Assembly: GCA_017468465.1 (NCBI GenBank)
Contig: JAFUIN010000009.1
Span: 71,113-118,553 of the forward strand
Direction of reading: 5' to 3'
From: Clostridia bacterium
GTDB lineage: Bacteria > Bacillota > Clostridia > UMGS1840
Length of the DNA: 47,441 bases
The position numbers and the translations under genes were made by a program. Of this stretch, positions 1 through 47,441 are shown one piece after another (the first letter of the stretch is position 1; every line of letters starts with the position of its first letter). The notes below the pieces were generated by a model. That model was not told where the DNA came from. It saw only the letters and a program-made list of their open reading frames with translations, and searched no databases.

Positions 1-902
1 CACATCATAACGGTTTTCCCTTTGGACTTAAGATAAGTAACCAGTTTTTTTACAAAGTCAATGTAAAGACGGGCAGCGTCCTGATTCCAGTTGCAGCCGA
101 TTTGAAGGTCGAAGGTTTCGTCGCAGCAGATGTTGAAGGTGTTGGAACGAAACAGAGGCAAATACTGGTCGATGAGGCTTTTGATGAGCTCAAAGCTTTC
201 ATCAAGGGTGGGGTTAATGGTGTGATGAAGCATTCTTTCAGACCAGTGCATATATTCCGGCTCGTGGTCCTCTAACACACAAAGATGTTTGTATTGAGGT
301 TTTTCCAACAGCTCCTGCAAATGACCGAAGCAGGAAAGAGAGGGAATAAAATCAATAAAGTTTTCATAGCAGTAGTCATCCAGCTCGCGGATTTCATCTG
401 CCGTAAAGTACCCGGTGCGTTCTTTGCTGTCGGCATATTCTTTGAAATCAAAGGTGTGTTCCACATAAAGCTGAAGAGAATTCAGCTTGTAATATGCCAT
501 TTGGTCAATCAGCGCCTTTACGGTTTCCACCTTCGGCACTTTTCCGCGGGTAACATCGTGATAAAAGCCGCGATAGCCCATATCGGGAGCATCCTGAATG
601 GAAAGCTCGGAAATTTCGCTGTTGGTGAAAATCTGGCGTAAGGTCTGGATGCCGTAAAACGCACCCACGGCACTGTCACCGATGATTTCTGCCTTTTCGT
701 TGGTTAAGGTCAGGGTATATCCTTCGGTAGCCTTGTCACCGTATGTAATATACAGGGGAATCCCGCCGGATTGAAGCGGCAATTTTTGGGTTGCTTTCTG
801 TATTCTGGAATCGGAAATTTCAGTTTCTAAAGAAAGTGCTTTTTTCTTTAATAAAACCGGAATTTCAACCAGTGTTTTTGGAGTAGGAATCAAGTGAAGC
901 AT
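1..902 (-). CDS. GH20 beta-N-acetylhexosaminidase-like protein (3' end outside window)
   Basis: I translated this reading frame by hand: it opens with an ATG at 902-900 after a GGAG-type site and stays open for 300 codons to the window edge, so the C-terminus is missing. Residues about 1-105 look like the N-terminal alpha/beta domain of family GH20. From about 109 (GYRGFYHDVTRGKVP) the protein enters the TIM barrel, and residues 261-262 are the Asp-Glu pair (CCDETFDL) expected for the substrate-assisted mechanism, in which Glu is the acid/base. Members remove terminal N-acetylhexosamines from glycans. No signal peptide is visible, so a cytoplasmic enzyme acting on imported oligosaccharides is likely. 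It is the last visible gene of a leftward operon, 15 bases after a glycosidase-like gene, which supports a glycan-use role. The family call is firm; the substrate is inferred. Confidence 0.82.
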   Translation of the reverse strand, partial: MLHLIPTPKTLVEIPVLLKKKALSLETEISDSRIQKATQKLPLQSGGIPLYITYGDKATEGYTLTLTNEKAEIIGDSAVGAFYGIQTLRQIFTNSEISELSIQDAPDMGYRGFYHDVTRGKVPKVETVKALIDQMAYYKLNSLQLYVEHTFDFKEYADSKERTGYFTADEIRELDDYCYENFIDFIPSLSCFGHLQELLEKPQYKHLCVLEDHEPEYMHWSERMLHHTINPTLDESFELIKSLIDQYLPLFRSNTFNICCDETFDLQIGCNWNQDAARLYIDFVKKLVTYLKSKGKTVMM

Positions 903-917
903 AAGTTATTCTCCTTT

Positions 918-2399
918 TTATTCAAATTTATATGAGTAGATATCTGCCTGACGCATGGTAAACTGCAAGCGAATGACCTTTCCCTGCAGGGAAGATACAT
1001 CCTTGGAATCGCCAAAGTAAACGGTTCTGTCGGTGGTGTTGCCAAACAGCTCACAGCTGTGCCAGCCCTCCAAGGGCTTGTTGTTGGCATCCAATATATC
1101 CACATAAATCCAGCCCAGAGCGGAAGTAGAGAAATTCAAATGAAGTGTACTTCCGGTAAAGAGAATGGATTTGGTGGTAACTTTTTTGATGTCATAATCT
1201 GCATGGTAGGAGGCAAAGCCGTCCAAACGGATGCTGTGACGGTGCAATGTGTGCGGAATCGGCATACAGGGGCCTTCCTGTACATAGAAGGAAAGCTCGT
1301 CTCCTTCCCAGGGAGCAGGCATTTTTGTTTGCCGGAATGGGTAAATCGGGGTGGAAAAATCGCCGTATGCCCAGTTATATGGATGCTCTTGTTCCCGCTC
1401 TAAAAACATTTCGTCGTAGCGTTTCCAAGAAAGACCGTCACGGGAGCACATAAACAGACAGTCGGTAATGGCGGTGCCCATCCGGAGCTCTTTTTTCTCG
1501 ATTCGGTCTTTTCTGAGGCGAACTCCCTCTTCACCATTCATCTGTTCAAAGTTTTTGCCAAAATCGTTACGCTGAACATAGCGCATGGGAAAGCCGATGA
1601 ACATGTGCGGGGCGCGGGGATACTTCATAATTTCGTTGGTGTAAAGCTCGTATTCCTCACTTTCACCGTAGTTTAACAGAATGGGCTTTGACCAGTTTCT
1701 GAAATCGGTGGATTCCATATATTTGATGTCACGGACTCTGTCTTTCATAAATACACGGATAAAGCAGTGATATTTTTGGTCTGCCTGATCCCACCACACA
1801 GTATTCTGGCTGTCAAAACCGCCTCTGCCCACAAAGTCAGAGTCTACTACAAGAAAGCTTCGTTTGAAGTGAATGCCGTCGGGAGAGGTGTAGCACCAAA
1901 GCTCCCGTTCGCTGAGCCAATGGGTTTTGTTTCGTTTTCTGAAATCGTAACACAGTGCGATTGCTTTGTATTTTTCTTCGGGTAGACAAGCCGGGTTTTC
2001 ATCAATAAACACAAAGAAATTATCAAAAGGCTCTCCGTATTCTTCGTTTGTCTCGTTTAAGAGAATGATGTTATTATCCTTGGAGCCGTTATATTCGTGA
2101 AGCCCTAAGTTGGGACGAGTCCAGTTGATATAGTCGGTGGATTCCATCATGCAAACAATGCGGGTGCCTACAGCTCCGTGGGTTTTGGGGCGGGAACACA
2201 CATAATACATACGATACAGCCCGCCGTCTTTTACGGTCATGGGGTAGCTGATGCCCGACGCTTCCCAGGGGGCATCAAAGGTGAAAACCAGCTCGTGCTT
2301 TACAGGGTGATGCAGCTTTAATTCTGCTGTGGTGTGTTCGGGAATAATGTGAGAATCTTCCCAAAAAACTTCTCTTCGGCTTCCGATGTCAATGAACAT
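918..2399 (-). CDS. Putative beta-propeller glycoside hydrolase (GH32/GH43-like), copy B
   Basis: This 493-aa protein starts with MFIDIGSRREVFWEDSHI. It shows repeated sheet-like motifs of the kind found in five-bladed propeller glycosidases and their binding-protein relatives (YRMYYVCSRP, CMMESTDYINWTRPNLG, WCYTSPDGIHFKR, YMESTDFRNWSKPILL, MCSRDGLSWKRYDE). The last roughly 80 residues look like a beta-sandwich tail. No signal peptide is seen. It is the same length as its upstream neighbour, and the two are clear tandem duplicates with a nearly identical C-terminus. Lying between that copy and a GH20 gene, it probably takes part in cytoplasmic breakdown of a host or plant glycan. I cannot point to catalytic acids with confidence, so the exact family and substrate are open and a non-catalytic role is possible. 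Confidence 0.65.
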   Translation of the reverse strand: MFIDIGSRREVFWEDSHIIPEHTTAELKLHHPVKHELVFTFDAPWEASGISYPMTVKDGGLYRMYYVCSRPKTHGAVGTRIVCMMESTDYINWTRPNLGLHEYNGSKDNNIILLNETNEEYGEPFDNFFVFIDENPACLPEEKYKAIALCYDFRKRNKTHWLSERELWCYTSPDGIHFKRSFLVVDSDFVGRGGFDSQNTVWWDQADQKYHCFIRVFMKDRVRDIKYMESTDFRNWSKPILLNYGESEEYELYTNEIMKYPRAPHMFIGFPMRYVQRNDFGKNFEQMNGEEGVRLRKDRIEKKELRMGTAITDCLFMCSRDGLSWKRYDEMFLEREQEHPYNWAYGDFSTPIYPFRQTKMPAPWEGDELSFYVQEGPCMPIPHTLHRHSIRLDGFASYHADYDIKKVTTKSILFTGSTLHLNFSTSALGWIYVDILDANNKPLEGWHSCELFGNTTDRTVYFGDSKDVSSLQGKVIRLQFTMRQADIYSYKFE

Positions 2400-2441
2400 A
2401 GTGAGTGGTTCCTTTCAGCAAAATACAAGATGACTGTAATA

Positions 2442-3923
2442 TTATTCAAATTTATAGGAGTAGATGTCTGCCTGACGCATGGTAAACTGCAGACGAATGA
2501 CCTTTCCCTGCAGGGAAGATACGTCTTTTGAGTCACCAAAGTAAACGGTTCTGTCGGTGGTGTTGCCAAACAGCTCACAGCTGTGCCAGCCTTCTAAGGG
2601 TTTGTTGTTGGCATCCAATACATCCACATAAATCCAGCCCAGAGCGGAAGTAGAGAAATTCAAATGAAGTTCACTTCCGGTAAAGAGAATGGATTTGGTG
2701 GTCACTTTCTTAATGTCATAATCTGCGTGATAAGATGCAAAGCCGTCCAGACGGATGCTGTGACGGTACACGGTGTGAACGCCGTTTGAGCATGCGCCTT
2801 CGTGGAGATAGAACGAAATTTCTTTACCATCCCAGGGAGCAGGCATATCGGTTTCAATGGGAGGGTAGATGGGAGTGCTGTAGTCACCATATGCCCAGTT
2901 ATGGGTATGCTCCTGCTCTCTTTCAAAAAACATTTCGTCATAGCGTTTCCAGTTTAGACCATCGCGGGAACACATAAACAAGCCGTCGGTAATCGCAGTG
3001 CCCATACGCATTTCCAGCTTTTCTGCACGTTCTTTTCTGAGACGTGCACCTTCTTCACCGTTCATCTGTTCAAAGTTTTTGCCAAGGCTGTTACGCTGCA
3101 CATAGCGCATGGGGAAGCCGATGAACATATGGGGTGCACGGTAATATTTCATAATGTGGTTGGTGTAAAGTTCATATTCTTCGCTTTCGCCGTAGTTTAA
3201 GAGAATGGGTTCTGACCAGTTTCTGAAATCGGTGGATTCCATATATTTGATGTCACGGACACGGTCTTTCATAAACACGCGGACAAAGCAATGATATTTT
3301 TGGTCGTCCTTATCCCACCAGGCAGTGTTGGTGCTGTCAAAACCGCCTCTGCCTACAAAGTCAGAATCCACTACCTTGAAATCCCGTTTGAAATGGATAC
3401 CGTCTGCCGAGGTGTAGCACCACATTTCACGGGGACTCAACCAATGAATATGTTCTTTTTCCTCTAAATTGCGGCACAAGGCAATCGCTTTGAAGCGTTC
3501 TTCGGGAGGACAGGCGGGGTTTTCGTCAATAAACACAAAGAAGTTATCAAAAGGCTCTTCCAATTTGCCGTCGTTTTGGTTAATCAAGATAATATTATTA
3601 TCGGTGGAGCCGTTATGCTCATACAGGCCCAAATTGGGACGGGTCCAGTGAATATAATCGGTGGATTCCATCATACAAACCACACGGGTGCTGAATACGC
3701 CGTGCGTTGCAGGACGGTCACACACATAATACATACGATAAATGTCGCCATCTTTTACCGTTACAATATAGCCTACACCGGCTGCTTCCCAGGGAGCATC
3801 GAAGGTGATTGCCAGCTCGTGCTTTACAGGGTGATGCAGCTTTAATTCTGCTGTGGTGTGTTCGGGAATAATGTGGGAATCTTCCCAAAACACTTCTCTT
3901 CTGTTTTTGATGTCAATAAACAT
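2442..3923 (-). CDS. Putative beta-propeller glycoside hydrolase (GH32/GH43-like), copy A
   Basis: Tandem paralogue of the next gene downstream, also 493 aa. I start it at the ATG at 3923 (MFIDIKNRREVF), which has an AAAGGA site just upstream and matches the start of copy B; a longer in-frame form to 3974 would overlap rsmG. The same propeller-like motifs recur (YRMYYVCDRP, CMMESTDYIHWTRPNLG, WCYTSADGIHFKR, YMESTDFRNWSEPILL). Differences from copy B are concentrated in the middle and in loops, whereas the C-terminal 70 or so residues are almost unchanged, which points to recent duplication or gene conversion. It follows rsmG by 19 bases in the same leftward operon. A glycan-active enzyme is the best reading; the substrate is unknown. 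Confidence 0.65.
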   Translation of the reverse strand: MFIDIKNRREVFWEDSHIIPEHTTAELKLHHPVKHELAITFDAPWEAAGVGYIVTVKDGDIYRMYYVCDRPATHGVFSTRVVCMMESTDYIHWTRPNLGLYEHNGSTDNNIILINQNDGKLEEPFDNFFVFIDENPACPPEERFKAIALCRNLEEKEHIHWLSPREMWCYTSADGIHFKRDFKVVDSDFVGRGGFDSTNTAWWDKDDQKYHCFVRVFMKDRVRDIKYMESTDFRNWSEPILLNYGESEEYELYTNHIMKYYRAPHMFIGFPMRYVQRNSLGKNFEQMNGEEGARLRKERAEKLEMRMGTAITDGLFMCSRDGLNWKRYDEMFFEREQEHTHNWAYGDYSTPIYPPIETDMPAPWDGKEISFYLHEGACSNGVHTVYRHSIRLDGFASYHADYDIKKVTTKSILFTGSELHLNFSTSALGWIYVDVLDANNKPLEGWHSCELFGNTTDRTVYFGDSKDVSSLQGKVIRLQFTMRQADIYSYKFE

Positions 3924-3942
3924 AGTGGTTTCGTCCTTTCTT

Positions 3943-4647
3943 TTATAGAGGTTGTTTGATGGGTTTCGGTGCATTACGGGGATATTTTGGCAAGGTTTTT
4001 CCCAGCTTTTTTATTACAACGATATTGCGCTTGTCTTCCGAATAGGGAAGAGAGAAGCTTAACACCGTTTCAATTTCTGCATTCAGTTGTTTTAAGGCAT
4101 TTTTAGAGGCAGCGATTTCTTCTTCCACCGACGGGCCTTTCATTGCGATAAAGTAGCCGCCCACCTTCACAAAGGGGATGCAAAGCTCAATCAGCGAGGG
4201 AAGCGACGACACTGCTCTGGCACAGGCTACATCAAACTGCTCCCGAAGGGCAGGGTCTTTTCCACCGTCTTCTCCCCGTGCGTGAACGGTGTGTACTTTT
4301 TGAAGCCCCAATTCTTTGATTACTTCGTTTTGAAACAGCACCCGCTTGTTCAGGGAGTCAAGCAGCGTGACCTCCACATCCGGACAGGCAATTTTAACAG
4401 GGAAGGAGGGAAATCCCGCGCCGCAGCCGATATCAATAAGACTGCCCTTTATTTTACCGGTTTGTAAAATGGTTAAGCTGTCGATAAAATGCTTCAGCTC
4501 AATTTCTGCCGGCTCGGTAATGGCGGTTAAGTTGATTTTTTCGTTCCATTCCCGAAGCAAATCGGAAAACTGTTGAAATCGGGAGAGCATTTCTTCGGTA
4601 GGAGTGATGTTTTGGTTTGTTAAAAAGTCGCGTAAGCGTTCTGACAT
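3943..4647 (-). CDS. rsmG: 16S rRNA (guanine-N7)-methyltransferase RsmG
   Basis: RsmG (GidB) uses S-adenosylmethionine to methylate N7 of G527 (E. coli numbering) in the 530 loop of 16S rRNA; loss gives low-level streptomycin resistance in several species. The SAM-binding loop IDIGCGAGFP sits near residue 72 and the following strand carries VTLLDSLNKR, both typical. I place the start at the ATG at 4647 (MSERLRDFL), with an AAAGGGA site 7-8 bases upstream, giving 234 aa, close to the family norm of about 210-240. A longer frame reaches 4695 but would overlap the upstream pseudouridine synthase. The gene lies between two RNA- and glycan-related genes of one operon. The call is secure. Confidence 0.95.
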   Translation of the reverse strand: MSERLRDFLTNQNITPTEEMLSRFQQFSDLLREWNEKINLTAITEPAEIELKHFIDSLTILQTGKIKGSLIDIGCGAGFPSFPVKIACPDVEVTLLDSLNKRVLFQNEVIKELGLQKVHTVHARGEDGGKDPALREQFDVACARAVSSLPSLIELCIPFVKVGGYFIAMKGPSVEEEIAASKNALKQLNAEIETVLSFSLPYSEDKRNIVVIKKLGKTLPKYPRNAPKPIKQPL

Positions 4648-4670
4648 ATTGAAAAATCCCTTTCGGAAAT

Positions 4671-5648
4671 TTATTTTTTTGTGAGATGTTCCCATTCCAG
4701 AAAGGGAACCTTGTCAATTTCAAAAATCCGCCCGTTTAAGTAGTAGAGCGGGTTCTCCTTATCTTTCAAAGTGAAGCGGAACCGGTAGGCATAAAGATAT
4801 TGATATCTTGCATTGAATTTTTTATTCAGCTCATTTCTGCCGTATTTTCCGTCTCCCACCAGGGGATGCCCGATATGGGCAAAATGGGCACGAATCTGAT
4901 GGGTTCGTCCGGTGATTAAATGAACTTCCAAAAGAGACACGTTGCATCCGTGCAGATTGGTTTCTTTCATCACACGATAGCGGGTAATCATTTCTTTATA
5001 GCCATCTTTTTTCCGGTCGGAAACGTAGACTTGTTTTTTTGCTTCGTCTTTGTAGTGATAGGCAGTCATGGTTGCTTCTTTTTTGTCTAAAAAACCGCTG
5101 ACCAGACACAAATATTTCTTTTCGGTTTCGTTTTGTCGGATGGCTTCGTTTACAGCCCGCAGTGCCATTGCATTCTTAGCGGCAATTACAATCCCACCGG
5201 TGTTTCGGTCAATCCGGTTGCAAAGGGCGGGGCGGAAAGACAGCTCTTCCTCCGGGTTATATTCACCTTTTTGGTAAAGATAAGCTAAAATGTGGGAAAT
5301 CAGCGTGTTGAAATTCTCCCGCTCGTCGGTATGTACCACAACACCCGGTTTTTTGTGAAGCAGCATAATGTTTTCGTCTTCGTACACAATGTTTAAGTCC
5401 GGCTTCACCTTGACAAAGCTGTTTTCGTTTTCTTCGGCATCGAAAAACAGCTCATCATTCACATAAAACTCCAGCACGTCGCCTGCTTGCAGTTTGTAAG
5501 AGATTTCTTCTTTTTTGCCGTTTACCTTGATGCGCTTTTTCCGAAGATATTTATAAATCAGAGAATCGGGCGCAAACTTCAGCACTTTTTTGATAAATTT
5601 GTCCAGCCGAAGACCCGAATCGTTTTGGTTGACGGTAAATTTTCTCAT
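4671..5648 (-). CDS. RluA-family (RluC/RluD-type) pseudouridine synthase
   Basis: A 325-aa pseudouridine synthase that isomerises uridine in RNA, most likely 23S rRNA. Residues about 1-60 form an S4 RNA-binding domain (SGLRLDKFIKKVL, KKRIKVNGKK). The catalytic motif is NRIDRNTGGIVIAAKN, where the Asp of RxD is the nucleophile; the usual HRLDxxTSG is shifted to NRIDxxTGG as in many RluC-type clostridial members. The late motif GRTHQIRAHFAHIGHPLVGD is intact. It is the first gene of a leftward operon that continues into rsmG 23 bases later, so two ribosomal RNA modification enzymes are co-transcribed. The exact target uridine cannot be told from sequence. Confidence 0.9.
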   Translation of the reverse strand: MRKFTVNQNDSGLRLDKFIKKVLKFAPDSLIYKYLRKKRIKVNGKKEEISYKLQAGDVLEFYVNDELFFDAEENENSFVKVKPDLNIVYEDENIMLLHKKPGVVVHTDERENFNTLISHILAYLYQKGEYNPEEELSFRPALCNRIDRNTGGIVIAAKNAMALRAVNEAIRQNETEKKYLCLVSGFLDKKEATMTAYHYKDEAKKQVYVSDRKKDGYKEMITRYRVMKETNLHGCNVSLLEVHLITGRTHQIRAHFAHIGHPLVGDGKYGRNELNKKFNARYQYLYAYRFRFTLKDKENPLYYLNGRIFEIDKVPFLEWEHLTKK

Positions 5649-5679
5649 AGCTTCCTCATACCTTTACATACTTACCTAT

Positions 5680-5708
5680 ATCATAGCAGATGTTCCCTGA
5701 AAAATCAA
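5680..5708 (-). promoter_or_regulatory. Sigma-A-type promoter of the pseudouridine synthase/rsmG/glycosidase operon
   Basis: Read on the minus strand, a -35 TTGATT (5708-5703) is followed after 17 bases by TATGAT (5685-5680), with a TGC extended -10 element just upstream. The start codon at 5648 is about 25 bases downstream of the predicted start site. No other promoter is apparent before the glycosidase genes, so the whole set probably depends on this one. Confidence 0.75.
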
Positions 5709-5824
5709 TAGCAAAAGTACAAAAAGAATGAGGCATTCTTTCGGGAGTTTTGTCTAATTTCCGTTGTGTTTTGCAGTGATATTGATAAATATATAACAAT
5801 TTTTATTTTTTTTATAAAATTCTC

Positions 5825-5853
5825 TTGAAAAATGGGAATAAATGTAGTAAAAT
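5825..5853 (+). promoter_or_regulatory. Sigma-A-type promoter of the pgk operon
   Basis: TTGAAA (5825-5830), a 17-base spacer and TAAAAT (5848-5853) stand about 75 bases before the pgk start. The gap 5649-5928 otherwise holds only a small inverted repeat (AAAGAATG/CATTCTTT, 5723-5741). I see no CggR-type operator that I could defend. Confidence 0.75.
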
Positions 5854-5928
5854 ACTATGTGGCAGATTTTGCCGTTTGTGGATTTTTGAATAAAAATTAT
5901 TTATCTATACGAAAAGGAGAAATTTCCT

Positions 5929-7110
5929 ATGAAAAAGACCATTGAAGATATTCAGGTTGCCGGCAAAAAAGTCCTGGTTAGATGCGACTTTAACGTTCCC
6001 CTGGATGAAAACAAAAATATCACCGATGAAAACAGAATCAACGGTGCACTTCCCACCATCAAATATCTGATGGGTCAGGGCGCAAAAGTAATTCTGTGCT
6101 CTCATATGGGCAGACCCAAGGGCGAATTCAACATGAAATACAGCCTCGCTCCCGTTACCAAAAGACTGTCTGAAATTTTAGGAAAAGAAGTAAAACTGGC
6201 AGAAGATGTAATTGGTGACAGTGCAAAAGCGCTGGTTGCTGATATGAAAGATGGCGACGTTATCTGTCTGGAAAATGTTAGATTCCATAAAGAAGAAGAA
6301 AAAAATGACCCCGAATTTTCCAAAGCATTGGCATCTTTGGCAGAAGTTTATGTAAACGATGCTTTCGGTACTGCACACAGAGCACACGCTTCCACCGCAG
6401 GTGTTGCTGATTATCTGCCTGCAGTTTGCGGTTACCTCATTCAGAAAGAAATCGACATCATGGGAAAAGCTTTATCCAACCCCGAAAGACCCTTTGTTGC
6501 AATTTTGGGCGGCGCAAAAGTTTCTGATAAAATCGGTGTTATCAATAACCTGATTGAAAAAGTTGATTCCCTGATCATCGGCGGCGGTATGGCATACACC
6601 TTCTTAAAAGCGCAGGGCTATGAAATCGGTAAATCCATCTGCGAAAACGACAAACTGGATTTAGCAAAAGAATTACTTGCTAAAGCAGAAGCAAAAGGCG
6701 TAAAAATGTATCTGCCTGTTGACACCGTTGTGGCTGACGGCTTCTCCAACGATGCAAACTTCAAAACTGTTGATTCCAAAGCAATTCCTGCAGATTGGGA
6801 AGGCTTGGATATCGGTGCAAACACCATTGCACTCTTCTCCGACGTTGTAAAAAATGCAAAAACCGTTATCTGGAATGGACCTATGGGCGTATTTGAAATG
6901 TCCAACTTTGCAAAGGGTACCATCGCAGTTGCAGAAGCGATTGCTGCATCTGATTCTATCTCCATCATCGGTGGCGGTGACTCTGCAGCAGCGGTAGAAC
7001 AGTTTGGCTTTGGCGATAAAGTAACTCACATTTCTACCGGTGGCGGTGCTTCTTTGGAATTTTTAGAAGGCATCGTTCTGCCCGGCATTGATTGCTTAAA
7101 CGACAAATAG
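5929..7110 (+). CDS. pgk: Phosphoglycerate kinase
   Basis: Transfers the acyl phosphate of 1,3-bisphosphoglycerate to ADP in glycolysis. The 393-aa length is standard. Family landmarks are visible: [12 protein letters not shown] near residue 18, the substrate-binding stretch [47 protein letters not shown], and the C-terminal [13 protein letters not shown] and [15 protein letters not shown] nucleotide-binding glycine loops. The start ATG follows AAAAGGAGA by about 9 bases. It is the first gene of a pgk-tpiA-gpmI-gtrA operon; the gapA gene that often precedes pgk is not in the adjacent sequence. Confidence 0.98.
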
Positions 7111-7114
7111 TATT

Positions 7115-7173
7115 GCATACGGCATAAACTGCATACGGCATAAACTGCGTACAGCATAAATTGCATATGGCAG
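7115..7173. repeat. Tandem 16-bp repeats between pgk and tpiA
   Basis: Two identical 16-mers (GCATACGGCATAAACT at 7115-7130 and 7131-7146), a third diverged copy at 7147-7162 and a partial fourth fill most of the pgk-tpiA gap. The same unit in the opposite orientation, with a few changes, forms three copies at 18061-18108. The repeats are transcribed within the glycolytic operon. Confidence 0.8.
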
Positions 7174-7206
7174 TTTTCAAAAAAATATAGAAAGTGAGAA
7201 AATAAT

Positions 7207-7959
7207 ATGAGAACAAAATTGATTGCAGGAAACTGGAAAATGAATAAAAAACCGTCTGAAACCCAGGATTTAATCAATTCCTTCAAAGGTGCAGTAGACG
7301 GTGCAAACTGTGACGTATTGGCTTGTGTGCCTTTCGTATGTATCGAAAATGCGGTAAAAGCTGCAGCAGGCTCTAACTTAAAAATCGGTGCGCAGAACCT
7401 TCACTTTATGGAAAGCGGTGCTTACACCGGTGAAGTAAGTGCAGACATGCTGCTGGATATCGGTGTAACTTATGTGGTAATCGGTCACTCCGAAAGAAGA
7501 GAATACTTTGCAGAAACCGATGAAACCGTGAACAAAAAAACCATCAAAGCGTTGGAAAAAGGCATCATCCCCGTGGTTTGCGTGGGCGAAAAGCTGGAAG
7601 ACCGTGAAGAAGGCATCACCAACGATTTAATTAAAGACCAGGTTGTAAAAGCATTTGCCGGCATTGCTAGTGACGATGCAAAAAAAGTTGTGGTTGCTTA
7701 CGAACCCATCTGGGCAATCGGCACCGGCAAAACCGCAACTGACGAACAGGCAGAAGAAGTTTGCGCATTTATCCGTGAATGCTTAAAAGAACTGTACTCT
7801 GCTGACGTGGCTGACGTTGTGAAAATTTTATACGGCGGCAGCATGAATGCAAAAAATGCGGCAGGCCTTCTGGCAATGCCCAACATTGACGGTGGCTTAA
7901 TCGGCGGCGCTTCCTTAAAAGGCGAAGACTTCACCACCATCATTAACGCTTGCAAATAA
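7207..7959 (+). CDS. tpiA: Triosephosphate isomerase
   Basis: Interconverts dihydroxyacetone phosphate and glyceraldehyde 3-phosphate. The 250-aa TIM barrel shows AGNWKMNK with the substrate-binding Asn and catalytic Lys near residues 10-12, VIGHSERRE with the catalytic His near 95, and VVAYEPIWAIGTGK with the catalytic Glu near 165. The C-terminal phosphate-binding loops ILYGGSMNA and GGLIGGASLK are also present. It lies 96 bases after pgk, separated by the 16-bp repeats, and is followed by gpmI. Its ribosome site (GTGAG) is weaker than those of its neighbours. Confidence 0.98.
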   Translation: MRTKLIAGNWKMNKKPSETQDLINSFKGAVDGANCDVLACVPFVCIENAVKAAAGSNLKIGAQNLHFMESGAYTGEVSADMLLDIGVTYVVIGHSERREYFAETDETVNKKTIKALEKGIIPVVCVGEKLEDREEGITNDLIKDQVVKAFAGIASDDAKKVVVAYEPIWAIGTGKTATDEQAEEVCAFIRECLKELYSADVADVVKILYGGSMNAKNAAGLLAMPNIDGGLIGGASLKGEDFTTIINACK

Positions 7960-8020
7960 TATTGCTTCATCATCTGATGCTGCATCAGAAAACCCAATTT
8001 GATTTTTTGCGAAAAATAAA

Positions 8021-8059
8021 GGAAATGGCAAGTATTTTAGAAAATGCTTGCCATTTTCC
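8021..8059 (+). other. Intercistronic hairpin before gpmI
   Basis: GGAAATGGCAAG (8021-8032) can pair with CTTGCCATTTTCC (8047-8059), leaving a 14-base loop. It has no U-tract, so it is not a normal terminator. It sits a few bases before the gpmI ribosome site (AGAAAGGA) and could mark an RNA-processing or stability boundary between tpiA and gpmI. Confidence 0.6.
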
Positions 8060-8078
8060 AAGAGAAAGGAAAAACAGT

Positions 8079-9593
8079 ATGAAAAAACCTGTTGCATTAC
8101 TGATTTTAGACGGTTACGGCTACAACAGTGAAGAAAAAGGGAATGCCATCAAAGCAGTTCCCGATAAATATATCGACAGCTTGCTCCAAAAATACCCCAG
8201 CACTTTAATCAATGCCAGCGGGATGGCAGTTGGTCTTCCTGACGGGCAGATGGGCAACTCTGAAGTAGGGCATACAAACATTGGTGCCGGCAGAATTGTA
8301 TATCAGGAATTAACCCGTATCACCAAAGCCATTCAGGACGGAGACTTTTTTCAAAATGATGTGCTTCTTGCTGCCATGGAAAACTGCAAGAAAAACGGTA
8401 CCGCTCTTCACTTGATGGGGCTTTTGTCTGACGGTGGGGTACACAGTCATAACACCCATCTGTATGGCTTGCTGGAGCTGGCAAAGAAAAGCGGAGTGAA
8501 CGATGTTTATGTTCACTGTTTCTTAGACGGACGTGATGTTCCGCCCTCCTCTGCCAAAGAATATCTGGCACAGCTGGAAGACAAGCTTTGTGAAATCGGT
8601 GTTGGTAAAATTGCTACCATTATGGGCAGATACTACGCAATGGACCGTGACAATCGTTGGGAACGTGTGGAAAAAGCCTACAATGCTATGGTAAAAGGTG
8701 TTGGCGAAACAGCAGCTTCTTCCGATGCGGCAATCACTGCATCCTATCAGAACGAAGTGGTAGACGAATTTGTTCTGCCTACTGTGATTGACGGTGCAAA
8801 GACCATTTCTGAAAATGACAGCGTGATTTTCTTCAACTTCCGTCCCGACCGCGCCAGAGAAATTACCCGTACCTTTGTGGACGAGGCGTTTTCCGGCTTT
8901 GAAAGAACATTTTTCCCCTTGTTCTACGTTTGTATGACCCAGTATGATGCAACGATGCCCAATGTGTCGGTTGCCTATAAACCCCAGAGCTTGAAAAACA
9001 CCTTTGGAGAATACATTTCCGACAAAGGCTTAAAACAGCTTCGTATTGCAGAAACCGAAAAATATGCACATGTTACCTTCTTCTTTAATGGCGGCGTGGA
9101 AGCAGAATTCAAAGGAGAAGACAGAGCCTTAATCGCTTCTCCCAAGGTTGCAACCTATGACCTGCAGCCCGAAATGTCGGCTTATGAAGTGAAAGACGAA
9201 GTCTTAAAACGCATCAATTCCGACCAGTATGATGTCATCATCTTAAACTATGCAAACTGTGACATGGTTGGGCATACCGGTGTGTTTGAAGCGGCAACTG
9301 CAGCAGTAAAAGCCGTTGACGAATGTATGAAAGAAACTGTGGAAGCAATCCTTAAAAAAGGCGGAATTGCAGTGGTAACTGCAGACCACGGCAATGCAGA
9401 TTTAATGTTCTCCGATGCGGAAGGCATTGTTACTGCGCATACCACCAATCCCGTTCCGTTAATTGTGTGCGGAGCAGGAGATGTAACCTTAAAAGAAGGT
9501 GGATGTTTGGCAGATGTTTGTCCCACCATGCTTCATTTAATGGGCTTGCCGCAGCCGGAAGAAATGACCGGTGAAAGCTTGATTGTAAAGTAA
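8079..9593 (+). CDS. gpmI: 2,3-bisphosphoglycerate-independent phosphoglycerate mutase
   Basis: Manganese-dependent alkaline-phosphatase-fold enzyme that converts 3-phosphoglycerate to 2-phosphoglycerate. I start it at the ATG at 8079 (MKKPVALLILDGYG), preceded by AGAAAGGA. A longer open frame to 7950 overlaps tpiA and includes the hairpin, so it is rejected. The result is 504 aa, normal for the family. The metal-binding DGYG near residue 12 and the phosphoserine loop GQMGNSEVGHTNIGAG near 55-70 are clear, as are FLDGRDVPPSSA, NFRPDRAREIT and VVTADHGNAD. The next gene starts two bases after its stop. Confidence 0.97.
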   Translation: MKKPVALLILDGYGYNSEEKGNAIKAVPDKYIDSLLQKYPSTLINASGMAVGLPDGQMGNSEVGHTNIGAGRIVYQELTRITKAIQDGDFFQNDVLLAAMENCKKNGTALHLMGLLSDGGVHSHNTHLYGLLELAKKSGVNDVYVHCFLDGRDVPPSSAKEYLAQLEDKLCEIGVGKIATIMGRYYAMDRDNRWERVEKAYNAMVKGVGETAASSDAAITASYQNEVVDEFVLPTVIDGAKTISENDSVIFFNFRPDRAREITRTFVDEAFSGFERTFFPLFYVCMTQYDATMPNVSVAYKPQSLKNTFGEYISDKGLKQLRIAETEKYAHVTFFFNGGVEAEFKGEDRALIASPKVATYDLQPEMSAYEVKDEVLKRINSDQYDVIILNYANCDMVGHTGVFEAATAAVKAVDECMKETVEAILKKGGIAVVTADHGNADLMFSDAEGIVTAHTTNPVPLIVCGAGDVTLKEGGCLADVCPTMLHLMGLPQPEEMTGESLIVK

Positions 9594-9594
9594 G

Positions 9595-10002
9595 ATGAAA
9601 GCACTTTTTACAACTGTCAAAAATCTGTTTTTGAAAAAAGACTTTATCTTATTTGTGGCAATCGGCGGGGTGAATACACTGACCTCCATTGTGGTTTCCT
9701 ATCTGTTGTCTGATTGGTTCAATCCGAATGTATCCTATGTGATAGGTTACATGGTTGGATTTATGGTGTCCTATTTGCTCAACAGCTTTTTCACCTTTCA
9801 CGAAGCGCTTTCTTTCGGAAAGCTGATAAAATATGCCATTGCAACCGTTCCCAATTTTCTCATTCAGAACGGTGTGGTCATTCTTTGCTACAACATTTTA
9901 GGTTGGCACAAGCTTGTTGCCTATGTATTGGCGGCGGCAATCGGCGTGCCGGTTACCTTTTTGTTGCAAAAATTCTTTACCTTCGGTAAGCGAAAAGGAT
10001 GA
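9595..10002 (+). CDS. GtrA-like small membrane protein
   Basis: A 135-aa protein with four hydrophobic segments (about residues 18-38, 43-63, 75-95 and 100-122) and the GtrA-type motifs FILFVAIGGVNTLTS at the start and VPVTFLLQKFFTF at the end. GtrA family proteins are thought to help move undecaprenyl-linked sugars across the membrane for surface polysaccharide or teichoic acid decoration. The ATG lies one base after the gpmI stop, so translation is probably coupled. Its presence at the end of a glycolytic operon is unexpected by function, and no glycosyltransferase partner is next to it. Confidence 0.85.
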   Translation: MKALFTTVKNLFLKKDFILFVAIGGVNTLTSIVVSYLLSDWFNPNVSYVIGYMVGFMVSYLLNSFFTFHEALSFGKLIKYAIATVPNFLIQNGVVILCYNILGWHKLVAYVLAAAIGVPVTFLLQKFFTFGKRKG

Positions 10003-10023
10003 TTCTTAAGTGTTTTTGCAAAA

Positions 10024-10109
10024 TGTCATTCTGAGTGCAGCGAAGAATCTCATGAAAAATGTTGAGATTCCTCGGCGCCTGAAAGTGTTCACAGCACCTC
10101 GGAATGACA
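10024..10109. repeat. Dispersed palindromic repeat of the TGTCATTCTGAG type
   Basis: The element begins TGTCATTCTGAG and ends CGGAATGACA, so its ends are inverted. Internally GAATCTCA and TGAGATTC (about 10044-10068) also pair. Repeats with this signature are common between genes in many bacterial genomes. Here it lies after gtrA and before the operon terminator. I cannot count other copies outside the window. Confidence 0.55.
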
Positions 10110-10154
10110 GCTTATAGCGGAAGCATCATTTATAAAGAGCAATTACAGTTTTAT

Positions 10155-10192
10155 AAAAAAAGGAGCATTCCATCTGGAATGCTCCTTTTTTG
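10155..10192 (+). terminator. Rho-independent terminator of pgk-tpiA-gpmI-gtrA
   Basis: AGGAGCATTCC pairs perfectly with GGAATGCTCCT around a four-base loop, flanked by an A-run on the left and a T-run (10186-10191) on the right. It could work on both strands. Confidence 0.9.
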
Positions 10193-10225
10193 TGGAAGGA
10201 AAATTTGAAATTTTACGGAAATGTA

Positions 10226-10254
10226 TTGAATATTTTTATTGTTTGTGTTATGAT
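10226..10254 (+). promoter_or_regulatory. Promoter of the first leader-RNA/small-protein unit
   Basis: TTGAAT (10226-10231), 17 bases, TATGAT (10249-10254), with a TGT extended -10 element. Counting seven bases on puts the transcription start at about 10261, the first base of the 10-bp closing stem described in the next entry. Confidence 0.75.
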
Positions 10255-10259
10255 ATGAG

Positions 10260-10422
10260 TGCGACGCAACTGAATATTGGGCAATCTGTAAGAGAAGTGT
10301 TTTTATTTTTGGTAAAAACACATTCTCTGTTTTGGCTTTCTCTTATAGGTTGTCAAAGGTTGTGTCGCAACAATCGGAGTTTGTGTTTTTCGGTGCATCG
10401 ACTTCGGTTGGTGCACTTTTTT
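10260..10422 (+). ncRNA. Structured leader RNA with terminator hairpin, copy 1 (unassigned class)
   Basis: Closing stem P1 pairs GCGACGCAAC (10261-10270) with GTTGTGTCGC (10359-10368). P2 pairs AGAGAAGTGTTTTTA (10291-10305) with TAAAAACAC-A-TTCTCT (10313-10328), with one bulged A. After P1 comes the conserved block AACAATCGGAGTTTGTG. A terminator hairpin follows: a 10-bp stem closed by a UUCG loop (10393-10416), then six T. CAATCGGAG (10371-10379) can instead pair with CTTCGGTTG (10402-10410) and would break the terminator. The same architecture recurs at 43585-43797 with different stem sequences but kept pairing, which is strong evidence for RNA function. It may be an attenuator or riboswitch for the gene at 10444, or an independent small RNA. 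I cannot name an RNA family for it. Confidence 0.72.
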
Positions 10423-10443
10423 ATTGGAAAGGAATGCCTATTT

Positions 10444-10671
10444 ATGGAATATCAAAAAAAACATAGCCTGACAGAACAATTAAAAGATTGTTGTAATCAA
10501 ATGTTGAATTTACTGGAATACTGTGATAAACATCCGGAAGGACAATGCTTGAAAGCGATTCAACAGGTGATTTGTAACCGGGAATTGGATGATTTTGAAG
10601 CAGTTGATGAAATTGTAGACATTTTGCAGGAATACGGTTGGAGCACAGGAACCCGTCATGATTTTGGATAA
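10444..10671 (+). CDS. Small protein of unknown function downstream of leader RNA copy 1
   Basis: A 75-aa mostly helical protein starting MEYQKKHSLTEQLKDCC. I place the start at the ATG at 10444, preceded by AAAGGA; the frame is open further upstream to 10192 but that stretch is occupied by the promoter and structured leader. It has four cysteines (a CC pair near residue 17, then single Cys) and an acidic second half (RELDDFEAVDEIVDILQEYG). No signal peptide or membrane segment is present. It is transcribed alone between two terminators. I do not recognise a family and assign no function. Confidence 0.68.
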   Translation: MEYQKKHSLTEQLKDCCNQMLNLLEYCDKHPEGQCLKAIQQVICNRELDDFEAVDEIVDILQEYGWSTGTRHDFG

Positions 10672-10772
10672 TTTTTGATATAACTTTTTGCAGATTTTGT
10701 TTCAACGTTTGTCAAGTTAGGGATGAATTAGAAAAGTTAGAGATTTTTCCCACCTCGCAAAAAAAGATAACT

Positions 10773-10809
10773 AAAAAATGTCGCAGTGAATTTCACTGCG
10801 ACATTTTTT
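10773..10809. terminator. Bidirectional terminator between the small protein gene and rarA
   Basis: TGTCGCAGTG pairs with CACTGCGACA around a five-base loop, with six A before and six T after. It can end the rightward small-protein transcript and the leftward glyA-rarA transcript. Confidence 0.9.
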
Positions 10810-10827
10810 ATAAGAGTAGAATACATT

Positions 10828-12123
10828 TTACCGTTTTTTCTTTGCCCAGAGTGCATCAATTTTTTTCGCATAGTTTAAGCTTTCGGTTTCAAATTTATTG
10901 TCACCGGGGAAGTAGTAGCTTTTATCTTTGATTTCGTCGGGTAAATATTGCTGGGGAACATAATGATTGGGAAAATTGTGGGCATATTGATAGCCCTGTG
11001 CATGTCCCAGCTTTTTGGCACCGGCATAATGCCCATCTTTTAAGTGTGCGGGGATGTCACCGGTGTGAGTATGCTCCACATCCGAAAGTGCTGCATCAAT
11101 GCTCATAATCACCGAATTGGATTTGGGGGCTGTAGACAGTAGAATTACCGCTTGCGCCAGGGGGATTCTTGCTTCTGGAAAGCCCAGCTGAAATGCAGCA
11201 TCCACGCAGGATTTCACAATGGAAACCGCTTGCGGATAGGCAAGCCCCACATCCTCCGATGCCATTACCATAATCCGTCGGCAAATAGAAATCAGGTCAC
11301 CGCCGGCAATCAGACGTGCCAGATAATGCAGTGCTGCATCCGGGTCACTGCCCCGAACAGATTTTTGAAAAGCAGACAAAATATCATAGTGACTGTCACC
11401 GTCACGGTCATAGCGGAAGGCTTTTTTGGAGGTGGCACGTTCCGCATCCTCCAGGGTGACAGAAATGGTTCCGTCTTTTTCCACCTTTGCAATCATACTG
11501 CACATTTCCACTGTATTCAGCGCTTTTCTGCAGTCTCCGCCGGAGGAAGAGGCAATGTGGCAAATGGCATCCTCCGAAAAGGTGATGTCCATGTCTTCTT
11601 TCAAAATGCGGATGGCACGGTGAATGGCTTCCTTGATGTCTTCGTCGGACAGCTCTTTGAACTCAAACACGGTGCAACGGGACAGCAGTGCATTATAGAT
11701 ATAAAAATGAGGGTTTTCTGTGGTGGAAGCAATGAGGGTGATATCGCCCTTTTCCACATATTCCAGCAGAGATTGCTGCTGTTTTTTATTGAAATTCTGA
11801 ATTTCGTCTAAATAAAGGACTACGCCGTTTTGCCCCTGAAAGCCGTCCAGATCTGCAATGATAGCTTTGATGTCGGCAACCGAGGCATTGGTGGCATTCA
11901 GTTTATACAGTTGTTTGTTGATGTTTTTGGCAATGAGGTTGGCAACGGTGGTTTTTCCGGTCCCCGAAGGGCCATAAAAAATCATGTTTGGCAAGCTCAT
12001 TCCGCCTTCTTTTGCACGCTCCAATACAGCAAAAACAGGCATCCCCTCCTGGAGGAGATGCCTTTGACCGACTACTTCGGTGATATGCTGTGGACGGAGT
12101 CTGTCTGCAAGAGGCTTACTCAT
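10828..12123 (-). CDS. rarA: RarA/MgsA family AAA+ ATPase (replication-associated recombination protein)
   Basis: A 431-aa clamp-loader-like AAA+ ATPase that acts at stalled replication forks. The start is the ATG at 12123 ([20 protein letters not shown]), which overlaps the end of glyA as ATGAGTAA; a longer frame reaching 12186 would lie inside glyA. Walker A (GPSGTGKTT) is near residue 51, Walker B ([11 protein letters not shown]) near 103, sensor 1 ([10 protein letters not shown]) and the arginine-finger region (LLSRC) follow. The C-terminal half has the MgsA-type tetramerisation motifs ([51 protein letters not shown]). Coupling to glyA by overlap appears accidental in function, as far as I know. 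Confidence 0.95.
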
Positions 12124-13354
12124 ACAGCTTGTACTTGGCAACCAGCTGGGCAACGCCCCTCTGAACGGTTGCTTTATTTCCTTCAAAATCTTTTAAGGTT
12201 AAAGTAATGAGGTGTGCAATGGTTTTCATATCTTCCACACCCATACCTCTGGTGGTAACTGCCGCAGTTCCCACACGGATGCCGCTGGTGATAAAGGGAG
12301 ACTGGGGATCATTGGGGATGGCATTTTTGTTTACGGTGATGCCAACCTCGTCTAAATTCTGTTCGGCATCTTTTCCGGTTACCCCTAAGCTTCTTAAATC
12401 CAGGAGCATCAGGTGGTTGTCGGTTCCGCCGGAAACCAGGTCAACACCTTCTTCAATAAATGCAGCAGCCATTGCTTTTGCATTTTCAACAATACGTTTT
12501 TGATAGTCTTTGAATTCGTGGGTCAAAGCTTCGCCAAAGGCAACTGCTTTGCCTGCGATTACGTGCATTAAAGGACCGCCCTGCAGACCGGGGAATACAG
12601 CCTTGTCGATTGCTTTTGCATATTCTTCCTTACACATAATCATACCGCCACGGGGACCTCTTAAGGTTTTGTGGGTGGTGGTGGTTACAAAATCGGCATA
12701 GGGCACCGGGCTGGGATGAAGACCTGCAGCAACCAGACCTGCGATGTGTGCAATGTCTACCATCAGATATGCGCCCACTTCCTTGGCAATTTCCTGAAAT
12801 TTTTGGAAGTCGATAATTCTGGGATATGCAGATGCACCGGCTACAATCATTTTTGGTTTATGTTTCAGTGCCAGCTCTCTTACCTTGTCATAATCAATCA
12901 GGTGGGTTTCATCATCCACACCGTAGGAAACAATGTTGAAGTATTTACCGGAGATATTCACCGGGCTTCCGTGGCTTAAATGGCCGCCGTGTGCCAGGCT
13001 CATTCCTAAGATGGTGTCGCCGGGCTGCAGCATTGCAAAGTATACACAGGTATTCGCGTTGGCACCGGAATGAGGCTGAACATTAGCATGGTCACAACCG
13101 AAAATTGCTTTTGCACGGTCTCTTGCAATGTCTTCCACAATGTCCACACATTCGCAGCCACCGTAGTAACGTCTGCCGGGATACCCTTCTGCATATTTAT
13201 TGGTTAAAGGAGAGCCAACTGCCTGAAGCACTGCTTCGGAAACAAAGTTTTCCGATGCAATCAATTCAATTTTGGAGCGTTGTCTTTTTACCTCCAGTTC
13301 AATGGCGTCGGCCACTTTAGAGTCGGTTTTTCTGATAATGTTAGTAAATTCCAT
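12116..13354 (-). CDS. glyA: Serine hydroxymethyltransferase
   Basis: PLP enzyme that converts serine and tetrahydrofolate to glycine and 5,10-methylene-tetrahydrofolate, the main one-carbon source. The 412-aa length is typical. Visible motifs are [14 protein letters not shown] near residue 30, [53 protein letters not shown], and the PLP-lysine site [15 protein letters not shown] near 225. It is the first coding gene after the probable 6S RNA on this strand but has its own promoter at 13400-13428. Its last eight bases overlap the rarA start. Confidence 0.98.
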
Positions 13355-13399
13355 AGATGATTCCTCTCTTCAAAAAAAGTCGCATTTTATCATATCCTT

Positions 13400-13428
13400 A
13401 TTATATAATAGAATGTTTCATTTTACAA
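13400..13428 (-). promoter_or_regulatory. Promoter of glyA-rarA
   Basis: On the minus strand TTGTAA (13428-13423), 17 bases, TATAAT (13405-13400). It lies between the terminator of the small RNA and glyA, so glyA expression need not depend on readthrough. Confidence 0.75.
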
Positions 13429-13464
13429 GCCTTTTTTTATAATTTTTATAATATTTTATGCAAA

Positions 13465-13497
13465 CAAAAAAAGCTGCAGATTGCGCTGCAGCTTTTT
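13465..13497 (-). terminator. Rho-independent terminator of the probable 6S RNA
   Basis: GCTGCAG pairs with CTGCAGC around a six-base loop, extended by A/T pairs on both sides. On the minus strand it ends in a seven-base U-run. It immediately follows the structured RNA. Confidence 0.88.
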
Positions 13498-13499
13498 AT

Positions 13500-13703
13500 G
13501 GGTTAATAAGACCCGCCGAGCCGTTGCCCGAAGATAATATTAGAAACCTGCATGTGCAGGTGGGTGCTTACCCTCAGTCGCACGTTCCCCATTCGGCTTA
13601 AAAAAGCGGTGGGCCTACAATTGACGAGAGGAGATGGGCTCCCTTATAAAAGGTGTTGGTTCTAATAAATATCCGGCTGACGAGAACGGCAGGAGGTTTA
13701 CAA
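13500..13703 (-). ncRNA. ssrS: Probable 6S RNA
   Basis: A non-coding stretch of about 200 bases between a strong -10 and a terminator. On the minus strand the ends form a long interrupted stem: CCTGCCG pairs with CGGCGGG, AGCCG with CGGCT, and ATTAGAA with TTCTAAT. The first segment has GTTCTCGTCAGCCGG, resembling the GTTCGxxAG segment of 6S RNA. The middle keeps the hairpins GGGTAAGCACCC and ACCTGCACATGCAGGT. Size, layout and isolated transcription fit 6S RNA, which binds sigma-A RNA polymerase in stationary phase. The alternative is a cis-acting leader of glyA, which is downstream, but the terminator and separate glyA promoter argue against this. A covariance-model search with Rfam RF00013 would decide. 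Confidence 0.65.
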
Positions 13704-13707
13704 TGCT

Positions 13708-13736
13708 ATTATAACACCTTGTTTTTCGTTTTATAA
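13708..13736 (-). promoter_or_regulatory. Promoter of the probable 6S RNA
   Basis: A perfect TATAAT (13713-13708 on the minus strand) preceded by a weak -35 TTATAA (13736-13731) at 17-base spacing. The predicted start is about 13701-13704. Confidence 0.65.
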
Positions 13737-13774
13737 GTATTTTATGAAAAAAACGAGGTGGAAAAGTCTGTTTA

Positions 13775-14191
13775 TTATTTTACTTCGTAAGCGCCCTTCA
13801 CCATAATAATCACATCGGTTGAGGCGGTAAAGCCTCTTCCGTCGTCACGGGGAACAATCAGATGATGGTTGGGGGGAACTGCTGTTTTATCTGCCAGGTC
13901 TACGCCGTCGGTAACATCGGAAATACCGCCGTTTTTGGAAGCGATTACAGATGCTTCGCCCCCACGCAGGATAAATTCACAGCCTTCCTTTGCACAAAAA
14001 GTTTTGCTTTTTTCAATGGTAGCAACGGTAAACACCGCAGTTTCTTTGATTTTGGTTTCTACCTTTGGCATAAAAATTTCATTTAAGTAGCTTAAGGAAA
14101 TGACCGGGTCTTCACCCGTTGCCAAAACTGTCACTGTTCCGATGATGGCTGCAATCAGCATAATCGGGAAGAATTTGTTCATCAATTTCAT
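13775..14191 (-). CDS. Small exported or membrane-anchored protein of unknown function
   Basis: A 138-aa protein starting MKLMNKFFPIMLIAAIIG at the ATG at 14191, which has an AGTGAGG site; an in-frame ATG directly after the mnmA stop (14212) would add seven residues. Residues about 6-25 form one hydrophobic segment, either a signal peptide or an N-terminal anchor. The rest is soluble, with the pattern CEFILRGGEASVIAS, ISDVTDGVDL, PPNHHLIVPRDDGRGF and VIIMVKGAYEVK. Proteins of this appearance recur in Clostridia, but I know of no assigned function. It is last in the nrdR-mnmA operon. Confidence 0.72.
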   Translation of the reverse strand: MKLMNKFFPIMLIAAIIGTVTVLATGEDPVISLSYLNEIFMPKVETKIKETAVFTVATIEKSKTFCAKEGCEFILRGGEASVIASKNGGISDVTDGVDLADKTAVPPNHHLIVPRDDGRGFTASTDVIIMVKGAYEVK

Positions 14192-14212
14192 AGGAAACAT
14201 CCTCACTTTCAT

Positions 14213-15280
14213 TTATAATATGGTGCCGCCGCCAACGACGGTATCGCCTTGATACAAAACCACAGCCTGACCTTTGGTAATGGCTTTCTGAGGCTCTTTG
14301 AAGGTGACTTGAATGGTATTTTCATCCGGCTGTGTCACCGTTGCAGGCTGTTCTTTCTGATTATAGCGTATTTTGGCGTAAACCTCCATTTCACCTTCAA
14401 TTTTGGGAATGGAAATCAGGTTAATGTCGGTTGCAAGAAATGTGGTTTGATACAGTTCGTCAATGGGCCCCAGTGTGACGGTGTTGGTTTCCAAATCTTT
14501 AGAAATGACATACATGGGGCAAGGGAAGGAGAGCCCCAACCCTTTTCGCTGACCTACGGTGTAGTGAATAATGCCTTTATGACGTCCCAGAATCTTACCG
14601 TTTTTGTCCACAAAATTTCCTTCCGGAAAAGATATTCCGCGATATCGGCGGATAAAAGCGGCATAATCACCATCAGGCACAAAGCAGATGTCCTGACTTT
14701 CCTTTTTGTGAGCGTTGTGGAAGCCGTTTTCTTCTGCAATGGCTCTGACTTCTGCTTTTTCCAGATTTCCCAGCGGGAAAATGGTGTGTGCCAGCTGATG
14801 TTGTGTCAGGGAATAAAGCACATAGCTTTGGTCTTTTTGGGTATCTTTTGCTTTTTTCAACAGATACCGTTTTGTTTTTTCGTCATATGCTACCTGTGCA
14901 TAATGGCCGGTGGCAATGTAGTCCATCCCTAACTGTTGTGCTGCTTTTAGCATGGCATCAAATTTGATGTAGCGGTTGCACAAAATGCAAGGGTTTGGCG
15001 TTTCTGCCCGTTCGTAACTTTTGGAAAAGCGGTCTATTACTGCTTTTTGAAAGGTTTCTTTCATATCACAAACAAAAAAATCAATTCCCAAGCGTTGGGC
15101 TACCAGTCTGGCATCCTCCGCATCAGCCGAAGAGCCGCAGATTCCGTCGGGAGAAGCACAATCTTCGTGAAGTTTCAAGGTGATGCCGCTGACGTTGGCT
15201 CCTTCCTTTTGCAAGAGCACCGCGCAAACCGATGAGTCCACGCCGCCACTCATTCCAACGGCAACTTTTTTCTGATTCAT
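14213..15280 (-). CDS. mnmA: tRNA-specific 2-thiouridylase MnmA
   Basis: ATP-dependent sulfur transfer to U34 of Lys, Glu and Gln tRNAs, giving the s2U of mnm5s2U. The PP-loop GMSGGVDSSVC occupies residues about 9-19. The two catalytic cysteines are in NPCILCNRYIKF (near 98-101) and SQDICFVPDGDY (near 198), and the tRNA-binding region keeps YATGHYAQV. The 355-aa length is normal. The gene begins 23 bases after nrdR and its stop abuts the small exported protein gene. Confidence 0.97.
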   Translation of the reverse strand: MNQKKVAVGMSGGVDSSVCAVLLQKEGANVSGITLKLHEDCASPDGICGSSADAEDARLVAQRLGIDFFVCDMKETFQKAVIDRFSKSYERAETPNPCILCNRYIKFDAMLKAAQQLGMDYIATGHYAQVAYDEKTKRYLLKKAKDTQKDQSYVLYSLTQHQLAHTIFPLGNLEKAEVRAIAEENGFHNAHKKESQDICFVPDGDYAAFIRRYRGISFPEGNFVDKNGKILGRHKGIIHYTVGQRKGLGLSFPCPMYVISKDLETNTVTLGPIDELYQTTFLATDINLISIPKIEGEMEVYAKIRYNQKEQPATVTQPDENTIQVTFKEPQKAITKGQAVVLYQGDTVVGGGTIL

Positions 15281-15303
15281 AGATAATGTTCCTTCTTTGA
15301 AAA

Positions 15304-15753
15304 CTATTTTAAGAGCTTTTGCAGCTCTTCCATAAATGTATTGATGTCGCGGAACTGACGGTACACCGATGCAAAGCGTACATAAGCAACCTCGTCCACC
15401 TCTTTGAGCTTATCCATAACCAGTTCGCCGATTCGCTCGCTGTCTACCTCCTGCATCAAATCGTTGTTTAACGCAGTTTCAATCTGGGAAACCATCAGCT
15501 CCATGGTGTCGATGGAAACAGGCCGTTTTTCGCAGGCGTGCATGATGCCGCGCAGTAGCTTCTGACGGTCAAACTGCTCCCGTGTTCCGTTTTTCTTAAT
15601 CACCACCAGGGGCGCAAGCTCCACGCGTTCATAGGTGGAAAAACGCCGCTCGCAAGACAGACATTCCCGTCTTCGTTTGATGGAGTTGGTTTCTTCTAAT
15701 CTGCGGGAGTCGATTACTTTGCTTTCGCCATATCCGCAATAAGGGCATTTCAT
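15304..15753 (-). CDS. nrdR: Transcriptional repressor NrdR
   Basis: A 149-aa nucleotide-sensing repressor of ribonucleotide reductase genes. A zinc ribbon uses Cys3, Cys6, Cys31 and Cys34 ([15 protein letters not shown]). An ATP-cone domain follows ([20 protein letters not shown]), ending in [15 protein letters not shown]. Nucleotide-triphosphate binding to the cone controls its oligomer state and DNA binding. It heads the operon with mnmA. No ribonucleotide reductase gene is in the window, so its targets lie elsewhere. Confidence 0.97.
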
Positions 15754-15781
15754 ATGGAATCCCTCCTTATCTTTTGTATTT

Positions 15782-15811
15782 ATTATACTATATCCTTAAG
15801 ATAAAAATCAA
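15782..15811 (-). promoter_or_regulatory. Promoter of nrdR-mnmA
   Basis: Minus strand TTGATT (15811-15806), 18 bases, TATAAT (15787-15782), about 30 bases before the nrdR start. Confidence 0.7.
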
Positions 15812-15887
15812 GAAAAATATCAAATTTTTAGAAAAATGTAAAATTTCTAAAAAATTGAAAAAAACTATAGCATTTTGGAAAAAAGTG

Positions 15888-15922
15888 TGCTATAATGAAT
15901 TGGATTGTTATATCGTTAACAA
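15888..15922 (+). promoter_or_regulatory. pyrE promoter (extended -10) and start-proximal inverted repeat
   Basis: TGCTATAAT (15888-15896) is an extended -10; the -35 region is poor. Just after the predicted start lies an inverted repeat, TTGTTA (15905-15910) and TAACAA (15917-15922), separated by six bases. Its position would suit an operator, but I know of no matching regulator. Confidence 0.55.
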
Positions 15923-15978
15923 ATTTCACAAAAAAAAAATAACACATTTGTGTGCAATAAAGGAAGGATGTTTTGATT

Positions 15979-16563
15979 ATGATTACCAACGAAAAAGCAA
16001 TGGAACTGTTGAAAGAAGCAGGCGTTCTTTTGGAAGGACATTTTCTGCTCACTTCCGGCCGGCATTCTGACAGATACTTGCAGTGTGCAAAAATTTTCAA
16101 AGACACAAAACTCTCCGAGCTGCTTTGCAAAGAACTGGCAGACCGTTTGGGCGAGAATAAACCGGATGTTGTTTGCGGCCCTGCAATCGGCGCAATTTTA
16201 ATGTCTTATGAAGTATCCCGTCACTTGAATGTGCCCAATATTTTTGCAGAAAGAGAAAACGGAGAAATGACTTTTCGCCGCAGCTTTGGTGTAGAAAAAG
16301 GGCAGAAGGTTCTGGTGGTGGAAGATGTTGTTACCACCGGCGGTTCTGTTAAAGAAGTGATTAAACTGATTCAGGAAGCAGGCGGTATTGTATGCGGCGT
16401 TGGTTCTATTGTAGACCGCACCGGCGGACAAATTGATTTCGGCGTTCCGTATTATTCTGTTCTTTCTATGGCGGTAGAATCCTTTGAACCCGATAACTGC
16501 CCCATCTGTAAGGAAGGAAAACTGCCTCTGGTAAAACCCGGCAGCCGTAACTTAAAAGTTTAA
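15979..16563 (+). CDS. pyrE: Orotate phosphoribosyltransferase
   Basis: Joins orotate and PRPP to give orotidine 5'-phosphate in pyrimidine synthesis. I choose the ATG at 15979, ten bases after AGGAAGGA; an in-frame TTG two codons upstream is too close to that site. The result is 194 aa. The PRPP-binding motif VLVVEDVVTTGGSVKEVI lies near residue 115, and the early GHFLLTSGRHSDRYLQCA is typical of PyrE. The C-terminal CPICKEGKLPLVKPGSR extension is common in clostridial PyrE. The hisD-like gene follows after 20 bases and is probably co-transcribed. No other pyr gene is adjacent. Confidence 0.95.
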   Translation: MITNEKAMELLKEAGVLLEGHFLLTSGRHSDRYLQCAKIFKDTKLSELLCKELADRLGENKPDVVCGPAIGAILMSYEVSRHLNVPNIFAERENGEMTFRRSFGVEKGQKVLVVEDVVTTGGSVKEVIKLIQEAGGIVCGVGSIVDRTGGQIDFGVPYYSVLSMAVESFEPDNCPICKEGKLPLVKPGSRNLKV

Positions 16564-16583
16564 TTTTAGAGGAGAATTCCGGC

Positions 16584-17879
16584 ATGAACATTTATAAATA
16601 CAGCGAGCTTTCCAAAGAGCAAAAAGAGTTTATCTTAAAACGTGCAGAAATTGATATTACCTCCTATATGCAGGTGGCAAAAGAAGTTTCCGACGACGTG
16701 AAAGCAAACGGGGATGCTGCTGTCTTAAAATATACTGAAAAATTTGATAAAATTTCTTTGACCAGCGAAACCATGAAGGTCACCAAAGAGGAAATTGAAG
16801 AAGCATTTAACCGTATTGACGCAACCTCTAAAGAAGCAATTACCTATGCCTACAACAACATTCGCACTTTCCACGAAAAGCAAAAGCCCGAAGAAATGTG
16901 GATGACCGAAGTGGACAAAGGCATTCTGGCCGGTGAAAAAACCACGCCCATCGAAAGTGTGTGTCTGTATGTTCCCGGCGGAAAGGGAAGCTTTCCCTCT
17001 GTGCTTTTGATGTTAGGGGTACCTGCTGTGGTTGCGGGCGTTGAAAAAATCGTTGTGGTAACACCTCCCAATAAAGAGGGCAAGGTTGACGATGCCATTT
17101 TAACTGCAGCAAAGCTTTTGGGCATCACCGAAATTTTCAAAGTAGGTGGTATTCAGGCGATTGCAGCTGTGGCATTCGGCACAGAAACCATTCCGAAGAC
17201 CCGTAAGGTGATTGGACCCGGCAATGCTTATGCAACTGCGGCAAAACGTGTGCTTGCAAACTACATTGACACCGGTTTACCTGCCGGCCCCAGCGAATCC
17301 ATCATTTTGTGTGACGATTCTACCGACCCGAAAAAAGCAGCGTTGGACTGGCTCATCGAAGCAGAACACGGTCCCGATTCTGCGGCACTGTTGGTTTGTC
17401 ACAACGAAAAATTTGTGCAGGAAGTCGTTTCGTTGGCAACTGAATATATCAAAGAGCTGCCCGAGCTTCGTCAGAATTTCATCAACATCAATTTATCTAC
17501 CTACGGCGGTGCAATTATCACTGATAATTTCCAGCAATCGGTAGATTTTGTAAATGAATATGCACCCGAACATATGGAAGTGCTTTGCGACAAGCCCTTT
17601 GACGTGCTTCCCAAAATTAAAAATGCAGGGGAAATCCTTCTGGGCGAATGGACTCCCGTTACGCTATGTAACTTCTTGATGGGTCCCAATGCGATTCTTC
17701 CTACCGGCGGATTTGCAAAAACCTATTCTTCCGTTGGTGTTCTGGACTTTATGAAACGTTCCTCCTTCGGTTACGTTTCCAAAGACGGCTTCCTTTCCGT
17801 CAAGGACAAAGCCGGAAATTTTGCTGAACTGGAAGGTTTTGCGGCACATGCTATGGCAGTCCGCAAACGTCCTTTATAA
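16584..17879 (+). CDS. hisD: HisD-family dehydrogenase, divergent at metal-ligand positions
   Basis: A 431-aa protein clearly homologous to histidinol dehydrogenase (YVPGGKGSFPSVLLM, KVGGIQAIAAVAFGTETIPK, IGPGNAYATAAKR, PAGPSESIILCDD, EYAPEHMEVLC, AHAMAVRK). By my alignment to the E. coli enzyme from memory, catalytic Glu326 and His327 correspond to Glu329 and His330 and are kept. Zinc ligands His262 and His419 are also kept (His262, His422 here). However Gln259 is Glu259, Asp360 is Asn363, and substrate-binding His367 is Ala370. No other histidine gene is near; the partner is pyrE. It may therefore oxidise another amino-alcohol or diol rather than histidinol. The fold and family are sure; the reaction is not. 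Confidence 0.75.
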   Translation: MNIYKYSELSKEQKEFILKRAEIDITSYMQVAKEVSDDVKANGDAAVLKYTEKFDKISLTSETMKVTKEEIEEAFNRIDATSKEAITYAYNNIRTFHEKQKPEEMWMTEVDKGILAGEKTTPIESVCLYVPGGKGSFPSVLLMLGVPAVVAGVEKIVVVTPPNKEGKVDDAILTAAKLLGITEIFKVGGIQAIAAVAFGTETIPKTRKVIGPGNAYATAAKRVLANYIDTGLPAGPSESIILCDDSTDPKKAALDWLIEAEHGPDSAALLVCHNEKFVQEVVSLATEYIKELPELRQNFININLSTYGGAIITDNFQQSVDFVNEYAPEHMEVLCDKPFDVLPKIKNAGEILLGEWTPVTLCNFLMGPNAILPTGGFAKTYSSVGVLDFMKRSSFGYVSKDGFLSVKDKAGNFAELEGFAAHAMAVRKRPL

Positions 17880-17894
17880 AAAAACTTGAAAAAT

Positions 17895-17983
17895 GGGGTA
17901 CAACGAACGAACAGAACCGCTCGCCGTACACACGGTACGGCTTCGGGAACTTCCCTTCGGGTTCTGTTCCTCCGTTCTACACC
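17895..17983. repeat. Cruciform intergenic element after hisD
   Basis: GAACAGAACC (17909-17918) pairs with GGTTCTGTTC (17960-17969). Inside, GCCGTAC (17923-17929) pairs with GTACGGC (17935-17941), followed by CTTCGGG. The core CGCTCGCCGTAC...GTACGGCTTCGGG matches the core of the tandem repeats at 27421-27662, so these belong to one dispersed family. Confidence 0.6.
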
Positions 17984-18187
17984 CATTTTTCTGCGTTTTA
18001 TGGGATGGACCATGGGGTTAAAGCCGTAAACCTTACCTTCGGTGCAGCATAAGAGAGGGTATGCCGTACGCAGATTGTGCCGTACGCAGATTATGCCGTA
18101 CGCAGTACTCCATTTTTCTGCGTTTTACAGGTTGGATAATGGCGTAAAAACCGTGAACCTCACCCTCGGCATAGCATTGCAGGGTGA
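17983..18187. repeat. Direct repeat pair flanking three 16-bp units
   Basis: Two imperfect copies of about 77 bp (17983-18059 and 18110-18187), both starting CCATTTTTCTGCGTTTTA and continuing with a shared TTCGG-containing stretch, flank a block of three 16-mers (18061-18076, 18077-18092, 18093-18108; unit ATGCCGTACGCAGATT). The 16-mer is the reverse complement, with changes, of the unit at 7115-7173. No coding capacity is apparent in 17880-18248. Confidence 0.7.
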
Positions 18188-18209
18188 GACAGACAATATA
18201 CAACAGCAT

Positions 18210-18245
18210 AAAAAAGAGCAAGTGACAAAGCACTTGCTCTTTTTT
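18210..18245. terminator. Bidirectional terminator between hisD and tyrA
   Basis: GAGCAAGTG pairs with CACTTGCTC around a six-base loop, with six A before and six T after. It serves the converging pyrE-hisD and PBP-aroC-tyrA transcripts. Confidence 0.9.
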
Positions 18246-18248
18246 ATG

Positions 18249-19310
18249 TTACCGTTTTACAATTTCAAAATTCTGTTTTTTCAAAAGCTCGGTGGCTTTT
18301 TGGTAGTCCTCTTTGGAATAAACCGAAAGCTGCAATGTTCCGCCGATGTGTTCCCGACTTTTTAAGACACCGATATTTTTGATGCTGATGTTTTCTTCGG
18401 TCAAAATCTGTGCAATGTCCCGGATGACACCCACACGGTCTTTCACCGAAATGTAAATATCAAAATATTTCGGTTGCAGCTCTTCCCGGTTTTCTTCCAG
18501 CTGTCCGCGAAACTCTCTGGCAGAACGGAAAAACGCTTTCAAACCGTCGGTATCATCCGACAATAAAGTATGTCGGAACTGATTCAGAATTATGTCATAC
18601 TGTTCCAGTAATGAGAGCACTTCAGCTTTGTTGGCTGACACAATGCTTTGCCACAAATCTTCCGAGGAAGCAGAAATGCGGGTGATATCCCGAAAACCGC
18701 CTGCAGCCACCTTGGTGAGCTTTTTGTCTTGGGTTTCATTTTGAGCAGCTAAGTTGACCAGTGCTGCGGAAATGACATGGGGAACATGACTGATTGCACC
18801 TACTGTTTTATCGTGGGTTTTTGCATCCATTACAATGGGAGTTGCTCCCAGAAGCTCTGCAAAGCGTTTCATTTTTGGATGGTCTTTTGTGAGAATATAG
18901 TAAGCATTTTCAAACAGATGGGCATAGCTTCCGTCATAGCCCTTCTGTTCGGTCCCCGCCATGGGATGTCCGCCTACATAGTTGATATTCTCCCGAGACA
19001 ATTCTTGTTCCAACTGTTCTTTTACACTGCAGACATCGGTGAAAACTGTTTCTTGCCCGAAAAACGGTGCAATTTTCAGAATGGTTTTTGCAGTAATATG
19101 AGGTGGCACTGCCACCAGAACAATGTCATAGTCGGTATCGTCCTGGGAGAAGCAGGGATAGCTTTTATCAATGACGCCATCGGAAAGGGCTTTTCGACAG
19201 GTCGCTTCATCCGGGTCGATTCCGCAAATGATGCTTTCGGGGCATACTTCTTTTATTTTTTTGGCAATGGAGCCGCCAATGAGCCCCAAGCCAATAATCA
19301 TCAGTTTCAT
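18249..19310 (-). CDS. tyrA: Prephenate dehydrogenase with C-terminal ACT domain
   Basis: NAD-dependent oxidative decarboxylation of prephenate to 4-hydroxyphenylpyruvate for tyrosine. I start at the ATG at 19310 (MKLMIIGLGLIGGS), nine bases after AGGAG; an ATG six codons upstream overlaps aroC and lacks a site. The 353 aa comprise a Rossmann fold (IGLGLIGGSIAKKI), the substrate region GGHPMAGTEQKGYDGS near residue 115, the motif VGAISHVPHVISAAL, and from about 280 an ACT domain (YISVKDRVGVIRDIAQILTEENISIKNIGV). The ACT domain suggests feedback control by an amino acid. It is last in the PBP-aroC-tyrA operon. Confidence 0.94.
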   Translation of the reverse strand: MKLMIIGLGLIGGSIAKKIKEVCPESIICGIDPDEATCRKALSDGVIDKSYPCFSQDDTDYDIVLVAVPPHITAKTILKIAPFFGQETVFTDVCSVKEQLEQELSRENINYVGGHPMAGTEQKGYDGSYAHLFENAYYILTKDHPKMKRFAELLGATPIVMDAKTHDKTVGAISHVPHVISAALVNLAAQNETQDKKLTKVAAGGFRDITRISASSEDLWQSIVSANKAEVLSLLEQYDIILNQFRHTLLSDDTDGLKAFFRSAREFRGQLEENREELQPKYFDIYISVKDRVGVIRDIAQILTEENISIKNIGVLKSREHIGGTLQLSVYSKEDYQKATELLKKQNFEIVKR

Positions 19311-19314
19311 AGGT

Positions 19315-20391
19315 TTATTCTCCTGCAAAGAGCAAAGCGTCGGTTATGGCGATTGCAGTTGCCGCCTCCACAACGGGAACTCCTCGTACTGCAACACAGG
19401 GATCGTGTCTGCCATGAATCTGCAGCTCTGTTTCTTCGCCGGTTTTGACATTCAGGGTTTTTTGGGGCAGATAGATGGATGCGGTGGGTTTCAACACAGC
19501 ACGGAATAAAACGGGCATTCCTGTGGAAATTCCACCTGCAATGCCGCCGGCATGGTTGGTTTTTGTTACGATTTTTCCGTCTTTTAAGGCGTAGCAGTCA
19601 TTGTTCTCGCTGCCAAAACGAGTTGCCATGGCAAATCCGTCGCCAAACTCGATGCCTTTCACTGCCGGCACAGAAAAAATCATATGGGAAAGAGTGCTTT
19701 CCAGACTGTCAAAAAACGGTTCTCCGATTCCGGCAGATAAGCCGTAGATACCGCATTCAATAATGCCGCCGACAGAATCGCCCTGTTCTTTTGCATCGGA
19801 AATGGCTGCCTTCATTGCTTCGCCTGCTGCATCGTTTAATACGGGGAAATCTTTTTCCTTCAGAGCCTCATAGTTTTCGTATGTGATGGCAGAAAAGCTG
19901 TCATCCAAAAAGTTTCCCACCGAGAACAGATGGGCTGCAACGTGAATCCCCTTCTCCAAAAGATAGGTCTGACAGAGCGCTCCGGCAAACACCAGGGGAG
20001 CAGTAATTCTTGCAGAAAAGTGACCGCCACCTCTGATATCATGGTTTCCGCTGTATTTCACAGAAGCCGGATAGTCACTGTGAGAGGGGCGGGGAATGTC
20101 ATAATGTCTTGCATAATCAGTAGAGTGCTGATTGGTGTTACGGATGATGGCACCGATGGGGGCACCGGTGGTGTGACCATCCAACACGCCGGACAAAATC
20201 TCCACTTCGTCCGCTTCTTTTCTGGGCGTGGAAAGCTTTCCGCCGGGACGTCTGCGGTTCATTTCCTTCTTAATTCGTTGCATATCTACACAAACTCCGG
20301 CAGGGAACCCGTCGATCACTACACCAATCCCGTTTCCGTGGGATTCGCCGAACAAAGAAATTTTTAATTTTCTTCCAAATACTGAGCCCAT
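19315..20391 (-). CDS. aroC: Chorismate synthase
   Basis: Last step of the shikimate pathway, removing phosphate from 5-enolpyruvylshikimate 3-phosphate with reduced FMN. The 358-aa protein has the family signatures SLFGESHGNGIGVVIDGFPAG at the start, RRRPGGKLSTPRKEADEV, YDIPRPSHSDYPASVKY, DIRGGGHFSARIT and the late HAGGIAGGISTGMP. It begins 22 bases after the penicillin-binding-protein stop and ends four bases before the tyrA start, so chorismate and prephenate steps are made together. Confidence 0.97.
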   Translation of the reverse strand: MGSVFGRKLKISLFGESHGNGIGVVIDGFPAGVCVDMQRIKKEMNRRRPGGKLSTPRKEADEVEILSGVLDGHTTGAPIGAIIRNTNQHSTDYARHYDIPRPSHSDYPASVKYSGNHDIRGGGHFSARITAPLVFAGALCQTYLLEKGIHVAAHLFSVGNFLDDSFSAITYENYEALKEKDFPVLNDAAGEAMKAAISDAKEQGDSVGGIIECGIYGLSAGIGEPFFDSLESTLSHMIFSVPAVKGIEFGDGFAMATRFGSENNDCYALKDGKIVTKTNHAGGIAGGISTGMPVLFRAVLKPTASIYLPQKTLNVKTGEETELQIHGRHDPCVAVRGVPVVEAATAIAITDALLFAGE

Positions 20392-20413
20392 GGGGGTCGC
20401 CTCTTTTCTGTGA

Positions 20414-22612
20414 TTATGCCGCCGGCTGCAGTGTTGCTACAGGGGTAGCGGTAGGTGCAGGGGTCGCAACCGGTGCTTCGCTTGTTTGTGGTAAGGGGGT
20501 ATCGAGATATGCTTCATCGGGAAGCGGTGTATTAGAGGGGGCATGCAATTCCGGCGAGCAGTAGCCGTTAGGCTTCTGGTTAGCAGAAAAGCTTTTCACC
20601 TCGATGGTTTTCTGGTCGATGCAGTATTGCACCGGCAGCAAACCGGATACGGTGCAAATGTTGGTTTTTACCGTGCTGGAAATATATTCCGGAGTTTTTG
20701 TGGTGTAATCCCGCTTGGGAGCGTTTTTCATAATAGGATCCATTACTTTTTTCCAGGCATTCAGTGCCGGATTTCCACTGACATAGCCCATTCCTTTGGG
20801 AATGTCGAAGCCATACCATACGGCTGCCACGTAATTGGGGGTGTATCCCACAAACCATCTGTCTTTATCATCGTCGGTGGTACCGGTTTTACCGCCGGTT
20901 TTTACACCGGAAATTTTTGCTGCAGTACCCGTTCCGTTTTCCACAACAGAAAGCAGCATTTTGTGCATCTGTTCTGCTGTTTTTTCACTCATGGCAATGG
21001 TAGTTTCGGGGATGACTTTAATCACCGATTTTCCGCTGCTGTCACGGATTTCTAAGATGCTTACAGGCTCGGTATAAATGCCGTTATTGGCAAATGAAGC
21101 ATAGGCTGCAGTCATTTCCAACACGGAAATGCCTTTGGTCAAACCGCCCAAGCCCAATGCACCCAACACCTTGTCGGATTCATCCAGAGAGGTGATATGA
21201 AGCTTGTCCTGTAAGAAACGGTAGGATTTATCCACTCCTAATTCTTCCAGAATCTGAACGGGAATGGTATTCACCGAAAGCTCTACTGCCCGCTGTACGG
21301 TCATATCTCCTCGGAAGCCGGAGTAGTAGTTTTTGGGACTCCAGTCTCCGTATGTCACTTTTTGGTCGGTGTAAATGGTATTGGGGGTGATAAGACCCGC
21401 TTCCAATGCAGGCGCATATACACCAATCGGCTTCATACAGGAGCCGGGCTGACGGGTGGACCCGGTTGCACGGTTCAAAGAATAAAGACCGGGTTTTTCC
21501 CCGATGCCACCATACATCCCTTTGATGTGACCGGTCTGTGGGTCCATTACAACAATGGCACCCTGCGGAATTTCTTCGTAGGGAGATTTTGGAAAATTGG
21601 ATGGGTTTTTGAATACTTTGTCAATGGCAGCTTGCACCGAAGGGTCAACGGTGGAGATAATCTGATAGCCGCCGGAATAAATTTTCTTTTTGGCAATGGT
21701 TTCAGACAAACCTTCTTTGTCTACCAAAAGACGAATTGCATCGGTAATAACCGTTTCTGCCATATAAGATTGGTAGGAAACCTTCACCTGCATATTTCCT
21801 TTTTTGAAGTCCAGTTTTTCTGCTACAGCCTGGTCATGCTCTTCCTGGGTGATTTTTTCAAGCTCCAGCATTTTGCGCAGCACAACTTCCTGCTTTGCCT
21901 TGTTGTTTTCGGGCTGTAAAAACGGGTCATAGTAGCTGGGGTACTGTGTAATGCCGGCAATGGAGGCGCATTCTGCCAGTGTTAATTCCGATACATCTTT
22001 GTCAAAGTACAAGCGGGAGGCAGTTTGCACGCCGTTTACACCTTGTGCCAGATAGATGGTGTTCATATACAGCTCCAGAATCTGGTCCTTGGTTAATTCC
22101 CGTTCCAGCTGATATGCCAGCCAGATTTCCTGAATTTTACGAATGGGTGTACGTTTTTTATTATCGGTAAGGTTTTTAATGAGCTGTTGGGTGATGGTGC
22201 TGCCGCCTTGTGCACGGGAGCCTTTTGTAAAATATTCCAGCACAGCCTTGGTGGTACGCTTAATGTCAAAGCCGCTGTGGGACAAGAACCGTTCATCTTC
22301 AATGGAAATGAACGCGTCCTTCATATATTGGGGAACTTTGGAATATTCCACCCAAAAACGGTTTTCCGAGCCGGAAATTTTTTCAAACTCCTTGACTTCT
22401 CCGTTTTCGTCCAGATAGCAGATGCTGCTGGTCAAATCCAGACGCAAATCGTCTACATCAAGAGGGTCAGCCGCCGCAATAATGAAAATCAGAAAAGCGA
22501 CACCCAAAACAAACACAACCGGAATCAAAAATTTGAAGATACTCCAGATTGTGTGCCAGAAAATGCCGAAAAAACCTTTCGGTTTTTTTGAATTTTTCGG
22601 TTTTTTGCTCAA
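20414..22612 (-). CDS. Class A penicillin-binding protein (PBP1-type)
   Basis: Bifunctional peptidoglycan synthase of about 732 aa. One membrane helix lies near residues 25-48. The GT51 glycosyltransferase domain has ISIEDERFLSHSGFD with catalytic Glu near 105, then GGSTITQQLIKNL and RKIQEIWLAYQLE. The transpeptidase domain has RQPGSCMKP with nucleophile Ser near 391 and Lys 394, SVN near 446, and KTGTT near 575. The C-terminus is a Pro/Thr/Ala-rich tail, probably extracellular. I prefer a TTG start at 22612 because GAGGTGAT lies at the right distance; a GTG at 22621 inside that site is the alternative. Its linkage with aroC and tyrA is co-transcription only, as far as I can tell. Confidence 0.93.
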   Translation of the reverse strand: MSKKPKNSKKPKGFFGIFWHTIWSIFKFLIPVVFVLGVAFLIFIIAAADPLDVDDLRLDLTSSICYLDENGEVKEFEKISGSENRFWVEYSKVPQYMKDAFISIEDERFLSHSGFDIKRTTKAVLEYFTKGSRAQGGSTITQQLIKNLTDNKKRTPIRKIQEIWLAYQLERELTKDQILELYMNTIYLAQGVNGVQTASRLYFDKDVSELTLAECASIAGITQYPSYYDPFLQPENNKAKQEVVLRKMLELEKITQEEHDQAVAEKLDFKKGNMQVKVSYQSYMAETVITDAIRLLVDKEGLSETIAKKKIYSGGYQIISTVDPSVQAAIDKVFKNPSNFPKSPYEEIPQGAIVVMDPQTGHIKGMYGGIGEKPGLYSLNRATGSTRQPGSCMKPIGVYAPALEAGLITPNTIYTDQKVTYGDWSPKNYYSGFRGDMTVQRAVELSVNTIPVQILEELGVDKSYRFLQDKLHITSLDESDKVLGALGLGGLTKGISVLEMTAAYASFANNGIYTEPVSILEIRDSSGKSVIKVIPETTIAMSEKTAEQMHKMLLSVVENGTGTAAKISGVKTGGKTGTTDDDKDRWFVGYTPNYVAAVWYGFDIPKGMGYVSGNPALNAWKKVMDPIMKNAPKRDYTTKTPEYISSTVKTNICTVSGLLPVQYCIDQKTIEVKSFSANQKPNGYCSPELHAPSNTPLPDEAYLDTPLPQTSEAPVATPAPTATPVATLQPAA

Positions 22613-22713
22613 AACAATCACCTCATTTTATGTTCAAACAGACGAATTCATCAAAACAGCTGTTTGGAATTTGAGAAAATAGATTTCAAACGATTTTATC
22701 ACATATTTTCTTC

Positions 22714-22742
22714 AGTATAACACAATAATGCTGTAAATTCAA
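22714..22742 (-). promoter_or_regulatory. Promoter of PBP-aroC-tyrA
   Basis: Minus strand TTGAAT (22742-22737), 17 bases, TATACT (22719-22714), about 100 bases before the PBP start. Confidence 0.7.
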
Positions 22743-22761
22743 GAATTTTCCTGTTATTTTA

Positions 22762-22799
22762 ATGTTTCATCTTTGTTACAAAGATGGGGCATTTTTTTT
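22762..22799 (+). terminator. Terminator-like hairpin upstream of dnaG
   Basis: ATGTTTCATCTTTG (22762-22775) can form 14 pairs, three of them G-U, with CAAAGATGGGGCAT (22779-22792), and a run of eight T follows. It points rightward, yet no rightward gene lies upstream because the PBP gene is divergent. It therefore sits in what may be the dnaG leader or ends an unseen small transcript. I found no clear rightward promoter in 22613-22760. Confidence 0.6.
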
Positions 22800-22938
22800 G
22801 AAAAAACCTTGCTTTTCCATGGAGAAAAAGAAAACTTTTGTAAAATTGTCCGAAAAAAAAGGAAAAATCAAATTTGTGTCGAAATTAGATAACAGAAGGA
22901 AAACGGTGGATTTTTTATGAAAGGAGTGTGAGGGCTGC

Positions 22939-24666
22939 TTGTTTTTTGAAGAAGAATACTTAAGTGAAATCAAAGAAAAAAACGACATTGTAGATGTTAT
23001 TTCTTCCTATGTCAGCTTAAAACGAAGCGGCAACCGATATCTGGGGCTTTGTCCCTTTCATTCGGAAAAAACACCCTCCTTTTTTGTGAATCCACAGCTG
23101 CAGTTGTATCATTGCTTCGGTTGCGGTGCCGGCGGCACGGTCATTCACTTTATTGAGCAGATGGAAAACCTTGATTTTATCGAAGCGGTGAAGTTTTTGG
23201 CGCAGCGTGCAGGCATTCCGTTGCCTGACGAAAAAGACGAGGTGAGTGATTATTCCCGCCTGAAGCGAAACATCAGGGAAATGAATAAAATTGCCGGCAG
23301 AGCGTATTTTCGTTGCTTAAACAGTGAAACGGGAAGAGCAGGCCTTTCGTATTTCCGCTCCCGCGGGTTTTCAGATGACACCATAAAAACGTATGGTTTG
23401 GGTTATGCCCCCGACAGCTGGGATTTTATGTATAAAACCTTAAAACAGCACGGCTTTTCAGATGGTGACATTGTGAAAAGCGGACTATGTCTGGAACGAA
23501 ACGGCAGAGTGTTTGACTTTTTTCGCAACCGTGTCATATTTCCCGTTATGGATTTACGAGGCAATGTGATTGCCTTTGGGGGACGTGTGCTGGACGACAG
23601 CAAGCCGAAATACCTAAACACAGGGGAAACTCCCGTATTTTCCAAACGGCAGAATCTATTCAATCTGAATCTGGCGAAAAACGCTTCCACCGATTATATG
23701 ATTCTGGCAGAAGGATATATGGACGTCATTGCTCTGCATCAGGCAGGATTTCCCAATGCGGTGGCAGCCTTGGGCACAGCCTTTGGCGAGGAACACTCCC
23801 GTCTGCTGAAGCGGTTTACGCAAAGAGTAATTGTCTCTTTTGACAGTGACGGTGCAGGGCAAAAAGCATTGCAGCGTGCCCTTGAAATTTTCAAAAAAGA
23901 CGGCCTTCGCGTGAGAATCCTGAAAATCACCGGTGCCAAGGACCCCGACGAGCTGATTCGTAAATATGGTCCCCAGGCTTTTGAAGATGCTGTCCGCAAT
24001 TCTATGGGAGAGGTGGAATACGAGCTTTCCCGCATTTATCCCAAGGGTGGGTTTGCCGATGAGGAAGAACGGCTTGATTTTTTGAAACAGGCAATTATTG
24101 TACTGAAGGAGCTTACCAATAAATTGGAGCTTGAGGTATACACCAAAAAAGTGGCAGAGCTTGGGAAAGTGAGCTACGATTCTCTGTTGGCACAGGTGCG
24201 CCAGGCACAGAAAAAGAGACGGTTTGAAACACCGGTCAGCGCCGGTGAAATGGAATATATTAAGAAAAAGAGTGCTTCTCAGTCCCTGTTGAAGCTTGTG
24301 GTGGAAAATCCGTCTCATTTTCCGAAAATTCGGGAAAAAATAAAACCGGAATATTTTAAGGAAGAAATCCACCGGAAAATCTATGCTGCATTTTGTGCCT
24401 TAATTGACGAGGGGCAAAAAACAGATGTTTCTATGGTTTTGCAGCGGCTTAGCCGTGAGGATGCCAAAGAAGCCAGCGAAATATTTATGGAACGGGAGCC
24501 TTACATTGATTTTAACATCTATCTGGAGGGTTTGCTGAAAAAGAACGAAAATCAATCGGAAACAGTTGTTTTTTCCGATGATGATCGGGATGATATGTTC
24601 AAATTGTTGGAATATACCAAAAAACTCAAGCAAAAGAATGAAAAGGATGCAAGAGAGGATTTATAA
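22939..24666 (+). CDS. dnaG: DNA primase
   Basis: Makes RNA primers for the replication fork. The start is a TTG at 22939 preceded by AAGGAG and GAGGG. The zinc-binding CHC2 domain uses Cys38, His41, Cys59 and Cys62 (CPFHSEKTPSF, CFGCGAGG). The catalytic domain has FGGRVLDDSKPKYLN, and the TOPRIM fold shows LAEGYMDVIALHQAG with its Glu and VSFDSDGAGQKAL with the metal-binding Asp pair. The remaining roughly 180 residues are the helicase-binding region. At 575 aa it is a little shorter than the B. subtilis protein. rpoD follows after 18 bases, the classic dnaG-rpoD operon. Confidence 0.97.
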   Translation: MFFEEEYLSEIKEKNDIVDVISSYVSLKRSGNRYLGLCPFHSEKTPSFFVNPQLQLYHCFGCGAGGTVIHFIEQMENLDFIEAVKFLAQRAGIPLPDEKDEVSDYSRLKRNIREMNKIAGRAYFRCLNSETGRAGLSYFRSRGFSDDTIKTYGLGYAPDSWDFMYKTLKQHGFSDGDIVKSGLCLERNGRVFDFFRNRVIFPVMDLRGNVIAFGGRVLDDSKPKYLNTGETPVFSKRQNLFNLNLAKNASTDYMILAEGYMDVIALHQAGFPNAVAALGTAFGEEHSRLLKRFTQRVIVSFDSDGAGQKALQRALEIFKKDGLRVRILKITGAKDPDELIRKYGPQAFEDAVRNSMGEVEYELSRIYPKGGFADEEERLDFLKQAIIVLKELTNKLELEVYTKKVAELGKVSYDSLLAQVRQAQKKRRFETPVSAGEMEYIKKKSASQSLLKLVVENPSHFPKIREKIKPEYFKEEIHRKIYAAFCALIDEGQKTDVSMVLQRLSREDAKEASEIFMEREPYIDFNIYLEGLLKKNENQSETVVFSDDDRDDMFKLLEYTKKLKQKNEKDAREDL

Positions 24667-24684
24667 GGAAAAGAGGGGTTAACT

Positions 24685-25773
24685 ATGTCCGAAGTTGTGG
24701 AAAGCAAAAAGCAGGTCATCAAAGATTTGGTGGAATATGCGAAAAAGCAAGGAAAAATTACGTTAAATGAATTGAATGTACGTTTGGACCAGGTAGACGT
24801 TTCAGTAAATGATATCGAAAAAATTTATGAACGTCTGGAAAAAATGGGCATTGAAATTGTAGGCGACGAAGAATTTGAAGATGCCGTTGAAATAGAATTT
24901 CCCGATGAAGCTGAAATGAACATTGTTCTGAACGCGGAAGGTATTTCTATTGACGACCCGGTACGAATGTATTTGAAAGAAATCGGAAAAGTGCCTCTTT
25001 TGCACATGGAGGATGAACTGAAACTGGCAGAGCGCATGGCAGAGGGCGACCAGGAAGCAGGCAGACAGCTTGCCGATGCCAATTTGCGTTTGGTTGTCAG
25101 CATTGCCAAGCGTTATGTAGGACGTGGGATGCTGTTTTTGGATTTGATTCAGGAAGGAAATTTGGGACTCATTAAGGCGGTAGAAAAATTTGACTATCGC
25201 AAAGGCTACAAGTTTTCTACCTATGCTACCTGGTGGATTCGCCAATCCATTACCCGTGCCATTGCCGATCAGGCAAGAACCATTCGTATTCCCGTTCACA
25301 TGGTGGAAACCATCAACAAGCTGTTACGGGTAACCCGTCAGCTGCTTCAGGAATACGGCAGAGAACCTACTCACGAAGAGCTTGCAAAAGCCTTGGGAAC
25401 CACCGTGGAAAGAGTCAGAGAAATCCAGAAAATCGCACAGGACCCTGTTTCGCTGGAAACGCCCATCGGGGAAGAAGAAGACAGTCATTTGGGCGACTTT
25501 ATTCAGGACGAGTCGGCACCCTCTCCGGCAGATTCTGCAACCTATATGCTGCTCAGAGAACAGCTTGACAGCGTTCTGGACGGTCTGACACCCAGAGAAT
25601 CCAGAGTGTTGAAGCTTCGTTTCGGGTTGGAAGACGGCAGAATGAGAACCCTGGAAGAAGTGGGAAAAGAATTTGAAGTTACCCGAGAAAGAATCCGTCA
25701 GATTGAAGCAAAAGCACTCCGTAAACTTCGTCATCCTTCCAGAAGCAAAAAATTGAAAGATTATTTGGACTAA
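24685..25773 (+). CDS. rpoD: Primary sigma factor RpoD/SigA
   Basis: Housekeeping sigma-70 of 362 aa, near the length of B. subtilis SigA. A short region 1.1 is followed by region 1.2 ([16 protein letters not shown]), region 2 ([46 protein letters not shown]) for -10 recognition and melting, region 3 ([18 protein letters not shown]), and region 4 with the -35 helix-turn-helix ([18 protein letters not shown]). The start ATG is preceded by GAGGGG. A terminator follows at once, so it ends the dnaG operon. Confidence 0.98.
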
Positions 25774-25788
25774 ACATAAAAAAACGAT

Positions 25789-25824
25789 AAAAACCGCTTC
25801 TCTGCATTAGGGAAGCGGTTTTTT
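25789..25824 (+). terminator. Rho-independent terminator of dnaG-rpoD
   Basis: AACCGCTTC (25792-25800) pairs with GAAGCGGTT (25812-25820), then a T-run. Confidence 0.88.
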
Positions 25825-25912
25825 GTAAAAAAGTTTCGTATTCTGTCCAAAATGTATAAACAGCGGCACAGATTTCTGAAATTGTTTGGGCAGACTTTTT
25901 TTCAAATAGGTC

Positions 25913-25941
25913 TTGCAATTTGGGGAATTTTTGTGTATAAT
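25913..25941 (+). promoter_or_regulatory. Promoter of the purF-like gene
   Basis: TTGCAA (25913-25918), 17 bases, perfect TATAAT (25936-25941). The leader to the ATG at 25995 is only about 45 bases, too short for a purine riboswitch. Confidence 0.82.
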
Positions 25942-25994
25942 AAAGCTGCTTGATAATTGAGACAATAATATCTGATGAATAAGGAGAAAAAATT

Positions 25995-27419
25995 ATGGGT
26001 GGAATTTTTGGCGTTGCTTCAAAGACAGATTGTGTGCTGGATTTATTCTTTGGCACAGATTATCATTCTCACTTGGGAACCAGACGCGGTGGACTTGCCG
26101 TGCTTGGGAAAAACGGCTTTACCAGAGCCATTCATAATATCGAAAATTCTCCTTTCCGTATAAAATTCGGGCGCGATTTGGAAGAAATGGAGGGCAACTT
26201 CGGCATTGGCTGTATTTCCGATACGGAGCCGCAACCCCTCATTGTCCGTTCTCATTTGGGCAATTTTGCCATCACCACTGTGGGCAGAATCAACAACACA
26301 GATGAATTGGTAAAATTGGCGTTTGATAAAGGCAATCCCCATTTTCTGGAAATGAGCGGCGGGCAGATTAACCCCACCGAGCTGGTTGCTTCTTTAATCA
26401 ACCAGTGTGACTCTATTTGGGAAGGCATCCGTTATGCACAGGAAAAAATTGACGGTTCCATGACCATGCTGGTGCTGACCGCAAAGGGAATCTATGCAGC
26501 CCGTGACCGTTTGGGCAGAACCCCCCTTATCATTGGTAAAAAAGAAACCGGGCGTTGTATCACCTTTGAAAGCTTTGCCTATTTCAATTTGGGATACACC
26601 ATGGAAAAAGAACTGGGACCGGGTGAAATTGTTCTGGTGAATCCCGATGGCATCCAGGTTTTGAATCCTCCGGGAGATGAAATGAAAATCTGCAGCTTTC
26701 TGTGGGTATATTTTGGTTATCCTACCTCCACCTACGAAGGCATCAATGTAGAACAAATGCGGTATAACTGCGGAGAACGTCTTGCTATGCGCGACGATGT
26801 TCACGCCCATATGGTGGCAGGGGTTCCTGATTCGGGAACGGCACACGCTGTGGGCTATGCCAATAAATCTGAAATTCCTTTTGCAAGACCGTTCATTAAA
26901 TACACACCCACTTGGGCACGTTCCTTTATGCCCCAGGTGCAGACAGAGCGAAACAAAATTGCAAAAATGAAGCTGATTCCCGTAGAAGAGCTGATTCGTA
27001 ATCGGGATATGGTTTTGATTGATGATTCCATTGTTCGTGGCACACAGCTTCGGGAAACTGCCGAATTTTTATATAAACGCGGTGCAAAAGAGGTGCATAT
27101 CCGCCCCGCTTGTCCGCCCATTATGTTCGGCTGTAAATATTTGAATTTCTCTCGTTCCACCTCCGATATGGACTTAATTGCCCGTCGGATGATTGCCCTT
27201 CGTGAAGGGGAAAACGTAGATGAAAAAACCCTCTCCACCTATACCGATCCCGACCACGAAAATTATCACGAAATGGTAGAAGCCATCCGCAAAGAAATGG
27301 GCTTCACCACCCTAAAATATCACCGTCTGGACGATATGGTTGACGCCATTGGTTTAGACAAATGTAAACTTTGCACATATTGCTGGGACGGCAAAGAGTG
27401 CCCCGGGAAGTGCAAGTAA
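25995..27419 (+). CDS. purF: Divergent amidophosphoribosyltransferase (PurF family) lacking the N-terminal catalytic Cys
   Basis: A 474-aa PurF homologue. The PRPP-binding motif VLIDDSIVRGTQLRE near residue 340 and VAGVPDSGTAHAVGY are intact, so the phosphoribosyltransferase half appears active. Cysteines that ligate the 4Fe-4S cluster in the B. subtilis enzyme seem present (MKICSFLWVYFG, ACPPIMFGCKY, DKCKLCTYCW). The protein begins MGGIFGV, whereas glutamine-dependent enzymes expose Cys as residue 1 (MCGI...). The usual HNGNLVN segment is TTVGRINN. The start is fixed by AAGGAG 9 bases upstream and by the promoter, so a missed upstream Cys is unlikely. Similar GGxFG forms occur, as I recall, in other Clostridia and Bacteroidetes. 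It may use free ammonia or a partner. It is transcribed alone. Confidence 0.85.
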   Translation: MGGIFGVASKTDCVLDLFFGTDYHSHLGTRRGGLAVLGKNGFTRAIHNIENSPFRIKFGRDLEEMEGNFGIGCISDTEPQPLIVRSHLGNFAITTVGRINNTDELVKLAFDKGNPHFLEMSGGQINPTELVASLINQCDSIWEGIRYAQEKIDGSMTMLVLTAKGIYAARDRLGRTPLIIGKKETGRCITFESFAYFNLGYTMEKELGPGEIVLVNPDGIQVLNPPGDEMKICSFLWVYFGYPTSTYEGINVEQMRYNCGERLAMRDDVHAHMVAGVPDSGTAHAVGYANKSEIPFARPFIKYTPTWARSFMPQVQTERNKIAKMKLIPVEELIRNRDMVLIDDSIVRGTQLRETAEFLYKRGAKEVHIRPACPPIMFGCKYLNFSRSTSDMDLIARRMIALREGENVDEKTLSTYTDPDHENYHEMVEAIRKEMGFTTLKYHRLDDMVDAIGLDKCKLCTYCWDGKECPGKCK

Positions 27420-27420
27420 A

Positions 27421-27662
27421 AACGGCGATAAATCAATCAAAGTAGCCGCTCGGCGTACCCCATGTACGCCTTCGGGTTTCACCAAAGCAAAGCTTTGGCT
27501 TCTTTGCTTTATTTCTCATCCGTTTTTCCGTTGCACTGATGTGTGTAAACGGCGCCAAATGAACCAAAGTAGCCGCTCGGCGTACCCTATGTACGCCTTC
27601 GGGTTTCACCAAAGCAAAGCTTTGGCTCCTTTGCTTTATTTCTCATCCATTTTTTCGTTACA
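27421..27662. repeat. 127-bp tandem repeat pair with internal palindromes
   Basis: Two copies (about 27421-27533 and 27548-27662) spaced exactly 127 bp. Each holds a hairpin GGCGTAC...GTACGCC (27452-27470 in copy 1) followed by TTCGGGTTTCACC, then CAAAGCAAAGCTTTG and TTTGCTTTATTTCTCATCC. The two copies differ at only a few positions. The core resembles 17895-17983. No gene is seen in 27420-27825. Confidence 0.8.
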
Positions 27663-27704
27663 ATTTTAAGAATATAAAAAACTAAAAAATCTATACCATA
27701 TTAT

Positions 27705-27743
27705 AAAAAAGAACCCGTCTGAATTTCAGACGGGTTCTTTTTT
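27705..27743. terminator. Bidirectional terminator between purF and the EF-G paralogue
   Basis: GAACCCGTCTGA pairs with TCAGACGGGTTC, with six A before and six T after, serving converging transcripts. Confidence 0.9.
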
Positions 27744-27825
27744 GTTTTGGTACTGAATCTTGGTAATTCTTTTGGGTTAAAAATTTTGATGCAGAATGAA
27801 CGAAATGTTCTGCGCAAAGCTCAAA

Positions 27826-29898
27826 TTAGTCTTCTTCGTTTCTGACGAATTTGCTGTCTGCAATTACTTTTTCAGCCACGTTTGCCGGAGCTTCTTCGTA
27901 ACGAACAAATTCAAACTCAAATTTGCCTCTGCCCTGAGTCATAGAGCGCAGGTCAGTGGAATATTTTGACATTTCGGATACGGGCACTTCGGCATCAATT
28001 TCCTGTAGTTTGGAGTTGATGGGAGTCATACCCATAACACGGCCGCGACGCTTGTTGATGTCTCCGATAACGTCGCCCATGTAATCGTTGGGAACGATTA
28101 CCTTCAAAGAACCGATGGGTTCCAAAATGCAGGGCATTGCTTCGGAAAGGCCTTTCATATAAGCTTTATGTGCAGCCATTTTGAATGCCATTTCGGAGGA
28201 GTCAACCGGATGGTAAGAGCCGTCATATAATGTTGCTTTTAAGCCAACAACGGGATAACCTGCCAATACACCGTGAAGAATGCTTTCACGCAGACCTTTT
28301 TCCACAGCGGGGAAGTAGTTTTTCGGAACAGCACCGCCGACTACTCTTTCGCCAAAGATTAAATCGTCTTCTTCATGGGGTTCAAATTCAATCCAGCAAT
28401 GACCGAACTGACCGTGACCGCCGGACTGTTTTTTATGTTTTCCTTCTGCAGAAACTTTCCGTTTGATTTTTTCACGGTATGCAACAACGGGCTCTTGCAG
28501 AGTGAAATCCACACCAAAACGTGTTTTTAATTTGCTGGTGATAATTTCTAAATGCTGTTCTCCAATGCCGCACAGAATAAACTGACGGGTTTCGGGGTCG
28601 TTATAGTAACGGATGGTCGGGTCTTCTTCACGCAGCTTGGAAAGACCGGAGCCAATTTTTTCTTCGTCGCCCTTTTCTTTGGAGATAATCGCCATTTTTA
28701 CATGGGGAGTGGGAAGCTTGATTTTCTTCACTTCCAGCTTATCATTTTTCGATGCTAAGGTGTCACCGGTTTTGGTAACTGCCAATTTTGCAACGCATCC
28801 GATATCGCCGGCGATGAGCTCTTTGGTTTCCACCTGTTTTTTGCCCTTTGGCAAGTACAGCTTACCGATTTTTTCTTCTTTGTCTCTGGTCAAATTATAA
28901 AGCGTGGTGTCGGGAGTCAGCTTGCCGGACAGCACTTTGAAGATTGAAAGCTTGCCGATAAAGGGGTCGGAAATTGTTTTGAACACGAACAGTCTGGTTG
29001 GATCTGTTTCATTCATTTCCAAAACAACTTCTTCTTCGGTTTCCTGATGAATTGCTTTTTCGGGCTTTGCTTCATCGGGAGAGGGGAAGTAGTCGATAAT
29101 TGCATTCAGTAACCCCTTAATACCGATATCGTGAGTGCTGGAACCGAACATAACGGGAGTCAGCTCGCAGTTTGCAACGCCCTTTCTCACAGCGGTTAGA
29201 ATTTCTTCGGAGGTGAATTCCTCTCCGGAGAAATATTTATCCATCAGTTCTTCCGAGGTTTCTGCGATTGCTTCGTACATCTGGTCTTTGATGTCTGCAC
29301 AAGCAGCGCGCATGGGGTCGGTAATGGGAATATTTTCTTTGGTAGTAAAGTCTCTTGCACGGTCGTGAATCAAATCTACATAACCGGTTACAAAATTGTC
29401 AACCTTCAATGGAACATAGAAGGGAGCAACCGATTTGCCGAATATTTCTTTTAACTGATTTACCACCTGTGTGTAGTTGGCATGTTCATCATCAATATCG
29501 TTGATGTAGATGATTTTGGGCATATTTTTGCGTTCTGCATAATCCCAGGCGTTTTCACTTCCAACGCCAACACCGGATTTTCCGCTTACCAGAATCACAA
29601 CTGCATCTGCTGCACGAAGACCGCATGCCAGCTCACCTTCAAAATCAAAGAAGCCGGGAGTATCTATAATATTGATTTTAGTTCCTTTCCATTCACCACT
29701 GGAAATTGCAGTAGAAATCGAGATGCCACGTTTGATTTCTTCGGGATTATAGTCCATAACGGTATTTCCGTCGGTAATTTTACCCAGTCTGTCAATTTCC
29801 TTCATGTTGAGAAGCATTGCTTCTGCCAATGCTGTTTTACCGCAGCCGCCGTGTGCTGCCAACGCAATGTTTCTGATGTTTTTTACAGTGTAGTCCAA
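27826..29898 (-). CDS. EF-G-like translation GTPase paralogue
   Basis: A 690-aa protein with the full EF-G layout: G domain, domain II (RLFVFKTISDPFIGKLS), domain III (GIGEQHLEIITSKLKTRFG), domain IV ([32 protein letters not shown]) and domain V (GDINKRRGRVMGM). It differs from the canonical FusA at 39933 in its G motifs. The P-loop is AHGGCGKT (15-22), the switch I RGITI is RGISI (Ser60), the switch II DTPGH is DTPGF (Phe83), and NKxD is NDID (133-136). Paralogues with DTPGF or DTPGY exist in Clostridia; their role is not settled. The TTG start at 29898 follows GAGAGGATG. It is a single-gene unit. It may act in ribosome recycling, rescue or stress rather than routine translocation. Confidence 0.85.
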   Translation of the reverse strand: MDYTVKNIRNIALAAHGGCGKTALAEAMLLNMKEIDRLGKITDGNTVMDYNPEEIKRGISISTAISSGEWKGTKINIIDTPGFFDFEGELACGLRAADAVVILVSGKSGVGVGSENAWDYAERKNMPKIIYINDIDDEHANYTQVVNQLKEIFGKSVAPFYVPLKVDNFVTGYVDLIHDRARDFTTKENIPITDPMRAACADIKDQMYEAIAETSEELMDKYFSGEEFTSEEILTAVRKGVANCELTPVMFGSSTHDIGIKGLLNAIIDYFPSPDEAKPEKAIHQETEEEVVLEMNETDPTRLFVFKTISDPFIGKLSIFKVLSGKLTPDTTLYNLTRDKEEKIGKLYLPKGKKQVETKELIAGDIGCVAKLAVTKTGDTLASKNDKLEVKKIKLPTPHVKMAIISKEKGDEEKIGSGLSKLREEDPTIRYYNDPETRQFILCGIGEQHLEIITSKLKTRFGVDFTLQEPVVAYREKIKRKVSAEGKHKKQSGGHGQFGHCWIEFEPHEEDDLIFGERVVGGAVPKNYFPAVEKGLRESILHGVLAGYPVVGLKATLYDGSYHPVDSSEMAFKMAAHKAYMKGLSEAMPCILEPIGSLKVIVPNDYMGDVIGDINKRRGRVMGMTPINSKLQEIDAEVPVSEMSKYSTDLRSMTQGRGKFEFEFVRYEEAPANVAEKVIADSKFVRNEED

Positions 29899-30060
29899 AT
29901 GAATTCATCCTCTCTTTTGGTATAATTGGAAATGGGAGCCGGTCCTTTTCGCAAAAACTGCCGAAACACCGTTTTGTAAAGGGAAAATCCTTGTGATATG
30001 CCTATGCACCTGGTGTTTGTTTTCGGGAAGATAAGACAGGCTGATATTTCTATTGCTTTC

Positions 30061-30089
30061 ATTATACTACAGAAGCTCGAAAAAAACAA
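30061..30089 (-). promoter_or_regulatory. Promoter of the EF-G paralogue
   Basis: Minus strand TTGTTT (30089-30084), 17 bases, TATAAT (30066-30061). The leader to the start at 29898 is about 155 bases and has no feature I recognise. Confidence 0.7.
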
Positions 30090-30252
30090 CCGAAAAACTT
30101 ACGATTTTTCAAAATATTTTTGTGCAATTTTAACAAAACGAATCTAAAATTTCCACATTTCCCGATACCTGACAAAAGCGAAAGAAAAAATCGCTGAATT
30201 TAGGGAAAAAAGGAAAAATTTTCATAATTCAAAAGAAAATTAAAAAAAACTA

Positions 30253-30281
30253 TTGACAAACTTGAAAAATGATGATATTAT
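30253..30281 (+). promoter_or_regulatory. Strong promoter of rpoBC
   Basis: Consensus TTGACA (30253-30258), 17 bases, TATTAT (30276-30281). About 210 bases of leader separate it from the rpoB GTG. Between the two divergent promoters (30090-30252) the sequence is A+T-rich with nothing else identifiable. Confidence 0.85.
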
Positions 30282-30498
30282 GTTATAACCCATTTTAATG
30301 GAATAGTGTTCCTATTTGACAGTAACAGTTGTTCCTGAAATTATGATTTCGCAATGAATTTACTGTTAATTTTGCACGAAAAAAGCAGTGGTGCGCAGGC
30401 AGTTATTTGGTAATTGTTTTTGCGGGAAGAAAAAATTTTTTTCGTCAGCGCATCCGGCATTGGTTCCGTTAGGTAAATTTTTAGAAGAGGTGATTTTT

Positions 30499-33400
30499 GT
30501 GGTACATCCGGTCCGCTATGGCAATGTGGAGAGAATGAATTACTCCAAAATCGAAAATATTCTGGATTTCCCCAATCTGATTGAAATTCAGAAAGATTCT
30601 TATGAGTGGTTCATCAACCAGGGGTTAAAGGAAGTATTTGAGAGTGTTTCACCAATTGTAGACCATATGGACAAATACGTTCTGGAATTTGTGGACTACA
30701 AATTTGACGATAAGCCCAAATATACCGTGGCAGAAGCAAAGAAAAGAGAGTCTACCTATTCTGTGCCGCTTCGGGTTTTGATGAGACTTATCAACAAAGA
30801 AACCGGCGAAGTGAAAGAACAGGAAATCTATATGGGTGAATTCCCGAAAATGACCGATTCCGGCACCTTTATCATCAACGGTGCAGAACGTGTTATCGTT
30901 AGCCAGGTTGTTCGTTCTCCCAGCATTTATTTTGAAATGCAAAGAGACAAATCCGGGAAAGAGCTGTATCTTTCTACCATGATTCCCAACCGCGGTGCAT
31001 GGATTGAATTTGAAACCGACTCTAACGATGTGTTGTCTGTCAGAATTGACAGAACCAGAAAACTGGTTGCAACCGTGCTGTTAAAAGCATTGGGCTATTC
31101 CACCAATCACGAAATTGCCGAGCTCTTCGACCATGACCCGCTGATTGTAAACACTTTGGAAAAAGACCCCGCAAAAAACACCGAAGAAGCAATCATCAAA
31201 ATATACGAAAAGTTAAGACCCGGTGAACCTGCATCCTTTGAAAATGCAAAAAAACTGATTTTAGATTTATTGTCTGACCCCAAGCGTTACGACATTGCAA
31301 GAGTGGGCAGATACAAATTTGATAAAAAGCTTTCCTTCCGCTTAAGATGTGTAGGAAAAGTTCTGGCAAGAGATGTTGTTTGCCCTGAAACCGGCGAAAT
31401 TTTAGGTTCTGCAGGCGAAGTTATCACCGAAGAAATGGCGTTGGAATTTGACCGTTCTCCCGTAAACTTCATTTATCTGAAGCTGGATGATGCAAGCGAG
31501 CTGAAGGTAATTTCCAACAATACCTGCGACATTACCTATTTCTTCCCCAAGGCAGATACCAAAATCATCAACGAAAAAGTACACTACGGCTTGCTCAAGC
31601 CCATTCTGGATTCTGACCTTACCGAAAAGGAAAAATTAAAAGAAGTATACAGATGTAAAAATACATTGATTACCAAAACCGTTACCACCGATGACATCGT
31701 TGGTACCATCGGCTACCATATTTGCATTGCAAAGGGCATTGGTACCACTGACGATATCGACCATTTGGGTAACCGTAGAATCCGTTCTGTAGGCGAGCTG
31801 CTTCAGAATCAGGTAAGAGTTGGTTTAGCAAGACTGGAACGTGTGGTTCGTGAAAGAATGACCGTTCAGCAGGAAACCGACATCTTAACGCCTCAGACTT
31901 TGGTAAACGTACGTCCTGTTTATGCGGCAATGAAAGAGTTTTTCGGAAGCTCTCAGCTGTCTCAGTTTATGGATCAGACCAACCCCCTGGCAGAATTGAC
32001 TCATAAGAGAAGATTGTCTGCTCTTGGTCCCGGTGGTTTGTCCAGAGACCGTGCCGGATTTGAAGTGCGTGACGTACATCATTCTCACTACGGCAGAATG
32101 TGCCCCATTGAAACCCCTGAAGGACCCAACATTGGTCTGATTAACTGTTTGTCTACCTATGCCAAGGTAAACGAATACGGTTTCATGGAATCTCCTTACC
32201 GTAAAATTGACAAGAAAAAGAAAAAAGTAACCAATAAAGTAGAATATCTGACCGCTGATGTGGAAGATAACTACATTGTTGCACAGGCAACCGAGCCGTT
32301 GGATGCAAAAGGTTACTTTGTAAATGAAAAAGTTACTGCAAGATATCGCGAAAACATCATCGAGGTTGACCGTGACCGTGTTGACTATATGGATGTTTCT
32401 CCCAAACAGCTGGTATCTGTTGCAACTGCTATGATTCCCTTCCTGGAAAACGACGACGCGAACCGTGCACTGATGGGCTCTAACATGCAGAGACAGGCAG
32501 TGCCCCTTCTGAAGCCGGACAGCCCCATCGTTGGTACCGGTATGGAATATCAGGCGGCAGTTGACTCCGGTGTGGTTGTAGTTGCACAAGAAGACGGAAT
32601 CGTTACTTCTGTTGACGGCGATCACGTTAGCGTAAAAACCGATGAAGGCGAAGAAAAAACCTATGAGCTGATTAAGTTCAAACGCTCCAACCAGAGCACC
32701 TGCTTAAATCAGCGTCCGGTTGTTGCAAAAGGTGACAGAGTGACCAAAGGCACCGTAATTGCCGACGGTCCTTCCACCGACCACGGTGAAACTGCACTGG
32801 GTAAAAACGCATTGATTGGCTTTATGACCTGGGAAGGTTATAACTATGAAGATGCTATTTTAATTAACGAAAGACTCATCAGAGATGACGTATATACTTC
32901 CATTCATATTGAAAAATATGAAATCGAAGCGAGAGATACCAAGCTCGGTCCGGAAGAAATCACCAGAGACATTCCCAATGTTGGGGAAGATGCTCTGAAA
33001 GACCTGGACGAAAGAGGTATCATCCGCATCGGTGCCGAAGTAAAACCCGGCGATGTGCTGGTTGGTAAAGTATCTCCCAAAGGAGAAACCGAGCTGACCA
33101 GTGAAGAACGCTTGCTCCGTGCAATTTTCGGCGAAAAAGCAAGAGAAGTAAGAGACACTTCCTTAAGAGTGCCTCACGGCGAATGCGGAACCATTATTGA
33201 TGTTAACGTGTTTACCCGTGAAAACGGGGATGAAATGTCTCCGGGTGTTAACATGATTGTTCGTGTAAATATTGCCCAGAAGAGAAAAATCTCCGTTGGG
33301 GATAAAATGGCGGGCCGTCATGGTAACAAAGGGGTTATTTCCAGAGTTCTTCCGGAAGAAGATATGCCCTATTTACCCGATGGCAGACCGTTAGACATCG

Positions 33401-34428
33401 TGCTGAATCCCTTGGGCGTACCTTCCCGTATGAATATCGGTCAGGTATTGGAAGTGCATCTGGGCTATGCTGCAAAAGCATTGGGCTGGAAAATTGCTAC
33501 TCCCGTATTTGACGGTGCGGTGGAAGAAGATATTGTCTCTGCATTTGAACAGGCAGGCATCGGTTATAACGAAGAGCTGTTGCCCGAATATGAAAAGAGA
33601 GAAAAAATCTTCCGCAAGGAAAAAGCAAAATTTGAAAAAGAAAAAGACAGCATGACTCCCGAAGAAAGAAAAGAAGCCGAAATGGAAATCATGCTGAAAG
33701 AAACCGAACTGAAGGAATTCAAAGGAAAGGTTTACGATGGTAAAACCGTGCTGTATGACGGCAGAACCGGGGAACCCTTCGATAACCGTGTTACCGTTGG
33801 CTATATGTATTATCTGAAACTGCATCACTTGGTTGACGATAAAATTCATGCCCGTTCCACCGGTCCCTACTCTCTGGTTACACAGCAGCCGTTGGGTGGT
33901 AAAGCTCAGTTTGGCGGTCAGAGATTCGGGGAAATGGAAGTTTGGGCACTGGAAGCATACGGTGCCGCACATACCCTGCAGGAAATTCTTACCGTGAAGT
34001 CTGACGATATTGTAGGTCGTGTAAAAACCTACGAAGCAATCGTTCGCGGTGTCAATGTTCCCAAGCCGGGTGTTCCCGAATCCTTTAAGGTATTGATTAA
34101 AGAATTACAGTCTTTGGGTCTGAATATGAAGGTGTACGATAAGAACAACGAGGAAATCAACTTAAAAGACACCTACAATGATGACGATCCCCATCCGCAG
34201 AGACCTATTGCAAACGAAGACGATTTGATCAGCTATGCAGAAAGAGAAAGCTTCGTTCAGGATGATGAGGATGACGATGAAATCCTGCCGGATACCGATA
34301 TTCAGGTAGAAGATGAAGACATCGTTTCTGATGATGCTGACTTTATTGAAGACGAAGAAGACATTGATGTAATCTTAGCTGATAACGAAGAAAGCATCGA
34401 CGACATTCTGGACGATATTGAATCGTAA
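30499..34428 (+). CDS. rpoB: RNA polymerase beta subunit
   Basis: A 1309-aa catalytic subunit. I start at the GTG at 30499 ([19 protein letters not shown]), preceded by GAGGTGAT at good spacing; the open frame to 30388 is an unsupported extension. The rifampicin pocket is wild type by the usual positions ([29 protein letters not shown] written in parts: [23 protein letters not shown]). The late motifs [13 protein letters not shown] and [18 protein letters not shown] are intact. Two additions stand out: a charged insert of about 50 residues near 1025-1078 ([19 protein letters not shown]...) before [12 protein letters not shown], and a very acidic tail of about 75 residues. Upstream there is no rplJ-rplL, the usual neighbours. 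Confidence 0.97.
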
Positions 34429-34437
34429 TGACGTTTT

Positions 34438-34467
34438 CCTGTCCGGCAGTTTGACACTGCCGGCAGG
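34438..34467 (+). other. rpoB-rpoC intercistronic hairpin
   Basis: CCGGCAG (34443-34449) pairs with CTGCCGG, extended by CCTG/CAGG across one bulged T. No U-run follows. It could be a processing or stability element between the two large subunit genes. Confidence 0.6.
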
Positions 34468-34521
34468 GACTTACAGTGTTACAGTAGGACCAGGTAAAAC
34501 TTTAGTAAAGGATGAGAGTAA

Positions 34522-37500
34522 ATGTCAAATATTGAATTAAATACAAGCGAAGTGAAAAAAGACACCAAAGTTGAATTCAACAGCTTTGAATCGATCAAGG
34601 TTGGCTTGTGTTCTCCCGAGGATGTCCTGGAATGGTCATACGGGGAAGTAAAAAAACCCGAAACCATTAACTACAGAACCCAGAAACCGGAAAAAGACGG
34701 TTTGTTCTGTGAACGCATTTTTGGCCCCACCAGAGACTGGGAATGTCATTGCGGTAAGTACAAAAGAATCCGTTATAAAGGCGTAGTTTGTGACCGATGC
34801 GGCGTTGAAGTAACCAAATCCAAGGTTCGTCGTGAAAGAATGGGTCACATTACTCTGGCAACTCCTGTTTCTCACATTTGGTATTTCAAGGGAATTCCCT
34901 CCAGAATGGGTCTTCTTTTGGATATTTCCCCCAAATATCTGGAAAATGTGTTGTATTTTGCATCCTACATTGTTACCGACCCGGGCAAAAATACCGATCT
35001 TTCCTTAAACCAGATTTTGTCCAATGCAGAATATCAGGAAGCAAGAGAAAAATATGGTGATAAATTCAAAGCCGGCATGGGTGCTGAAGCAGTCAAAACC
35101 TTGCTTCAGAACTTGGATTTGGAAGCTCTTTCCAAAGAACTGAAAGAAGACATTGCATCTACTACCGGTCAGGGACAGAAACGTACCAAACAGATGAAAC
35201 GTCTGGAAGCGGTAGAATCCTTCCGTTTGTCCGGCAACAAGCCGGAATGGATGATTCTGGAAGTTCTGCCCGTTATTCCGCCCGATTTGAGACCGATGGT
35301 TCAGTTGGACGGCGGTAGATTTGCTGCATCTGACTTAAACGATTTATATAGACGTGTTATCAACCGTAACAACCGTCTGAAAAAGCTGTTGGAGTTAAAC
35401 GCTCCCGAAATTATTGTCAGAAACGAAAAGAGAATGCTGCAGGAAGCAGTTGACGCTCTGATTGATAACGGCCGCCGCGGCAAGCCTGTTGTAGGTCCCG
35501 GAAACCGTCCGTTAAAATCTCTTTCCGATTTATTAAAAGGAAAACAGGGCCGTTTCCGTCAGAACCTGCTTGGTAAACGTGTTGACTATTCCGGCCGTTC
35601 TGTTATCGTTGTTGGCCCCGAACTGAAAATTTATCAGTGCGGTCTGCCCAAAGAAATGGCATTGGAGCTGTTCAAACCCTTTGTTATGAAGCGTTTGAAC
35701 GATTCCGGCAAAGCACACAATATCAAATCTGCAAAGAGAATGGTAGAACGTGTGAACGACGAAGTATGGGATATCTTAGCAGAAGTTATCAAAGAACATC
35801 CCGTTCTTCTGAACCGTGCACCTACCCTGCACAGATTAGGTATTCAGGCATTTGAACCCGTTCTGGTAGACGGGAAAGCAATCCGTCTGCATCCTCTGGT
35901 TTGTACCGCATACAATGCGGACTTTGACGGTGACCAGATGGCAGTTCACGTTCCCTTGTCTGCAGAAGCTCAGGCAGAAGCAAGATTCTTGATGCTTTCT
36001 GCAAACAACCTGTTAAAACCCCAGGATGGGAAGCCGGTTACCGTTCCCACCCAGGATATGATTTTGGGTAGCTACTACCTGACCATCGTAAACGAAGACG
36101 AAAAAGGTGCAGGCAAAGCGTTCAGTAATTTTGATGAAGCAATGCTGGCATATGAAAACGGTGTCGTTGGTCTGCACGCTCCCATTAAAGTAAGAAGCAC
36201 TAAGGAAATTGACGGCAAAACCTACTCCAAAGTGTTGGATGCAACTGTGGGAAGAATCATTTTCAACAGCTACATTCCGCAGGATTTAGGCTTTGTGGAC
36301 AGAACCAATGAAGATACCATTCTGGATCTGGAAGTTCAGTTCAATGCCGACAAAAAAGCGTTGGGTAAAATCATTGAAAAATGTATCGAAGTTCACGGCA
36401 TCACCGATACCGCTGTTGTGTTGGACGACATCAAGAGAAACGGTTACAAATATTCCACCCGCGGTGCCATCACCGTTGGTGTTGCAGATATGGAAGTGCC
36501 CATCACCAAATGGAAACTCATCCATGAAACCGAAGACAAAATTAAAGATGTTGAAAAGAAATTCAAACGCGGTCTCTTAACCGAAGATGACAGATACAAC
36601 AAAGTAATTGACTTATGGACCAAAACCATTGATGACGTTACCGACGCATTGATGGATAACTTAAAAGCCACCAACCCCATCTTCATGATGGCTGACTCCG
36701 GTGCCCGTGGTAGTAAGAGTCAGATTCGTCAGCTGGCAGGTATGCGTGGTCTGATGGCAGATACCTCCGGTAAAACGGTAGAAATCCCCATCCGTGCAAA
36801 CTTCCGTGAAGGTCTGAACGTATTGGAATATTTCATTTCTTCTCACGGTGCTCGTAAAGGTCTTGCCGATACCGCACTCCGTACCGCTGACTCCGGTTAC
36901 TTAACCAGAAGATTGGTAGACGTATCTCAGGATGTTATCATTCGTGAAACCGACTGTGGTTCTCACGACGGTCTGGATGTGGAAGCAATCAAAGGCATTG
37001 AACCCTTGCACGAAAGACTGATTGGCAGATATTTAATCAACGATTTTGTAAATCCCGAAACCGGTGAAATTATCTGCGATACCAATACCATGATTTCCAA
37101 AGCCAAAGCGCTGGAAATTGAAAAAGTATGCGAAGATAACAATATTAAATCTGTAAAAATCCGCTCCGTATTGGGTTGTAAATCCAAAATCGGTGTCTGT
37201 GCAAAATGTTACGGTGCAAACCTTGCCAGCGGTTCTCCCATTTCCATCGGGGAAGCAGTTGGTATCATTGCGGCACAGTCCATCGGTGAACCCGGTACCC
37301 AGCTGACCATGAGAACCTTCCACACCGGTGGTGTTGCCGGCGGCGATATCACCCAGGGTCTTCCCAGAGTTGAAGAGCTCTTTGAAGCAAGAAAGCCCAA
37401 GGGCTGTACCGAAATTTCTGAGCTGTCCGGTAAAGTTTCTGTGACCACTGACCATAAGAGAGAGGTTACCGTTGTATCCGACGAAGGAGAAGCAAAAACC

Positions 37501-38109
37501 TATAAGATTCCTTATGGTTCTCAAATCAAAGTGCAGGATGGAAGCTACATTGAAGCCGGCGATCCGCTGACTGAAGGCCCCATCAATCCGCACGATGTGC
37601 TGAAGATTAAAGGCAAATTCTCCGTTTGGGAATATCTGATTTCCGAAGTACAAAGAGTATACCGCCTGCAGGGTGTTGATATCAACGATAAGCATATCGA
37701 AGTAATCGTTCGCCAGATGATGAGAAAAATCCGTGTGGATGATAACGGTGACACCATGATGTTCCCCGGCTCTTTGGTAGATATGGTTGAATTCAACGAG
37801 CAGAACGAAAAGGTAAGAGAAATGGGCGGCAAGGAAGCAACCGGTGAAATCACTCTGCTGGGTATCACCAAGGCATCCTTGGCAACCGATTCCTTCCTGT
37901 CTGCAGCATCCTTCCAGGAAACCACCAAGGTTCTGACCGATGCAGCAATCAAAGGAAAGATTGATCCGCTCAACGGCTTAAAAGAAAATGTTATCTTAGG
38001 TAAACTGATTCCGGCAGGTACCGGCATGCAGAAATACCAGGATACCAACTACTCCGTGAAAGAAGAACCGGCAGAAGAACCGGAATTCGCATACGCGGTA
38101 GAAGAATAA
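34522..38109 (+). CDS. rpoC: RNA polymerase beta' subunit
   Basis: A 1195-aa catalytic subunit, close to the B. subtilis length. The N-terminal zinc site uses the cysteines of [10 protein letters not shown] and [10 protein letters not shown]. The catalytic magnesium loop [13 protein letters not shown] places Asp at 467, 469 and 471. The second zinc site uses [26 protein letters not shown]. The trigger-loop region follows: [21 protein letters not shown]. It lies 93 bases after rpoB and is probably co-transcribed. The C-terminus ends in a short acidic stretch. Confidence 0.98.
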
Positions 38110-38129
38110 GGAACTAAAATTCCGGGGTT

Positions 38130-38161
38130 TGTTACCGGAGTTTCTAAAAAAACTCCGGTAA
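38130..38161. other. Long perfect inverted repeat after rpoC
   Basis: GTTACCGGAGTTT pairs perfectly with AAACTCCGGTAAC around a six-base loop. No T-run follows directly, though GTTTTTTTCC occurs 17 bases on. It may end or stabilise the rpoBC transcript ahead of the new promoter at 38237. Confidence 0.6.
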
Positions 38162-38236
38162 CAGCTCTGATGAGATTCGTTTTTTTCCATCATTTGTGAT
38201 GAAATTTGAAAAAACGAAAAAAAATTCATAAAAATA

Positions 38237-38265
38237 TTGACATTTTGATACTTTCGTGTTAAGAT
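38237..38265 (+). promoter_or_regulatory. Promoter of the L7Ae-rpsL-rpsG-fusA-tuf operon
   Basis: Consensus TTGACA (38237-38242), 17 bases, TAAGAT (38260-38265) with a TGT extended -10. The start codon of the L7Ae-like gene is about 22 bases after the predicted start site. Confidence 0.82.
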
Positions 38266-38292
38266 ATCGTATTAGGAAGTGGTGTTTTTTTC

Positions 38293-38541
38293 ATGCTTTC
38301 AGAACTTGCAGACGAGCGACGTCTTGTTGGCATTAAGCAGTGCACAAAAGCAGTCAGACAAGGGCAGGCAGAGCTTGCATATCTGGCAAAAGGTGTTGCT
38401 CCGGATATTGCGGAGCCCTTTCAGAAGCTCTGTGCAAAGTGTCAGGTTCCGCTGATTACGGTTTCCACAAAGAAGGAACTGGGCGAGCTTTGCCGGATTG
38501 ATGTGGATGCTTCTGTTGCCGTAGTGCTGAAACAAAAATAA
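38293..38541 (+). CDS. rplGB: L7Ae/L30e-family RNA-binding protein (YbxF-like)
   Basis: An 82-aa single-domain kink-turn RNA-binding protein. It has the family pattern of an early VGIKQCTKAVRQGQAELAYLAKG, APDIAEPFQKLCAKCQVPLITVSTKKELGELC and a final VDASVAVVL. In B. subtilis the equivalent gene (ybxF, also called rplGB) lies in the same place between rpoC and rpsL, which supports the assignment. The protein associates with the ribosome in that species; its essential role is unclear. The ATG follows AGGAAGTGGTG. Confidence 0.9.
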   Translation: MLSELADERRLVGIKQCTKAVRQGQAELAYLAKGVAPDIAEPFQKLCAKCQVPLITVSTKKELGELCRIDVDASVAVVLKQK

Positions 38542-38579
38542 AACAAAAGCTTTCGGGTTTTGTAAAAAAATGATGAAAA

Positions 38580-38606
38580 TTGTAGGGGCGTTCTATGCCC
38601 TTACAA
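38580..38606. repeat. Short palindromic repeat upstream of rpsL
   Basis: TTGTAGGGGC pairs with GCCCTTACAA around seven bases. Elements with the TGTAGGGGC signature are scattered between genes in many bacteria. It lies inside the L7Ae-rpsL transcript. Confidence 0.45.
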
Positions 38607-38733
38607 GCCATTTTTATTTTTCAAAATAAAACCGGTGCAATCCGTTTGTTTTTGCGTTTTTTCCTTGTGAAAAAGCCTGAAAACAGGCAGATTGCCTGAA
38701 GAACATTTTAATTTTAATGAAAGGAGAAAAAAG

Positions 38734-39159
38734 ATGCCTACATTTAGCCAATTAGTTAGAAAAGGCAGACAGGTAGCTGTTACCAAATCTACTGCACCTG
38801 CTCTTCAGAAAGGCTTAAACACCTTGAAAAAGCAGGCTACCGACATTTCTTCCCCGCAGAAAAGAGGAGTATGTACAGCTGTTAAAACCATGACGCCTAA
38901 AAAACCGAACTCTGCACTCCGTAAAATTGCCAGAGTTAGATTGACCAATGGTATTGAAGTTTCTGCATACATTCCCGGTATCGGACATAACTTACAGGAA
39001 CATAGCGTAGTTATGATCAGAGGCGGAAGAGTAAAAGACTTACCTGGTGTTAGATATCACATTATCCGTGGTACCTTAGATACTCAGGGCGTTGCAAACA
39101 GAAACCAGTCCAGATCCAAATACGGTGCAAAAAGACCGAAAAAAGCTGCTGCAAAATAA
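38734..39159 (+). CDS. rpsL: 30S ribosomal protein S12
   Basis: Decoding-site ribosomal protein of 141 aa. The start is the ATG at 38734 ([13 protein letters not shown]), with GAAAGGAG upstream; the open frame to 38692 is spurious. The loops [19 protein letters not shown] and [13 protein letters not shown] keep the lysines whose substitution gives streptomycin resistance, so this allele looks sensitive. The N-terminal segment [21 protein letters not shown] is more diverged than the rest. It is part of the classic str operon. Confidence 0.98.
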
Positions 39160-39348
39160 GATAGCTGCTTAATATTATTTGGAAAAATTTGTTCGTACTT
39201 TGTACGAAAAAAATTGAATAGTGCAAGTGCGAATTTTCATGAAATTAAGATGTTCGTCACAGCACTAACAAGATAAGCCGACTTGCTCGGCGAAGCTTGA
39301 GTACCCGATAAAATTATTATGATTTATCCTTAGAAAGGGGGAAGTACA

Positions 39349-39819
39349 GTGCCAAGAAGAGGTAATGTAGTAAAAAGAGACGTTTTACCCGATCCGTTAT
39401 ACAATGATAAAATTGTAACCAGATTGATCAACAACGTTATGATCGACGGTAAAAAGGGTGTAGCCCAGAAAATTGTTTATGGTGCTTTTGAAATTGTTGG
39501 TGAAAAAACCGGCAAAGAACCGCTTTCCGTTTTCATTGAAGCAATGAACAACGTAATGCCGGTTTTGGAAGTTAAAGCAAGACGTGTAGGTGGTGCTACC
39601 TACCAGGTTCCGATCGAAGTTCGTCCCGACAGAAGACAGACTTTAGGCTTAAGATGGATTACTCTGTATTCCAGAAAACGTAGCGAAAGAACCATGAAAG
39701 AAAGACTTGCAAACGAAATCCTGGATGCAATCAACAACACCGGCGGTGCTGTTAAGAAAAGAGACGAAATGCACAAAATGGCAGAAGCTAACAAAGCATT
39801 CTCTCACTACAGATTCTAA
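39349..39819 (+). CDS. rpsG: 30S ribosomal protein S7
   Basis: Primary 16S rRNA-binding protein of the 30S head, 156 aa. It begins at a GTG ([19 protein letters not shown]) after GGGGGAAG. The motif [19 protein letters not shown] is typical, as is the C-terminal [15 protein letters not shown]. The 189-base gap before it contains two small hairpins (TTCGTA/TACGAA near 39190, GCCGA/TCGGC near 39278). In other bacteria S7 represses its own operon by binding its leader; I did not identify that site. Confidence 0.98.
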
Positions 39820-39932
39820 TTTCACAATCGCAAGTTAACAAATAGGCATGGGGGAGCATTTCCCCTTTGCCGTACGTTTTGAGACGCTCTTTATAAGAGT
39901 TGTTTACTCCCAAGAAAGGAAGTGAGTAAAGC

Positions 39933-42023
39933 GTGGCAAGAGAATTTTCACTGGAAAAAACCAGAAACATCGGTATTATGGCGCACATTGATGCTGGTAA
40001 GACCACTACTACCGAACGTATTTTATATTACACCGGTCGAGTTCATAAAATCGGCGAAACTCATGAAGGTTCCGCAACGATGGACTGGATGGCACAGGAA
40101 CAGGAAAGAGGTATTACCATTACCTCCGCTGCTACCACTGCTCAGTGGAAAGGTCACAGAATTAACATCATCGATACTCCCGGTCACGTTGACTTCACCG
40201 TTGAAGTTCAGCGTTCTTTAAGAGTATTGGACGGTTCTGTTACCGTATTCTGTGCAAAAGGCGGTGTAGAACCCCAGTCTGAAACCGTTTGGAGACAGGC
40301 TGACGACTACAAAGTTCCGAGAATGGCTTATGTAAACAAGATGGACATCATGGGTGCAAACTTCTACAATGTTGTTGACATGATGAAAGACAGACTTGGC
40401 TGTAACGCTGTTCCGATTCAGTTGCCGATCGGCGCTGAAGATACCTTTGTTGGTATCATCGACTTAGTAGAAATGAATGCTCATGTTTATTATGATGACA
40501 TGGGTCAGGATTTAAGAATTGAAGAAATCCCTGCAGATCTGAAAGACAAAGCAGAAGAATTCCGCAACAATCTGTTAGAAGCTGTTGCAGAATCTTCCGA
40601 AGAGCTGATGGAAAAATATCTGGAAGGCGAAGAATTAACTGTTGCCGAAATCAAAGAAGCACTCCGTAAAGGAACTCTGGATAACACCATCGTTCCCGTT
40701 CTGTGCGGTACTTCTTACAGAAACAAAGGCGTTCAGTTACTGTTAGATGCAGTTATCGACTATATGCCCGCTCCGACTGATATCCCAGCAATTAAAGGGA
40801 TCAATCCTGATACTGATGAACCCACCACCAGACCTTCTTCTGACGAAGAACCCTTCTCTGCGTTGGCGTTCAAAATTATGACCGACCCCTTTGTTGGTAA
40901 GCTCTGCTTCTTCAGAGTTTATTCCGGTACCATCGATGCAGGCTCCACTGTATTGAACTCTACCAAAGGTCATAAAGAAAGAATCGGTAGAATTCTGCAG
41001 ATGCACGCAAATCACAGACAGGATATTGAAAAAGTATATTCCGGTGACATTGCAGCAGCTGTTGGTTTGAAAAACACCACTACCGGTGATACCTTATGTA
41101 TTGATTCTGCTCCGGTTATTTTGGAATCTATGGAATTCCCGGATCCCGTTATCCGTGTTGCAATTGAACCCAAAACCAAAGCAGGTCAGGAAAAAATGGG
41201 TATTGCTCTGGCAAAACTGGCAGAAGAAGACCCGACCTTCAAAACCTACACCGATGAAGAAACCGGTCAGACCATCATCGCAGGTATGGGTGAATTGCAT
41301 CTGGAAATTATCGTTGACCGTCTGCTTCGTGAATTTAAGGTAGAAGCTGACGTTGGTAAACCGCAAGTTTCTTACAAAGAAACCATTCGTGAACAGGTTG
41401 ACGTGGAACAGAAATATGCAAGACAGTCCGGTGGTAAAGGTCAGTACGGTCACTGTAAAATTATTGTTGAACCTATGGAACCCGGCTTCGGCTACGAATT
41501 TGTTAACAAAATCGTTGGTGGTGCAATCCCGAAAGAATATATTCCCGCAGTTGATGCAGGTATTCAGGGAGCAATGCAGGCAGGTGTTCTGGCAGGTTAC
41601 AACGTTGTTGACGTTAAAGTAACTCTGTATGATGGTTCTTACCACGAAGTTGACTCTTCTGAAATGGCGTTCAAGATTGCCGGTTCTATGGCATTCAAAG
41701 AAGCCTGCAGAAAAGGTAAACCGGTTCTTCTGGAACCCATTATGAAAGTTGTTGTTGTAGTTCCCGAAGATTATATGGGCGACGTTATGGGCGACTTGAA
41801 CTCCCGTCGTGGCCAGATTCAGGGTATGGAAGCAAGAAACGGTGGTGTTCAGAACATCACTGCTCATGTTCCGCTTTCTGAAATGTTCGGTTATGCAACC
41901 GACTTACGTTCTAAAACTCAGGGTAGAGGTCAGTACACAATGGAACCCTCTCACTTCGATGAAGTGCCGAAGTCCATTGCGGAAAAAATCGTTGCTACCA
42001 GAGCGAAAAAGGACGAAGAGTAA
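39933..42023 (+). CDS. fusA: Elongation factor G
   Basis: Canonical translocase of 696 aa. The GTG start ([18 protein letters not shown]) follows AGAAAGGAAGTGAG. G motifs are intact: [29 protein letters not shown] and VNKMD. Domains II-V follow, with the domain IV loop region [13 protein letters not shown] and [16 protein letters not shown], ending in [14 protein letters not shown]. It contrasts directly with the altered paralogue at 27826-29898. A small hairpin (GGGGGA/TCCCC type, near 39850) lies between rpsG and this gene. Confidence 0.99.
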
Positions 42024-42094
42024 TTTCTATTTCGTTAAAAAAATTATTTATACAAAAATCTTGAAGCATTGCTTCACTAAGGAGGAAATTATCA

Positions 42095-43297
42095 ATGGCA
42101 AAAGCTAAATTCGAAAGAAGCAAACCGCACGTTAACATTGGTACTATCGGCCACGTTGACCACGGTAAAACTTCCTTAACCGCTGCTATTACCAAAGTTC
42201 TGGCTATGAAAGGTCAGGCTCAGTACGAAGCTTACGATATGATCGATAAAGCTCCGGAAGAAAGAGAAAGAGGTATTACTATCTCTACTGCACACGTTGA
42301 ATACGAAACCGATAGCAGACACTACGCTCACGTTGACTGCCCCGGACATGCTGACTATGTTAAAAACATGATCACCGGTGCTGCTCAGATGGACGGTGCT
42401 ATCCTGGTTGTATCTGCTGCTGACGGTCCGATGCCGCAGACCAGAGAACACATCCTGCTGTCTCGTCAGGTAGGCGTTCCCTATATCGTTGTATTCATGA
42501 ACAAAGCTGACCAGGTTGACGATCCCGAATTACTGGAATTAGTTGAAATGGAAATCAGAGAACTGTTGAATGAATATGAATTCCCGGGCGATGATATTCC
42601 GATTGTTAGCGGTTCTGCATTAGTTGCATTAGAATGTGCTGCTACTGATCCTTCTGCTCCTGAATATGCTCCCATCCTGGCTCTGATGGATCAGGTTGAC
42701 GCTTACATTCCGACTCCGGAAAGAAAAGCTGACTTGCCCTTCTTAATGCCTGTAGAAGACGTATTCACCATTACCGGTCGTGGTACTGTTGCTACCGGTA
42801 GAGTAGAAAGAGGTCAGTTAAAACTGAACGACGAAGTTGAACTGGTTGGTCTGGCTGAAGAATCCAGAAAAATCGTTGTTACCGGTATCGAAATGTTCAG
42901 AAAATTACTGGACTACGCTGAAGCTGGTGATAACGTTGGTTTACTGCTCCGTGGTGTTCAGAGAAACGAAATCGAAAGAGGTCAGGTATTGGCTAAACCC
43001 GGTACCATCAAACCCCACACCAAATTCAAAGCTCAGGTATACGTTCTGACCAAAGAAGAAGGTGGTAGACATACTCCTTTCTTCAACGATTACAGACCCC
43101 AGTTCTATTTCAGAACTACCGACGTAACCGGTCAGATTAAATTACCCGCAGGCACCGAAATGTGCATGCCTGGTGATAACGTAGAAATGGAAGTTGAATT
43201 GATTAAACCTATCGCTATTGAAGAAGGTTTAAGATTCGCTATCCGTGAAGGTGGTAGAACCGTAGGTTCCGGCGCTGTTACTTCCGTTATCGAATAA
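42095..43297 (+). CDS. tuf: Elongation factor Tu
   Basis: Delivers aminoacyl-tRNA to the ribosome. The 400-aa protein has [36 protein letters not shown] and MNKADQVDD (NKxD), then the two beta-barrel domains ending in [15 protein letters not shown]. The ATG follows AAGGAGG. It is the last gene of the operon, ahead of a strong terminator. Codon use is visibly biased, as expected for an abundant protein. Confidence 0.99.
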
Positions 43298-43307
43298 TTA
43301 AATTCAT

Positions 43308-43347
43308 AAAAAAAGAGTTACCGATGCTATTCGGTAACTCTTTTTTT
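43308..43347 (+). terminator. Rho-independent terminator after tuf
   Basis: GAGTTACCGA (43315-43324) pairs with TCGGTAACTC (43331-43340), with seven A before and seven T after. Confidence 0.93.
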
Positions 43348-43372
43348 GTATCAATGATGGTAATAATGTTCA

Positions 43373-43394
43373 TTTTCTTTGGTGTCAAAGAAAA
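43373..43394. repeat. Short inverted repeat after tuf
   Basis: TTTTCTTTG and CAAAGAAAA around GTGT, followed by CGAACCAAAAGAAACC. It has no coding content; strings like this are frequent between genes in Clostridia. Confidence 0.5.
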
Positions 43395-43411
43395 CGAACC
43401 AAAAGAAACCA

Positions 43412-43482
43412 CCGCCCGGAATTTTTGCAATCCCACATGTCCGCCTTTCTGAAACGATAGTAAATTGCAAAAATAACGGCGG
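43412..43482. repeat. Imperfect 71-bp palindromic element
   Basis: The ends CCGCC and GGCGG, and inside them TTTTTGCAAT (43422-43431) and ATTGCAAAAA, form an interrupted stem with a 32-base loop. It could be a small dispersed repeat. I see no target-site duplication. Confidence 0.5.
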
Positions 43483-43551
43483 ATTTTTTCAGGTATTCCG
43501 TTTGATAACAGAAATGACTGCTTACTTTCTAATATAAAAATTGAAAAACTA

Positions 43552-43580
43552 TTGCAAAACACAACAAAATATGGTAAACT
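43552..43580 (+). promoter_or_regulatory. Promoter of the second leader-RNA/small-protein unit
   Basis: TTGCAA (43552-43557), 17 bases, TAAACT (43575-43580). The predicted start at about 43587 falls within two bases of the start of the long closing stem, as in the unit at 10.26 kb. Confidence 0.6.
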
Positions 43581-43584
43581 GATA

Positions 43585-43797
43585 TTGTCACATAAACTTA
43601 ATTGAATAGAAGAAAGGGATTTTTTATTTATATAGGATAACTATATATTTTTTTGCATACCTTAATTTTTGTATTTGATAAAAATGCAAATTCCATTAGT
43701 TAGGGTGTGCGAATAAAATCCCATTCTGATTAAGTTTGTGTGACAACAACCGGAGTTTGCGTTTTTTGTGCGTCGACCTCGGTTGGCGCATTTTTTT
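43585..43797 (+). ncRNA. Structured leader RNA with terminator hairpin, copy 2 (unassigned class)
   Basis: P1 pairs GTCACATAAACTTAAT (43587-43602) with ATTAAGTTTGTGTGAC (43729-43744), 16 pairs including one G-U. TGAATA follows the first strand, as in copy 1. P2 pairs AGAA-A-GGGATTTT (43611-43623) with AAAATCCC-A-TTCT (43715-43727) and encloses a large A+T-rich insert with further small hairpins. After P1 comes AACAACCGGAGTTTGCG, then a terminator hairpin (43769-43790, loop CTCG) and seven T. CAACCGG (43747-43753) can pair with TCGGTTG (43779-43785), in competition with the terminator. Base changes relative to copy 1 keep the terminator stem, for example A-T replaced by G-C. Confidence 0.72.
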
Positions 43798-43817
43798 ATT
43801 TAGAAAAGAGGGAGTGT

Positions 43818-44036
43818 ATGATTATCGACGGACCTACCGGAATTGAGCTGATTCCGGGGAATTACGGAAAAGACTGTCCCGGAAACGGCGAAAATGGAAA
43901 TGAATGCTGTTGTGATGAATGTGATTATATGTGCTGCTGTTTTGACCTTAGAAGGTCCCATGATTGCGATGACTGTGTTCATATAAAATGTCCGAAAAAC
44001 TCAAAAAGTATTGAAAAAATATTGGGAAAATCGTAA
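43818..44036 (+). CDS. Cysteine-rich small protein downstream of leader RNA copy 2
   Basis: A 72-aa protein starting MIIDGPTGIELIPGNYGKDC, with about eleven cysteines concentrated in the middle (CCCDECDYMCCCF, HDCDDCVHIKC). The ATG at 43818 follows AAAGAGGGA; an in-frame extension to 43740 would run through the terminator hairpin and is rejected. No signal peptide is visible, so metal binding in the cytoplasm is possible, but this is inference. Small clostridial proteins with an IELIPGN-GKDC-GNG start seem familiar to me without a known function. It is the only gene between the tuf terminator and the bidirectional terminator at 44053. Confidence 0.7.
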   Translation: MIIDGPTGIELIPGNYGKDCPGNGENGNECCCDECDYMCCCFDLRRSHDCDDCVHIKCPKNSKSIEKILGKS

Positions 44037-44052
44037 TAAAGGTGAGTTTCAT

Positions 44053-44088
44053 AAAAAATACTATGTGCTGGAGCACATAGTATTTTTT
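44053..44088. terminator. Bidirectional terminator between the Cys-rich gene and the MATE gene
   Basis: TACTATGTGCT pairs with AGCACATAGTA, with six A before and six T after. Confidence 0.92.
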
Positions 44089-44090
44089 AT

Positions 44091-45494
44091 TTATAGCTTA
44101 ATTTTTGTCCATTTTCCTTTTTGGAAGTGTGCATAGTTGATAATCAGTCGCAGGTACTGGTCCAGCATTACACCAATCCACGCACCCGGCAGCCCCCATC
44201 CCACCGGATAACATAAAATCCAGGTAAGAATCGGGCGTATAATGGCAATACTTAAAAGCGAGGTAATTGCAACGTGCATCGCATCTCCTGCACCGCGCAA
44301 AGCGCCTGTGATGATGACCTGTGAGGTCTGTGCATGGGTGGTAAATGCCATGATAATCATTAAGACAGCACCTTGTTCAATAATGGTAGCATCAGTGGTG
44401 AATAGGCCCACAATTTGACGTCTGCATACGATAAACAGAACAAAAAGAACGGTGGAAACAATCAAAGCCATTCTTTGACAAATGCTCCCGTACATTCGTG
44501 CTTCGTCTGGACGCTTTGCACCTAACGATTGGCCCACAAGTGTAGCAGAGGCAACCCCGAAGCCGTCGCCAAACCCAAAGGAAATGCTCATAATGCTCAT
44601 ACATACCTGGTGGGTGGCAAAGGGAATGGTTCCCAAATCTGCCACAATTTTTGCATAGAGGAAAAAACCGATTCGCATAGCAACCTGTTCCGCACAGGCA
44701 CTTAAGCTGACTTTCGTTACTGATTGCATGGTGAGCTTATCAAAACTCCATTTGGCTTTGGAAAACAGACTGATATATCTTTTTTTAGGGATTACAGACC
44801 ATACTGCCATTAAAAATGCTACAAAGTTTCCAAGTGCTGTGGCAACTGCCGCCCCGGCAACGCCCCATTTGGGAAAAATCCAGATGCCGTTGATGAGAAA
44901 ATAGTTAAAAATGACATTGACAATATTTGCTGTAAGGTTGGTGGTCATAGAAATCCGCGTGTTTCCCACACCACGTTGGGCTGCATTGATGGCAAGACCG
45001 ATGGAGTTAAAGAATATCCCCACCATGATAATACGGAAATATAAAACAGCATCGCCGATGATGTCATTTTTTGCTCCAGCAAACCGTAGCAACGGTTCTG
45101 CAATCAGGTTCCCAAGCAGAAACAACAACACTGCAAGAATGGTGCTGATAATGAGGGTTTGCTTGAAACAACGGTTTGCGCCGTCTTGATTTCCTTCTCC
45201 TTTTCTTCGGGCAACTACTGCTGTGATGCCAACATTTAAGGAAAAAATCAGTGCCAGAAGAATGAATTTCGGCTGATTGGTGATGCCGACTGCTGAAATT
45301 GCCTGGGGACTGATGCTTCCCACCATCATGGTGTCTACTGCTCCGGTCAGACAAACCAGAACCGATTCCGTCATAGAGGGCCAGGCAAGGCGGAATGTTT
45401 TTTTATAAGCTTCTTGCGAGGTAGGAAGCTCTCCTACCCGGTCTTTTTCTTTTACCATATACCGGCAGGAAAACAGCCGGTGTAATAATTGCAT
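44091..45494 (-). CDS. MATE family efflux transporter
   Basis: A 467-aa integral membrane protein with about twelve hydrophobic helices in two halves. It has the MATE hallmarks of an early LAWPSMTESVLVCLTGAVDTMMVG, a loop NAAQRGVGNTRISM between helices, and the second-half equivalent TGALRGAGDAMHVAI. Members export drugs, dyes or metabolites using a sodium or proton gradient; the substrate cannot be told. The ATG at 45494 has AGAAGG upstream, whereas an inner Met (MVKEKDRVG) has no ribosome site. It is a single gene with its own promoter. Confidence 0.9.
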   Translation of the reverse strand: MQLLHRLFSCRYMVKEKDRVGELPTSQEAYKKTFRLAWPSMTESVLVCLTGAVDTMMVGSISPQAISAVGITNQPKFILLALIFSLNVGITAVVARRKGEGNQDGANRCFKQTLIISTILAVLLFLLGNLIAEPLLRFAGAKNDIIGDAVLYFRIIMVGIFFNSIGLAINAAQRGVGNTRISMTTNLTANIVNVIFNYFLINGIWIFPKWGVAGAAVATALGNFVAFLMAVWSVIPKKRYISLFSKAKWSFDKLTMQSVTKVSLSACAEQVAMRIGFFLYAKIVADLGTIPFATHQVCMSIMSISFGFGDGFGVASATLVGQSLGAKRPDEARMYGSICQRMALIVSTVLFVLFIVCRRQIVGLFTTDATIIEQGAVLMIIMAFTTHAQTSQVIITGALRGAGDAMHVAITSLLSIAIIRPILTWILCYPVGWGLPGAWIGVMLDQYLRLIINYAHFQKGKWTKIKL

Positions 45495-45529
45495 ACGAAG
45501 TGCCTTCTTTCAAAATTCGATTTTCAAAT

Positions 45530-45558
45530 AGTATACTACAAAATGAAAAATTTGTCAA
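45530..45558 (-). promoter_or_regulatory. Promoter of the MATE gene
   Basis: Minus strand TTGACA (45558-45553), 17 bases, TATACT (45535-45530). Confidence 0.82.
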
Positions 45559-45635
45559 ACAGTTATTATATATAGCGCCATATTCTGCATTTTTCAAAGG
45601 AATTAAAAAAAATTTATTTTTTTATAGAAAAACAC

Positions 45636-45664
45636 TTGACAAAAGGGGAAAAATCTGTTATTTT
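45636..45664 (+). promoter_or_regulatory. Promoter of hrcA-grpE-dnaK
   Basis: TTGACA (45636-45641), 17 bases, TATTTT (45659-45664). The predicted start falls at the left edge of the CIRCE operator. Confidence 0.75.
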
Positions 45665-45671
45665 ATAGTTG

Positions 45672-45698
45672 TTAGCACTCAAACCGATGGAGTGCTAA
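45672..45698. promoter_or_regulatory. CIRCE operator
   Basis: A perfect TTAGCACTC-N9-GAGTGCTAA inverted repeat, the binding site of HrcA. It overlaps the transcription start of the operon and would block it until HrcA is inactivated, as after heat shock. Confidence 0.97.
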
Positions 45699-45752
45699 CA
45701 AACAAAAAGCGAGAGAAATAAAGGGCTCAAACGAGAAAGGGAGGATGAAACC

Positions 45753-46796
45753 ATGGATCTGGACGGCAGAAAAATAGCCATCTTAAAAGCGCTGATTGAA
45801 GACTATATCGAAACAGCGGAGCCGGTTGGTTCCCGAACCATTGCCAAAAAGTGCGATATTGGTTTGTCCTCGGCAACCATTCGTAACGAAATGTCTGATT
45901 TGGAAGAAATGGGCTATCTGGCACAGCCGCATACCTCGGCAGGAAGAATCCCTTCCAATTTGGCATATCGTTTGTATGTAGACAGCTTGATTGAAAACAT
46001 CCGTGCCACCAGTATGGAAATGGAGTTTATCAAGCAAAAGATGGAATCTCACCTGTCGGAGTTGAATCGTTTTCTTGATTTTTCGGCAAAGGCGATTTCC
46101 GATTCTACCGGGCTTACCGCAGTTACCGGCGCACCCACCGTTTCCTCTGGTGCAATCAGCCATTTTGAAATTGTAAAGGCATCGGAACATTATTTAATGT
46201 TTATTTTGGTGACCAATACGGGTATGATTAAGAAGCGGCAGGTTCGTATTTTAACACCCATTGATGAGAATTCCATTCTGTATTTGAAAAAAATTCTCAA
46301 TGAGGAGCTTGCCGGTTGCACACTGGAAATGATTACTTCCGAAAAGGTAGAGCGCCTGAAACGGAAATTTAATGACAACTTTGAGCTTTTGGGCATCATT
46401 TTGGAATTTATCACGCAAACCATGGAAGCTGCAGGCGGTTCGGAATATTACTTCAGCGGTAAATCCGAAACCTTAAAAGCACCTGAATTTTCCAGTATGG
46501 ATAAGGTGCTGGGCTTTTTGGATTTGGTGGAAGACAAAGAGCAGATTACTTCTCTGATGAACACGGCTGCTGCTGAAAATAAAAACGGTATTACAGTTGT
46601 GATTGGAGACGAAAGCCCGATTCTTCGAGACAAAGATTTGAGCATGGTGGTTTCCACCTATAAGGCCTACGGCGGCAAAAACGGTGCCATTGCGGTAATC
46701 GGTCCAAAGCGAATGAACTACGGCAAGGTTATCACCACGCTGGAGGCAATGTCCAAACTGATGAGCGAATTTTTAGAAAATAACGAGGAAGGATAA
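45753..46796 (+). CDS. hrcA: Heat-inducible transcription repressor HrcA
   Basis: A 347-aa repressor. The N-terminal winged helix (ILKALIEDYIETAEPVGSRTI, SSATIRNEMSDLEEMGYL, PHTSAGRIPSNLAYR) reads the CIRCE site located 55 bases upstream, so the gene controls itself. The central and C-terminal GAF-like region includes VVIGDES and SVVSTYKAYG-type stretches. In other bacteria HrcA activity depends on GroEL. It is followed after 5 bases by grpE. Confidence 0.97.
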   Translation: MDLDGRKIAILKALIEDYIETAEPVGSRTIAKKCDIGLSSATIRNEMSDLEEMGYLAQPHTSAGRIPSNLAYRLYVDSLIENIRATSMEMEFIKQKMESHLSELNRFLDFSAKAISDSTGLTAVTGAPTVSSGAISHFEIVKASEHYLMFILVTNTGMIKKRQVRILTPIDENSILYLKKILNEELAGCTLEMITSEKVERLKRKFNDNFELLGIILEFITQTMEAAGGSEYYFSGKSETLKAPEFSSMDKVLGFLDLVEDKEQITSLMNTAAAENKNGITVVIGDESPILRDKDLSMVVSTYKAYGGKNGAIAVIGPKRMNYGKVITTLEAMSKLMSEFLENNEEG

Positions 46797-46801
46797 GACC
46801 C

Positions 46802-47320
46802 ATGGAAAAAGAAAAAAACATTCCCGAAACCGAAGAAACCATAGAAGAAGCTGTAGAAACCGAAGAAACTGCACAAGAAAATCCGTTGGAACAGCTGCAG
46901 GCAGAAGTTGCAGCTTTGCAGGATAAAAACCTTCGGTTGATGGCGGAGTTTGAAAATTATAAAAAAAGAACCCAAAAAGAAAAGGAAGCAAGCTACGAGT
47001 TTGCCACTGCAGACACGGTTGGAAAGCTTCTTCCCGTGCTGGACACTCTGGAATTATCCTTAACCCAGGATGCCACCGACGGCAACGCATTTAAGGCAGG
47101 CATTGAGCTTGTGGTGAAACAGTTTGTGACTGCGTTGGAAAAGCTTGGCGTTTCTGAAATTCCGGCTTTGAACGAGACCTTTAATCCGGAGCTTCATAAC
47201 GCAGTGTTGCGACAGGAAGACGGAGAAGGGGAACCGGATACCGTTGTGGAAGTGCTCCAGAAGGGCTACACCTTAAAAGAACGGGTCATCCGTCACAGCA
47301 TGGTAAAGGTCAAAGCATAA
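46802..47320 (+). CDS. grpE: Nucleotide exchange factor GrpE
   Basis: A 172-aa cochaperone that releases ADP from DnaK. It has a very acidic disordered start, a long coiled coil (LEQLQAEVAALQDKNLRLMAEFENYKKR region, about residues 28-56), and a C-terminal beta domain (FNPELHNAVLRQEDGEGEPDTV, VLQKGYTLKERVIRHSMVKV). It begins 5 bases after hrcA and sits 79 bases before dnaK; that gap contains two small hairpins (GTCAG/CTGAC and TTCACAA/TTGTGAGAA). Confidence 0.97.
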   Translation: MEKEKNIPETEETIEEAVETEETAQENPLEQLQAEVAALQDKNLRLMAEFENYKKRTQKEKEASYEFATADTVGKLLPVLDTLELSLTQDATDGNAFKAGIELVVKQFVTALEKLGVSEIPALNETFNPELHNAVLRQEDGEGEPDTVVEVLQKGYTLKERVIRHSMVKVKA

Positions 47321-47399
47321 GCGTCAGTTTTGCTGACACGTTTATATATATTTATTTTTTAGTTCACAACTTGTGAGAATAGAAAGGAAGAATGTTATT

Positions 47400-47441
47400 A
47401 TGGCAAAAATTATTGGAATTGATTTAGGTACTACCAACTCT
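47400..47441 (+). CDS. dnaK: Chaperone DnaK (5' end only)
   Basis: Only the first 14 codons are in the window: MAKIIGIDLGTTNS, the diagnostic phosphate-1 loop of Hsp70 proteins. The ATG follows AGAAAGGAAG. Its place after hrcA and grpE confirms the call. Confidence 0.97.
   Translation, partial: MAKIIGIDLGTTNS

Follow-up and report, generated by a model that had tools for sequence, protein, structure and literature searches.

The leader RNA in front of a small gene in the 47,441-nt stretch of clostridial DNA analysed here (the window) belongs to a large family of promoter-leader cassettes, which in our judgement probably control the following gene by transcription attenuation, with a signal tipping the competition between two pairings of one shared strand, C; neither termination nor sensing has been measured. 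As far as can be judged from sequence, the element works like a transcription attenuator, with a predicted intrinsic terminator between promoter and gene and a covarying antiterminator that would exclude it. Rfam 15 contains no family for this regulatory RNA, of which some gut and rumen Clostridia carry tens of copies in each genome; the RNA may represent a large unrecognized regulatory system, whose copies lie mostly before genes for small, surface or secreted-type proteins.

Architecture of the cassette

The cassette has a constant order: promoter, stem P1, variable stem P2, hairpin P3 (strands A and B), the returning arms of P2 and P1, strand C, a terminator whose 5' arm and loop make up strand D, and a ribosome site (Table 1). 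The promoter of 229 full-length copies combines TTGaca with an extended -10 element (TRTGnTATAAT-like; -35 logo T97 T82 G75), and the gap between promoter and element is 5 nt in 154 of them, a spacing which implies that the RNA should begin at the first base of P1. Upstream conservation ends at the promoter. In the window copy the promoter has a 17-nt spacer with an extended -10 TGTG at 10244-10247, and its -10 box ends 6 nt upstream of P1. The initial annotation had placed a promoter before the closing stem and transcription start on its first base; the sigma-A boxes are there, but the start at 10261 is only inferred, without expression data.

Table 1. Positions of the leader elements, their genes and the related loci mentioned in the text
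Feature	Position	Strand	Basis or remark
Sigma-A promoter, window copy	10226-10254	+	-35 TTGAAT 10226-10231; -10 TATGAT 10249-10254; sequence
P1 5' strand GCGACGCAACT	10261-10271	+	swap test z -29.7; covariation (G-C/C-G, C-G/A-U etc.)
P2 5' arm	10280-10296	+	sequence varies among copies, pairing retained; swap test
Strand A (P3 5' arm)	10297-10307	+	A:B swap test
P3 3' arm, overlapping strand B	10311-10321	+	fold
Strand B (pseudoknot 5' strand)	10314-10329	+	AAAAACACA 10314-10322 and CTCTG 10325-10329; B:C swap test; duplex -17.0 kcal/mol
P2 3' arm	10338-10354	+	P2 swap test
P1 3' strand GGTTGTGTCGC	10358-10368	+	P1 swap test, covariation
Strand C	10369-10391	+	partner B via 10375-10379 and 10382-10390, or terminator arm D via 10371-10386; swap tests
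Intrinsic terminator	10393-10422	+	10393-10402 with 10407-10416, UUCG loop, T-run 10417-10422; sequence, terminator covariation
Ribosome site AAAGGAA	10428-10434	+	ahead of the 75-aa gene
Small gene behind window copy, 75 aa	10444-10671	+	function unknown; ORF list
Second copy, long type	43587-43797	+	P1 43587-43601 with 43730-43744; terminator from 43768
Cys-rich gene behind second copy, 72 aa	43818-44036	+	ORF list
Skipping-rope/drum RNAs in genome G238	L112 930-1029; L126 2189-2285; L134 650-739; L118 2397-2510		separate loci

The rest of the annotated fold proved largely right: the inner hairpin and the terminator with its UUCG loop and T-run are present, the closing stem exists with 11 bp, including G-U pairs, rather than the 10 claimed, and the nine-pair antiterminator between CAATCGGAG (10371-10379) and CTTCGGTTG (10402-10410) is exact and is lengthened by RNAfold to 10371-10386 with 10395-10410. 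What was overlooked is the other half of the switch, a B:C pseudoknot, which in the window copy joins AAAAACACA..CTCTG (10314-10329) to CGGAG..TGTGTTTTT (10375-10390) beyond P1 by 14 bp. The window element folds at -64.6 kcal/mol, against -33.6 +/- 3.7 for shuffled sequences (z -8.4), a stability that none of the 200 shuffles reached.

Across the family P1 has the consensus GCSACACAA with its complement and is followed by AAUAU and then P2. The 3' strand of P3, AAAAAUGC, runs into an unpaired GCUCU..UUUU segment; together, AAAAAUGC and GCUCU form strand B, which is complementary to strand C (consensus ARCAAUCGGAG..UGCRUUUUU), giving a pseudoknot of ~14 bp across P1. The P1 sequence, AAUAU and GGUAAAAA are conserved more than pairing requires, which is what a specific binding site would show. 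At 10025-10110 the window also carries an imperfect palindrome (TGTCATTCTGAG...CTCGGAATGACA), which presumably resembles a dispersed repeat of many gut assemblies.

Covariation of five helices

The suggestion that this is a functional RNA is borne out by numerous further copies, in which both swap tests and pair counts reveal covariation. In the swap test each strand is paired with its own partner or with partners from other copies (139-204 non-redundant copies). The z-scores were -68 for P2 (reversed control -12.3), -20.3 for A:B (-3.5), -15.5 to -22.7 for B:C (0.3 to -1.6), -17.2 for C:D (-3.7, and -1.5 in a further control) and -29.7 for P1, which lacks a reversed control. Since these scores count related copies as independent, the reversed controls gauge the size of that effect; it is sizeable for P2, yet there z tops its control more than fivefold. 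A register-based count for C:D, 10.62 versus 10.16 pairs of 12 (permutation sd 0.05), points in the same direction as the energy-based test and is less sensitive. In an alignment of 97 copies, which was fitted to P1 and the terminator structure and not to the pseudoknot, 98.2% of cells are paired with the pseudoknot included, two-sided changes occur at 18 pairs against 7.9 expected, and the covariation score is 0.230, compared with 0.124 after shuffling and no more than 0.051 after sliding. The pseudoknot itself contributes two-sided changes at 3 of its 13 pairs, its A-U tract hardly varying. These comparisons support the inference that the pairing of P1, P2, A:B, B:C and C:D has been kept by selection.

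The most telling copies are divergent ones. Strand C lacks GGAG in 52 copies, most of which retain both partners. At locus L125, where C reads AAUCAAGGCUGCG, both B (GCUUUGAUU) and D (UGCGUAGCUUUGAU) are altered to match, and the same joint change of all three strands is found at L021, L126, L129, L134 and L217; in a few copies (the upstream neighbour of L021, L097 and L218) one pairing is better kept than the other. Such joint change implies that B and D compete for C. Covariation shows the predicted B:C and C:D helices to be alternatives, as C could not hold B and D together, and C:D to be incompatible with the terminator hairpin. The switchable terminator that was originally proposed accordingly has a covarying antiterminator in C:D.

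Distribution of the family and its neighbouring genes

The same plan had been noticed once more, 33 kb away in the window. That second copy is real, but two copies greatly understate the family. It lies immediately downstream of the ORF at 42095-43297 and that ORF's terminator, and its pseudoknot joins B (43680-43694) to C (43752-43766) by an unbroken 15 bp with G-U pairs. A covariance model built on 13 short-type copies, the kind of search of clostridial genomes that the initial annotation had recommended, recovered the element from 67 genomes in a sample of 245 drawn across the class. The source genome (1.5 Mb) has 15-17 copies and G238 about 28, both counted in full, and G025 at least 11. 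With the 3' core alone as query, copies were found in 10 of 41 genomes comprising the source genome and its relatives, while a phylum-wide sample of 199 genomes yielded no element outside the source genome. An exact pattern search returned at least 120 stretches; among the matches listed, the titles name uncultured Clostridia, Oscillospiraceae, Ruminococcus and Monoglobus, chiefly of gut, rumen or faecal origin. The named sources of the element are metagenome assemblies.

No RNA class had been recognized at the outset, and the comparison with Rfam then advised agrees with this. Neither Rfam 15 (4227 families) at gathering threshold, for the window and 20 other loci, nor scans at a weak threshold, run on the window copy and 13 loci and giving only scattered sub-threshold matches, placed a family at the element, and membership of an Rfam family is rejected. 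The search itself works, because 6S, tRNA, drum and skipping-rope RNAs were recovered nearby. The 6S RNA (RF00013) lies at 13506-13698 on the minus strand of the window, ~3 kb from the element (73.8 bits; cut-off 46.4). Skipping-rope (RF02924) and drum (RF02958) RNAs occur within element loci of G238; kinship with them is rejected, their positions being separate and their sequence and fold unrelated on alignment, and the element matches neither model. We found no description of the element in the open-licence literature, though publication elsewhere cannot be excluded.

No match was obtained in plasmids, and viral matches are few: three unannotated phage-labelled faecal records and one viral contig. 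With upstream conservation confined to the promoter, a mobile or phage element is rejected. One of the phage-labelled records (MT835503.1, 331-800; L342) has a long-type copy upstream of what by eye is an adenine-specific DNA methyltransferase-like gene.

An ORF with a ribosome site lies within 200 nt of the element in 184 of 236 copies, and in 136 of 231 (59%) the start codon follows it at a distance of 10-29 nt, against 58 of 2360 random positions (2.5%). The largest cluster of these genes (47/184) encodes BspA-type leucine-rich-repeat proteins, with an LRR_5 domain in all four members tested. By a crude rule, 29 of 153 products are lipoprotein-like and another 50 have other signal- or membrane-segment-like features. 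Also represented are MraZ/MazE-like proteins with a zinc ribbon (scores below Pfam cut-offs), Cu-amine-oxidase N-domain proteins, RCC1 repeats, LytTR and AMP-binding enzymes. Several downstream families of 60-80 aa are without a Pfam match, as is the 75-aa product behind the window copy, whose homologues are found behind other copies (gene cluster 2). The Cys-rich gene behind the second copy, too, belongs to a family without a Pfam match; among 30 of its homologues in relatives, 25 have the element directly upstream. These Cys-rich small proteins (L343-L372 and the window gene) form a multi-copy family closely tied to the element, with the motif DxTGIxLxPGNxGKDCxGNG...CCCDEC. This gene set is too varied to indicate a metabolite; placement before unrelated genes is what one signal governing a regulon would give.

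Competition for strand C and its possible trigger

We envisage that the RNA would start at P1, fold P2 and P3 (A:B) and close P1 before C emerges. The unpaired CUCU/GCUCU beside P3 may then serve as a toehold from which C displaces A. Were B:C to form, D would be left free and the terminator would halt transcription, with the gene off; were it to form too late, C would capture D and transcription would proceed into the gene. A common cellular signal acting at the conserved P1/AAUAU/P3 region could tip this competition in riboswitch-like fashion, its ligand unknown and its sign undetermined. The energies in the window copy are close (A:B -15.0, B:C -17.0, terminator -15.5, half of the antiterminator -13.9 kcal/mol), while over 227 copies the terminator averages -16.5 against -11.8 for the half-transcribed antiterminator, implying that synthesis order probably matters.

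The covariation of the five helices, the start-codon spacing and the single promoter type at fixed spacing support this attenuator cassette. Against it stand the absence of expression data on start site or termination, 45 copies whose downstream flank, of 200 nt or more, shows no obvious gene, and some copies in tandem, with promoters of their own. The latter two features, along with the strong promoter and terminator of every copy, are also what would be expected if the terminated 165-nt transcripts were mainly independent trans-acting small RNAs, an alternative left standing by the initial annotation beside an attenuator or riboswitch. We consider it quite improbable: a position unrelated to the next gene is not what is observed, the tight start-codon spacing strongly favouring an attenuator, the association with the Cys-rich genes is close, and an antiterminator would be purposeless in a stand-alone RNA, yet it covaries. 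Still more remote, and in effect negligible, is the reading that the fold is due to chance, or the element a mobile palindrome, with no regulatory role; many copies per genome might suggest it, but it is contradicted by five covarying helices and gene adjacency, as well as by the fixed promoter spacing and the lack of upstream conservation other than the promoter.

If attenuation is granted, the trigger has to be identified. The element behaves like an orphan riboswitch. P1, AAUAU, GGUAAAAA and the C block are conserved, and B:C and C:D share strand C; that the conserved part is an aptamer is only inferred, there being no ligand-binding data. That it constitutes a very abundant unnamed riboswitch class of uncultured gut and rumen Clostridia, in which a new signal would act through three-strand competition of pseudoknot, antiterminator and terminator on a regulon in which small, surface and secreted-type proteins predominate, is a proposal we make tentatively, with slightly less than even confidence. 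The same attenuator could instead answer to an RNA-binding protein of the LicT or PyrR type, whether antiterminating or terminator-promoting, that recognizes P1/P3. Strong conservation within the P1 sequence and the P3 loop region and the varied downstream genes are compatible with this, and confinement to one class would fit a lineage-specific protein; but no candidate has been identified and the pseudoknot with strand exchange resembles metabolite-sensing platforms, leaving a protein trigger unlikely, if deserving of attention. The leaders of LicT/SacY RAT and other protein-dependent antiterminators likewise hold mutually exclusive antiterminator and terminator; RAT, however, is a short hairpin with imperfect pairing that overlaps the terminator, whereas in our element C finds its partner in an interior strand, across P1. 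There could also be no dedicated signal at all, the A:B/B:C/C:D competition itself sensing temperature, polymerase speed or Mg2+; the near-isoenergetic alternatives of the window copy would suit such a device, but a purely energetic one would not need P1 and the unpaired segments to be as conserved as they are, and we give this reading little credence. Translation of a leader peptide from GGAG is rejected, as by eye the ATG is too near GGAG in some copies and missing in others; CsrA binding at GGA seems unlikely, since divergent copies lack GGA.

Among known systems, the yxjA guanine riboswitch, a transcriptional purine riboswitch working by strand exchange, offers a close likeness, in that mutually exclusive helices compete cotranscriptionally to decide between terminator and readthrough (PMC9756952). 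Unlike it, the element has no purine aptamer and no Rfam match, its ligand is unknown, and its competing helix is a pseudoknot outside P1. Surface proteins are part of the regulon of the c-di-GMP riboswitches of Clostridioides difficile. Several copies of these per genome are reported to govern a regulon (PMC6200980, PMC11477304), a likeness to our multi-copy element, which differs in matching no Rfam riboswitch class. A GGDEF domain was found in 15 of 17 genomes tested, but in neither the source genome (96% complete) nor G025 (97%), both high in copies, and c-di-GMP is disfavoured as a general ligand. About 100 orphan riboswitch candidates still await a ligand (PMC10043782). Should the riboswitch-like attenuator favoured here sense one signal, a single cue would be tied to surface repeat proteins and dozens of small proteins of unknown function, in bacteria not easily grown in culture. 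The strands that covary in nature point to mutant and compensatory pairs with which a surrogate host would allow a direct test of the mechanism.

Three copies stand in tandem before one Cys-rich gene of the source genome (G000:C1:40207-40729; L097, L100, L108), with a new promoter between the last two. Further close pairs of the element are seen in G000:C13, G008:C14 and G024:C5.
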